DNA of 41,329 nucleotides from an uncultured Clostridia bacterium (GTDB lineage Bacteria > Bacillota > Clostridia > Oscillospirales > Acutalibacteraceae): positions 1 to 41,329 of the forward strand of contig CAMHHL010000010.1 of the NCBI GenBank assembly GCA_946184925.1. The letters run 5' to 3'. Shown piece after piece: positions 1 to 41,329 of this stretch (position 1 is its first letter; each line of letters opens with the position of its first letter). The notes under the pieces were generated by a model that was not told where the DNA came from, did not search any database, and saw nothing but the letters and a program-made list of their open reading frames with translations. The translations under genes were made by a program, and so were the position numbers.

Positions 1-60
1 CATAATAATTCTGTCGGGAACGAAACGTTAGTAGCTTGCAATCTGTCTGCCCGACCTTTA

Positions 61-92
61 ATTACGCATTACGCATTACGAATTACGCATTA
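61..92. repeat. Short heptamer tandem repeat (ATTACGN)
   Basis: Four and a half units of a seven-base repeat (ATTACGC, ATTACGC, ATTACGA, ATTACGC, ATTA) stand head to tail. The region lies outside any gene, left of the ispH-S1 terminator. The unit length equals that of the larger repeat at 9475-9572, although the sequence differs. Its function is unknown. Confidence 0.8.
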
Positions 93-117
93 AAAAAGCA
101 CTTCTTTCAGAAACGTA

Positions 118-173
118 GTCCCTCATCCGTCACCGCCAACAAGTTGTCGGCGACACCTTCCCCCAAGGGAAGG
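118..173. repeat. Palindromic intergenic repeat with two hairpins
   Basis: The segment contains two adjacent potential hairpins. One is a GC-rich imperfect inverted repeat at about 133-151 (CGCC...GGCG arms). The other is a perfect 7-base inverted repeat CCTTCCC/GGGAAGG at 156-162 and 167-173 with a 4-base loop. The opening CCTCATCCGTCA and the CTTCCCCCAAGGGAAG core resemble a dispersed intergenic palindrome I recall from gut Clostridia genomes. That resemblance is from memory and not verified. Positions 1-60 show nothing else I recognise. Confidence 0.55.
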
Positions 174-194
174 CTCGGTGCTTACAACTTCACG

Positions 195-224
195 AAAAAA
201 GAGCTGCCGGTTTCGGCAGCTCTT
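195..224 (-). terminator. Rho-independent terminator of the ispH-S1 operon
   Basis: An 11-base stem (199-209 with 214-224, core GAGCTGCCG/CGGCAGCTC) and 4-base loop are followed on the minus strand by six T residues (complement of 195-200). It lies a few bases past the ispH-S1 stop codon. Confidence 0.9.
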
Positions 225-236
225 AATATTTTTTGA

Positions 237-2315
237 TTATTCCTCTGTCTCTGCGGCAGCTTCCTCTGCAGGAGCCTCAACAGGAGCAGCTTCTTCAACA
301 GGAGTTTCGGTGGAAGCAACTACCTCGTCCTCTGTGGAAGCAACAACCTCTTCCTCGGGTTCGTCAGCCTTGACAGGCTCCTCAACAGGAAGGAGTGCGC
401 GGATTGAAAGGCTTACTCTCTTCTTCTCGAAGTCGATTGCGATAATCTTAGCCTTAACAGTCTGTCCGATTGAGAGAATATCCTCGGGCTTCTCGATTCT
501 CTGGTTGGCAATCTGAGAAATGTGGATAAGACCGTCAATTCCGGGGATAACGTTTGCGAACGCGCCGAAGCTTGTGAGACCTACGATTGTAGCGTCAACA
601 ACTGTGTCAACCGGGAAGTCGCGGCGGAGAATCTCCCACGGGTTAGCGTCGGGATCCTTGTAGCCGAGAGAAATCTTCTTGGTTTCCTCGTTGATTTCCT
701 TTACATATACATCAACCTTGTCGCCGATGTTGACAACCTCTGTGGGGTTCTTGATGTGTGTCCATGAAAGCTCGGAAATGTGGATCATACCGAATACGCC
801 GCCGAGGTCAACAAAAGCGCCGTAGCTTGTGATTGACTTAACAACACCTGTGTAGTGCTTGCCGACTTCGCAGTTCTCCCAGAACTCAGCTCTCTGAGCA
901 GCTCTCTGCTCACGGAGTACGGAACGGATAGAACCGACGATTCTGCGCTGTCTGCCGCGCTGTGAAGCCTCGATAAGTCTGAATTTAACTTCCTGACCTA
1001 CAAGCTCCTCAAGGCTGTCGTCACGTGAGGCTGTAGCCTGTGACGCAGGGATGAATACGCGGTTGTCGTTGTAGATAACGATGATTCCGCCCTTGACAAC
1101 GCTTGCAACCTTGCCGGTGAGAATCTCATCTGTCTCGGCGAGCTTCTGGAGCTCTTCCCAGCCCTTCTGGGCGTCTACTCTGCGCTTTGAAAGCATGATT
1201 GTGCCTTCAACGTCGTTTGTCTTCATGATAAGAAGCTCAATCTCGTCGCCGACCTTGACAACGTCCTCAGGCTTCGCTGTGGGATCATTGGAAAGCTCGT
1301 CCGCAGGAATGAATCCGGACTGTTTTCTGCCGACATCAACGATTACTTCGTTGGGAGCAATACTGATGACTACGCCCTTTACCCTCTCATTAGTATTTAG
1401 ATTTTTGAGGGATTCTTCAAGCATCTCCTCAAAAGATTCGTTTTCAACTGTTTCGCTGGATTTGATTTCATCACTCATTGTATCCAGTACCTCCTTTATT
1501 ATCCTTGCAGGCGTTGAAGCACCTGCAGTTACACCGATTGAACGCGAAATACTAACGAGATTCTTATCTAGCTCTTTAGCTGTTTCAATAAGATAGGTGT
1601 TCGGACATCTCCCTTTGCAGATATCATACAGCTTGGCTGTATTCGAACTGTGGCGGTCTCCGATCACTATCATCAAATCAGAATTTGCTGAAATTTCATC
1701 CGCTTCTTGCTGACGTTCAGATGTAGCCTTACATATTGTATCAAAAATTTTCGCGTTTGTATAGACCTTTTTTACGGTTTTTAAACATTTTTTCCATTCT
1801 TTTTGAGAAAAAGTTGTTTGAGCTACAACAAAAATAGGACTATTTTTCTCACAAGGAATTAAATCAACAGATTTCTCGAGTTCTTCATTGTTGTTAAAAG
1901 TATAACAAGAACTCGAACAGTGTCCGATGATTCCCTCAACCTCGGGGTGGTTCTTGTTTCCCGCGATAAGAACGGGTATATTCTTGGCGGAAGCCTTCCG
2001 CACAATGTTATGTATTTTCTTGACAAAGGGACAGGTCGCATCGACGCAGTCAAGCCCTTTTTCGGAGATAGAATCCATAACCGCCTGAGTCACTCCGTGA
2101 GAACGGATAACAATCGTGGTATCTTCGGGGCAGTCGTCTACACTGTCAACAGCCATACATCCCCTGCTCTCAAGCTCCGACACCATCTCCATATTGTGGA
2201 TAATCGGACCGAGCGTACAGACCTTTTCGCCCTTGTCGAGCAGGTCATTTACAATATCAACAGCGCGGTTGACGCCGAAGCAGAATCCGGCGGTCTTAGC
2301 TACGCGAATACTCAT
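237..2315 (-). CDS. ispH: IspH-ribosomal protein S1 fusion (HMBPP reductase with S1 RNA-binding domains)
   Basis: This 692-residue protein joins two proteins. The N-terminal ~285 residues are 4-hydroxy-3-methylbut-2-enyl diphosphate reductase, the last step of the MEP isoprenoid pathway. The three iron-sulfur ligand cysteines are in GFCFGV, DATCPFV and ICKATSERQ, and the substrate-site histidines in IIHNMEM and NHPEVEGIIGH are present. The rest carries four S1 repeats (e.g. GVVISIAPNEVIVDVG, GVVKSITSYGAFVDLGG, GLTSFGAFANV) and ends in an acidic Glu/Ala/Val tail. This fusion is known in Clostridia. I chose ATG 2315 because the IspH family begins MxIRVAKTAGFCFGV; an in-frame GTG lies at 2324. 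The start overlaps the plsC end by about 20 bases. It is the last gene of the operon. Confidence 0.95.
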   Translation of the reverse strand: MSIRVAKTAGFCFGVNRAVDIVNDLLDKGEKVCTLGPIIHNMEMVSELESRGCMAVDSVDDCPEDTTIVIRSHGVTQAVMDSISEKGLDCVDATCPFVKKIHNIVRKASAKNIPVLIAGNKNHPEVEGIIGHCSSSCYTFNNNEELEKSVDLIPCEKNSPIFVVAQTTFSQKEWKKCLKTVKKVYTNAKIFDTICKATSERQQEADEISANSDLMIVIGDRHSSNTAKLYDICKGRCPNTYLIETAKELDKNLVSISRSIGVTAGASTPARIIKEVLDTMSDEIKSSETVENESFEEMLEESLKNLNTNERVKGVVISIAPNEVIVDVGRKQSGFIPADELSNDPTAKPEDVVKVGDEIELLIMKTNDVEGTIMLSKRRVDAQKGWEELQKLAETDEILTGKVASVVKGGIIVIYNDNRVFIPASQATASRDDSLEELVGQEVKFRLIEASQRGRQRRIVGSIRSVLREQRAAQRAEFWENCEVGKHYTGVVKSITSYGAFVDLGGVFGMIHISELSWTHIKNPTEVVNIGDKVDVYVKEINEETKKISLGYKDPDANPWEILRRDFPVDTVVDATIVGLTSFGAFANVIPGIDGLIHISQIANQRIEKPEDILSIGQTVKAKIIAIDFEKKRVSLSIRALLPVEEPVKADEPEEEVVASTEDEVVASTETPVEEAAPVEAPAEEAAAETEE

Positions 2316-2922
2316 TGAGGTCACTTTCTCTCATTTCTTTGATTTTACCCATCACAATATTACTAGCGTTCCTGAGAGCGCGGCGGTCGATGCTGTCGAG
2401 ACCGAGCTGTTCAGTTGTAATCGGTTCCGAAAAATGAATAATTCTTTTGGAGAATAAATGCTTACTGACCTTTGTGATACAGCAGGGCACAACCGGGGCG
2501 CCTGTCTGCTGGGCAATAACAGCAAAGCCGCTGCGCGGTCGCATGAGCTCGCCCGTCTTGCTTCTTCCTCCCTCGAGGAAGATTGTCATCAGGTTGCCCT
2601 CGTTGATGATGTCCTCGCCGTTTTTAATCGCCTTGCCGTCGCCTGCTCCGCGCTTTACAGGAAAGGCTCCGAGCTTGCGGATAAGAGCCGCAAAGAACTT
2701 GTTCTCAAAAAGCTCGTCCTTCGCCATAAAGTTGAGGCGACGCTTCTGACAGAGACCGAGAAGCACGGGGTCGGAAAGCGAAAGGTGGTTCGAGGCTATG
2801 ATATAGCCCTTGCCGTCGTTCGGAATATTGTTTTTATTGATTACCTTATAGCGGTAAATCAGCTTAAAAATCGGAGTACATATAACGCGGCCTACCGCGT
2901 AAAGAGCTTTTGACTGTGCCAT
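2296..2922 (-). CDS. plsC: 1-acyl-sn-glycerol-3-phosphate acyltransferase (PlsC family)
   Basis: This 208-residue membrane-associated acyltransferase probably makes phosphatidic acid from lysophosphatidic acid. The catalytic HX4D motif appears as SNHLSLSDP (about residues 45-53). The acyl-acceptor block is FLEGGRSKTGELMRPRSG, where the family usually has FPEGTRS. Hydrophobic stretches at the N-terminus fit membrane association. Its ATG shares one base with the cmk stop (TGATG), so translation is probably coupled. The 3' end overlaps ispH. Cmk-PlsC-IspH/S1 adjacency recurs in Firmicutes. The family is clear; exact acyl-donor preference is not visible. Confidence 0.93.
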   Translation of the reverse strand: MAQSKALYAVGRVICTPIFKLIYRYKVINKNNIPNDGKGYIIASNHLSLSDPVLLGLCQKRRLNFMAKDELFENKFFAALIRKLGAFPVKRGAGDGKAIKNGEDIINEGNLMTIFLEGGRSKTGELMRPRSGFAVIAQQTGAPVVPCCITKVSKHLFSKRIIHFSEPITTEQLGLDSIDRRALRNASNIVMGKIKEMRESDLNEYSRS

Positions 2923-3590
2923 CAGCTTCTCTCCTTAATGATATTTACTATGAGCTCGATGCTCTGCTCGAGATTAATCTCGGTTGTGTCGGCGAGCACT
3001 GCGTCGTCCGCCTGCTTGAGCGGAGCAATCTCGCGGTGCGAATCGTTGTAGTCGCGTGTTATTACGTCGCTTAATATATCCTCATATTTGACGTCCATTC
3101 CCTTCTCCACAAGCTCATCATAGCGGCGCTTTGCTCGAGCCTCGGGAGCAGCTGTGAGAAAGATTTTAATCTCGGCATTCGGCAGAACAACTGTGCCGAT
3201 ATCCCTGCCGTCCATGATTACGTTGTTGGTCTTTGCCATATCGCGCTGAAGGTCGAGGAGATATGCGCGGACGGACGGAATCGCGGAAATCTTGGAAGCC
3301 ATCATCGAAGCCTCCGGGGTTCTGATGAGCGACGAAACGTCCTCTCCGTCAAGCAGAACAACCTGCTCGCCCTTTTCGTTGAAGGTGAGCTCGACCTTGA
3401 TTTTTTCGAGAAGGCTGTCAACCGCCTTACCCTCGACAGGCTCAACGCCTGCTCTCGACGCGGCGAGACCGACTGTGCGGTAAAGAGCGCCTGTGTCGAT
3501 ATAGATAAAGCCGAGGCGTTTTGCTGCGGCTTTTGAGATTGTGCTTTTGCCTGCTCCGGCAGGTCCGTCAATTGCAATTGCTATAGACAT
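2922..3590 (-). CDS. cmk: Cytidylate kinase
   Basis: This 222-residue kinase phosphorylates CMP and dCMP with ATP. It has the P-loop DGPAGAGKST near the N-terminus, the CMP-binding IDTGALYRTVGL segment, the MDGRDIGTVVLP motif and the RRYDE lid region, all typical of Cmk. The length is normal. The start at 3590 gives MSIAIAIDGPAG and an AAAGGA ribosome binding site eight bases upstream; the upstream in-frame ATG (3599) would abut that site. It lies between an FAD oxidoreductase and plsC in one operon. Confidence 0.96.
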   Translation of the reverse strand: MSIAIAIDGPAGAGKSTISKAAAKRLGFIYIDTGALYRTVGLAASRAGVEPVEGKAVDSLLEKIKVELTFNEKGEQVVLLDGEDVSSLIRTPEASMMASKISAIPSVRAYLLDLQRDMAKTNNVIMDGRDIGTVVLPNAEIKIFLTAAPEARAKRRYDELVEKGMDVKYEDILSDVITRDYNDSHREIAPLKQADDAVLADTTEINLEQSIELIVNIIKERS

Positions 3591-3607
3591 GATATGCATC
3601 CTTTCTT

Positions 3608-4828
3608 CTATATGCAGTTCTCACCGGCAAGCTTGCCCGTTGCCCAGGCAATCGTGAGGTTAAAGCCACCGGTATAGGCGTCAACGTCGATAATCTCACC
3701 GGCAAAATAAAGTCCTTGAATAAGCTTGCTCTCCATAGTTTTGGGGTTAATCTCACTGACCTTTACGCCGCCTGAGGTGATGATAGCCTCCTCAATCGGG
3801 CGTGAGCGCGAGATTTCAACAGTAAAGTTCTTGAGCAGCTTCACGAGCGCGGTTCTGTCCTCACGTCTGAGTGAATTGCACTTTGTGTCCGAATCAATCC
3901 CCCATCTTCTGAGGACAACGGGGATGAGCTTTCTCGGAAGCAGCTTAGAGAGCGAATTTGAAACGCTTTTGTTGATATTCTCCTTCAAGTCCCTCTGAAC
4001 GCGAAGGTCAAGCTGTTCAAAATCCAGCGCAGGCTTGAGGTCGATGTGGGCGGTATAGCCGCGCGAATAGTCGCGCAGGTTACAGCTTGCTGAGAGAACG
4101 GTGGGACCTGAAATTCCGAAATGCGTAAAGAGCAGTTCGCCGAAATCGTCATAGACGGTTTTGCCGCTCTTCTCGGTTACTTTGAGAGCAATGTTCCTCA
4201 GCGACAATCCCTGCAGCTCCTTGCAGTCGCGGTCGGGACTTTCAAGCGGAATCAGCGAAGCCCTCGGCTCTGTTATAGTATGACCTAAGCTTGCGGCAAG
4301 CTTGTAGCCGTCGCCGGTTGAGCCGGTGAGCGGATAGCTCATGCCGCCGGTGCAGAGCACCGCTCTGTCGCATTTATATATTTTTCCGTCTGCCTTGACT
4401 GCGGTGACGGCGTTGTTCTCGGTTATGATTTTCCCGACGGAAGCACTGATGATTTTCGCGCCGTAGGAAGTCGCAAAATCCCGCATGGTATCGACAACGT
4501 CAACAGCCTTGTCGGAAACAGGGAAAACGCGGTTTCCCCTCTCGACCTTCGTTCTGAGACCCAGATTCTCGAAAAAGTCGATAATATCAAACGGCGGAAA
4601 ATTGTTAATAGCGCTGTAGAGGAATTTGTTGTTTTGCGGAACGTTTTCCATAAAGGTCTGAACATCGCAGGCGTTGGTGATATTGCATCTGCCCTTGCCG
4701 GTAACGAGTATCTTTCGTCCGACGCGGGGCATTTTTTCCAGAACCGTCACATCGGCTCCGTACATTGAGGCATAGCCTGCCGCCATAAGTCCTGCGGCAC
4801 CTCCGCCGATGACTATAACCTTAATCAT
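3608..4828 (-). CDS. NAD(P)/FAD-dependent oxidoreductase (BaiN/HI0933 family)
   Basis: This 406-residue flavoprotein opens with the dinucleotide-binding motif VIGGGAAGLMAAGYA, followed by VLEKMPRVGRKILVTGKGRCN, characteristic of the BaiN/HI0933 (YtfP-like) family. It ends with LYFAGEIIDVDAYTGGFN, the C-terminal FAD contact. Substrate is unknown in most members. The frame stays open for 77 codons upstream, but the FAD motif and the coupling set the start at ATG 4828: this ATG overlaps the regulator stop by eight bases (ATGATTAA). The Arg/Leu-rich upstream extension is just a shadow of the regulator frame. It lies next to cmk. Confidence 0.92.
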   Translation of the reverse strand: MIKVIVIGGGAAGLMAAGYASMYGADVTVLEKMPRVGRKILVTGKGRCNITNACDVQTFMENVPQNNKFLYSAINNFPPFDIIDFFENLGLRTKVERGNRVFPVSDKAVDVVDTMRDFATSYGAKIISASVGKIITENNAVTAVKADGKIYKCDRAVLCTGGMSYPLTGSTGDGYKLAASLGHTITEPRASLIPLESPDRDCKELQGLSLRNIALKVTEKSGKTVYDDFGELLFTHFGISGPTVLSASCNLRDYSRGYTAHIDLKPALDFEQLDLRVQRDLKENINKSVSNSLSKLLPRKLIPVVLRRWGIDSDTKCNSLRREDRTALVKLLKNFTVEISRSRPIEEAIITSGGVKVSEINPKTMESKLIQGLYFAGEIIDVDAYTGGFNLTIAWATGKLAGENCI

Positions 4829-5687
4829 TCTTGTTAATCTCGTAAACGCCCTGATGGTTCCATACAAGCTCAAGCTCGCGGAAGGTGTCGGTGACTTCGT
4901 CCTTCTTCTCAAGGACAGTGGCAACGATAAGAGCGTTGATAAGGCTAAGCGGAGCAACGAGAGAGTCAACAACGGAAGCCATATCACTGCGCGCGATGAG
5001 AACCTCGTCGGCAGCCGAAACAAGCGGAGAAACCATCGAGTCGGTAATCGCGATAACATTCGCTCCCCTATCCCTCGCCAGCGTCATTGAGTCGACAGCC
5101 ATTGTGCTGTAACGCGGAAAGCTGATTCCAATCATGACGTCTTCCTTGCCGATGCGGAAAAGCTGCTCGTAGGTATGGGTTTTGGAGGTATCGGTAATAA
5201 CGCGGACGTTGTCAAAGATAAGCCCGAAGTAGTAGCCGAGAAACTGAGCGAGCGAGGCGGTTGAACGCACGCCGAAAATGTAAATTCTGCGCGCGTTGAC
5301 GATTGACTTCACCGCCTTGTCGAAGTCGGTGTGAGAGGTCTCCTCGAGGGTGCGGCGGATTTTGTCGATGTCCTGATTCATAATAGCGTCGAGAACGTCG
5401 TTGTCACCGATGCGGTTTGTGGTGACGTCGATACGCTGAACAGAAGTCAGCTTGTCGCGAATCATCTCCTGCATCGCCTTCTGAAGCTTGGGATAACCGG
5501 AGTAGCCGAGCTCGGTCGCGAAGCGCACGACTGTACTCTCGGAAACTCCGACGGTTTTTCCGAGCTTTGACGCGGTCATAAAAGCCGCCTGATCATAGTG
5601 TTCTTCTATAAAATTAGCAATACGCTTCTGCCCCTTGGAGAAGGTATTCATGTTCATTTCAATTCTGGTTAGTAAATGTTCTACCAT
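4821..5687 (-). CDS. MurR/RpiR-family transcriptional regulator
   Basis: This 288-residue regulator has an N-terminal RpiR helix-turn-helix (about residues 20-70, with TASKLGKTVGVSESTVVRFATELGY split over the recognition helices) and a C-terminal SIS sugar-phosphate-binding domain (RRIYIFGVRSTASLAQFL, IGISFPRYSTMAVDSMTLARDRGANVIAITDS). Such regulators usually sense phosphosugars. The start at ATG 5687 has an AGAAGGA site at good spacing; in-frame ATGs at 5696 and 5723 lack one. The gene heads the minus-strand operon and is divergent from hisHF. The shared upstream region has four related half-sites (5768-5846), which suggests autoregulation. The effector is unknown. Confidence 0.9.
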   Translation of the reverse strand: MVEHLLTRIEMNMNTFSKGQKRIANFIEEHYDQAAFMTASKLGKTVGVSESTVVRFATELGYSGYPKLQKAMQEMIRDKLTSVQRIDVTTNRIGDNDVLDAIMNQDIDKIRRTLEETSHTDFDKAVKSIVNARRIYIFGVRSTASLAQFLGYYFGLIFDNVRVITDTSKTHTYEQLFRIGKEDVMIGISFPRYSTMAVDSMTLARDRGANVIAITDSMVSPLVSAADEVLIARSDMASVVDSLVAPLSLINALIVATVLEKKDEVTDTFRELELVWNHQGVYEINKND

Positions 5688-5752
5688 TTTAATCATCCTT
5701 CTATATAAAGAATTCATCCGCATGGATAAATCACGTTAATTTCAAGGATTTC

Positions 5753-5782
5753 ATTTTACCACCAAAACTTGCAAAATACAAC
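5753..5782 (-). promoter_or_regulatory. Putative promoter of the RpiR-type regulator operon
   Basis: On the minus strand TTGTAT (complement of 5776-5781) and TAAAAT (complement of 5753-5758) are 17 bases apart. The -35 is weak (3 of 6) and the -10 good (5 of 6). The first palindrome of the operator region (5768-5793) covers the -35 and spacer. Confidence 0.45.
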
Positions 5783-5846
5783 CGTTTTGCAAGAAAAATA
5801 ATTAATTTATGCAAGATTTAGGAATAATGACGTTCAAATCTTGCAT
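5768..5846. promoter_or_regulatory. Double palindrome with four CTTGCA/TGCAAG half-sites (candidate operator)
   Basis: There are two inverted repeats: CTTGCAAAA (5768-5776) with TTTTGCAAG (5785-5793), and ATGCAAGATTT (5809-5819) with AAATCTTGCAT (5836-5846). All four arms share a TTGCA/TGCAA core. The first palindrome overlaps the regulator promoter; the last arm contains the -35 of the hisH promoter. This placement fits binding of a dimeric or tetrameric repressor. The divergent RpiR-type protein is the obvious candidate, by inference. Confidence 0.65.
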
Positions 5847-5869
5847 TATCTTGGCTAATATGTTACAAT
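5841..5869 (+). promoter_or_regulatory. hisHF promoter
   Basis: TTGCAT (5841-5846) and TACAAT (5864-5869) are separated by 17 bases, a good housekeeping sigma promoter. The hisH ribosome binding site AAAGGAG is at 5884-5890, so the leader is only about 20 bases. Confidence 0.75.
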
Positions 5870-5896
5870 TGACAAACAAACCGAAAGGAGCACAAT

Positions 5897-6526
5897 ATGA
5901 TTGCTGTTATAGATTACGGCGGCGGTAATGTGCAGAGCGTTTACAAGGCTATGCGCTTCATTGGCTGCGAATGTGAAATCACACGTGACAAGGAAAAAAT
6001 TGCGAATGCCGACGGCGCGATTCTCCCCGGTCAGGGAGCGTTCGGCGATTGCATGAACTCTCTCACGGAATACGGAATCGAACGTACCGTCAGGGATTAT
6101 ATAAAAACCGGGAAGCCTTTTCTCGGAATCTGCGTCGGGTTGCAGCTTCTGTTCGAAGCGAGTGATGAAAACGAAGGCGTTGAAGGTCTCGGTATATTCA
6201 AAGGAATAATCAAGCGAATCCCGAACGGCGACGGACTGAAAATTCCGCACATGGGCTGGAACAGCCTCGATATTAAAAAATCCGATGGACTTTTCAAAGG
6301 AATCGACAGCGGCTCATACGTATATTTTGTTCATTCGTACTACCTTGATTCTCCGGACAAAAGCATTGTCAGCGCTCAAACCGAATACGGCGTTAAGATT
6401 GATGCGGCGATAAGCAAAGAAAATGTGTTCGCGACTCAGTTCCACCCCGAAAAGAGCGGCGACGTCGGACTAAATATTCTTAGAAACTTTGTAGAGCTTT
6501 GCGGAGGTAATGAGGATGTACGCTAA
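5897..6526 (+). CDS. hisH: Imidazole glycerol phosphate synthase, glutaminase subunit
   Basis: This 209-residue class I glutamine amidotransferase supplies ammonia to HisF at the fifth step of histidine synthesis, making IGP and AICAR from PRFAR. The nucleophile cysteine is in [11 protein letters not shown] (family GxCxGxQ) and the catalytic His/Glu pair is in ATQFHPEKS. GxGN-type start [14 protein letters not shown] is also typical. It has a clear AAAGGAG site. The next gene hisF starts inside its last codons, giving 1:1 coupled synthesis of the two subunits. No other his genes are in the window, so this is a detached pair. Confidence 0.96.
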
Positions 6527-7271
6527 AAGAATAATCCCCTGCCTCGACGTGAAAAACGGCAGGGTTGTAAAAGGAATGAGCTTCGTAAACCTTGTTGACG
6601 CCGGCGACCCGGTGGAGAGCGCCAAGCAATACGACAAGCAGGGCGCGGACGAGCTTGTGTTCCTCGATATTACAGCGTCGAGCGACGCGAGGAATATCGT
6701 TGTAGATATGGTTAAAAAGGTTGCGGATTCAATATTCATTCCGTTCACTGTCGGCGGCGGGATCAGGAGCGTTGACGACTTCAACGAAATCCTCAGAGCC
6801 GGAGCCGACAAGGTCAGCGTAAACAGCGCGGCAATCAAGCGCCCGGAGCTGATTAACGAGGCTTCCGCGAAGTTCGGCAGTCAGTGCGTTGTTGTGGCGA
6901 TAGACGCAAAGCGCAAGGGCAGCAGCTGGGAGGTTTACATCAACGGCGGCAGAGTTCCGATGGGAATTGACGCGGTTGAATGGGCTCAGGAATGTGAAAG
7001 GCGCGGTGCCGGCGAAATCCTGCTTACAAGTATGGACGAGGACGGTCAGAAAAAGGGCTATGACCTCGCGCTGACAAGGGCGGTTTCAGAGAAAGTGAAC
7101 ATTCCGGTTATCGCCAGCGGCGGCGCCGGAGCGCTGGAGCACTTCTACGACGCTTTCACAGAGGGCAAGGCTGACGCGGTACTTGCGGCGTCGCTGTTCC
7201 ACTTTGGTGAGATTCCGATTCCGGAGTTAAAAAAGTATCTTGACCGAAAAAATATCCCGGTCAGATTATAA
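6516..7271 (+). CDS. hisF: Imidazole glycerol phosphate synthase, cyclase subunit
   Basis: This 251-residue (beta/alpha)8-barrel enzyme cyclises PRFAR with HisH-derived ammonia. Both catalytic aspartates are visible, in [15 protein letters not shown] and VVVAIDAKR, with phosphate-binding loops FTVGGGIRS and [12 protein letters not shown]. Start choice: GGAGGT (6503-6508) lies seven bases before ATG 6516 but only one base before the in-frame ATG 6510, so 6516 is preferred. It overlaps hisH by 11 bases. The complete catalytic residues and standard sequence argue for true histidine synthesis and not a glycan-modifying paralogue. Confidence 0.96.
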
Positions 7272-7276
7272 AGCCG

Positions 7277-7309
7277 CACCCGTTTCCGAAATACGGAAAC
7301 GGGTGTTTT
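7277..7309 (+). terminator. hisHF terminator
   Basis: A perfect 12-base stem (CACCCGTTTCCG, 7277-7288, with 7294-7305) and 5-base loop AAATA are followed by TTTT. It begins six bases after the hisF stop and may also serve the convergent gene ending at 7317. Confidence 0.92.
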
Positions 7310-7316
7310 AATAGCG

Positions 7317-8156
7317 CTATACGAGCTTCGCGTTAAGCTTGACATAAATGTGCTGATATTCTTTCTCCGAAGAGGAACCGTTGCCGGTTTGAGCTTTGTC
7401 GTCCGAGAGCAGTGCGGACGCCATAAATACAACATTCTGTTTCTTTACAGTGCCGTCCTTGAAGGTAATTGAAACCTCCAGCTTATTATCCGCAAGTATC
7501 GAGTTGCAATACTTCTCGAAAGCGTCGGCAGCTATTTTCGCGGAACCGAAAACGCTGTCCTTCAGCCTGTAAAAGTCAGCTATCGCACCGTCAGTATCGT
7601 CATAGCTCAGAAAAACTATGCTGTTATTTATGTTTTTGTCGCCGTCCGGCTGATGTGAATACGGAACCGTAATCCGGGAGTAAAGACTTTTCTTATACAT
7701 ATCAACGCCGGTAATTTTGTTTGTTTTTTTGCCGGAAATCAGGTTTTCGGCCAACTCATCCGTAATAAGAAAAGCGCCGCTGTCTATCGAATAGCTTATG
7801 CTCTCGATATTATCTCCTTTGATAACATTTTCAAAAGCGACTTCAAAGCCGCCTTTGATTTCGGAATCGGGTTCTACCGCACGATTATACGAGAGATTAC
7901 CGATTGGAACATATTCGCTTTCGCTCAACTCAGCCGCGTTCGCGGTGATTGTAAAAGCGTTTTCCGATGAGTTCCTGAACAATCCTATCGAAAACAGCGC
8001 ACCGGAAAAAACAAGCACGGCGCACAAAACCGCAATCGCGGGTTTGTAGATTTTTTTAGTCATTTTAAGCTCTCCTTTCTGCCTGAGCCTGAAGGTAAAA
8101 GGAGCGCTCCTTTTAAAATAGTCCGACAAAAGCATGTCTATTCTATCATCATTCAT
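7317..8156 (-). CDS. Probable membrane-anchored anti-sigma factor
   Basis: I do not recognise a named family for this 279-residue protein. It has a short basic cytoplasmic N-terminus (~35 residues), one transmembrane segment (about 37-57, IYKPAIAVLCAVLVFSGALF) and a ~220-residue outer domain rich in beta-type sequence. Position gives the clue: its ATG overlaps the stop of an ECF sigma factor by eight bases (ATGAATGA). A single-pass protein translated just after an ECF sigma is classically its anti-sigma factor; general DUF4179-like proteins have this plan. The cytoplasmic N-terminus shows no clear zinc-binding HxxxCxxC motif. The role is inferred from context. Confidence 0.7.
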   Translation of the reverse strand: MNDDRIDMLLSDYFKRSAPFTFRLRQKGELKMTKKIYKPAIAVLCAVLVFSGALFSIGLFRNSSENAFTITANAAELSESEYVPIGNLSYNRAVEPDSEIKGGFEVAFENVIKGDNIESISYSIDSGAFLITDELAENLISGKKTNKITGVDMYKKSLYSRITVPYSHQPDGDKNINNSIVFLSYDDTDGAIADFYRLKDSVFGSAKIAADAFEKYCNSILADNKLEVSITFKDGTVKKQNVVFMASALLSDDKAQTGNGSSSEKEYQHIYVKLNAKLV

Positions 8157-8646
8157 TTGTAAGCCTCCTTTTGATTTGTTTTTTGGCTGTATTTAATCTT
8201 GACTTTACGGTTCCCTCGGGTATTTCCAAGATTTCTGATATTTCTTTTACGGAATAATCCTTGAAATAGTAAAGCGCAAGTACAACCTTTTGTTTTTTCG
8301 GCAACTTGTTGACAACGGAATGAATCGTAAGAAAAGTATCTCTGTCGGCTTCTTTTAAATCCGGAATAGAGTTAAAAAACCTTGTTTTTTCCTCTTCTGA
8401 GCCAAAGATAAACCGACGGGAATTCCTAAACAAGCGGCGATTATCTCTGAATGTGTTGGCGCAGATTGAAAAGAGCCAGGATTTAAAAGACTTTTCGCGG
8501 TCATATTGCTGATAATTTTTCATCGCCTTGTACCATGTTTCCTGAAATAAATCATCGGCGTCCGATATATTACCGCAAAGCGAAAGACAAAATCGCGTCA
8601 GCTCAGAGCTGTACTCCCTGACATACTCTTCAAATTCGTTCGTCAC
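8149..8646 (-). CDS. ECF-type RNA polymerase sigma factor
   Basis: This 165-residue sigma-70 family protein has region 2 (YSSELTRFCLSLCGNISDADDLFQETWYKAM, residues ~10-40, shown here across its two halves) and region 4 (LPKKQKVVLALYYFKDYS then VKEISEILEIPEGTVKSRL, a helix-turn-helix contacting the -35). Regions 1 and 3 are absent, as in group 4 (ECF) sigmas. It starts at GTG 8646 with GGAGGTGA just upstream. A possible self-recognised promoter (TGAAC, 17 bases, CGTA) precedes it. Paired with the downstream membrane protein it probably forms an envelope- or peptide-stress switch. The regulon is not visible here. Confidence 0.92.
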   Translation of the reverse strand: MTNEFEEYVREYSSELTRFCLSLCGNISDADDLFQETWYKAMKNYQQYDREKSFKSWLFSICANTFRDNRRLFRNSRRFIFGSEEEKTRFFNSIPDLKEADRDTFLTIHSVVNKLPKKQKVVLALYYFKDYSVKEISEILEIPEGTVKSRLNTAKKQIKRRLTNE

Positions 8647-8680
8647 AAAATCACCTCCGTTTGAAAGCTTTCAATATATA

Positions 8681-8706
8681 TACGTTTGATCGCCGGAAAA
8701 AGTTCA
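8681..8706 (-). promoter_or_regulatory. Possible ECF-type autoregulated promoter
   Basis: On the minus strand TGAAC (complement of 8702-8706) is followed after 17 bases by CGTA (complement of 8681-8684). This resembles the sigma-W-like consensus TGAAAC-N16-CGTA. A sigma-A reading (TTGAAC...TATATA) is also possible but has a poor spacer of 19. Confidence 0.45.
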
Positions 8707-8710
8707 ATTC

Positions 8711-8745
8711 AAAAAAGGAAAAGAGGCTGTCGCATGACAACCTCT
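8711..8745 (-). terminator. Terminator of the PHP phosphatase gene
   Basis: Stem arms 8722-8731 and 8736-8745 (AGAGGCTGTC/GACAACCTCT, one G-U pair on the minus-strand RNA) enclose a 4-base loop. The minus-strand tail is T-rich (complement of 8711-8721). It belongs to a family of similar hairpins at 28909, 31839 and 35985. Confidence 0.8.
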
Positions 8746-8750
8746 GAGCC

Positions 8751-9461
8751 TTAAATGAGTGGCGAGAAAATTTCCTCACTTGTTTCTATAATATGATCGA
8801 CATACTCCTGACCGCACTTGTCGCGGATAAGATTAATTGTCGGGATATATTCGTCGGGATTGCCGCGTGTCAGCGAATGGCAGTCGGTTCCTACGATGTC
8901 AATGTAGCCGCGCCTGATGTACTTGAGGAGCTTGCGCTTCTGAGAAAAGCCCTTGAACGCGCCGACGTTGGTCTGGATGATGATTCCTTCATCAGCCAAA
9001 TCCTCGACAAGACCTTCGTCATCCATCAGGTGATGATAACGCTCGATGTGAGTGAGCACCGGCTTCAGTCCGTAGTTGCCTCTGAGACGGTTGAAGTAAT
9101 CGAGGGTTTTTCCGGTAAAGTGAGAACCGAAGGAAAACTCGCAGAGTATGTACTTGGAATTGCCGTAGCAAATCTGCGACAAATCCTTGTTGTTGAAAAG
9201 ATAGCTCGTAACATAGACCTCGGCTCCGATGCAGACATCAATATCGCCGGGGAGCTTGGGGATAAGCTTGTTCATCGACTCATAACGGCGTTTTACAAAG
9301 CTCTCAAGACTCTCCTCGTTGGTATAGAAATGAGGCGTAAAGCAAATCTTCTTTACATTCTGAGCACGGAGCTTATCAATTATCTCGAGACTGAGCTCGA
9401 CAGACTTGGAGCCGTCGTCCATCTCGGGAAGGATATGGGAATGCATATCATAGTAAACCAT
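8751..9461 (-). CDS. PHP-domain tyrosine phosphatase (YwqE/CpsB/CapC-like)
   Basis: This 236-residue protein belongs to the metal-dependent PHP phosphatases that dephosphorylate bacterial tyrosine kinases controlling capsule and exopolysaccharide synthesis. Metal-binding motifs visible are DMHSHILPEMDDGS near the N-terminus, CFTPHFY, GAEVYV, THIERY and GTDCHS. Length is normal for YwqE. AAAGGAG precedes the ATG. No tyrosine kinase (YwqD/CpsD) or glycosyltransferase is next to it, which is unusual; the partner must be elsewhere or absent. Upstream lies the heptamer repeat 9475-9572, between this gene and leuB. Confidence 0.9.
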   Translation of the reverse strand: MVYYDMHSHILPEMDDGSKSVELSLEIIDKLRAQNVKKICFTPHFYTNEESLESFVKRRYESMNKLIPKLPGDIDVCIGAEVYVTSYLFNNKDLSQICYGNSKYILCEFSFGSHFTGKTLDYFNRLRGNYGLKPVLTHIERYHHLMDDEGLVEDLADEGIIIQTNVGAFKGFSQKRKLLKYIRRGYIDIVGTDCHSLTRGNPDEYIPTINLIRDKCGQEYVDHIIETSEEIFSPLI

Positions 9462-9474
9462 ACGAGTCTCCTTT

Positions 9475-9572
9475 ACAACTTACCACTTACAACTTACAAC
9501 TTACCACTTACAACTTACCACTTACAACTTACCACTTACAACTTACAACTTACAACTTACCACTTACAACTA
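9475..9572. repeat. Heptamer tandem repeat, 14 units (ACAACTT/ACCACTT)
   Basis: Fourteen consecutive 7-base units alternate between ACAACTT and ACCACTT, differing at one base only; the last unit ends ACAACTA. Order by variant (A = ACAACTT, C = ACCACTT): A C A A C A C A C A A A C A. It fills the space between leuB (stop 9575) and the PHP phosphatase start, about 15 bases upstream of its ribosome binding site. Such arrays change length by replication slippage. Confidence 0.95.
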
Positions 9573-9574
9573 TC

Positions 9575-10648
9575 TTAAATAAACTCGCAAACCTTGTCGC
9601 CCATCTCGACAGTGCTGACCTGAGTTGTGTCGTCGGAAGCGATATCGGGGGTGCGGTATTTCTTGAGGGTTTCGTTGACGGCGTTTTCAATCGCGTCGGC
9701 AGCCTCGCCCCGATCGAGAGAATAACGCAGCATCATAGCGACGGAAAGGATTGTAGCGAGCGGATTCGCGATGCCCTTTCCTGCAATATCGGGAGCGGAG
9801 CCGTGAATCGGCTCATAAAGTCCGAACTTGCCCTCGGCAAGACTTGCGGAAGCGAGCATACCGATTGACCCGGCAATCATAGAAGCCTCGTCGGAGAGGA
9901 TATCCCCGAAAATGTTCGAGGTTACGATAACGTCGAACTGGCGCGGATTGCGGACAAGCTGCATAGCGCAGTTGTCAACATAAAGGTGATTGAGCTCAAC
10001 CTCGGGATATTCCTCGGCAATTCTGATGACGGTCTCTCTCCAAAGACGTGAGGACTCGAGGACGTTCGCCTTGTCTACACTTGTTACCTTTTTGTTTCTC
10101 TTCATAGCCATCTCAAAGGCTGTGCGCGCAATGCGCTCAATCTCGGGAACGGAGTACATCTCTGTATCCCATGCAGCCGGAGCGCCGTCCTCGGTGGTGG
10201 TTCTGCCGCGCTTGCCGAAGTAAATTCCGCCTGTGAGCTCGCGGACAATCAGAATATCAAGCTGACCGCCGATGATTTCGTCCTTAATCGGCGAATCGCC
10301 CTGCAGCGGTTCGAAGATAACGGACGGACGAAGGTTAGCGAAAAGTCCGAGAGCTCCGCGGATTCCGAGGAGACCTGCCTCGGGGCGCTTGTTGCCGGGA
10401 AGATTGTCCCACTTGGGACCGCCGACCGCGCCGAGAAGCACGCTGTCGGACGCCTTACATTTATCAATAGTCTCCTGAGGGAGCGGCTCGCCTGTAGCGT
10501 CAATTGCGCAGCCACCCATGAGAGCCTCGTCATATTCTACGGTAAAGTTAAATTTCTCAGCGGTTTTGTTGAGAACCTTTACAGCCTCGTCAACAATTTC
10601 GGGACCGATTCCGTCGCCCTTGAGTAATGTAATCTTGTAATCTGCCAT
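9575..10648 (-). CDS. leuB: 3-isopropylmalate dehydrogenase
   Basis: This 357-residue enzyme oxidises and decarboxylates 3-isopropylmalate in leucine synthesis. It begins [17 protein letters not shown] and contains [11 protein letters not shown], the NAD-site/metal-binding [20 protein letters not shown] segment in its usual place, and [18 protein letters not shown]. These support LeuB over isocitrate dehydrogenase. AAAGGAG precedes the ATG. No leuA, leuC or leuD is adjacent, so it is a stand-alone leu gene with its own promoter (10707-10735). I see no T-box in its short leader. Confidence 0.96.
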
Positions 10649-10706
10649 TTTGATTATCTCCTTTATAAAAATACTGAAAATATTATGTCACAGGGTTTGC
10701 GGAAAG

Positions 10707-10735
10707 ATTGTAAACTATGCTACAATCTCAATCAA
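10707..10735 (-). promoter_or_regulatory. leuB promoter with overlapping inverted repeat
   Basis: On the minus strand TTGATT (complement of 10730-10735) and TACAAT (complement of 10707-10712) are 17 bases apart. The -35 reaches into the end of the upstream phosphatase gene. A perfect inverted repeat GATTGTA (10706-10712) / TACAATC (10721-10727) covers the -10 and the spacer, so a repressor could block the promoter here. Confidence 0.65.
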
Positions 10736-11358
10736 TTATCTTCCGGCATAACGGGAATTTTGCGGTAAACCTCGCAAACTCTGTCGCGCTGCCACAGCAT
10801 CGGGTTGATTCTGACGGAATAGCCGAAGCCGTTGTCCATCACCCAGTCAAAAGGCTTTGCCTGAGGAATTCCGTAAACGGAAAGCAACGTCATAATCACT
10901 CCGCCGTGGGTAATTATTACTGCTTCGGTGTTACCGGTTTTCATCATTCCGTCGACAATCTGCTCAAACACAAGGCAAACACGCTCGGTAAACTCCGCGC
11001 CGCCCTCGCCGTTGGGCGGTTTTGCGCCGCTTTCGCCGGCAAGCCAACGCTGAAATAGACTGTCGTTCTTCAGCTCCTCGGCAGACTTGTTTTCCCAATC
11101 GCCGAAGCTGCATTCGGAGAGCTGATCAATAACGAGCGGATTCTGCTGAGGATAAATAATCCGGGCGGTCTCGGTGCAGCGCTTGAGCGGACTTGTGAAT
11201 ACGACCTGAGTGCCGGGATAGATAAACTTGGAATCATAGTCGGCGAGGTTTCTCCTGCCCTGCTCGCTGAGCGGAACATCGGTTGTGCCGATGTACTTGC
11301 CCTTGAGGGTGTCGGCAATGTCGCCGTGACGGATAAAATGAATTAAATATGACTGCAT
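10732..11358 (-). CDS. Histidine phosphatase superfamily protein
   Basis: This 208-residue protein has the phosphohistidine motif HFIRHGDIAD near residue 10, the arginine in FTSPLKRCTETA and the second catalytic histidine in VIITHGGVIMTLL. It belongs to the phosphoglycerate-mutase-like family, with CobC/GpmB-type phosphatases as close relatives. Neither cobalamin nor glycolytic genes are near, so the substrate is open. Start ATG 11358 has only a weak ribosome binding site. It is divergent from the XRE regulator at 11442. Confidence 0.85.
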   Translation of the reverse strand: MQSYLIHFIRHGDIADTLKGKYIGTTDVPLSEQGRRNLADYDSKFIYPGTQVVFTSPLKRCTETARIIYPQQNPLVIDQLSECSFGDWENKSAEELKNDSLFQRWLAGESGAKPPNGEGGAEFTERVCLVFEQIVDGMMKTGNTEAVIITHGGVIMTLLSVYGIPQAKPFDWVMDNGFGYSVRINPMLWQRDRVCEVYRKIPVMPEDN

Positions 11359-11371
11359 AATAACAACTCAC

Positions 11372-11400
11372 TTTACAAATTGTATTTTATATATTATACT
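11372..11400 (+). promoter_or_regulatory. Promoter of the XRE regulator
   Basis: TTTACA (11372-11377) and TATACT (11395-11400) are separated by 17 bases. The ribosome binding site GGAAAGGAA follows at about 11427-11435. The following sequence is AT-rich with AATATT cores, but I see no convincing operator. Confidence 0.7.
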
Positions 11401-11441
11401 GATAGTAATATTATTGTAAGTAAAACGGAAAGGAAATACGT

Positions 11442-12113
11442 ATGAACAAGGAATTCGGACGCATTATAACCAATCTCAGAAAGAAAAAAGGCGTCAGCCA
11501 GAAGGACGTCGCGGCGGAGCTCGGGGTATCTCAGGCGTTGCTCTCGCATTATGAGAAAGGAATACGCGAATGCGGACTGACGTTCCTCGTAAAGCTTGCC
11601 GACTACTATAATGTTTCCGCGGACTATCTGCTTGGAAGAACACAAAATCCGGGAGCGGCAGATAACTCGGAAGCTCTCGCGGAATATGACGAAGAGAACG
11701 AACCGACCAACGTCAAAATCAACGCCTACTGCATGCTCAACCGCAGACTTGTTTCAGCATCAACAGCGATAATATACAGTCTGCTCTCGGAAATCAACAA
11801 CAAAAAACTGAGCCGCCACGTCAGCGATTACATTTCGGTAGCGCATTACACAATGTTCAGAAAAATCTGCTCGCTGTGGGAAAGCAGCCCGGACGATGTG
11901 TTCACTCTCTCGGGCTCCGCAGTAGGTCAGTATTGCAGCGCCGGGCTTAACCTCAGCGAAGCGAAAATCAGCGAAATCTGCGACAACAAAAGCATTGAAG
12001 GGCCCGGGCTCTCCGACGACAAGCTTGCGGAAATGTTCCCGGACAGCTACACGTCGCTTTATCAGCTGATTAAAAATTCGGAGAAAGTGCTCTCGCAGAG
12101 CTTCAAAATTTAG
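11442..12113 (+). CDS. XRE-family transcriptional regulator
   Basis: This 223-residue protein has a clear N-terminal Cro/CI helix-turn-helix over the first ~65 residues (LRKKKGVSQKDVAAELGVS, QALLSHYEKGIRECGLTFL, ADYYNVSADYLLGRT). The remaining ~150 residues are mostly helical-looking, with no domain I recognise. It is monocistronic, with its own promoter and terminator, and divergent from a histidine phosphatase gene. That layout fits a small local regulator, possibly of itself and the divergent gene. No phage genes are near it. Confidence 0.88.
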   Translation: MNKEFGRIITNLRKKKGVSQKDVAAELGVSQALLSHYEKGIRECGLTFLVKLADYYNVSADYLLGRTQNPGAADNSEALAEYDEENEPTNVKINAYCMLNRRLVSASTAIIYSLLSEINNKKLSRHVSDYISVAHYTMFRKICSLWESSPDDVFTLSGSAVGQYCSAGLNLSEAKISEICDNKSIEGPGLSDDKLAEMFPDSYTSLYQLIKNSEKVLSQSFKI

Positions 12114-12128
12114 CAATAAACTCAAAGC

Positions 12129-12153
12129 AGCCGCCGCATTACGCGGCGGCTTT
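12129..12153. terminator. Bidirectional terminator between XRE regulator and pseudokinase
   Basis: A GC-rich stem GCCGCCGC (12130-12137) / GCGGCGGC (12143-12150) with a 5-base loop sits between two convergent genes. Only short T runs follow on either strand, so strength is uncertain. Confidence 0.75.
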
Positions 12154-12160
12154 AGCTTTG

Positions 12161-13783
12161 TCAGTTATTTGACGGCTCGGTGGGCTCTTTGCCGCGGCTT
12201 ACGATGATAGTAATCGTTGAGCCGTGCTCGAGCTTGTCGCCTGCCTTGTAATCCTTGTAGCCGACAACGTCGTTCTCGTCAACCTTCTCGTTGTACTGAT
12301 ACTCTGCGTCGACGACAAATCCGAGGTTCGCGAGCGATTTTGCGGCGCTGTTGACGGATTCGTTCGCAATCTTGGGAAGGGTTCTCATCTGTTTGCCCTT
12401 GCTGACCTTGACGGTGATTGAATAATCTCCGCCGGCAGCGTTCGGTGAGCCTGCAGCCGGAGACTGCTCCATGATTACATCCTCGGCGTACTGGTCGCTG
12501 TAGCTGTCCTCAACGTCGCGATAGAGCGAGAGCGCTTCAATCTTGCTCGCTTCGGCCTGAGCCTCGTCGTATGTCTTGCCGACAAAGTCGGGAATAGTCT
12601 CGCCTGTCCAGCCCTCGGTGGACGCTGTTGTCTCAACCTTATTGTTATCGGAAAACAGGCTCTGCAGAGGATTTTGCATTATCAGAAGCACGCCGGCAGC
12701 TCCAAGGATAAGAACGGTGAGCACTGCGGCAATCGCGGCAACGAGACCGTGAGACATTCCGGAACGTCTGCCGGAGTCAGAGTTGTTGACGTTCATATTG
12801 GCGGTTCGGGAGATTTCCTCCTGGATAGCCTGTGCTGTGTGGGAAACCGAAAGCTGTGAACGAAGGTCGTCGAAGTCGGTGATACGATTCTCACGCTTGA
12901 CCTGCAAGCCGTTTGCGATAGCCGTAACAACATGAGGCGGCAAACGCTTTACGGTGCTGGTGCTCATGAGAAGTCTGGAATCCTTGAGTCTTTCCTTTGC
13001 CGGAGCCGGGAGATTTCCGGTCAGGGCGTAGAATAGAGTCGCTGAGATTCCGTAAATCTCGGTGATACTGTCAAGAGGGAAATTGTCCTCATACTGTTCC
13101 GGAGCCGCGCAGCCCGAATAAAGCTGGGATTTCAGCGGAGTTCCGCGCTTACGCTCATTTGAGGTCGCGAGACCGGCAATCTTAATCTTGCCGTATGAGG
13201 TAACGTACATATTCTTCGGAGAAATCGCATAGTGACCGAGACCGCGGCGGTGGAGAGCCTCCAGCGCCGAAATTACCGGCATGAACAGCGGACGGGCTAT
13301 ATCCCACTCGAGATGACCGTTGCTGCGCTCGACATATTCCTCGAACGGAATGAGATCCTGGTTTTCCTCGATAACATATGTCGTGTTATTCTCCTGGAAG
13401 ATGTTGTGTATTTTAATCAGCGCCGAGAAATCCTTGAGCTCGGCAACTGTGCGGAAGTACGAGATAAAATCTGACATCAGCTTGTGGAAGATGTCGTCGT
13501 TTTCAAATTTAATTGTCAGGGCGAGTTCGTCGTTCTCGCGCTCGAAAAGTCCCATCGGCAGGAACTCGCACACAATCACTACATCGCCTGTCTGCTTGTC
13601 GAAGGAAATGTAGCGCGAGCTTTCGCCGTTGGTATCAATAACCGAGCCTACTATATATCGTCCGTGAAGGACAGTTCCATACGGTAAAAACGGAGAGTGC
13701 TGCTCCTTTGAATTGTCAAAACCGCAGCTGGGGCATATAGTCTTGTCGCCGATTTCTCGCATACAGCCCATACATAAAGCCAT
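12161..13783 (-). CDS. Zinc-ribbon PASTA pseudokinase
   Basis: This 540-residue protein looks like a membrane Ser/Thr kinase that has lost catalysis. Order: a zinc ribbon with C4xxC7 and C17xxC20; a kinase fold (~40-315); a transmembrane segment (~346-369); two PASTA domains (~397-463 and 467-532). In the kinase fold the ATP-binding lysine is replaced (VIVCEF, Cys72), the HRD loop reads HYAISPKN (residues 184-191, so no catalytic Asp), and the DFG region reads KIKIAGLA with no Asp. The APE motif survives as AAPEQY, and N191 is kept. Substitution at all three key sites argues for a pseudokinase, perhaps a scaffold or muropeptide sensor for PrkC (15464-17542). It has its own promoter. Confidence 0.88.
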   Translation of the reverse strand: MALCMGCMREIGDKTICPSCGFDNSKEQHSPFLPYGTVLHGRYIVGSVIDTNGESSRYISFDKQTGDVVIVCEFLPMGLFERENDELALTIKFENDDIFHKLMSDFISYFRTVAELKDFSALIKIHNIFQENNTTYVIEENQDLIPFEEYVERSNGHLEWDIARPLFMPVISALEALHRRGLGHYAISPKNMYVTSYGKIKIAGLATSNERKRGTPLKSQLYSGCAAPEQYEDNFPLDSITEIYGISATLFYALTGNLPAPAKERLKDSRLLMSTSTVKRLPPHVVTAIANGLQVKRENRITDFDDLRSQLSVSHTAQAIQEEISRTANMNVNNSDSGRRSGMSHGLVAAIAAVLTVLILGAAGVLLIMQNPLQSLFSDNNKVETTASTEGWTGETIPDFVGKTYDEAQAEASKIEALSLYRDVEDSYSDQYAEDVIMEQSPAAGSPNAAGGDYSITVKVSKGKQMRTLPKIANESVNSAAKSLANLGFVVDAEYQYNEKVDENDVVGYKDYKAGDKLEHGSTITIIVSRGKEPTEPSNN

Positions 13784-13823
13784 CCGATTACCTCCTGTTC
13801 ACAATTATAATCGCTGTTCTATA

Positions 13824-13853
13824 AGTATATCATAGCCGGTAATTAAATTTCAA
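13824..13853 (-). promoter_or_regulatory. Pseudokinase promoter
   Basis: On the minus strand TTGAAA (complement of 13848-13853) and TATACT (complement of 13824-13829) are 18 bases apart. A GGAGG ribosome binding site lies just before ATG 13783. The gene is thus probably transcribed apart from the long operon upstream. Confidence 0.6.
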
Positions 13854-13913
13854 CCAAGCTGAAAGTATTTTATATTACAGTTTTGTTAATCTAAAGTCGA
13901 TTGGTAACGAATA

Positions 13914-13929
13914 AGGAATAAAAATTCCT
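13914..13929 (-). terminator. Possible weak terminator after thiN
   Basis: AGGAAT (13914-13919) and ATTCCT (13924-13929) form a 6-base stem with a 4-base loop. The stem is AT-rich and the T tail short. It is the only hairpin I see in the 186 bases between thiN and the pseudokinase. Confidence 0.35.
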
Positions 13930-13969
13930 GAAAAATTACTATTTTAATACTTTTAAAGAAAAAAGATTG

Positions 13970-14599
13970 TTATTTGTCAAGCAAAATAACCGCGTCTCCC
14001 TCGCTCACCTCGATTTTCAGCACATCGCTGTTTGAGATGTTCGAAAGCCCCATCGCTCTTGACTTGAAAAGCCTGAGCATCTCCGCCTTATACTCGACGT
14101 CGCTGAGATACGAAACAACAGCGCTGTCGAAGGAGAACGGAAAAACCGAGAACGTCCTCCCCTTTGCCCCGGGGATTTCAATTCTCGAGGAAGTGAAATA
14201 AACCTCCTCCGAAGCCGAAACGATTTTGCCGACGGCTCCCTGTTCATCTATGTATCTGAGCGCCGAGATATTCGCCAGCGCGTGGTCGAGCCTTCCGCCG
14301 AGAGCACACATCAGGGTTATGTCATCATAGCCCCTGTCGAGCGCTTCAAAAACAGCGTGAAGCGTATCGCTGAAATCCTTGCGCGTATTGAGAGTGACTC
14401 GCTCAATTTCGCACGGAACCTCACCCTGATATGAATCGAAATCGCCGACAATCAGGTCGGGTATAACGCCGCAAAGCTGAGCATAGCTCAGTCCTCCGTC
14501 AGCGCAGATTACAAACGCTCCGGCGCATTCCTCCGCGAGACCTTCCGTATCGCAATTCGGCGCGGCGCTGATTATTACTGCTCTCATTTTCTCTGCCAT
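13970..14599 (-). CDS. thiN: Thiamine pyrophosphokinase
   Basis: This protein of 205-209 residues transfers pyrophosphate from ATP to thiamine to give thiamine diphosphate. Motifs fit the family: ICADGGLSYA, LIVGDFDSY, the KDFSDTLHAV substrate loop and the MCALGGRLDHALANI segment. Two starts are possible. ATG 14599 has AAAGGA at nine bases; ATG 14587 begins MRAVIISA as most homologues do but has a poorer site. It overlaps the end of rsgA and is the last gene of the long operon. In Bacillus rpe lies between rsgA and thiN; here it is missing. Confidence 0.92.
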   Translation of the reverse strand: MAEKMRAVIISAAPNCDTEGLAEECAGAFVICADGGLSYAQLCGVIPDLIVGDFDSYQGEVPCEIERVTLNTRKDFSDTLHAVFEALDRGYDDITLMCALGGRLDHALANISALRYIDEQGAVGKIVSASEEVYFTSSRIEIPGAKGRTFSVFPFSFDSAVVSYLSDVEYKAEMLRLFKSRAMGLSNISNSDVLKIEVSEGDAVILLDK

Positions 14600-15471
14600 T
14601 CCTTTATATCCTTTACCTCGTTATACATGGCTACATAGCTTTGGTGGCGGCTTTCGGATATTTCTCCGTTTTTCACCGCTTCGAGAACCGCACAGCCTTT
14701 TTCGCACACATGAGCGCACGAGGTGAACTGACACTTGGTGAGATAACTCTCGAACTCCGGGAAGCAGAACATGAGGTTATCCTTGTCAATCATATTATAA
14801 CGCTCGAGGTCAACAGTTGAAAAGCCGGGAGTGTCGGCGATATAGCCGTTTCCTGTCTTGAACAGTTCAACCGTCCTCGTGGTGTGCCTTCCCCTGCCGA
14901 GCTTCTCGCTGATTTCGCCGGTTTCAAGCCTAAGCTCGGGATACAGCGCGTTGAGCAAGGTTGATTTGCCGACGCCGCTGTTGCCTGTAAAAGCGGAGAT
15001 TTTTCCGCTGAGAAAATCCCTAATCGCGTCTACCGAAGGCTTATCCTCCGGCGAATACGCAAAGCAGGCTATACCTGCGAGCTTGTATATCTCCAGCAGG
15101 TCGCTGCCGGATTTCAGGTCGGATTTTGAAACCACAACCACCGGCTCAATGTTGTTGTCAACCGCGGCGGCAGTCATCTTGTCGATAATGAGCGTGTTCG
15201 GCGACGGATTGACGGTTGACACTACAATTACAAGCAAATCAATATTTGCGAGCGGCGGACGTTTGAGAGTATTCTTGCGCTCGTGGATTTCCTCAATCGC
15301 GCAGTAGCCGTCACCCTCGGGTATGCTTATAAGCACGCTGTCGCCGACCTTGGGAGAGTTGTTCTTCTTACGGAAAATTCCTCTCGCCTTACATTCGTAT
15401 ATGCTACCGGCGGCTTCCACATAATAGAAGCCGCCTGTACTTTTCAAAATTATTCCTTCCGCCTTATTCAT
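14584..15471 (-). CDS. rsgA: Ribosome small-subunit GTPase RsgA
   Basis: This 295-residue circularly permuted GTPase helps late maturation of the 30S subunit. An N-terminal OB fold is followed by G4 (VVVSKSDL), G1 (FTGNSGVGKSTLLNAL), a switch segment with GRGRHTTR, G3 (DTPGFS) and a C-terminal zinc knuckle (C...CQFTSCAHVCEKGC). This order is diagnostic. Its ATG overlaps the prkC stop by eight bases (ATGAATAA). In other Firmicutes RsgA is a PrkC phosphorylation target, which fits this neighbourhood, though that is family knowledge. Confidence 0.96.
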   Translation of the reverse strand: MNKAEGIILKSTGGFYYVEAAGSIYECKARGIFRKKNNSPKVGDSVLISIPEGDGYCAIEEIHERKNTLKRPPLANIDLLVIVVSTVNPSPNTLIIDKMTAAAVDNNIEPVVVVSKSDLKSGSDLLEIYKLAGIACFAYSPEDKPSVDAIRDFLSGKISAFTGNSGVGKSTLLNALYPELRLETGEISEKLGRGRHTTRTVELFKTGNGYIADTPGFSTVDLERYNMIDKDNLMFCFPEFESYLTKCQFTSCAHVCEKGCAVLEAVKNGEISESRHQSYVAMYNEVKDIKEWQRK

Positions 15472-17542
15472 CAGGATAATCCTCTGCTATGGTTTCGTCA
15501 TCATAGACGGGGTCAGTCTCGGGCTCGGGAGCATTGGTTGGCTCCTCGGTCTCGGGCTCGGTCTCGGGAATTGTGGTGGGCTCTGTCGGTATAAACTCGC
15601 CGGACTCAGTGGTGTATTCCTTGGTGGTGAAGTCGATGTGGAAGGTACGGTAGGTCTGACCGTTGAGCATAACAACAACGTCGGACTTGCCGCTGCCCGT
15701 GAAGGACATAGCGTAGGTTGTGTTGAACGCGGGGTTGATGCTGCGTGTATACGATGAATCCGTAACGCCGTCAACCGTGACGGTCATCTGGACGTCATAC
15801 TCAACATTCTTGGGCATATCAACGGTGACATTAACGGTTGACTGGCTGCCCTTTCCGGAGCTGACAATGACGTTGATTACCGTGTCCTTGTCAACCTTGC
15901 TGTACTGCAGAGGAGACTGTCCGATTACACTGCCCTCGGGAGCAAGGCTCTCGTCGTCATAGATGTACTTGCACTGGAGAGACTTGTTGATGAGCTCGGC
16001 CTGAGCCTCGGAGAGCGACATATCAGTAACCTTGGGCACGGATACCTTCTCCGGCATATCGCCCTTGGCGATGATAACATAAACGGTAGAACCGACTGTC
16101 GCCTTTACGCCGGCAGGCGGGAAGGTGTCGCAGACATAGCCGGTCGGGGTAAGCGAATTATAGACTTCAACAATCTGAACGTTAAGGTTCTTGTCCTTGA
16201 TTGCGTTGACCGCGTCCTTCTTGGTCGTGTTCTTGCAGTACGGAATTGAACTCTCGGTGTCTGTTCCGTTGACGGTAAGCTCAATCGTCGAGCCGGATTT
16301 TACAAGCTTGGAGCCGGGCTCGGGATCCTGAGCAAGAATCTCGCCGATTTCCTTCTTCTTGTCGTACTTGCTCTTTATGTCAAACTCGAAGTTGTTCGTA
16401 TTCTCAGCGTTAGCCTCTACGATGTTCATTCCCACGAACTTGGGAACCTCAACGTCGGTAGCCTGGGAGCTTGTACAGCCCCTGAACAGCATAATACCGA
16501 AAACAACGATAATTACTATAATCGCGGCGATAATTGCGCTCTTGATTGCATAGTAGGAGTTGGAGTGCTCCTTCTTGGGCTCGATATCCTCAGCCTCAAT
16601 CTCATCATCCTCGATTTCGTCGTCAACAGGCTCGGGCTTTTTGCTGTCCTTGAGCTTGCTGACGTACTTGGTCGGATCCGAATCTACAAAATATTTGTAA
16701 TCAAATCTAACATCGGGATTGAGCCTGAAACGCTCGAGGTCTCCGAGCATGTCAAGCGCCTCCTGATAGCGCTCGCTCGGGTTCTTCTGCATGGCGTGCA
16801 TTGTAATCTGCTCAAGTCCGAGGGGGATTCCGGGGTTGATTTCCCTTGGCATAACAGGTGTGGACTGGAGCTGCATAAGAGCGACGGAAACGGCGCTGTC
16901 AGCGTCGAAAGGAAGCTTTCCGGTCAGCATCTCATAGAGCATTACGCCGACTGAATAGATGTCGGACTTGCCGTCGGTCTTGGAGCCGCGCGCCTGCTCG
17001 GGAGCAATATAGTGAACCGAACCGATTGCCTGCTCGGTCATTGTCTTGGTCTGGGTATCGGTAAGACGCGCGATGCCGAAGTCGGTAACCTTAATTGTAC
17101 CGTCCTGCAGGAGCATGATATTGTGGGGCTTGATGTCGCGGTGAACGACGCCCTTTGTGTGCGCGTGCTGGAGAGCCTTGAGAATCTGGGTTGTGAGGTG
17201 AAGAGCCTCGCGCCAGTCGAGAACTCCCTGCTGACCGATGTATTCCTTGAGGGTGATTCCGTCGATATACTCCATGACGATATACTGAATCCTGTCGCCG
17301 AAGCTGACGTCATAAACCTTGACTATATTGGGATGGGAGAGCATTGCGATTGCCTTGCTCTCGTTCTTGAAGCGACGGATGAACTCCTCGTTGTTCAAAA
17401 ATTCGTCCTTAAGGATTTTTACCGCAACCTCGCGGTCGTCGATTGTATCGGTACAACGATAGACATAGGCCATGCCGCCTACGCCGATGAGCTCGTGGAT
17501 TTCGTAGCGCCCGTCGAGCTTCTTACCACTGTATTTGTCCAT
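15464..17542 (-). CDS. prkC: PASTA-domain Ser/Thr protein kinase PrkC
   Basis: This 692-residue membrane kinase senses peptidoglycan fragments through outer PASTA domains. The kinase domain (1-~280) has the glycine loop GVGGMAYVY, ATP lysine K42 (VAVKIL), HRDIKPHN with D136, DFG at 154-156 and an activation loop rich in Thr (TDTQTKTMTEQ). An acidic linker and a transmembrane segment (~333-353) follow, then three PASTA repeats to about residue 570 and an unusual C-terminal domain ending in a Glu/Pro/Thr-rich tail. Start ATG 17542 follows GGAGGAACTT; upstream in-frame sequence is shadow. It lies next to its phosphatase prpC, 52 bases upstream. Confidence 0.96.
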   Translation of the reverse strand: MDKYSGKKLDGRYEIHELIGVGGMAYVYRCTDTIDDREVAVKILKDEFLNNEEFIRRFKNESKAIAMLSHPNIVKVYDVSFGDRIQYIVMEYIDGITLKEYIGQQGVLDWREALHLTTQILKALQHAHTKGVVHRDIKPHNIMLLQDGTIKVTDFGIARLTDTQTKTMTEQAIGSVHYIAPEQARGSKTDGKSDIYSVGVMLYEMLTGKLPFDADSAVSVALMQLQSTPVMPREINPGIPLGLEQITMHAMQKNPSERYQEALDMLGDLERFRLNPDVRFDYKYFVDSDPTKYVSKLKDSKKPEPVDDEIEDDEIEAEDIEPKKEHSNSYYAIKSAIIAAIIVIIVVFGIMLFRGCTSSQATDVEVPKFVGMNIVEANAENTNNFEFDIKSKYDKKKEIGEILAQDPEPGSKLVKSGSTIELTVNGTDTESSIPYCKNTTKKDAVNAIKDKNLNVQIVEVYNSLTPTGYVCDTFPPAGVKATVGSTVYVIIAKGDMPEKVSVPKVTDMSLSEAQAELINKSLQCKYIYDDESLAPEGSVIGQSPLQYSKVDKDTVINVIVSSGKGSQSTVNVTVDMPKNVEYDVQMTVTVDGVTDSSYTRSINPAFNTTYAMSFTGSGKSDVVVMLNGQTYRTFHIDFTTKEYTTESGEFIPTEPTTIPETEPETEEPTNAPEPETDPVYDDETIAEDYPDE

Positions 17543-17594
17543 AAGTTCCTCCTTTTTCAGAGTACTGTAGCTTAATATTCCTGCCTGATACGGC

Positions 17595-18320
17595 TCAATA
17601 GATAACCGTGACGGTGATGTTGTCGGTTCCGCCGCCGTCCTTAGCCTTTTCAACAAGCTTCTCGGGGAGACCTTCGCCGCGGTTTTCATGGCAGATTTTT
17701 ACCATGTCGCCGGTTGATACGCAATTTGAGAAGCCATCGGTGCATACAAGCAGCACGTCGCCGTAGATGAAGTTCGTCTCGATATAATCGAGGTGAACGT
17801 CCTCCTTGATTCCGAGGGCACGTGTGATGAAGTTCTTGTTCGGGTGATTCTGAGCCTGCTCCGCGGTTATCTCGCCTCTTCGAACCATCTCCTGAACCAC
17901 CGAATGATCCTCGGTGAGCTGCTTAATCTTGCCGCCGCGGATTGCGTATGTACGGCTGTCTCCTACATGAACAACGTGAACGCTTGTGTCCTTGACTAGA
18001 ACGAACTCGCAGGTTGTGCCCATTCCGGTGAGCTCAACGTCGTTCTGGGACATATCGAAAATCTCGCGGTTAGCCTGGGAAACAATCTCGGTCATAAGCG
18101 TCGCGAGTTCAGGTTTTGAGAGCTCGTCGGAATACATCTTCTCGATTTCCTTACTGATGTAATCGACGGCTGTGGCGCTTGCTATATTACCGCCGTTGGC
18201 GCCGCCCATTCCGTCGCATACAACTGCCCACGCGCAGCTTGGGGAAATAACTCCGAAACGGCAATCATCCTGATTCTGACTGCGAACCAGACCTATATCG
18301 CTTTTGCTGAATATTTCCAA
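17595..18320 (-). CDS. prpC: PP2C-type Ser/Thr protein phosphatase PrpC
   Basis: This 241-residue metal-dependent phosphatase reverses PrkC phosphorylation. Metal-binding aspartates are in SQNQDDCRFG, VVCDGMGGANGG, VHVGDSRTY, LVCTDGFSN and GGTDNITV, all at standard places for the Stp/PrpC family. Length is normal. An AAGGAGG site precedes ATG 18320, four bases after rlmN. Together with prkC it forms the reversible phosphorylation pair usual in this operon. Confidence 0.96.
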   Translation of the reverse strand: MEIFSKSDIGLVRSQNQDDCRFGVISPSCAWAVVCDGMGGANGGNIASATAVDYISKEIEKMYSDELSKPELATLMTEIVSQANREIFDMSQNDVELTGMGTTCEFVLVKDTSVHVVHVGDSRTYAIRGGKIKQLTEDHSVVQEMVRRGEITAEQAQNHPNKNFITRALGIKEDVHLDYIETNFIYGDVLLVCTDGFSNCVSTGDMVKICHENRGEGLPEKLVEKAKDGGGTDNITVTVIY

Positions 18321-18324
18321 GTTA

Positions 18325-19362
18325 TTAGCCTCCTTTGTCGTTTTGTGTATGACTGCGTCTTAACTGACCGCAGGACGCGTTTATATCGCTTCCGAGCGTG
18401 CGCCTTACGGTGGCAGTTATTCCGCTTTTTGTCAGTATATTTATGAACGCCTGCTGACGCGGTGTCCGGCTCTTTTTGAAGCCGGAGCCGGAGACCGGGT
18501 TGACAGGTATCAGATTCACATGGCAGTTGAGTCCGCGCAGAAGCTCCGAGAGCTTCCTGGCGCAAATGTCGGAATCGTTAACTCCGTCAATCATCGCGTA
18601 CTCAAAGCTCACACGGCGCCCCGTAGCGTCAAAATAATCGCGGCACGCCCTGATTAGCTCGGGAATCGGGTACTTGCGGTTGATTGGCATCGTCTTGCTC
18701 CTCGTTTCATCGTCGGGAGCGTGGAGAGACACGGAAAGCGTAATCGCAAGCCCCAGCTTCGCGAGGTCGTAGATTCTCGGCACGATTCCGCAGGTCGAGA
18801 GCGTGATGTGTCTCATTCCTATATTCAGTCCGTTTTCATCGGAAACAAGCCTGAGAAAACGGACAACATTATCAAAATTATCGAGAGGTTCACCCATTCC
18901 CATGAGGACGATGTTGCCGATTCTCACGCCGAGGTCTTTCTGAGCCGCCTCAATCTGGGAGAGAATCTCGGACGCCGTGAGACTTCGGGAAAACCCGCTG
19001 CGCCCGGTGGCGCAAAAGGTGCAGCCCATTTTGCAGCCAACCTGAGTGGACAGGCAGATTGAATAGCCGTGGTGATAACTCATTACCACCGTCTCGACAA
19101 ATTCTCCGTCAGCAAATCGGAACAGGTATTTCACCGTATTATCATAACTTGATACGAGTTTTTTTTCAATATTTGCAACAGAAATGTAACAACTTCCACG
19201 CAAAAATTCAATCAGATTTTTCGGCAGATTTCGCATTTCGTCAAAGGATGTTACTCCCTTGCCGAGCCATGACAAAATCTGACCGGCGCGAAAGCGCGGG
19301 AAGCCGTTCGAGGTTATGAATTCCTCGAGCTCGGATTTGTACAGGGATTTTATGTTGGTCAT
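18325..19362 (-). CDS. rlmN: 23S rRNA/tRNA adenine C2-methyltransferase RlmN
   Basis: This 345-residue radical SAM enzyme methylates A2503 of 23S rRNA and A37 of some tRNAs at C2. The cluster motif CKMGCTFC (CX3CX2C), the SAM-contact GMGEPLDN and the C-terminal cysteine in TLGSDINASCGQLR are present; the last is the methylated Cys of the mechanism. The start ATG overlaps the rsmB stop by four bases (ATGA). Confidence 0.96.
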   Translation of the reverse strand: MTNIKSLYKSELEEFITSNGFPRFRAGQILSWLGKGVTSFDEMRNLPKNLIEFLRGSCYISVANIEKKLVSSYDNTVKYLFRFADGEFVETVVMSYHHGYSICLSTQVGCKMGCTFCATGRSGFSRSLTASEILSQIEAAQKDLGVRIGNIVLMGMGEPLDNFDNVVRFLRLVSDENGLNIGMRHITLSTCGIVPRIYDLAKLGLAITLSVSLHAPDDETRSKTMPINRKYPIPELIRACRDYFDATGRRVSFEYAMIDGVNDSDICARKLSELLRGLNCHVNLIPVNPVSGSGFKKSRTPRQQAFINILTKSGITATVRRTLGSDINASCGQLRRSHTQNDKGG

Positions 19363-20696
19363 AAATTTGCTTTCCTCCTGAAAGCGGAGATAAAGAAGCC
19401 GTCGGTGCCGCCCGACTGCGGAAACAGCGTGAGCATGTATGACGGCTCGTCGCAGAGGCGTTTCACTCCGAGATTGAGCGCGAGAGGCTCAAAGTCACTG
19501 TGCTCGCTGAGAAAACGCTCGGCGTTGAGACGGTTCTCGGCAGGATTAAGAGTACAGGTGGAGTACACGAGAGTTCCGCCGGGCTTTAAAAACCTTGAGC
19601 TGTTACAGAGAATTTTATACTGAAGCGGCGGAAGCTCATCGGAGAGCAGATTGCTTTTGTATCTGATTTCAGGCTTTCTGCCGATTATGCCGAGCCCCGA
19701 GCACGGAACGTCGCAGAGAACTCTGTCGGCAAGGTTAAGGTCGCTTTCGTCGGTTTCGGCGTTCCTCAGAGCCGGCTGAACGCAGGTTATCCCGAGACGT
19801 CCGGCATTCTCGGAAATCAGCTTCAACTTGTGGTCATAAATATCGAACGAGCGAATCACTCCGGTATCGTTCATTCTCATCGCCGCGGTGAAGGACTTGC
19901 CGCCGGGAGCGGAGCACATGTCATAAACCGTCTCACCGGGAGCAGGCGCGAGAGCCTTGACGCAAAGCTGAGAAGCCAAGTCCTGAATATAAAACAAGCC
20001 GTCGCGAAACGCTTTCAGTTGTTCGACGGAACCGGTGTTGCTCAGAATCAGCGCGTTATTGTCAAGCTCTGAAATCTCAGCCTTTACCCCGTCATCTAAT
20101 AGCTTTTTCGCAAGCTCGGGAGCGGTTGTTTTTAATGTGTTCACCCTTGCGCAGAGCCGCGGTCTGCCAAAGAACGAGGCGAGAATTCCGTTGGTAACTT
20201 CTTCACCGTAGGAAGAGAGCCAAAGCCTGACGATTTCAACCGGGCAGGAATACTCAACCGAAAGCCGCTCAAGCTTATCCTTCGGCAGCCTGTACTTTTC
20301 ATCGGCGCGTGAAACCGAGCGCAGTACGCCGTTGATAAAGCCCGAGGAGCTGTGGAGCCCATGCTTGCGCGCAAGCTTGACACTCTCGTTAACGGCGGCG
20401 CTGCCCGGCACCTTGTCCATGAAAACAAGCTGCAAAATTCCTAGCCTGAGAATGATTTTTGTTTGCAGTTCAATTTTCTTTAAAGGAATTTTAGAATACT
20501 GCTTCAATATATAGTCCAGCGTAAGCTGACGCTCGAGCGCACCGTAAACGAGCGCAGAAAGAAACGAAGCGTCAACTCCGCTGAGTTTATTTTCTTTTAT
20601 AGAATTATTAAGTGTAAGAGCGGAATACGCTCCGTCCTTCTCAATCGCGGTGAGGATTTTCAGCGCGAGGTTCCTTACGTTAACCAAGCCTGTCAC
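19359..20696 (-). CDS. rsmB: 16S rRNA m5C967 methyltransferase RsmB
   Basis: This 445-residue enzyme has an N-terminal NusB-like RNA-binding domain (~1-140) and a C-terminal SAM methyltransferase. Motifs include CSAPGGKSFTAA for SAM binding, DVPCSGLGIIGRKPEI and the catalytic-cysteine motif YSTCTLNPAEN. The GTG at 20696 overlaps fmt by 17 bases. Its ribosome binding site is poor and a nearby start (TTG 20687) cannot be excluded. It is translated between fmt and rlmN. Confidence 0.93.
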   Translation of the reverse strand: MTGLVNVRNLALKILTAIEKDGAYSALTLNNSIKENKLSGVDASFLSALVYGALERQLTLDYILKQYSKIPLKKIELQTKIILRLGILQLVFMDKVPGSAAVNESVKLARKHGLHSSSGFINGVLRSVSRADEKYRLPKDKLERLSVEYSCPVEIVRLWLSSYGEEVTNGILASFFGRPRLCARVNTLKTTAPELAKKLLDDGVKAEISELDNNALILSNTGSVEQLKAFRDGLFYIQDLASQLCVKALAPAPGETVYDMCSAPGGKSFTAAMRMNDTGVIRSFDIYDHKLKLISENAGRLGITCVQPALRNAETDESDLNLADRVLCDVPCSGLGIIGRKPEIRYKSNLLSDELPPLQYKILCNSSRFLKPGGTLVYSTCTLNPAENRLNAERFLSEHSDFEPLALNLGVKRLCDEPSYMLTLFPQSGGTDGFFISAFRRKANL

Positions 20697-21591
20697 CTAC
20701 CGAAAGCGAATGTCCGAGCAAGAACGACTTCGAATCCATGCGCTTCTTTCCGGAAAACTGCAGTTCCTTTATTACGAGCGAGCCCTCTCCGCACGCGACA
20801 GTCAGCGGTTCGGTCAAAATCACCTTGCCGGGCTCGCCGCTCTCGTCGCAGAGCAGCGTCGAATGGATTTTCAGCTCCTTGCCGCCGAGAGACGTCACAG
20901 CGACGGGCCAAGTCTGCAAGCCGCGCACCTGATTGTGGATTTCGGTGTTTTTCTTTGTCCAGTCAATCGGGCACAATTCCCTTGTGATTTTTGAAGTGTA
21001 TGTTGCCAGAGAATCATCCTGCTTTTTCGGAGTGATTGAATCAAGCTCCGAGAGAGTTTTAATAAGGAGCTCCGCGCCGAGAACAGAAAGCCTGTCGAAA
21101 AGCTCAGCGGAGGTTTCGTTCACGCCGATTTCTGTCTCTGCTGTCAGAAGAATGTCACCGGTGTCGAGCCCCTCACCCATGTACATCGTAGTAACTCCGC
21201 TCACCCTGTCGCCGTTGAGCACCGCCTGCTGAATAGGTGCGGCTCCGCGGTACTTCGGGAGCAGCGAGCCGTGGACGTTGATGCAGCCTTTTTTCGGAAT
21301 ATCAAGGACTGCTTTAGGCAACAGCTTGCCGTAAGCCACAACAACAATAACGTCGGGGGCAAGAGATTTTAATTCTTCTACAGAATTTTCATCTCTCAAC
21401 GTATCAGGCTGAAAAACAGGTATTCCGTGCTTTTCGGCACAAACCTTGACGTCAGGAGGCGTGAGCACATGCTTGCGTCCTACGGGCTTGTCGGGCTGGG
21501 TAAAAACAGCGAGAACCCTGTGCTCACTGTTAACCAGCGCCTCGAGCGAGGGAACGGCAAAATCCGGCGTTCCCATAAAAACTATATTCAT
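20680..21591 (-). CDS. fmt: Methionyl-tRNA formyltransferase
   Basis: This 303-residue enzyme formylates initiator Met-tRNA with 10-formyl-tetrahydrofolate. MNIVFMGTPDFAVPSLEAL opens the formyltransferase fold. The catalytic block INVHGSLLPKYRGAAPIQQA contains the Asn-His pair, and TTMYMGEGLDTGDIL has the catalytic Asp. The C-terminal tRNA-binding domain follows. It begins three bases after def, its usual partner that removes the formyl group. Confidence 0.97.
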   Translation of the reverse strand: MNIVFMGTPDFAVPSLEALVNSEHRVLAVFTQPDKPVGRKHVLTPPDVKVCAEKHGIPVFQPDTLRDENSVEELKSLAPDVIVVVAYGKLLPKAVLDIPKKGCINVHGSLLPKYRGAAPIQQAVLNGDRVSGVTTMYMGEGLDTGDILLTAETEIGVNETSAELFDRLSVLGAELLIKTLSELDSITPKKQDDSLATYTSKITRELCPIDWTKKNTEIHNQVRGLQTWPVAVTSLGGKELKIHSTLLCDESGEPGKVILTEPLTVACGEGSLVIKELQFSGKKRMDSKSFLLGHSLSVGDRLG

Positions 21592-21594
21592 AGC

Positions 21595-22116
21595 TTACTC
21601 CTCAATATAACATTCGTCGGCAAAATCAAGCTCGCCGGCATTGTAGAGCTCAACCTCGGCAGGCGTGAGCATACGCTCGACGCGCGTATCATAGAGCACT
21701 CCGTCGAGATGATCGAGCTCGTGACAGAACGCCCTCGCGAGCAGTCCTGAGCCCGAAACGGTAAACTCCTTGCCGTTTCTGTCCTGAGCCTTCACCGTAA
21801 CATGAAGCGGACGCGCGGAGATACCCCATTTTCCGGGCAGACTGAGGCAGCCCTCAAGCCCTACCTGCTTACCGGAGGTTTCGACAATCTCAGGGTTAAC
21901 AAGCTCAATCACACCCTGCTCGGGGTCAACCTCAATGACGACAACTCGCCTGAGAAAACCGACCTGAGGCGCCGCTAATCCGACGCCGCCCGACTCATGG
22001 AGAGTGTCAATCATATCGTCAATAAGTTGGGCGAGCCTGCCGTCAAACTTCTCAACCTTTCTGCATTTTTTTGTTAAAATATCGTCACCCTCGGTGACAA
22101 TTTCACGTAATGCCAT
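21595..22116 (-). CDS. def: Peptide deformylase
   Basis: This 173-residue metalloenzyme removes the N-formyl group from new proteins. The three diagnostic motifs are present: GVGLAAPQVG, EGCLSLPG (metal cysteine) and the metal-binding HELDHLDG. The residue before HExxH is Cys where many homologues have Gln. It sits between priA and fmt as in Bacillus. Confidence 0.96.
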   Translation of the reverse strand: MALREIVTEGDDILTKKCRKVEKFDGRLAQLIDDMIDTLHESGGVGLAAPQVGFLRRVVVIEVDPEQGVIELVNPEIVETSGKQVGLEGCLSLPGKWGISARPLHVTVKAQDRNGKEFTVSGSGLLARAFCHELDHLDGVLYDTRVERMLTPAEVELYNAGELDFADECYIEE

Positions 22117-22128
22117 AGTTTCTCCTTA

Positions 22129-24558
22129 TCAAAAAGACAGCGCATTCATATCAATGTATGCTGTCACGTCTTTATTTTCTTTATTAGAATTAAATTGCTT
22201 TAATGTATCTGCGAGCACCGCTCTGATACGCCTGTCATTGCGGCACTTTATAATCAGTTTAAATCTGTATTTATTGCTGACCTTCGGTACAGCCGCGGGC
22301 GACGGTCCGAGTATTCTGAGCGGAAGCTTTTCATCGAGAGAACTAACGCTCTTGATGAAGGTATCAAGGAAGCTTCGCGACGAACGCATTACGGCAGCAC
22401 TGTTCAAGCCCGAAAAACCGACAAGACAGATGTCCGCGAACGGCGGATAGAGCATAGCCTTTCTGAGCTTGATTTCGCTCTCGAAAAACCGCTCATAATC
22501 CTGAGAAGCCGCCATCGAAATAACGATATTCTCCGGTGTGTAGGTCTGGATTACGGCGACGCCCTTCTCCTCTCCCCTTCCGCTTCTGCCGACAACCTGA
22601 GTGAGCAGCGAAAACGTCCGTTCAAAGCTGCGGTAATCGTCGGCATACAGCATGGAATCCGGGTTGAGCACGCCTACAAGCGTGACCTTGGGGAAGTTGA
22701 GCCCCTTGGCGACCATTTGGGTTCCGATTAGTATGTCATACTCTCCGCGCGAGAAGGCTGAAAGCAGTCTTTCGTGCGAGGATTTCCTCATGGTGGAGTC
22801 GGCGTCGAGTCTGAGCACTCTCGCCTGCGGAATAAGGTCGGCGAGTTCCTGTTCAATCTTCTGGGTTCCGGCTCCGCTGAGGCGAAGCGAGCGGTTGTGA
22901 CAGCTCGGACATTCCTGAGTATAATTAATCGAATAGCCGCAGTAGTGACACATCAGCTTGTTGTTTGCGCTGTGATATGTCAGCGAGATTGAGCAGTTAG
23001 GACAAGTGAGCGTTTCGCGGCACGCGGAGCATGTGACGTGTGTATTGTGACCTCTGCGGTTGAGCAGAAGTATTGACTGGCGCCCTGTCTCAAGGTTATG
23101 CTCAAGCGCATCAAGAAGCTCGCGTGAGAAGCCGCTTGTATTGCCGAGCATCAGTTCCTCGTTCATATCAGCGATTACAACCCTCGGAAGAATTGCGCTG
23201 CCGTAGCGCTGAGTGAGCTTATTCAGAGAATAGCGACCGCTTACGGCGTGATAATAAGATTCAACGTCCGGAGTTGCTGATGACAATAGCAGAAGCGCGT
23301 TGTGCTGCGCAACCCTGAACTTCGCGACCTCACGCGCATGATAGCGCGGCGAGGATTCGGACTTGTAGGTGTGCTCCTGCTCCTCGTCCATGATAATCAC
23401 GCCGAGGTTCTCAAACGGAGCGAAAACCGCGCTCCTTGTGCCGATTGCAATCTTAGCAATTCCCCTGAGAACACGCTTGTATTCATCGAGCCTTTCGCCG
23501 AGAGAAAGTCCGCTGTGGAACACGGCGACCTCATCGCCGAATTTCGCCTTGAAGATTCCGACAAACTGCGGCGTCAGCGCAATCTCGGGAACCATCACAA
23601 TAACACCTTTGCCGTCAGAGACAACATCCTCGATGAGCTTGATGAACACCGAGGTTTTTCCGGAGCCTGTGATTCCGAAAAGCAGACTGACGGAAGGCTT
23701 GCCGGAGTTGTATTTTGAAAGAATGTCCTCATACGCCTTTTGCTGATCGCCGGTCAGGACGATTTCCCTGTTCTCCGGGACAGAAGCTTCGGTGTCGGTG
23801 CGGAAAACCTCGTCCTCGTAATAAAAGGCAAGATTCTTCTTAACAAGTGCGTCAACAACCGAAGCGGTGACTCCGGTGTAGTAGCAAATCTCCTTGACTG
23901 AGGCGGTGCCGACTGTCTGCAAAACCTCGAGCACCGAGTTCTGCTTTGGACTGAGCTTCAACCCCTCATAATCCGCATCGTCGTTGACGGCGACCATCTT
24001 CATGACAGCGTCGCCGACGCGCCGGAACGCTTCGTCGCTCTTGCGGAGAAATCCGCGCGAGCAGAGCTGCTCAAACACTTTGAAATCCAGCCCGAAGGTT
24101 TCGGACAAGACTTCCTTTTTCACCGGCTTTTTCTGAGCCGAAAGGAAGTTATAAACCGCGAGTTCGTCGTTGCCGAGCTCCTCGGTATCAACTCCCCTGA
24201 CTGCCGTATAGAGTGTTGTGATGTTGTAGTTGATTCCGGCAGGGAGCATGGTTTTTATCCCGTCGTAAAGCGTGCAGAAATAGTGCTCCTTCAAAAACGA
24301 AGCGAGCTTCACCATCTCAGCGGTTAGCACGGGCTTACTGTCGAGCACCGAAGCGACGGGCTTTAGCCCCTCTGCTTCGCCGCGAGCAAGATACATCACC
24401 ATTCCCTGGCGCTTGCGGTTCCCGTTGCCGAACGGAACGAGCACACGCTTGCCGACGGCAATCTCGTCCGCGCAGTCGGAATCTACGCTGTAGTCAAAAA
24501 TTTTATCAAAGGAATAGGCTGTGTTATCGACCGCGATTCCGGCGATAAAATCAGTCAT
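22129..24558 (-). CDS. priA: Primosomal protein N' (PriA helicase)
   Basis: This 809-residue 3'-5' helicase restarts stalled replication forks. It has an N-terminal DNA-binding domain, Walker A LFGITGSGKTSVF, a motif III SSATPDVESY, and eight cysteines in the zinc-binding insert (CSAC...CPNC...CHYC...CPSC), then VGRSGRGEEKGVAVIQ. The Walker B reads MDEEQEHTYK; the family usually has DEEH. Start ATG 24558 overlaps the rpoZ stop by eight bases and gives the usual MTDFIAGIAVDN opening. coaBC, which lies between rpoZ and priA in Bacillus, is absent. Confidence 0.95.
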   Translation of the reverse strand: MTDFIAGIAVDNTAYSFDKIFDYSVDSDCADEIAVGKRVLVPFGNGNRKRQGMVMYLARGEAEGLKPVASVLDSKPVLTAEMVKLASFLKEHYFCTLYDGIKTMLPAGINYNITTLYTAVRGVDTEELGNDELAVYNFLSAQKKPVKKEVLSETFGLDFKVFEQLCSRGFLRKSDEAFRRVGDAVMKMVAVNDDADYEGLKLSPKQNSVLEVLQTVGTASVKEICYYTGVTASVVDALVKKNLAFYYEDEVFRTDTEASVPENREIVLTGDQQKAYEDILSKYNSGKPSVSLLFGITGSGKTSVFIKLIEDVVSDGKGVIVMVPEIALTPQFVGIFKAKFGDEVAVFHSGLSLGERLDEYKRVLRGIAKIAIGTRSAVFAPFENLGVIIMDEEQEHTYKSESSPRYHAREVAKFRVAQHNALLLLSSATPDVESYYHAVSGRYSLNKLTQRYGSAILPRVVIADMNEELMLGNTSGFSRELLDALEHNLETGRQSILLLNRRGHNTHVTCSACRETLTCPNCSISLTYHSANNKLMCHYCGYSINYTQECPSCHNRSLRLSGAGTQKIEQELADLIPQARVLRLDADSTMRKSSHERLLSAFSRGEYDILIGTQMVAKGLNFPKVTLVGVLNPDSMLYADDYRSFERTFSLLTQVVGRSGRGEEKGVAVIQTYTPENIVISMAASQDYERFFESEIKLRKAMLYPPFADICLVGFSGLNSAAVMRSSRSFLDTFIKSVSSLDEKLPLRILGPSPAAVPKVSNKYRFKLIIKCRNDRRIRAVLADTLKQFNSNKENKDVTAYIDMNALSF

Positions 24559-24754
24559 CGTCTTCCGGCTGAAGAATGCCGATTTTGTGTTCCCTGATTT
24601 CGTCGATAGCCGTGAGTACAGCCTTCTTGTCGGTGACAATCTGCTGATCCTCGATCTCCTGAGTTATCTGTCTTGCTCTCTTTGCTACTCCGATAACAAG
24701 CGCGTAGCGGCTTGCCTTACCCTCGAATAACTCGTCTACGTTTACCTTTTTCAT
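24551..24754 (-). CDS. rpoZ: RNA polymerase omega subunit
   Basis: This 67-residue subunit helps beta-prime folding and assembly. The core SRYALVIGVAKRARQI matches the conserved omega helix, followed by an acidic C-terminus. ATG 24754 has AAAGGAG nine bases upstream; an in-frame TTG two codons earlier is less likely. It lies after gmk, the conserved order. Confidence 0.92.
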   Translation of the reverse strand: MKKVNVDELFEGKASRYALVIGVAKRARQITQEIEDQQIVTDKKAVLTAIDEIREHKIGILQPEDDD

Positions 24755-24771
24755 AATCAATTACTCCTTTA

Positions 24772-25323
24772 TTATTTGTGAATTATATCAATAATCTCCC
24801 GGGCTGCCCGCTCGGGATCGTCGTTAAGGACTGAGTAGGTATAGTATTTCTGGTATTTCTTTTCCTCCTCAACCGCGCTGAGGCGCTTGAGGATAGTTTC
24901 CTCGTCCTCGGTTCCGCGTCCGCGAAGTCTGCGTTCAAGCTCCTCAAATGACGGCGGAACTATGAAAATGCTGATGCAGTCCGGGCGCTTCTTCATGACC
25001 TGCATGCCGCCCTGAACCTCGATTTCGAGAAATACATTGAGACCGTTGTCTAGCATTTCGTCGACCGCCTTCTCAGGCGTGCCGTAGAAATTATCACAGT
25101 AGGTTGCGTACTCGAGAAATCCGTCCTCGCCTATAAGCTTCTGAAACTCGCTTTTGTCAAGGAAGTAGTACTCGACGCCGTGAGTCTCACCCTCGCGCGG
25201 TTTGCGCGTTGTGCAGGAAACCGACAGTCTTATGCTGTCGTCAAGCTCTCTGAGCTTCTTCATTACAGTGCCCTTGCCCACGCCGGAATATCCGGTATAG
25301 ACTACGAGCTTTCCCCTTTTCAC
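24772..25323 (-). CDS. gmk: Guanylate kinase
   Basis: This 183-residue enzyme phosphorylates GMP and dGMP. The P-loop is YTGYSGVGKGTVMKK (Tyr where the family often has Pro), followed by SCTTRKPREGETHGVEYYF, the GMP-binding core, and RLRGRGTEDEETILKRL. The start is GTG 25323, behind GAGGAGGA at eight bases; it gives the standard VKRGKLVVYTGYSG opening, so a long upstream extension in the same frame is only remA shadow. The gap to remA is four bases. Confidence 0.95.
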   Translation of the reverse strand: MKRGKLVVYTGYSGVGKGTVMKKLRELDDSIRLSVSCTTRKPREGETHGVEYYFLDKSEFQKLIGEDGFLEYATYCDNFYGTPEKAVDEMLDNGLNVFLEIEVQGGMQVMKKRPDCISIFIVPPSFEELERRLRGRGTEDEETILKRLSAVEEEKKYQKYYTYSVLNDDPERAAREIIDIIHK

Positions 25324-25327
25324 AATA

Positions 25328-25564
25328 TCATTCCTCCTCGCTGCGGTTGCCGATTGCCTCCGGCGAAAGCGCCGACAGAACGACATGGTCGCTCTCCGTG
25401 ACAATGACAGCCTTGCATTTTCTTCCGCAGGTTGCGTCAACGGCAAGTCCCTTAGCCTTTGCCTCCTGAACAATACGCTTGACGGGAGCAGCGTCCGGCG
25501 AGACGACCGCGACAATCTTTGAGGAAGAAACCATATTTCCGTATCCTATGTTAATAAGTTTCAT
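25328..25564 (-). CDS. remA: RemA-type regulator (DUF370)
   Basis: This 78-residue protein matches RemA/DUF370: MKLINIGYGNMVSSSKIVAV and the KAKGLAVDATCGRK segment are typical. In Bacillus RemA binds DNA to activate biofilm matrix and osmoprotection genes; related members occur next to yicC and gmk in most Firmicutes. Its target here is unknown. It ends in an acidic tail. Confidence 0.93.
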   Translation of the reverse strand: MKLINIGYGNMVSSSKIVAVVSPDAAPVKRIVQEAKAKGLAVDATCGRKCKAVIVTESDHVVLSALSPEAIGNRSEEE

Positions 25565-25571
25565 AACTCAC

Positions 25572-26450
25572 CTATTCGATGTTCTGAATCTGCTCGCGGA
25601 TTTTCTCAATCTCATTCTTGATTCTGACGACCTTGTGAGCGATTTCCGCGTCCTTGACCTTGGAGCCGATTGTGTTAGCCTCGCGGTTCATCTCCTGAAT
25701 GAGGAAGTCAATCCTCCTGCCGACGGGCTCGTCAGCGTCGAGATAAGTCCGAAGCTGGTCAAAGTGCGAGCGCAGACGAACTGTTTCCTCGTCAACGGCA
25801 ACCTTGTCGGCGTAAATCGCAACCTCGGTGATAACTCTCTGCTCGTCATATTCAGTGGAGCTCAGAACCTCTTCAATCTTCTCGCGCAGGCGATTTTGGT
25901 ATTCGGCGACCGTCTCAGGTGAGCGCTCCTCAATCTCGGAAACAATTTGCATAATAACCTCTGCCCTGCCGAGGACGTCCGCCTTGAGCTTTTCGCCCTC
26001 TGCGTGCCTCATAGCCATGAAGCCCTCGAGTGCGGAATCAACCGCGATAATTACGTCGGCATATACCTTGTCCTCGTCCTCGGGCGCCTTGTGAACGGTG
26101 AGAACATCAGGATAACGCGCGAGGTCGTTGACGGTGATTTCGTTTCTGATTGAATACTTCTCCCCGAGCTCCTTAAAGGCGTTCATGTAACCCTGAGCGA
26201 GGTTGTGATTGATTATAACGTCGGTCGGTGTATCCTCCGGCTCGGTGATTGAGAGAAACATGTCAATCTTGCCTCGCTGAACCCTCGAGGTAATGTAGGA
26301 TTTGAGTTTTTCCTCAAGGAACGCGTAGCCTCTTGTTATGCGGCAGTTGAACTCGGAGTAGCGGTGGTTGACGCTCTTGATTTCAAGAGTGATTCGTCTG
26401 CCGTTTATCTCTCCCTCAAACCTGCCGAAGCCGGTCATTGAGCTTATCAT
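25572..26450 (-). CDS. yicC: YicC/YloC-family endoribonuclease
   Basis: This 292-residue protein is the first gene of the long operon. MISSMTGFGRFEGEINGRR and EIKSVNHRYSEF are the family signature, and EEVLSSTEYDEQRVITEVA and DFLIQEMNREANTIGSK mark the conserved C-terminus. Homologues are endoribonucleases acting on RNA. Start ATG 26450 gives the standard opening and has AAGAAGG upstream; the 38-codon in-frame extension lies in the promoter region and is rejected. Confidence 0.94.
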   Translation of the reverse strand: MISSMTGFGRFEGEINGRRITLEIKSVNHRYSEFNCRITRGYAFLEEKLKSYITSRVQRGKIDMFLSITEPEDTPTDVIINHNLAQGYMNAFKELGEKYSIRNEITVNDLARYPDVLTVHKAPEDEDKVYADVIIAVDSALEGFMAMRHAEGEKLKADVLGRAEVIMQIVSEIEERSPETVAEYQNRLREKIEEVLSSTEYDEQRVITEVAIYADKVAVDEETVRLRSHFDQLRTYLDADEPVGRRIDFLIQEMNREANTIGSKVKDAEIAHKVVRIKNEIEKIREQIQNIE

Positions 26451-26488
26451 TTTATACCTTCTTTCATATTCATTAATTATTAATTCAT

Positions 26489-26517
26489 ATAATAACACCG
26501 CGCGGAGATTAATACAA
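26489..26517 (-). promoter_or_regulatory. Promoter of the yicC-to-thiN operon
   Basis: On the minus strand TTGTAT (complement of 26512-26517) and TATTAT (complement of 26489-26494) are 17 bases apart. It is the only good candidate upstream of yicC; all 13 genes downstream are separated by short gaps or overlaps. Confidence 0.55.
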
Positions 26518-26558
26518 TGGTTTTGTAACCAAATTGTAACTATTATTTTTATAAAAAT

Positions 26559-26587
26559 TTGCATTTTGGCTTATGATGTGATATAAT
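26559..26587 (+). promoter_or_regulatory. yebC promoter
   Basis: TTGCAT (26559-26564) and TATAAT (26582-26587) are separated by 17 bases. It is back-to-back with the yicC operon promoter. Confidence 0.8.
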
Positions 26588-26622
26588 CACCTTGAAATTT
26601 AACAAAAAGGGAATGATTAATT

Positions 26623-27357
26623 ATGTCAGGACATAATAAATGGAGTACCATTAAGCAGAAAAAAGGCAAAAACGACGCTGCCAGAGCCAAGGTTTTCACC
26701 AAAATCGGCAGAGAGCTTATGGTTGCGGTTAAGGAAGGCGGAAGCGCCGATCCGTCCGTCAACTCAAAGCTTCGCGATATCATCGCAAAGGCTAAGGCGG
26801 CAAACGTTCCGAACGACAACATTGACCGTATTATCAAGAAAGCCGCCGGCGACGGCGATTCAAATAACTATGAGTCCGTAACTTACGAGGGATACGGTCC
26901 CAACGGTATCGCTGTAATCGTTGAGGCGCTCACCGACAACCGCAACAGAACCGCGGGCGACGTCAGACATTACTTTGACAAGTTCGGCGGAAACATGGGA
27001 CAGCAGGGCTGTGTAACCTTCATGTTCGAGAAGAAAGGCGTGCTCGTAATTGAACGCGAAGATCTCGAGGCTGACGAGGACAAGGTTATGGAGGACGCGC
27101 TTGAAGCAGGCGCTTCCGACTTTGAGGCTGACGAGGATGTATTCACAATCTACACCGAGCCCTCGGATTTCAGTGCGGTAAGAGACGACATTGCCGCAAA
27201 GGGATATGAATTTGCTTCCGCAGAGATTGAGATGGTTCCTAACACCTACACCAAGCTCGACAGCGAAGAAACAAAGGAAGCCATGCAGAAAATGCTCGAT
27301 ATGTTCGAGGATAACGACGATATCCAGAACGTATGGCATAACTGGGAAATGGACTGA
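26623..27357 (+). CDS. yebC: YebC/PmpR/TACO1-family protein
   Basis: This 244-residue protein opens SGHNKWSTIKQKKGKNDA, the YebC signature, and contains NDNIDRIIKKAAG and YEGYGPNGIAVIVEALTDN. Family members were annotated as DNA-binding regulators; recent work links them to translation of polyproline stretches on the ribosome. It is monocistronic with a strong promoter and terminator. Confidence 0.95.
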   Translation: MSGHNKWSTIKQKKGKNDAARAKVFTKIGRELMVAVKEGGSADPSVNSKLRDIIAKAKAANVPNDNIDRIIKKAAGDGDSNNYESVTYEGYGPNGIAVIVEALTDNRNRTAGDVRHYFDKFGGNMGQQGCVTFMFEKKGVLVIEREDLEADEDKVMEDALEAGASDFEADEDVFTIYTEPSDFSAVRDDIAAKGYEFASAEIEMVPNTYTKLDSEETKEAMQKMLDMFEDNDDIQNVWHNWEMD

Positions 27358-27390
27358 TAATCTCTCACAAAACCCGACCTAATAAGCATC

Positions 27391-27420
27391 AGAGCGGAGC
27401 GCACATGCTCCGCTCTTTTT
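27391..27420 (+). terminator. yebC terminator
   Basis: A perfect 10-base stem AGAGCGGAGC (27391-27400) / GCTCCGCTCT (27407-27416) with a 6-base loop is followed by a T run. Confidence 0.92.
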
Positions 27421-27421
27421 C

Positions 27422-27450
27422 TTGACATAGATTTTATTGTAACGTATAAT
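27422..27450 (+). promoter_or_regulatory. Perfect consensus sigma-A promoter
   Basis: TTGACA (27422-27427), 17 bases, TATAAT (27445-27450): every base fits the consensus. It starts right after the yebC terminator. It faces a HepT fragment and, ~180 bases on, the secreted dockerin protein, so it probably now drives that gene with a long leader. Confidence 0.85.
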
Positions 27451-27463
27451 AATAACCATAATT

Positions 27464-27574
27464 AGGCATCGTCTGGTTCATGATTACGAAGGAATTAACT
27501 GGACAATTATTGTTGAAGTTGTTTTCGGCGAAATGGACGACTTCATTAACGATATCAGTGGTATAATCGGTTAA
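27464..27574 (+). pseudogene. HepT-like toxin remnant (C-terminal 36 codons)
   Basis: In this frame the sequence reads on from RHRLVHDYEGIN through WTIIVEVVFGEMDDFINDI to a stop. R-x4-H-x-Y followed by a short Ile-rich helix is the active-site block of HepT (DUF86) HEPN ribonuclease toxins. The first ~70-80 residues and the usual MntA nucleotidyltransferase antitoxin are missing. No start codon with a ribosome binding site precedes it. I read it as a decayed toxin-antitoxin locus; the match is from memory of the family motif. Confidence 0.6.
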
Positions 27575-27632
27575 GTAGTATTTTTGAAATTATTTGTCTT
27601 TTAGTCGGGCGACTGCGATTTAGGTATCAACT

Positions 27633-28895
27633 ATGAAGAGGATAATAACAGTAACGCTGCTCGCGGCTCTTGCGGTATGTGCGGTTCTTTACTCGGGCTT
27701 TGGCGGCGCGGCATATAGCGAAGAATACGTCTGCGATTCAAGCGGAATTTACACCGTAAACATCAGCGGAAACGCGGCCGGGGTTTGCCGCCTGTTTCCC
27801 GACGCGCAGAGCTTTGACTACAGCTTCGGCGCCGACATTGAATCCATCTGTATAAAAGACGGAAAGGTCTATATCCTCTCGAAATCCGACAAGCAGTATG
27901 ACATTCACTTTCTCACCGTTTTTGACGGAAGCCGAAAGCTCAGTGAAACAGTGCTGCGCGACGCGTCCGTACAGAGAAGTCCGGAGACTGCAATCGACAA
28001 TAGCGGCAGGTTTTATATCAAAAACAAAAACCGAGATGTGTCGGTTTTTTCCGGTGAGAAGAAGCTCGGCAAAATCAGGGGCACGGTGCTGAAGCTTATC
28101 CACACCGGACATGCTCCGCTCGCGGTTTATTCCGACGGCATGTATGAACTAAACGGCACAAAAGTCTCGCTGATTAACGACAAAGTGAATGACGAGAACG
28201 CGTTTTCAATCTCCGACAGCTTTGTTGGCTGCTCAGACGGCAGAGTGCTCGGGACAAGGGGCACGCTGAGCCTGAATATCGGCGTCCGAAAAAACAAGGT
28301 CTGCGAAACAAACAACTATATCGTCGCACTCAAGGGCAGTACCATCACCGCATATGACAATAAAACCGGCAGCAAAGCCGGCTCGGTACAGCTCTCGTAT
28401 TCTCCCGAAGCAATCTTCGCGCATAACGGCAAAGTTATCACGATTGACGGCTCGAAAACCGAAGCGTTCAGCGACAAAAGCTTTACAAAATCAGTCAGAA
28501 ACACATCCGCAAAAAAGAAAAGCTCCCCGAAGCTCAGCTTCGGAGAATATAAGGTCAAAGGTAAATATATCTTCATACCCTCGGGAACTACGTCAAACAA
28601 ACTCAAAAGCGGAATCAGTGCCGCGGGTTATGAAATCGGCACTGAAAGCCGATGGCTCGGCACCGGCGACAAAGCCGTGTTCACAAAAGGAACAAGTGCA
28701 AAGACCTACACCTTCGTCGTCAAAGGCGACATAACCGGAGAGGGCAACGTCAACACTCGCGACATAAACAGAATGTTCGACGTGCTTCTCGGCAACGACA
28801 ATTTATGCGGAGCGTTCAGGCTTGCTTCGGATTATAACGGCGACAGTATCACCGACAACAGAGATTTGGTTCTGACGGCGAGAGAATACTATTGA
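27633..28895 (+). CDS. Secreted protein with C-terminal dockerin-like domain
   Basis: This 420-residue protein has a signal peptide (~1-28, ITVTLLAALAVCAVLYSGFG). The middle ~300 residues look like beta-propeller-type repeats (e.g. GKVYILSKSDKQYDIHFLTV, IFAHNGKVITIDGS) without a family I can name. The last 56 residues (365-420) are a type I dockerin: two calcium loops, GDITGEGNVNTRDIN and SDYNGDSITDNRDL, each followed by a helix. Dockerins bind cohesins in cellulosome-like complexes, so this protein is probably docked to a cell-surface scaffold. No cohesin or carbohydrate-active enzyme is nearby. Its ribosome binding site is weak. Confidence 0.82.
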   Translation: MKRIITVTLLAALAVCAVLYSGFGGAAYSEEYVCDSSGIYTVNISGNAAGVCRLFPDAQSFDYSFGADIESICIKDGKVYILSKSDKQYDIHFLTVFDGSRKLSETVLRDASVQRSPETAIDNSGRFYIKNKNRDVSVFSGEKKLGKIRGTVLKLIHTGHAPLAVYSDGMYELNGTKVSLINDKVNDENAFSISDSFVGCSDGRVLGTRGTLSLNIGVRKNKVCETNNYIVALKGSTITAYDNKTGSKAGSVQLSYSPEAIFAHNGKVITIDGSKTEAFSDKSFTKSVRNTSAKKKSSPKLSFGEYKVKGKYIFIPSGTTSNKLKSGISAAGYEIGTESRWLGTGDKAVFTKGTSAKTYTFVVKGDITGEGNVNTRDINRMFDVLLGNDNLCGAFRLASDYNGDSITDNRDLVLTAREYY

Positions 28896-28908
28896 ACATA
28901 TGAAGAAA

Positions 28909-28935
28909 ACAGGGGTTGTCAATGACAACTCCTGT
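28909..28935 (-). terminator. Terminator between dockerin gene and phosphoglucomutase (mainly minus)
   Basis: Arms 28909-28920 and 28924-28935 (ACAGGGGTTGTC/GACAACTCCTGT) pair over 12 bases with one G-T pair. The minus strand has the better T tail (TTTTCTT). It is one of four related hairpins in the window. Confidence 0.8.
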
Positions 28936-28946
28936 GTTGCGTCTTA

Positions 28947-30665
28947 TTAAAGTCCGAGGATTTCCTTGCAGGAAGCTTCGAGCTTCGCGGTAATCTCGCC
29001 GGCGTCAGCCTTGTTCTCTCCCACTGCTGTAAGATAAAGCTTAATCTTCGGCTCAGTTCCGCTCGGTCTGACGATAACCATGTTCTCGCCCTCGAGGTTA
29101 AACTGGAGAACGTTGGACTTGGGAAGGTTAATCTCGGTCTCAGCGCCGGTCGCAAAGTCCTTTGCTACGCTGAGCTTATAATCGGCTGTGCCCGTTACCT
29201 TGTATCCGGCAATCTCCGCGGGTGTGGTTTCTCTGAGTGAAGTCATGATGTCAGCCATCTTCTGCATTCCCTCGCTGCCGTCAAACTCAAACGCGAGAGT
29301 TGTGTTGAGATAATAGCCGTACTCATCATACAGACCGTCAATAACCTCGGCGAGAGACTTGCCCTGCTTCTTGTAGGTTGCAGCCATCTCACAAATGAGC
29401 ATCGACGCAACAACAGCGTCCTTATCTCTTACATATGTGCCGGCGAGATAGCCGTAGCTCTCTTCAAAGCCGAACACATAGTTTGCTTCGTCGCCGGTCT
29501 TTTCAAGATTGAGGATAACCTCACCGATATATTTGAAGCCGGTGAGAACGTTCTTGAGCTCGGCGTTGTATTTTTCGCAGAGCTTTTCAACAAGCTTTGT
29601 GGTAACGATTGTCTTTACAACAACGGGATTCTCGGGGAGAGTTCCGTTCTTCTTGCGGTTTGATAAGATGAAGTCGGTGAGCATAGCTCCGTCCTCGTTT
29701 CCCGAGATAAGACGGTAGCTTCCGTCGTAGTCCTTTACGGCGATACCAACGCGGTCTGAATCAGGGTCGGTAGCGAGAAGCAGGTCAGGCTGAACCTTTT
29801 CGCAGAGCTCGAGCCCCTTCTGCAACGCCTCACGGATTTCGGGGTTCGGATAAGGACATGTCGTGAAGTTGCCGTCGGGCATCTCCTGCTCCTTGACAAC
29901 TGTAACGTCCTTTACGCCGATTTCGCTGAGAATTCTGCGAACAAGCTTGTTGCCTGCGCCGTTGAGCGGTGTATAAACGACCTTGAGATCGGCACCCTCG
30001 CAAACTCCGGGGTTGATCTGCTGCTCCTTGACCTTTTCAATATAAGATGTGTAGACCTCATCGGCAACATACTCGATGAGCCCCTTATCTACAGCCTCGT
30101 TAAAGTCCATAGTCTTGACGTCGTCGAACATGTCGAGCTTGCAAATTTCGTCATAAACTGCTGTTGCGGCAACGTCTGTCATCTGGCAGCCGTCCTCACC
30201 GTAAGCCTTATAGCCATTGTACTTGGCAGGATTGTGGCTTGCTGTCACCATGATACCTGCCTGGCAGCCGAAGTAGCGGACAAGATATGAAAGAACCGGG
30301 GTCGGCTGGAGCTCGGTTGTGATATAAACCTTGATTCCGTTAGCCGCGAGAACTCTCGCCGCCTCATTCATAAACACGTCAGCCTTGATTCTGCTGTCGT
30401 GAGAAATAGCGACGGAACCCTTGCCGTATTTTGCGAGAACATAATTTGCAAGTCCCTGAGTAGCCTGACGGACTACATAGATGTTCATTCTGTTTGTACC
30501 GGCGCCGATAACTCCGCGAAGTCCGGCTGTACCAAACTCGAGACTGCGGTAAAAGCGCTCAAAAATTTCTTTGTCATTACCCTTTATATCGGCAAGCTCT
30601 TTGACGAGATCCTCGTCCTCGGTTGCCTTTTCAAGCCAAAGCTCATATGCGTTTAAATAATCCAT
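28947..30665 (-). CDS. pgcA: Phosphoglucomutase/phosphomannomutase
   Basis: This 572-residue alpha-D-phosphohexomutase interconverts glucose 1- and 6-phosphate, feeding glycogen, cell-wall or polysaccharide synthesis. The phosphoserine loop is GIMVTASHNPAKYNGYKAY, the metal loop ATDPDSDRVGIA, the sugar-specificity loop FGFEESYGYLAG, and the phosphate-binding loop RPSGTEPKIKLYL. Length and motifs match the Firmicutes PgcA type. It has its own promoter (30711-30739) and a GGGGG ribosome binding site. Confidence 0.93.
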   Translation of the reverse strand: MDYLNAYELWLEKATEDEDLVKELADIKGNDKEIFERFYRSLEFGTAGLRGVIGAGTNRMNIYVVRQATQGLANYVLAKYGKGSVAISHDSRIKADVFMNEAARVLAANGIKVYITTELQPTPVLSYLVRYFGCQAGIMVTASHNPAKYNGYKAYGEDGCQMTDVAATAVYDEICKLDMFDDVKTMDFNEAVDKGLIEYVADEVYTSYIEKVKEQQINPGVCEGADLKVVYTPLNGAGNKLVRRILSEIGVKDVTVVKEQEMPDGNFTTCPYPNPEIREALQKGLELCEKVQPDLLLATDPDSDRVGIAVKDYDGSYRLISGNEDGAMLTDFILSNRKKNGTLPENPVVVKTIVTTKLVEKLCEKYNAELKNVLTGFKYIGEVILNLEKTGDEANYVFGFEESYGYLAGTYVRDKDAVVASMLICEMAATYKKQGKSLAEVIDGLYDEYGYYLNTTLAFEFDGSEGMQKMADIMTSLRETTPAEIAGYKVTGTADYKLSVAKDFATGAETEINLPKSNVLQFNLEGENMVIVRPSGTEPKIKLYLTAVGENKADAGEITAKLEASCKEILGL

Positions 30666-30710
30666 AATTACCCCCTGTAAAACTAAAACAATATTTTACC
30701 ATTATGAATT

Positions 30711-30739
30711 ACTATAACACAAAACCGTTTACTTTTCAA
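30711..30739 (-). promoter_or_regulatory. Phosphoglucomutase promoter
   Basis: On the minus strand TTGAAA (complement of 30734-30739) and TATAGT (complement of 30711-30716) are 17 bases apart. Confidence 0.75.
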
Positions 30740-30798
30740 TTACCTGACGGAATAAATTGAGAGAATTTTTATCTATTCTTACAAAAATAACAAAAATC

Positions 30799-30827
30799 TT
30801 GATTTTCGGCTGGGTTTATAGTAAAAT
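30799..30827 (+). promoter_or_regulatory. Promoter of the membrane-anchored protein gene
   Basis: TTGATT (30799-30804) and TAAAAT (30822-30827) are 17 bases apart. AAGGAGGT (30845-30852) follows, before ATG 30860. Confidence 0.75.
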
Positions 30828-30859
30828 AGAAAAGATGTTTATTCAAGGAGGTATAACAA

Positions 30860-31816
30860 ATGGACGATTTCGAAAAGAATGAAATGTCGTTTGACGACGC
30901 TTCTCAGGAAACAGAAACGTTAAACGACGCAGTAACCGAAGCAACAGATAACATCGAATCCGAAGCTCCCGCAGCGGATTTCAGCGAAGAAACCAACGGG
31001 ACAGAACTGACCGAAAACGCCGAAGAAGATATTACGGAGCCACAGGCAGAGCCTGCGAAAAAGCCCGTAATCAACAAGGCAATCAAGATAGCAATCTGCA
31101 TTTTCATTGTAGCCGGACTTATTTTCGGCGGCGCAATGCTCGCGAAGAACCTTTTCTCGACAAGCGTTGTCGGAACATGGGTTATTGACGCCGGCGCAAC
31201 CGACGACGAAGCGGCGCAGCAGGCGGCGACACAGTACTTCACCTTTAACGATGACGGAACCGCGAGCCTCTCGAGCGGAACAATCAAGGTTTTCGGAACA
31301 TGGAACTACACCGACAAGGACAACAAGAAGTCCGAAACACCCACTGACTCAATCTACACAAGCATTTATGTTTACTTCGTGGGCAACTACAACGTCAAGC
31401 TCGAAGGTAACGCATTCTCCGGCAGGACTATGAAGCTCTCCGGCGACGGCGGCGTTGAATACAAATTCAAGAGTGTTTCCGAGCCGAAGGTAGAGATTGA
31501 GCCGAGCAAGGACTTCAAGGCGGTTGACGGCGTAACCGGCAAGTGGACCGCCGATATTACCGGCGCAAAGATGACCTACGACCTCAAGGACAACGGTCTC
31601 ATCGAGTACACTGTTGACGATTCGACCACAAAAAAGCGCATTCTTCTCCTTACAGGCAAATATACAGTCAACGCCGAGAAGAAGGAAATCCACGTCGTCT
31701 ACTACTCTGACGAGAAAAAGACCGAAACCACAATGGATCTCCCCTACACCGTTAACAACAAGACAAAGGGCAAGAAGCTCACGCTCAGCGGTCAGGAATT
31801 CAGCATTGCAAAATAA
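30860..31816 (+). CDS. Membrane-anchored protein with two lipocalin-like GTW/GKW domains
   Basis: I do not recognise a named family. The 318 residues comprise an acidic, probably disordered cytoplasmic N-terminus (1-65, rich in Glu, Thr, Ala), one transmembrane segment (~74-96), then two related beta-rich outer domains. Each begins with a GTW/GKW turn (GTWVIDAG at ~105; GKWTADITG at ~225) and has a FNDDGT or LKDNGLIEYT strand pair, ending in a GTWNYTD or GKYTVNAE motif. Such small barrels (lipocalin-like, DUF5640-type) are common in Clostridia surface proteins. Type II topology is inferred. It is monocistronic. Confidence 0.75.
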   Translation: MDDFEKNEMSFDDASQETETLNDAVTEATDNIESEAPAADFSEETNGTELTENAEEDITEPQAEPAKKPVINKAIKIAICIFIVAGLIFGGAMLAKNLFSTSVVGTWVIDAGATDDEAAQQAATQYFTFNDDGTASLSSGTIKVFGTWNYTDKDNKKSETPTDSIYTSIYVYFVGNYNVKLEGNAFSGRTMKLSGDGGVEYKFKSVSEPKVEIEPSKDFKAVDGVTGKWTADITGAKMTYDLKDNGLIEYTVDDSTTKKRILLLTGKYTVNAEKKEIHVVYYSDEKKTETTMDLPYTVNNKTKGKKLTLSGQEFSIAK

Positions 31817-31838
31817 ACAAGCAAAACAAGCATAACAG

Positions 31839-31873
31839 CAGGGCTGTCGCAGATTAAGCGACAGCCCTGTTTT
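31839..31873 (+). terminator. Terminator of the membrane-anchored protein gene
   Basis: A perfect 12-base stem CAGGGCTGTCGC (31839-31850) / GCGACAGCCCTG (31858-31869) with a 7-base loop is followed by TTTT. Confidence 0.92.
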
Positions 31874-31886
31874 GTATGTATAGTTA

Positions 31887-34112
31887 TCAGATTTTTTCCA
31901 TTTTGCAGAAATTCGCCATGAGCGTCTTGGTGCCCTTGGTTTCGAACGAAATCTCGAGCATTGTATCGCCGCCCATCTTCTCAGCCTTGACAATCATTCC
32001 CTTGCCGAAAATCTTATGAAGAACCCTGTCGCCGACGGAATAGGTAGTTGTATTCTTCTCGCCGAGCTTTGCGAATGACGGCGCGGCAGAGGGGTTTCGG
32101 CTGTAGCCTGCCGACGGAATGCTCACGCTCCTGCCGGCTGAGGTTCCGGAAGATCCCACAGGGAATGTGAAACGATCGCCTGTAGTCTTAACGAGCGAAT
32201 CCGGAATCTCTGTCACAAAGCGCGAGGGCGCGTTGTGCGTTGTTGAACCAAAAAGCATGCGGCTCTTTGTCTTTGTTATGTAAAGCTTTTCCTTTGCACG
32301 GGTTATTCCGACATAGGCGAGCCGTCTTTCCTCGTTGATTTCATCGGGATTGCGGTAGACGCTGTTCGAGGGGAACACGCCCTCCTCCATTCCGGCGATG
32401 AATACAACCGGGAACTCCAGCCCCTTGGCGCTGTGGAGCGTCATCATAACGGTTGAATCAGCCTCGGTGTCATAGTTATCAATATCGGTAAGGAGTGAAA
32501 TTTCCTCGAGAAATCCCGAGAGACTCGCTTCGTCGCCGTACTCCTCCTCATACTTGATTATGTTCGACTTGAGCTCCTCGATGTTCTCGATGCGGACGTC
32601 GGCGTTCTCCTTCTCCGCCTTGAGATATTCTCTGTAGCCGGTGTGCTCGAGCACAAGCTCATAGAACTCGGCAAGGGTATAGTCGCCGCTGTCAAGCGCA
32701 TCTGTCAAGCCTTCAATCATATCGACAAAGGGCTTGAATTTTCCGGCGGCACGAGAAAGCTCGGGGTAGTTGTCGGCGGTTTTGATGATTTCATAAACGC
32801 TTACGTTTTCGGAAACGGCAATCTCCCCTGCCCTGTCCATTGTCGTTCTGCCGATTCCGCGCTTGGGAACGTTGATTACGCGCGCGAGCCTGATGTTGTC
32901 ATTGGGATTGTCGATAACACGGAGATACGCCGTCATGTCCTTGATTTCCTCGCGGTCATAGAAACGGTGACCTCCTATGATTCTGTGCGGTATGCCGCTG
33001 CGCGAGAAAGCCTGCTCAATTGAGTTCGACTGGGCGTTCATTCTGTAGAGCACGGCGAAATCGCTGAAGCTCCTGCCCGAAGCCACTCCTTCGAGAATTT
33101 CCCGGGCAATGTACGCCGCCTCCTCTCTCTCGGATGCCGCGGTGTGGACGATAATCTTGTCGCCGCTCGCGTTTTCTGTCCAGAGTGTTTTTCCCTTGCG
33201 CGCGGTGTTATTCTCTATAACCTTATTCGCGGCGTTGAGGATTGTCTTTGTGCTTCTGTAGTTTTGCTCAAGACGGATTACCTTTGCGTTTTTGAAGTTC
33301 TCCTCGAACGAGAGAATATTTTCGATTGTCGCACCTCTGAATTTATAAATACTCTGGTCATCATCGCCTACAACGCAGATGTTGCGCGACTTCGCGGCGA
33401 GCATTGCGACGAACTTGTACTGAACCTTGTTTGTGTCCTGATACTCGTCAACCATGATATATTTGAAAAGGTTCTGATAATAGCCGAGCACGTCCTCGTT
33501 CTCCTCAAAGAGCCGGACGGTGTTGCAGAGCATATCGTCAAAATCCATCGCGTCGGAATTCATGAGCTCGGACTGATAGAGCTGATAAATCTGCGCGACC
33601 TGCTTTTTGCGGCTGTCGAGCTCCGAGCCCTTGAGCATTTGCTCGGGCGACTGCATCTTGTCCTTCGCCTTGGAAATCTCGGCGATAACCGATTTTATCG
33701 GAAGGAATTGTTCGTCGATATTCAGCTGAGCCATGCATTTTTTTATGAGGCTTTTCTGGTCGGCTGTGTCATAGACGGTAAAGTGACTCGAAAACCCGAT
33801 TCTGTCGCCGAAGCGGCGGAGTATCCTCGCGCATGTTGAGTGGAAGGTTGCAGCCCAGATGTCGTCGCCGCCCTCGGGAACGGCGTTTGATATTCTGTCC
33901 CTGAGCTCACCTGCCGCCTTGTTGGTGAAGGTAATCGCGAGAATCTGCCACGGCTGACAAAGTCCGCTCTGCAAAATATACGCAATCCTGTTGACGAGCA
34001 CGGTTGTCTTGCCGGAGCCGGCGCCCGCGAGAATGAGCAGAGGCCCTTCCGTACAGAACACAGCCTGCTGCTGCATATTGTTCATATGAGAAAAATTACT
34101 TTTGATATCCAT
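31887..34112 (-). CDS. pcrA: ATP-dependent DNA helicase PcrA/UvrD
   Basis: This 741-residue superfamily 1 helicase unwinds DNA 3'-5' in nucleotide excision repair and replication. Motifs: Walker A LAGAGSGKTTVLVNRI, Ia TFTNKAAGELRDRI, Walker B MVDEYQDTN, III VVGDDDQSIYKFRGA, IV LEQNYRS, V TLHSAKGLEFPVVF, VI RLAYVGITRAKE. The C-terminal ~50 residues (YSVGDRVLHKIFGKGMIV) form the PcrA RNA polymerase-interaction Tudor fold. No ligA or pcrB is adjacent, as would be common. It has its own promoter. Confidence 0.97.
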   Translation of the reverse strand: MDIKSNFSHMNNMQQQAVFCTEGPLLILAGAGSGKTTVLVNRIAYILQSGLCQPWQILAITFTNKAAGELRDRISNAVPEGGDDIWAATFHSTCARILRRFGDRIGFSSHFTVYDTADQKSLIKKCMAQLNIDEQFLPIKSVIAEISKAKDKMQSPEQMLKGSELDSRKKQVAQIYQLYQSELMNSDAMDFDDMLCNTVRLFEENEDVLGYYQNLFKYIMVDEYQDTNKVQYKFVAMLAAKSRNICVVGDDDQSIYKFRGATIENILSFEENFKNAKVIRLEQNYRSTKTILNAANKVIENNTARKGKTLWTENASGDKIIVHTAASEREEAAYIAREILEGVASGRSFSDFAVLYRMNAQSNSIEQAFSRSGIPHRIIGGHRFYDREEIKDMTAYLRVIDNPNDNIRLARVINVPKRGIGRTTMDRAGEIAVSENVSVYEIIKTADNYPELSRAAGKFKPFVDMIEGLTDALDSGDYTLAEFYELVLEHTGYREYLKAEKENADVRIENIEELKSNIIKYEEEYGDEASLSGFLEEISLLTDIDNYDTEADSTVMMTLHSAKGLEFPVVFIAGMEEGVFPSNSVYRNPDEINEERRLAYVGITRAKEKLYITKTKSRMLFGSTTHNAPSRFVTEIPDSLVKTTGDRFTFPVGSSGTSAGRSVSIPSAGYSRNPSAAPSFAKLGEKNTTTYSVGDRVLHKIFGKGMIVKAEKMGGDTMLEISFETKGTKTLMANFCKMEKI

Positions 34113-34148
34113 ATTATTACCCTTTTCAAACTGAATTTACAGTCATAA

Positions 34149-34177
34149 AGTATACCACAAAAAACAAAAAGCCACAA
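34149..34177 (-). promoter_or_regulatory. pcrA promoter, set inside the upstream terminator
   Basis: On the minus strand TTGTGG (complement of 34172-34177) and TATACT (complement of 34149-34154) are 17 bases apart. The -35 lies in the stem of the preceding terminator. Confidence 0.5.
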
Positions 34178-34194
34178 CTTACAAAGCTGTGACT
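34170..34194 (-). terminator. Terminator of the DUF4358-type lipoprotein gene
   Basis: Eleven-base arms 34170-34180 and 34184-34194 pair (two G-U) with a 3-base loop. The minus strand continues in a long T-rich tail; the plus strand also has TTTTT. Confidence 0.85.
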
Positions 34195-34213
34195 TTTTAT
34201 TTCCTTTAAAGTA

Positions 34214-34711
34214 TTATTTGAGTTCGTCGTTGATTGTTTTGAGAATATCGTCATAATCCTCGGCAACAATAAGCACTGCAAAGTTACCTGTTGTGGTTAC
34301 GGCGCAGTCCTTTGCCATCTCGTACTCCTCGGGGCTGTATGAGGAATACTGACTGAGGATTGAATTGAAGCGGTTCTCGAGCTTTGTCTTGACGTTCTTG
34401 AGCGAAGCGCTGTCCTTGGCTTCAACAACAACAATCTCAACAGGAGCTGTGGACGCGTCCTTGTTAATCTCTCCGGCGAACTGAGCAACATCAGCCTCGT
34501 CGATGCTGTAAACCTTTTTGAGCTCAGCCTCGTCGGCAATTGCGGAAAGTCCCTTTGTCGCGTCGGAGAACTCGTCGTTAACTTCGCTGATAACGTCAGC
34601 GAGCTTTACGCTTTCCTTGGCGTCATCTTTTTTGTCGTCGGAACCGCCGCAACCTGCGAAAGCTGCAACCATCATAAGTGCGGCAAGAGCCGCTGCGATT
34701 AATTTTTTCAT
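34214..34711 (-). CDS. DUF4358-type lipoprotein
   Basis: This 165-residue lipoprotein has a signal peptide with the lipobox AAFAGC (Cys about residue 20), then a GGSDDKKDD spacer. The body matches the DUF4358 pattern I recall: LADVISEVNDEF, a MAKDCAVTTTGNFAVLIVAE core and a short C-terminal helix ending with DILKTINDELK. Function is unknown; these are common surface lipoproteins in Clostridia. ATG 34711 has GGAG eight bases upstream; a GTG three codons before is unlikely. Its promoter is a perfect consensus (34744-34772). Confidence 0.75.
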   Translation of the reverse strand: MKKLIAAALAALMMVAAFAGCGGSDDKKDDAKESVKLADVISEVNDEFSDATKGLSAIADEAELKKVYSIDEADVAQFAGEINKDASTAPVEIVVVEAKDSASLKNVKTKLENRFNSILSQYSSYSPEEYEMAKDCAVTTTGNFAVLIVAEDYDDILKTINDELK

Positions 34712-34743
34712 ATTTATCACTCCAAAAAATTTTTATCAAGTCA

Positions 34744-34784
34744 ATTATAGTTAGGTCGGAATGAATTGTCAATTACAATTCATT
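34744..34784 (-). promoter_or_regulatory. Perfect consensus promoter with overlapping palindrome
   Basis: On the minus strand TTGACA (complement of 34767-34772), 17 bases, TATAAT (complement of 34744-34749). A perfect inverted repeat AATGAATTG (34760-34768) / CAATTCATT (34776-34784) covers the -35, so a repressor could occlude it. Confidence 0.8.
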
Positions 34785-34854
34785 TACAAATAAAAAAATT
34801 TATTAAAAATATGTTATTTGAGCGTCGAACAGGCGCGAATTGTGTCGCAAAAGG

Positions 34855-34938
34855 AAATTTGCGAACAAGTCGCAAATTTTTATTGACAACCAAACGCTAT
34901 TATGCTATACTGAATTTGCAATTCAGTCGCAAATTCAG
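34855..34938 (+). promoter_or_regulatory. znuA-like gene promoter and paired palindromic operators
   Basis: The promoter is TTGACA (34883-34888), 17 bases, TATACT (34906-34911). Two perfect inverted repeats bracket it: AAATTTGCGA (34855-34864) / TCGCAAATTT (34870-34879) just upstream of the -35, and CTGAATTTGC (34910-34919) / GCAAATTCAG (34929-34938) overlapping the -10 edge and start site. All arms contain AATTTGC. Two matching sites around a strong promoter suggest repression, perhaps by looping, and a metal sensor is a natural candidate. The regulator is not in the window. Confidence 0.8.
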
Positions 34939-34947
34939 GAGGTAATA

Positions 34948-35922
34948 ATGAAAAGATTCGTTGCTCTTTTGCTTATAATTTTCGCCGTTGCCGGGATTAT
35001 TTCAGGCTGCTCCGGCAAAAGCTCGGAAAAAGATGAAAATAAGCTCAGCATTGTTACAACAGTATTCCCCATCTATGACTGGGTAAAGAACATTGCCGGT
35101 GACGCAGAGAATGTCGAAACCACCATGTTGATTGATAACGGCGTTGACCTGCACAGCTTTCAGCCGACTGCAAAGGACATCCTCACAATCTCGAAATGTG
35201 ATGTGCTAATTTACGCCGGAGGAGAATCCGACGCTTGGATAACAGACGCACTGAATGAAAAAGTTAACAAAAATATGAAGGTAATCAGCCTTATCGACGC
35301 ACTCGGAGAAAAAGCCAAGGAAGAAGAAACCGTCGAAGGCATGGAGGATGACGGCGAGGACGAAGAGGGCGAAGAAGGCGAAACGGAATTCGACGAACAT
35401 GTTTGGCTCTCGCTCAAAAACGCCGCTTTCCTTTGCAACCGCATTTCAGACGAGCTCTGCGAAAAGGATGTTAATAACAAGAGCACATACGCTTCAAACG
35501 CAAAAGCGTTCATCAATGAGATTGAAGCGCTCGACAAGGAATACGAAATCGCGGTGAACGCTGCCGGAACAAAAACGCTGCTATTCGGCGACCGGTTCCC
35601 ATTCAGGTACATGACCGACGACTACGGTCTCGCCTACTACGCCGCATTCAAGGGCTGCTCTGCGGAGACCGAGGCAAGCTTTGAAACAATCTCATTTCTC
35701 GCCGGAAAGGTTGACGAGCTCGGGCTCAAGGCTATTATGCAGATTGAAACCTCCGACGGCTCCATTGCCGAGACAATTCGCAAGGCGACAAAGGAAAAGA
35801 ACCAAAAGATTCTGACGCTTGATTCAATGCAGTCGGTTACATCAGACAACATAAAGAGCGGCACGACATATCTTTCAATCGCAAAGAGCAACCTCAAAAC
35901 TCTGAAAGAAGCTTTGAAATAA
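34948..35922 (+). CDS. ZnuA/AdcA-like metal ABC transporter substrate-binding lipoprotein
   Basis: This 324-residue cluster A-I binding protein should deliver zinc or manganese to an ABC importer. A lipoprotein signal ends in GIISGC (Cys21). The first ligand His69 is in NGVDLHSFQP and the second His151 in DEHVWLSLKNA. Between them is a Glu/Asp-rich loop (~125-150) where zinc proteins usually have a His-rich one. The third family histidine (HxAFGY) is absent; the segment reads GDRFPFRYMTDDYGL. The final acidic ligand may be E267 or D270. ATG 34948 follows AGGAGG. No permease or ATPase gene is adjacent, so it works with distant partners. Confidence 0.87.
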   Translation: MKRFVALLLIIFAVAGIISGCSGKSSEKDENKLSIVTTVFPIYDWVKNIAGDAENVETTMLIDNGVDLHSFQPTAKDILTISKCDVLIYAGGESDAWITDALNEKVNKNMKVISLIDALGEKAKEEETVEGMEDDGEDEEGEEGETEFDEHVWLSLKNAAFLCNRISDELCEKDVNNKSTYASNAKAFINEIEALDKEYEIAVNAAGTKTLLFGDRFPFRYMTDDYGLAYYAAFKGCSAETEASFETISFLAGKVDELGLKAIMQIETSDGSIAETIRKATKEKNQKILTLDSMQSVTSDNIKSGTTYLSIAKSNLKTLKEALK

Positions 35923-35984
35923 ATCAAATTCTTCTCATGAATTAGGAGCAAAGTAAAGATATCTTATTATTCTAAATAAGAAAA

Positions 35985-36007
35985 GGGGCTGTCGCAGCGA
36001 CAGCCCC
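35985..36007. terminator. Hairpin after the znuA-like gene
   Basis: The palindrome GGGGCTGTCGC/GCGACAGCCCC has a ten-base stem and a three-base loop. The better T tail is on the minus strand; on the plus strand it is followed by ACGAGTTTT. It shares the GGCTGTCGC core with hairpins at 8722 and 31839. Confidence 0.75.
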
Positions 36008-36009
36008 AC

Positions 36010-36028
36010 GAGTTTTCATAACGGATTT
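36010..36028. repeat. Left arm of an imperfect inverted repeat
   Basis: GAGTTTTCATAACGGATTT matches the complement of 36628-36646 at 18 of 19 bases. The pair encloses the zincin gene. The right arm is part of a terminator-like hairpin. Confidence 0.75.
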
Positions 36029-36090
36029 GTTATCAGCAATAGTAGGTAATCTCTCCGAAGAAAGACAGGGAATTTGTATGGCATATTCCC

Positions 36091-36119
36091 TTTACTATAT
36101 TTATTTCATATGTTACAAT
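36091..36119 (+). promoter_or_regulatory. Promoter of the zincin gene
   Basis: TTTACT (36091-36096) and TACAAT (36114-36119) are 17 bases apart. Its ribosome binding site is weak (AAAGAGAAAG). Other than this and the repeat arm, the gap 36008-36157 holds nothing I recognise. Confidence 0.6.
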
Positions 36120-36157
36120 TTTAACAAATAACTGAAAGAGAAAGACTGAATAAACAA

Positions 36158-36640
36158 ATGAACATATGGCAGCAATTTGAAAAGAGACCGGATAAAGATA
36201 TAAAAGATCATGGGATTTCTTTTCATTATGAAAAAGGTATTGAACTTGTATTGAAGAAACAGTATGTTGATTTTTCCGGATGGCTACGAAAGAATTACTG
36301 TTTTCCTGTACATATTAACATTTACATTTTGAATCAGGAAAAGGTTAAGTTATCAAGCGGAGTGTGGGCATACGGTAGCTTTCGCTGGTTTGAGAATCGA
36401 CCTCCGAGAATTAAGATACCCTCAAAAATCGAATATGATTTACTTTCCGAATATACATACGACGAGATTTATGAACAAATACTATCTTCTTTGGTTCATG
36501 AATTAACGCATTATTTCCAGTGGGTACTTAGGCTCGAACAAAGCAACGCGGTATCTGAACGACAAGCAAATTATTATAGATACCGAATCATAGACAAATA
36601 TAAAAAGGAAAAGAGTGTCCATAACGTAAATCCGTTATGA
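36158..36640 (+). CDS. Putative zinc metallopeptidase (HExxH, ImmA/SprT-like)
   Basis: No family name is certain for this 160-residue protein. Residues 114-118 are HELTH within SSLVHELTHYFQW, and 15 residues later SERQANYYR supplies a likely third ligand, E134. The HExxH...ExxAN pattern recalls ImmA/IrrE (DUF955) and SprT-like gluzincins. No DNA-binding domain or signal peptide is seen. Base use is clearly more AT-rich than in neighbouring genes, which suggests horizontal transfer. It lies between the imperfect inverted repeats at 36010 and 36628 and beside a tRNA-end attachment site, so it may be a leftover of an earlier insertion. The stop codon falls inside a hairpin. Confidence 0.7.
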   Translation: MNIWQQFEKRPDKDIKDHGISFHYEKGIELVLKKQYVDFSGWLRKNYCFPVHINIYILNQEKVKLSSGVWAYGSFRWFENRPPRIKIPSKIEYDLLSEYTYDEIYEQILSSLVHELTHYFQWVLRLEQSNAVSERQANYYRYRIIDKYKKEKSVHNVNPL

Positions 36641-36646
36641 ACACTC
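36601..36646 (-). terminator. Minus-strand terminator, probably of the tRNA whose 3' end is at 36651
   Basis: GAGTGT (36613-36618) pairs with ACACTC (36641-36646), and CATAACG (36620-36626) with CGTTATG (36633-36639), with one mismatch and a 6-base loop. On the minus strand a T-rich tail (complement of 36601-36612) follows. It lies five bases past the tRNA-like CCA, as expected for a tRNA terminator. It also contains the right arm of the inverted repeat. Confidence 0.7.
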
Positions 36647-36650
36647 ATAC

Positions 36651-36663
36651 TGGTCGAGGTGAC
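36651..36663 (-). other. Candidate left attachment site: tRNA 3' end (tRNA-Pro-like)
   Basis: On the minus strand this reads GTCACCTCGACCA, exactly the 3' acceptor strand, discriminator A and CCA of a tRNA; CACCTCG pairs with a 5' CGAGGTG as in many bacterial tRNA-Pro genes. The bases beyond (towards 36670) do not form a T arm, so only the end is present. This is what a tyrosine-integrase element leaves at the junction away from the intact tRNA. The intact gene should lie at the element's right end, outside the window. The tRNA identity is inferred. Confidence 0.65.
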
Positions 36664-36735
36664 CGTGAAATATGGCTAAAACACTGGCTTTTTCACGGTT
36701 TGACTGCACTTTCGACTGCAGTTTTATTGTTTTTC
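36662..36735. other. Element-end hairpins and GACTGCA direct repeats
   Basis: A perfect 9-base inverted repeat ACCGTGAAA (36662-36670) / TTTCACGGT (36691-36699) adjoins the attachment core. Next come two GACTGCA copies 12 bases apart (36702-36708 and 36714-36720), the second forming ACTGCA/TGCAGT (36703-36708, 36717-36722) followed by a T-rich stretch. They may be integrase arm or core binding sites, or an int terminator. There is no coding evidence. Confidence 0.5.
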
Positions 36736-37903
36736 AGGCAATTTCAAGATTATTTGCCCTCATATATTCATCTGCTACAGCAAGATGTTCATTACGATAT
36801 TTTTCGAATACAGAACAATAAGTGTTTAGTGTAATATTGATATTTGCGTGTCCGAGAATCGTTTGCAATACCTTTGCAGGCATTCCGGATTCAATACAGC
36901 GTGTTGCGTATGTATGTCTTAACGAATGCAAATCCACCCTGCCGTAAACAGTTTTATCAACAATTTTGTGCTCCTTAAGTACATGTGAATAGCTGTAATT
37001 CACCTGATTTGCAGTCACAAGATTATCGTTGTTCGACAGAAACAGCATTCCTGTGTTTCTGCCGTTAATACAATGCTTAAGGAACTGCGACAAGTCTTCG
37101 TTTATGTACAGTGTTCTTTCTCCTGCAAGAGTTTTAGTTTCATTAAGAACATTTCTGCCGTACTTTCCGCGCGCAACGGTTTTGTTCACTCTGATCGTTT
37201 TTCTGTTGAGATCAATATCCTCTACCATCAGCGCACAGCACTCCCCTATTCTCATACCCGTAAACATCGACAAAAGCATTATTTCGCTGTAACGTATATC
37301 CTCGGTTTTGAGCACATCAAGAAGTTTTTTCTGCTCATTGACCGTCAAAGCTCTGACCGGAATCGTTTTCTTATTGGATTTCGGACATTTGATTTCAGTC
37401 AAAGGATTTTCATCAATCATATTCCTGTGCTTTGCCTTTCTGAAAACTGCACCCAAAAGCTGGTACATCTTGTTTATGCAGGATTGAGAGTAATTAAGCT
37501 GAGCCTTGAAGAATTCAATCAAGTCAGCCTCCGAAACCTCGTCAAGCAATTTATCCGAAATATCGGAGAGCATTTTCAGCGTCTCATACTTTCTGTCATA
37601 GCTTGACTGCCTGATTTCATTGAGAGCGAGCTGTTCATCCATCATCTTCTCGGCATACTCAAAAATTGAGGGAGCTTTTGGCTTACTGTCAAGCTCACCC
37701 GCAGCCGCCTGAATTTGCAGCTCCTTGAGTCTGTTGTTAACCTCGCGCTCAGTCTTGCCGTAAACTGTCTTGCGAACTTTTTCACCGTTTATCTCTACAT
37801 AAATCTGACCTGTATATCGGTTACGCCTTTCGGAGTAAAATATTGTTCCGTCACCGTAGTATTTTCTCTTCTTTTTCTTGTCTTTAGCTTTCAAAAAAAC
37901 CAT
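36734..37903 (-). CDS. int: Tyrosine integrase of the mobile element
   Basis: This 389-residue site-specific recombinase has an N-terminal AP2-like arm-binding domain (GTIFYSERRNRYTGQIYVEI), a SAM-like core-binding domain (~70-160) and a catalytic domain. Catalytic residues are visible: Arg in FTGMRIGECCALMVEDID, HSLRHTYATR (H-x-x-R), LGHANI and the nucleophile Tyr in LNTYCSVFEKY. It resembles Tn916-type integrases. ATG 37903 abuts AAAGG, so TTG 37894, with that site at eight bases, is a possible true start. It ends 71 bases from the attachment core. Confidence 0.93.
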   Translation of the reverse strand: MVFLKAKDKKKKRKYYGDGTIFYSERRNRYTGQIYVEINGEKVRKTVYGKTEREVNNRLKELQIQAAAGELDSKPKAPSIFEYAEKMMDEQLALNEIRQSSYDRKYETLKMLSDISDKLLDEVSEADLIEFFKAQLNYSQSCINKMYQLLGAVFRKAKHRNMIDENPLTEIKCPKSNKKTIPVRALTVNEQKKLLDVLKTEDIRYSEIMLLSMFTGMRIGECCALMVEDIDLNRKTIRVNKTVARGKYGRNVLNETKTLAGERTLYINEDLSQFLKHCINGRNTGMLFLSNNDNLVTANQVNYSYSHVLKEHKIVDKTVYGRVDLHSLRHTYATRCIESGMPAKVLQTILGHANINITLNTYCSVFEKYRNEHLAVADEYMRANNLEIA

Positions 37904-37975
37904 CCTTTCCGCTAAAGACCTGAGCCGAATTTCTACTACAATAATAATCGAAATCCGACTCAGTGTCAATAGTGT

Positions 37976-38152
37976 TTACACTCTGCGCTTACCTGCCCAT
38001 TCTTTAAACGCGGTTTCTTCAACCTTCATGGCGCGTCCTACTCTCACGAGCGGGAAATCATATCTAAGCATGATCTGCCGCGCCGTGGGAAGTGAACAGC
38101 CCAGAGCTTTTGCGACTTCCTTAGTCCCCAAGAAAGTGATATTCGAATCCAT
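37976..38152 (-). CDS. xis: Excisionase / MerR-like HTH protein
   Basis: This 58-residue protein has an excisionase-type winged helix: FLGTKEVAKALGCSLPTARQ then RVGRAMKVEETAFKEWAG. Proteins of this kind bend DNA at the attachment site and steer the integrase to excision. ATG 38152 has GAAGGAGAG upstream and lies 32 bases inside the end of the FtsK-like gene. int follows after ~70 bases. The upstream in-frame extension is shadow of the FtsK frame. Confidence 0.85.
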   Translation of the reverse strand: MDSNITFLGTKEVAKALGCSLPTARQIMLRYDFPLVRVGRAMKVEETAFKEWAGKRRV

Positions 38153-39449
38153 ATTCTTTCTCTCCTTCAAAGCTGCTGTCATCAAACCAATATCCCTGAA
38201 ATAGAATATCGGAGTTTGTAAGGAATCGTCCCTGAGCGCTCTTGCTGATTTGATCACTCGCGTCGGTTTTATCAAGAATAATTTGACTGAGTACGTCGTC
38301 AGCCCTTCCGCAAACACGGTAATCAATGTTATTCTTGATCTGACCGCTAATGATGTTAGCGTCGGGACGTTGTGTCGCAAGAATAAGATGGATTCCGAAC
38401 GCTCGTCCGAGACGGGCGATCGTTGCAATCGAAGCCTCGATCTGAGATATTTCATCCTTCTGCTTTTTGTCGAGACCGGTCTTGTCTAAAAGCTCGGCAA
38501 CCTCGTCACAGGCAAAAATTATGCGCCGCAATCTGTTGTAGCCTTGCTTATTGTACTCGTCAATATTTGCATAATCCATATCCGAAAACATTGTCTTGCG
38601 CGCGTGAAGCTCGGTTATGAGCTGCTTAAGCTTTTCTATGAGGTCGGCGCGTTCGGTTATAAAGGTGCATTTTTCGTGCCATACCCTCGGAAAATCGACA
38701 CCGCCTTTGAAGTCGGCGATATATACTTCCGCGCCCTTCTTTACGCACTGCATGAGCAGGCATTTTAAAAGAATGCTCTTTCCGCTTCCTGTTGAACCGC
38801 CGATAAGCATATGCGGCGTAATCGCCAGATTCACTCTCACCTGTCCCGTGTATGTTTCGCCTAGTCCGAGAACGAAATTATCTGTCGGAAGTAGTGCATC
38901 CTTCCATTCGACGAAATTTGGAAGGATATTTGCACCTGAGACGGCAGTAACTACCATATATTTTTTTCCGCGTTCGCATATATCGGTAATGTTAAGGTTC
39001 AGCCCGGATTCGATATCCTCTTTGTGATCGTTCCAGTGGGACAGAGGTATACCGAAATTGCGAAACACAAGCGTAAATACTTCGTTCTCGTCAATCCGCT
39101 GCTCCATTAACAACGGCGTTTCACCGGCATGATTAACTAGTCCGGCTCTCATAGAATCCCTCATCATCTGTCCGGCTCCTTTGGGCTTGCCCAAAGCGAA
39201 AACAAATACTATGAAAATAGCAGAAGCAATTACGATAAGCAGTCCGGCGTTTCCTGTATTGCTGAGTCTGGCAGCCCATTCCAATGTATCGTTGTCCTTG
39301 ATGATCCACCACCTCAAAAGAAGAACGATAGTCCAATATATCGCGGTTATTATAATCGCTCTCGGTCGCTGCACTAATTGTTTTATCCCGTTCGCGAAAA
39401 AGAATAACTGCGCTCTTGCAGTCCAAGTCTCACTTAACCATTGTTTCAT
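38121..39449 (-). CDS. FtsK/SpoIIIE-type DNA translocase (TraB/Orf21-like)
   Basis: This 442-residue membrane ATPase has two transmembrane segments (~31-49 and 68-86), a linker domain and an FtsK motor. Walker A is GGSTGSGKS (217-225), Walker B RIIFACDEVAELL (Asp315-Glu316), with LILATQRPDANIISGQIKNN as the FtsK signature. In Tn916/ICEBs1 the homologue is the coupling protein (Orf21/ConQ); in actinomycete elements a single such protein (TraB) moves double-stranded DNA between cells. ATG 39449 has GGAGGT upstream and overlaps rep by 20 bases. No other transfer genes are seen. Confidence 0.9.
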   Translation of the reverse strand: MKQWLSETWTARAQLFFFANGIKQLVQRPRAIIITAIYWTIVLLLRWWIIKDNDTLEWAARLSNTGNAGLLIVIASAIFIVFVFALGKPKGAGQMMRDSMRAGLVNHAGETPLLMEQRIDENEVFTLVFRNFGIPLSHWNDHKEDIESGLNLNITDICERGKKYMVVTAVSGANILPNFVEWKDALLPTDNFVLGLGETYTGQVRVNLAITPHMLIGGSTGSGKSILLKCLLMQCVKKGAEVYIADFKGGVDFPRVWHEKCTFITERADLIEKLKQLITELHARKTMFSDMDYANIDEYNKQGYNRLRRIIFACDEVAELLDKTGLDKKQKDEISQIEASIATIARLGRAFGIHLILATQRPDANIISGQIKNNIDYRVCGRADDVLSQIILDKTDASDQISKSAQGRFLTNSDILFQGYWFDDSSFEGEKEYGFEYHFLGD

Positions 39450-40470
39450 TATGCACCTCCGATTTAAGATTATCAATCCCTAAATAATTCTTTCCTGTTG
39501 TTGTTATTGTCTTGTATTTTCCGTTTTCGATATAGTGAAACACGAATTCATCTATTCGTCGTAAAAGCTGCCGCATGGTGTCAACATTACGGGATTTGGT
39601 GATCATCCCGTCATACAACTGCTCGGGAGTAAATACCGACGTGATGTGAACCTCATTCCATAATGTGTAGCAATTCGCGTATCTGCAATGAATTTGCGAC
39701 CTATAGCCCTGTGTGATAGTGAGAAGCAATTCAAAAGGTAAAGAATTGGGCTTTAGCTCGTCCATGAAAAGAATCGGCTCGCCGCAGTAATTATCAAAAC
39801 CGCCTACACCCTTATTGCTGTAATCCGAAAAGAAATACACATTATCATCGCCGTGCTTTTCGCAAAGTTTAACGTAAGAATATGACTTTCCTGTTCCGGA
39901 TTCTCCGACGTGCCACACCACCTTGACATTTCGTATCGGCGGCGTTTCCTTGTAGCGTTTTGCAAAATACGCTTTTCGGATAAGTGCCTCCTCTTTTCGG
40001 AGACGTATATCCAACTGCATTATTTCCGAGGGCGTTTTCCCTTCATCGACCAACGTTTCGATTGTAAGTAAAACCTCAGAGTTGTTGTTTAATGCGTATC
40101 GTTTGAAGCCCTCGATGTTGCCGAATGAAGCCGTGGCGATAACTTGTTCACCTTTTTCGGTGTATACGCCTTCTTTTTTGATGTATGCTTTCACCTGAGA
40201 CTTGCTGCCCTTTGTCGGTTCAAGATGTGCTGTAGGATAGACTTTTTTCACTGCGCTGAATCTCATTGCACCTGAATGTTCGAGCACCATATGAACATGC
40301 TTGAGCCCGTCCGATGATATGCAGTACGCCCAATAGCCTTTGCGCAAAGGATTACCTGATATCCATTCGTCCTTCAGCCTGTTCACGATCTCGTCCGGCG
40401 TTCCGATGTATCCGTGTTTCTCGGGATTGTTGAAAACAACAAACCAAGACCTGCTGATTGATTCTGACAT
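39430..40470 (-). CDS. rep: CRESS-type replication initiator (HUH endonuclease + SF3 helicase)
   Basis: This 346-residue Rep has the layout of circular Rep-encoding ssDNA virus and plasmid initiators. HUH domain: motif I WFVVFNNPE (9-17), motif II HVHMV with metal histidines H58 and H60, motif III YIKK with nucleophile Y96 and K99. SF3 helicase: Walker A GESGTGKS (189-196), Walker B ILFMDE (233-238), motif C ITS (276-278). It should nick the origin and start rolling-circle replication of the excised circle, and might act as relaxase. AAGGTGA precedes ATG 40470. Bacterial relatives are the pCRESS plasmid Reps; this element places one between DUF961-like and FtsK genes, where Tn916-type elements have a Rep_trans relaxase. 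Confidence 0.88.
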   Translation of the reverse strand: MSESISRSWFVVFNNPEKHGYIGTPDEIVNRLKDEWISGNPLRKGYWAYCISSDGLKHVHMVLEHSGAMRFSAVKKVYPTAHLEPTKGSKSQVKAYIKKEGVYTEKGEQVIATASFGNIEGFKRYALNNNSEVLLTIETLVDEGKTPSEIMQLDIRLRKEEALIRKAYFAKRYKETPPIRNVKVVWHVGESGTGKSYSYVKLCEKHGDDNVYFFSDYSNKGVGGFDNYCGEPILFMDELKPNSLPFELLLTITQGYRSQIHCRYANCYTLWNEVHITSVFTPEQLYDGMITKSRNVDTMRQLLRRIDEFVFHYIENGKYKTITTTGKNYLGIDNLKSEVHNETMVK

Positions 40471-40484
40471 GTTGTCACCTTATT

Positions 40485-40508
40485 TGTAACAAAGAATAGC
40501 TTGTTACA
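40485..40508. repeat. Inverted repeat upstream of rep
   Basis: TGTAACA (40485-40491) and TGTTACA (40502-40508) form a perfect inverted repeat with a 10-base spacer, 15 bases before the rep start. It contains two of the GTAAC/GTTAC units and could be a Rep operator. Confidence 0.7.
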
Positions 40509-40625
40509 TCCTGAAAGTCCGGTTTTCATGCTGATTGTAACGTGTAACGGCTTAGGGGTAATACTGTAAGCCCTAAGGCGCCCCACCGCAGCCCTGAGGG
40601 GCTGCGGCTAGGGCATTACGGTTAC
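40486..40625. other. Candidate rolling-circle origin: iterons plus stem-loops
   Basis: GTAAC or its complement occurs at 40486, 40503, 40537, 40544 and 40621. Between them lies a stem CTTAGGG (40551-40557) / CCCTAAG (40571-40577) whose 13-base loop contains TAATAC; an alternative pairing is GGCTTA (40549-40554) / TAAGCC (40567-40572). A second strong hairpin CCGCAGCCC (40586-40594) / GGGCTGCGG (40599-40607) follows. Iterons beside a stem-loop with a TAATA-type loop are the hallmark of CRESS origins. The nick site is inferred. Confidence 0.65.
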
Positions 40626-40966
40626 TTCATTACCGTCAAGCCGTCAGCAGTCACGCTCAACTGATTCCGGAAATCACCGTACACGTTCGCGCGCGGGTTA
40701 ATGAGGCGCACCTCAACATTCATCGGAACGCTCGCAGCCTTGTTCTTAGGCACTTTTACGATGAATTTCTCGTAGAGGTTATTAACAGTTGCGTCGCCGG
40801 CAACTCCATAATCGGTCTCATCCTCGATGATAACAAGCTCATATTTGGTGCCGAGCACCTCACCGCTTTTGAAATCAGCCCAAGGCTTTTGAGCGACGGT
40901 CAGGAAGCGCTTACTTTTCGCGAATGCTACAAAATCGAAATGTAAAAAAATATTAAGTTTTTTCAT
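40622..40966 (-). CDS. DUF961-like element protein (Tn916 Orf22/23, YdcP type)
   Basis: This 114-residue protein heads the element operon. The VEVRLINPRANVYGDFRNQL block resembles the V-x-L-V-N-P-R motif of DUF961 proteins (Orf22/Orf23 of Tn916, YdcP of ICEBs1), which also sit upstream of the FtsK-like gene in those elements. Their biochemical role is not firmly known. ATG 40966 has AAAGGAGGA upstream; an ATG six codons earlier overlaps that site. The candidate origin separates it from rep. Confidence 0.7.
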   Translation of the reverse strand: MKKLNIFLHFDFVAFAKSKRFLTVAQKPWADFKSGEVLGTKYELVIIEDETDYGVAGDATVNNLYEKFIVKVPKNKAASVPMNVEVRLINPRANVYGDFRNQLSVTADGLTVMK

Positions 40967-40992
40967 TGGCTCTCCTCCTTTCATGAATTTGC

Positions 40993-41036
40993 GGGGATCC
41001 CCATTTTATCTGTTTAGAAAGATAAAGTGCGCACTT
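40993..41036. promoter_or_regulatory. Two perfect palindromes in the operon leader
   Basis: GGGGATCCCC (40993-41002) and AAGTGCGCACTT (41025-41036) both lie between the promoter and the first element gene. They may bind an element regulator or structure the leader RNA. There is no gene in 40967-41329 that I can support. Confidence 0.55.
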
Positions 41037-41055
41037 CTTTGTTCTTTCTGACTAA

Positions 41056-41084
41056 ATTATAAGTGATTGGAAGCGGGATGTCAC
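41056..41084 (-). promoter_or_regulatory. Promoter of the mobile-element operon
   Basis: On the minus strand GTGACA (complement of 41079-41084), 17 bases, TATAAT (complement of 41056-41061). The expected start is near 41049, giving a leader of about 80 bases. Confidence 0.75.
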
Positions 41085-41104
41085 CGACACTTAATGTCGT
41101 TGAC
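41080..41104. promoter_or_regulatory. Inverted repeat between divergent promoters (candidate operator)
   Basis: GTCACCGACA (41080-41089) and TGTCGTTGAC (41095-41104) pair with one mismatch around a 5-base spacer. The repeat overlaps the -35 of the minus-strand operon promoter and that of a plus-strand promoter-like sequence at 41100. Confidence 0.6.
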
Positions 41105-41129
41105 AAGATTAATAAAGCTGTAATAAAAT
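41100..41129 (+). promoter_or_regulatory. Possible divergent promoter
   Basis: TTGACA (41100-41105), 18 bases, TAAAAT (41124-41129). No clear reading frame follows before the hairpin at 41260, so the product, if any, would be a short RNA of about 150 bases. Confidence 0.45.
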
Positions 41130-41250
41130 TACTATTTATATATTCAATCATCGCTATAGTGGATTGTTTAACCGATTAAAATGATATGTGAAAGTTATAG
41201 TTATAAGTATGATGAAAGAATTAGATAATTCTTCTTAGTATGTATTTTGC

Positions 41251-41294
41251 TAAAAGAAAAACTGTGAAGAAAAGCAGTTGCTTTCTTCACAGTT
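41251..41294 (-). terminator. Terminator for a minus-strand gene beyond the window
   Basis: A perfect 13-base stem (41260-41272 with 41282-41294, core AACTGTGAAG) with a 9-base loop is followed on the minus strand by a T-rich tail (complement of 41251-41260). It implies a minus-strand gene ending just right of the window edge. Confidence 0.85.
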
Positions 41295-41329
41295 ATTCAT
41301 ATGTTTAAAGAATCAAAATGGTAAATCCA

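Follow-up and report, generated by a model that had tools for sequence, protein, structure and literature searches.

The window, the stretch of 41,329 nucleotides that was analysed, carries at its right-hand side an element of a known kind, most probably an integrative and mobilizable element (IME), and what is new in it is a conserved stem-loop beside the Rep gene. It is likely that the element, which sits in a tRNA-Pro(CGG) gene, depends on a helper for its movement and is not a mini-ICE similar to the actinomycete AICEs. Judged by its genes and motifs, it probably copies itself by means of a virus-like initiator and origin, and it may travel between cells on the transfer machinery of other elements.

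The visible part of the element, about 4.7 kb, contains five consecutive genes on the minus strand (36734-40984), in the order 114-aa protein, Rep, motor, Xis and Int. The sequence-only reading had described a minus-strand operon of five genes in a compact integrated element with a virus-type Rep, and this description is supported. The frames of Rep, motor and Xis overlap: the motor gene begins 20 bp before rep ends, and its own last 32 bp are shared with Xis. The promoter-like site for the operon (41056..41084, minus strand) agrees with 11 of 12 consensus positions and is considered weak, since there are 12 promoter-like sites versus 9.3 in shuffled sequences. Ahead of the operon, with 35 bp left to the end of the contig, lies a terminator-like hairpin of 14 pairs (41260..41294, minus strand); the stretch has 6 terminator-like sites versus 4.1 in shuffles.

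An IME is expected to encode its own tyrosine integrase and excisionase, and both are present. The integrase (36734..37903, minus strand, 389 aa) matches PF00589 (E 4e-30) and the phrog_1 integrase (E 1e-64); its start is an ATG, with an alternative TTG possible at 37969. The excisionase-like HTH protein (37976..38152, minus strand, 58 aa) matches TIGR01764 (E 4.7e-6) and PF12728 (HTH_17; E 1.1e-5), in both cases just under the curated cut-offs. The conserved protein beside Rep (40622..40966, minus strand) is 114 aa, or 120 aa if translation starts at the ATG at 40984, and belongs to an unnamed family of 43 proteins including the window's own, none of which (0/43) has a Pfam domain. It had been labelled DUF961-like, an identity that is unsupported: neither the window protein nor its R. 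albus homologue has a Pfam match, and a single one of 35 family members touches DUF961, at E 0.12.

The left edge of the element had been placed at 36651. This is a good placement because a 13-nt repeat of the tRNA-Pro(CGG) 3' end begins there. The attL core (36651..36663, minus strand) is thus the last 13 nt of the tRNA gene, with the element to its right. The 54 bp at 36610-36663 are 96% identical to the 3' end and downstream hairpin of an intact tRNA-Pro(CGG) gene on another contig of the same assembly (C58), and the acceptor ends of tRNA-Pro TGG and GGG differ from the attL core. On the chromosome side of attL is a terminator-like hairpin of 14 pairs (36613..36646, minus strand), a 20-nt piece of which is found with one or no mismatch in 11 of 40 genomes of the genus. 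The sequence of this hairpin also occurs 3' of other tRNA genes within the genus.

The contig stops at 41329, short of the element's right end; since the window is the whole contig, 41329 is the end of the contig rather than a demonstrated end of the element. The tRNA-Pro(CGG) of C58, the sole intact copy found in the assembly, runs into the common hairpin and a serine-recombinase element, which rules it out as the right junction. No right att repeat was found in the assembly, and the matches of the last 345 bp of the contig to other contigs reach at most 17 bp when exact and 22 bp when imperfect. With the right end missing, cargo beyond 41329 is unseen, which counts against the preferred reading, as does the fact that the C58 tRNA gene does not lead into this element's right end. 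A search of the 39 other genus genomes did not recover the 160-aa gene left of attL in any of them, and no clean empty site was found.

Relatives of Rep at E 1e-3 are present in 17 of 300 genomes of the family and, among the four genus genomes listed, in the window's own genome only. This rarity and the missing right end would suit a stable integrated plasmid or remnant, able to replicate or excise and no longer moving. Against this, all five frames are open with tight overlaps, the Rep motifs are complete and an origin-like stem-loop has been kept, and such a loss of movement is unlikely.

The Rep protein (39430..40470, minus strand, 346 aa) combines an HUH nuclease with an SF3-type helicase, as had been claimed for a CRESS-type Rep. 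It matches Viral_Rep (PF02407) at E 4e-4 and RNA_helicase (PF00910) at E 9e-3, both below the gathering score; by its conserved motifs it is an initiator-type RCR relaxase of the sort used by IMEs (Viral_Rep / Rep_2 plus helicase). In an alignment of 33 sequences, the window's included, both histidines of HVHM are invariant, as are Y96 and K99 of Y-I-K-K; we take these to be motifs II and III, and GESGTGKS and ILFMDE, which sit at the expected places, to be Walker A and Walker B. The Rep profile matches four solved sequences (best E 5e-11), of which three are entered as 'Replication-associated protein' and the fourth as 'ATP-dependent helicase Rep'. There are 844 database relatives at E 1e-3, of which 120 are listed. 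A grouping with Rep_trans, which would have told against this assignment, is not seen, there being no Rep_trans match at E 0.1. The only plasmid record matched (tblastn, E 1e-5) is p4M, at 27% identity. Together with a YxxK lacking YLxH in motif III and the SF3-type domain, this affinity places Rep with pCRESS1-3, although the position of p4M in the Rep tree is unsure because its branch is very long.

Just upstream of rep, a stem-loop (40551..40577, minus strand) with a 7-bp stem and the 13-nt loop CTTACAGTATTAC bears CAGTATTAC, a CRESS-type nick motif. From its motif, position and conservation, it is a putative rolling-circle origin. Four iteron-like copies of GTTACA/TGTAAC (40485..40548, minus strand; starts 40548, 40541, 40508 and 40490) lie in 151 bp, compared with a density of 0.48 per kb across the window. 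Viral origins have stems of 9-11 bp, loops of 10-13 nt and AAGTATT*AC or TAGTATT*AC among other motifs, according to part of a published account (PMC7826260); the window's stem is shorter and the first base of its nonanucleotide is C. Folding energy alone does not set the stem-loop apart from shuffled sequences (z -0.32); this result and the short stem count against the preferred reading.

The conservation of the stem-loop was assessed in loci from a Rep alignment scan of genome contigs, which gave 61; a single-sequence Rep scan of genome contigs and an alignment scan of viral contigs gave no match. Exclusion of three partial Reps (L122, L123, L125) leaves 58, or 59 with the window. A AGTATTAC stem-loop is found upstream on the rep strand at 37 of these 59 and at none of the remaining 22, counts that are not independent events because near-copies (L072, L073, L076; L079, L100) were kept and that include 6 loci whose upstream sequence is shorter than 800 nt (118 to 728 nt). 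The 22 loci without it upstream are a point against the preferred reading. The opposite strand has none (0/59), and control windows elsewhere have 16 in 9025. Nearly all upstream rep-strand AGTATTAC octamers (37/38) are within stem-loops, with 27 different 7-nt arms, compared with 6 of 24 for octamers anywhere else in the loci. The four close Rep-TcpA loci all have the stem-loop, two upstream of rep and two just downstream. It is upstream at 9 of 15 loci with a short motor and 2 of 4 with a long motor, and over the whole of locus L062 a stem-loop with a 12-bp stem is found. Among the literature matches listed, no description of such a stem-loop in integrated bacterial elements was found in titles and abstract openings, and the main text of Kazlauskas 2019 (PMC6668415), supplements aside, contains neither 'nonanucleotide' nor 'stem-loop'.

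The same Rep family is found near phage genes. Zot-type genes are within 8 kb of Rep at 11 of the 59 loci, 7 of them with the upstream stem-loop, in a neighbour scan where loci classed as 'neither' may be cut by contig ends. Six deposited phage records carry Reps 25-27% identical to the window's, and the two that were opened are Inoviridae; Roux 2019 describes a family of inovirus Reps that bears an SF3 helicase motif. The element could accordingly be a relative of filamentous phages whose coat and Zot genes lie in the missing right part, or a satellite that relies on a filamentous helper phage for packaging. However, the visible 4.7 kb hold neither a coat gene nor one for a Zot/pI morphogenesis ATPase, there is no capsid gene among the five genes left of the contig end, the motor is TcpA-like and not Zot, and none of the four long-motor loci has a Zot match (one of them, L082, being a contig of 4.4 kb). 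A phage of this sort is quite improbable. On the Rep tree, from which L085 and L097 were excluded for one stop each in the matched frame, the Zot label is unclustered (11 changes versus a shuffled mean of 11.1). It is possible, with somewhat less than even odds, that the nonanucleotide stem-loop serves one Rep as both origin and oriT, so that Rep nicks it, replicates the excised circle and leads the same strand through TcpA into a mating pore, and that Rep and origin form a cassette which, in Clostridia, is swapped between filamentous phages and elements that hitchhike on conjugation. Whether virus-like Reps in integrated bacterial elements act as replicase, relaxase or both has so far been inferred. 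With a conserved nick motif beside the Rep family as a defined substrate, each of these steps, from nicking through replication to transfer, becomes testable on its own.

The motor gene (38121..39449, minus strand) encodes 442 aa with two N-terminal hydrophobic stretches. It matches PF01580 (E 4e-14) and FtsK (E 1.5e-15), and far better the 'DNA translocase coupling protein' of PDB 6o1w-6o1z (E 9e-66, 226 bits). Its best plasmid match (223 bits) is a pCbo51 protein in a tcp conjugation locus, adjoining TcpD and TcpE. These comparisons place the motor among the TcpA-type coupling proteins of type IV secretion, as known from IMEs, and not among the actinomycete TraB pumps: the large gene in the TraB position on pIJ101 gives 54 bits, and NF041214 (plasmid_TraB) E 1e-3 and 17.7 bits against a cut-off of 800. 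In one database protein (P0141, 741 aa) Rep and motor form a single chain. A comparison with the Tn916-type motor by way of a Listeria record was set aside, as the unannotated match resembles a chromosomal FtsK-type gene.

The plan of the actinomycete AICEs had been claimed for this element, in which an FtsK-type protein, unaided, moves double-stranded DNA into the neighbouring cell. The set of Int, Xis, Rep and FtsK-type motor without a T4SS fits that plan, as does the failure to find a T4SS helper in the genome. It is rejected because of the motor family and the lack of clustered 8-bp recognition repeats. The sole 8-bp repeat cluster is inside the motor gene, and no 8-mer exceeds 4 copies, a level also seen in most of 50 mononucleotide shuffles; the motor runs on for about 16 residues beyond its alignment with the solved coupling protein, with no domain after it. 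To our knowledge Clostridia also lack mycelial growth. Such a self-pumping element is very unlikely here. Of the earlier phrase 'self-replicating, possibly self-transmissible', the first half probably stands for the excised element and the second is the weakest part; mobilization by a helper would fit better with the TcpA-type motor and the lack of a repeat cluster outside its gene.

In the whole assembly, 99.26% complete with 3.06% contamination, there is no match to PF12846 (VirB4-type) or PF12642 (TpcC), and a B. subtilis control was matched in both searches. By these two marker families the element has no T4SS of its own, as claimed and as in IMEs, and the possibility of a T4SS beside the right edge is indirectly countered. 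By the same families there is no helper T4SS in this genome, which counts against the preferred reading. That the element is the front part of a full ICE severed at 41329 is hardly credible given these searches and the absence of T4SS domains from the 3 flanking genes scanned at locus L065 and the 8 proteins scanned at L081.

These two loci share the gene order. R. albus L065 and L081 have Rep-motor-Xis-Int, as does L059, which has a more distant Rep and an Xis read by eye. The 114-aa gene precedes Rep at L065 alone among the three; its detection before Rep at just 2 of the 59 loci counts against the preferred reading. At L081, 46-bp repeats from the 3' end of a tRNA-Ala mark both edges, with 12.0 kb between them. 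Att-type repeats of 28-98 nt, from a tRNA or tmRNA end or flank, were found at 6 of 9 loci tested, 6 of 7 with the window's Rep family and neither of 2 with distant Reps. No repeat was above chance at L059 and L067, and L063 has one of just 14 nt, where shuffles reach 13.

For a helper-dependent IME, Int and Xis would excise the element as a circle. Rep would nick the loop of the stem-loop and drive rolling-circle replication with its own SF3-type helicase, as motif, position and conservation suggest. The TcpA-type protein could then pass the Rep-bound strand to a mating pore supplied by a helper element that shares the cell, and in the recipient the circle would be closed by Rep and inserted by Int. 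Transfer of Viral_Rep IMEs is marked as proposed in the part of a review that covers them (PMC5704250), which also counts against this reading.

The closest known systems are streptococcal IMEs of classes 4 and 7, described in passages of Coluzzi 2017 (PMC5357655) and the review (PMC5704250) as having a Viral_Rep or Rep_2+helicase relaxase, TcpA, Xis and a tyrosine integrase. The element resembles them in this RCR-initiator set, in its compact order and in lacking a T4SS. It differs in its host, which is not a streptococcus but one of the Clostridia, in its tRNA-Pro(CGG) target, and in its gene order, where a conserved 114-aa protein leads, followed by Rep and then the motor. In streptococcal IMEs and Tn916/ICEBs1-type ICEs, tcpA is upstream of the relaxase gene (Coluzzi 2017, same passages), so the order here does not keep the front half of Tn916/ICEBs1, as had been suggested, but reverses motor and initiator. 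The element shares with those ICEs a TcpA-type coupling protein and, from partial accounts, an initiator of the RCR type with a possible double role in replication and transfer, and differs in having no MobT (Rep_trans, PF02486) match and no T4SS found.

AICEs and TraB plasmids (pIJ101) likewise have a minimal gene set with an FtsK-fold motor. They belong to a different host phylum, and the element differs from them in motor family, in having no domain after the motor and in having no repeat cluster between genes. With pCRESS1-3 (p4M-like) it shares an HUH and SF3 Rep without the YLxH signature, and most p4M-like pCRESS Reps are in site-specifically integrated elements, as stated in the main text of Kazlauskas 2019 (PMC6668415). 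An FtsK-domain gene adjoins Rep in p4M too; unlike the window's, that motor is 258 aa and upstream of a Rep 27% identical, and TATTAC is absent from p4M. The element is distinguished from CRESS-DNA viruses by the 7-bp stem, the C at the start of the nonanucleotide and the lack of a capsid gene in the visible part. It is like them, as far as the viral account goes, in its Rep domain plan and, from the sequence, in its nonanucleotide stem-loop, which would connect hitchhiker elements of bacteria with the CRESS viruses of eukaryotes by a DNA site and not by protein alone.

The source assembly (2.32 Mb in 198 contigs, completeness 99.26%, contamination 3.06%) includes the window as one entire contig. 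Leftward from position 40984, the minus strand encodes, in order, a conserved 114-aa protein, the Rep (346 aa), an FtsK-type ATPase or motor (442 aa), an excisionase-like helix-turn-helix protein (Xis, 58 aa) and a tyrosine integrase (389 aa). Frame overlaps of 20 bp between Rep and motor, and of 32 bp between motor and Xis, suggest a single translationally coupled operon. There is a promoter-like site at 41084-41056 on the minus strand and a terminator-like hairpin of 14 pairs at 41294-41260; both types of site are in slight excess over shuffled sequences (12 against 9.3 and 6 against 4.1, respectively). The sequence-only reading had proposed an AICE-like, possibly self-transmissible mini-ICE with a CRESS-type Rep. 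The five-gene element was confirmed in part and its interpretation supported in part, the comparison with AICEs being a portion left without support.

At the left end, a tRNA-Pro(CGG) gene is represented by its final 13 nt (36651-36663), beyond which the sequence diverges from the tRNA. Acceptor ends differ in the other tRNA-Pro genes detected in this genome (TGG and GGG). Insertion at a tRNA gene's 3' end usually leaves such a remnant. No partner att repeat was found, the contig stopping at 41329. The sole intact tRNA-Pro(CGG) gene found is on another contig (C58), where a hairpin and an element with a serine recombinase follow it. Among relatives, bounding repeats were present in 6 of 9 loci tested, 28 to 98 nt long and 3.6 to 12.0 kb apart, the longest chance match being 12-14 nt. 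The repeats consist of the end of a tRNA or tmRNA gene, or of the sequence flanking it, and were found in 6/7 loci with the window's Rep family and 0/2 with distant Reps. For example, the R. albus locus L081, which shares the order Rep-motor-Xis-Int with the window, has 46-bp repeats of a tRNA-Ala end at both borders.

A near-constant hairpin (CCAGTATGAGTGTTCATAAC...) follows various tRNA genes (Pro, Leu, Met), being seen at 36613-36646 in the window and at L051, L052, L053 and L149-L160; a 20-nt piece of it occurs in 11 of 40 genomes of the genus. At four other loci (L151, L153, L156 and L160) the hairpin is adjoined by a serine recombinase that shares 77-89% identity with the one on C58, and recombinase fragments lie by it at L052, L053, L152 and L158. 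The hairpin appears to be the terminus of a serine-recombinase element with tRNA 3' ends as its target. Next to tRNA-Pro(CGG), the window's genome has a serine-recombinase element (L051, 1-7266) with MobA/VirD2-like relaxase, ParB and actin-like genes; no VirB4-type match was obtained in that genome. In the window, inverted partial copies of the hairpin (36010-36028 and 36628-36646) flank the gene for a 160-aa protein (36158-36640), which was detected in none of the 39 other genus genomes searched. An insert of ~160-170 bp beginning AAGGCAACACCGCAC breaks the hairpin at L043 and L190 (genome G000, contig C16 near 2710); its sequence, a MITE-like repeat, is found on contig C41 as well.

A database protein search returned 844 matches to the Rep at E 1e-3. 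Among the best 120, four have a source name, one being 'CRESS-DNA virus Rep endonuclea(se)' and the others uncharacterised or hypothetical. The profile of the Rep alignment matched Replication-associated proteins among solved structures (best E 5e-11), and the HUH histidines and the Y-K of motif III are invariant across the 33 aligned sequences. Motif C of SF3 helicases usually has an asparagine; this is seemingly missing from the aligned Reps, most having TS[IV] in that region. A tree built from 63 Reps places the window beside R. albus AR67 and Coprococcus catus (support 100/100). The one plasmid match, at 27% identity, is p4M, which types the p4M-like cluster, pCRESS1-3 (Kazlauskas 2019, PMC6668415). 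A database protein (P0141) is a predicted chain of 741 aa holding both a Viral_Rep-type Rep and a TcpA-type motor, either fused in nature or joined by a frameshift in the source sequence.

Residues 117-435 of the motor match best, among solved structures, the 'DNA translocase coupling protein' (6o1w to 6o1z, E 9e-66), which we take to be TcpA of plasmid pCW3; FtsK is next (E 1.5e-15). The top three plasmid matches are Enterocloster bolteae plasmids, and in the one opened, pCbo51, the homologue is within a tcp conjugation locus, adjoining TcpD and TcpE. By BLASTP, the motor scores 223 bits against this homologue (35% over 413 residues) and 93 bits against a Listeria FtsK-type gene. It scores just 54 bits against the large gene beside spdA and spdB of the Streptomyces plasmid pIJ101, presumably TraB by position although named a helix-turn-helix protein in the record. 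The motor has two hydrophobic N-terminal stretches and stops soon after the motor part. The ATPase is a coupling-type protein, and it is mainly for this reason that the AICE reading has been abandoned.

The neighbours of the Rep were classed at 59 loci, using frames of at least 90 aa within 8 kb. A long motor is downstream of Rep in 4 loci, a short motor (211 to 314 aa) is upstream in 15, as in p4M, a Zot-type ATPase is present in 11, and 29 have none of these. Mapping all four labels onto the Rep tree takes 17 changes, fewer than the mean of 30.3 in shuffles, with 3 as the possible minimum; taken alone, the Zot label has no extra clustering (11 changes against 11.1 shuffled). The window's nearest two tree neighbours are unlike, L065 having a long motor downstream and L066 a short motor upstream. 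In L065, from R. albus AR67, the module is joined to a Tn916-type Xis and integrase. The label changes indicate that partners have been exchanged. Exchange of inovirus replication genes has already been described (Kazlauskas 2019, PMC6668415; Roux 2019). Family Reps near Zot-type ATPases are in filamentous-phage-like loci (L058, L067, L077, L119 and others); small ORFs lie around at L058, and L119 has 46-bp tRNA-Arg repeats 8.3 kb apart.

A putative origin stem-loop, CTTAGGG-CTTACAGTATTAC-CCCTAAG, is between the 114-aa gene and rep at 40577-40551 on the rep (minus) strand, adjoined by GTTACA/TGTAAC repeats. The search for AGTATTAC inside a loop, with a stem of 7 bp or more, covered 59 loci (the window and 58 of the 61 given by the alignment scan) and reached as far as 800 nt ahead of Rep, less in 6 loci. 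Such stem-loops are on the rep strand in 37/59 loci and on the opposite strand in 0/59, against 16 of 9025 windows taken from other parts of these loci and 0 of 5900 mononucleotide shuffles, counts that are not independent since the loci are related. Upstream of Rep, 37 of 38 AGTATTAC octamers are within stem-loops, compared with 6 of 24 in all other places. With 27 different 7-nt arms around them, the loop motif is conserved while the stem sequence varies. The window stem is the shortest among the 37, and its fold, taken alone, does not reach significance.

The searched stretch has no stem-loop in 22 loci, four of which (L081, L082, L091 and L097) carry one elsewhere within 6 kb. In L081 and L082, which have the long motor, it sits at the rep/motor gene junction, in L081 starting within the last 6 bases of rep; counting these, all 4 long-motor loci have a stem-loop. 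It is also present in the distant Rep-motor loci L016, L059 and L062 (stems of 11, 7 and 12 bp, respectively). Of the two Inoviridae records opened, L175 has it on a stem of 8 bp and L174 has a stem of 4 bp only. Viral nonanucleotides cut by Rep, such as AAGTATT*AC and TAGTATT*AC, occupy loops of 10-13 nt whose stems measure 9-11 bp (PMC7826260). Unlike the window, p4M does not have the stem-loop motif.

VirB4-type (PF12846) and TpcC (PF12642) proteins had no match in the whole assembly, with a B. subtilis control matching, so neither an ICE nor a helper was found in the genome. Helpers possessing TcpA have been proposed in a 2017 review (PMC5704250). The element probably replicates and may be mobilized. 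Integrative and mobilizable elements (IMEs) with Viral_Rep or Rep_2 plus helicase initiators, TcpA, Xis and a tyrosine integrase are described by Coluzzi 2017 (PMC5357655), and the window element matches this plan and is most likely such an IME. The element itself is of a known kind; the conserved virus-type origin motif is its new and testable part.
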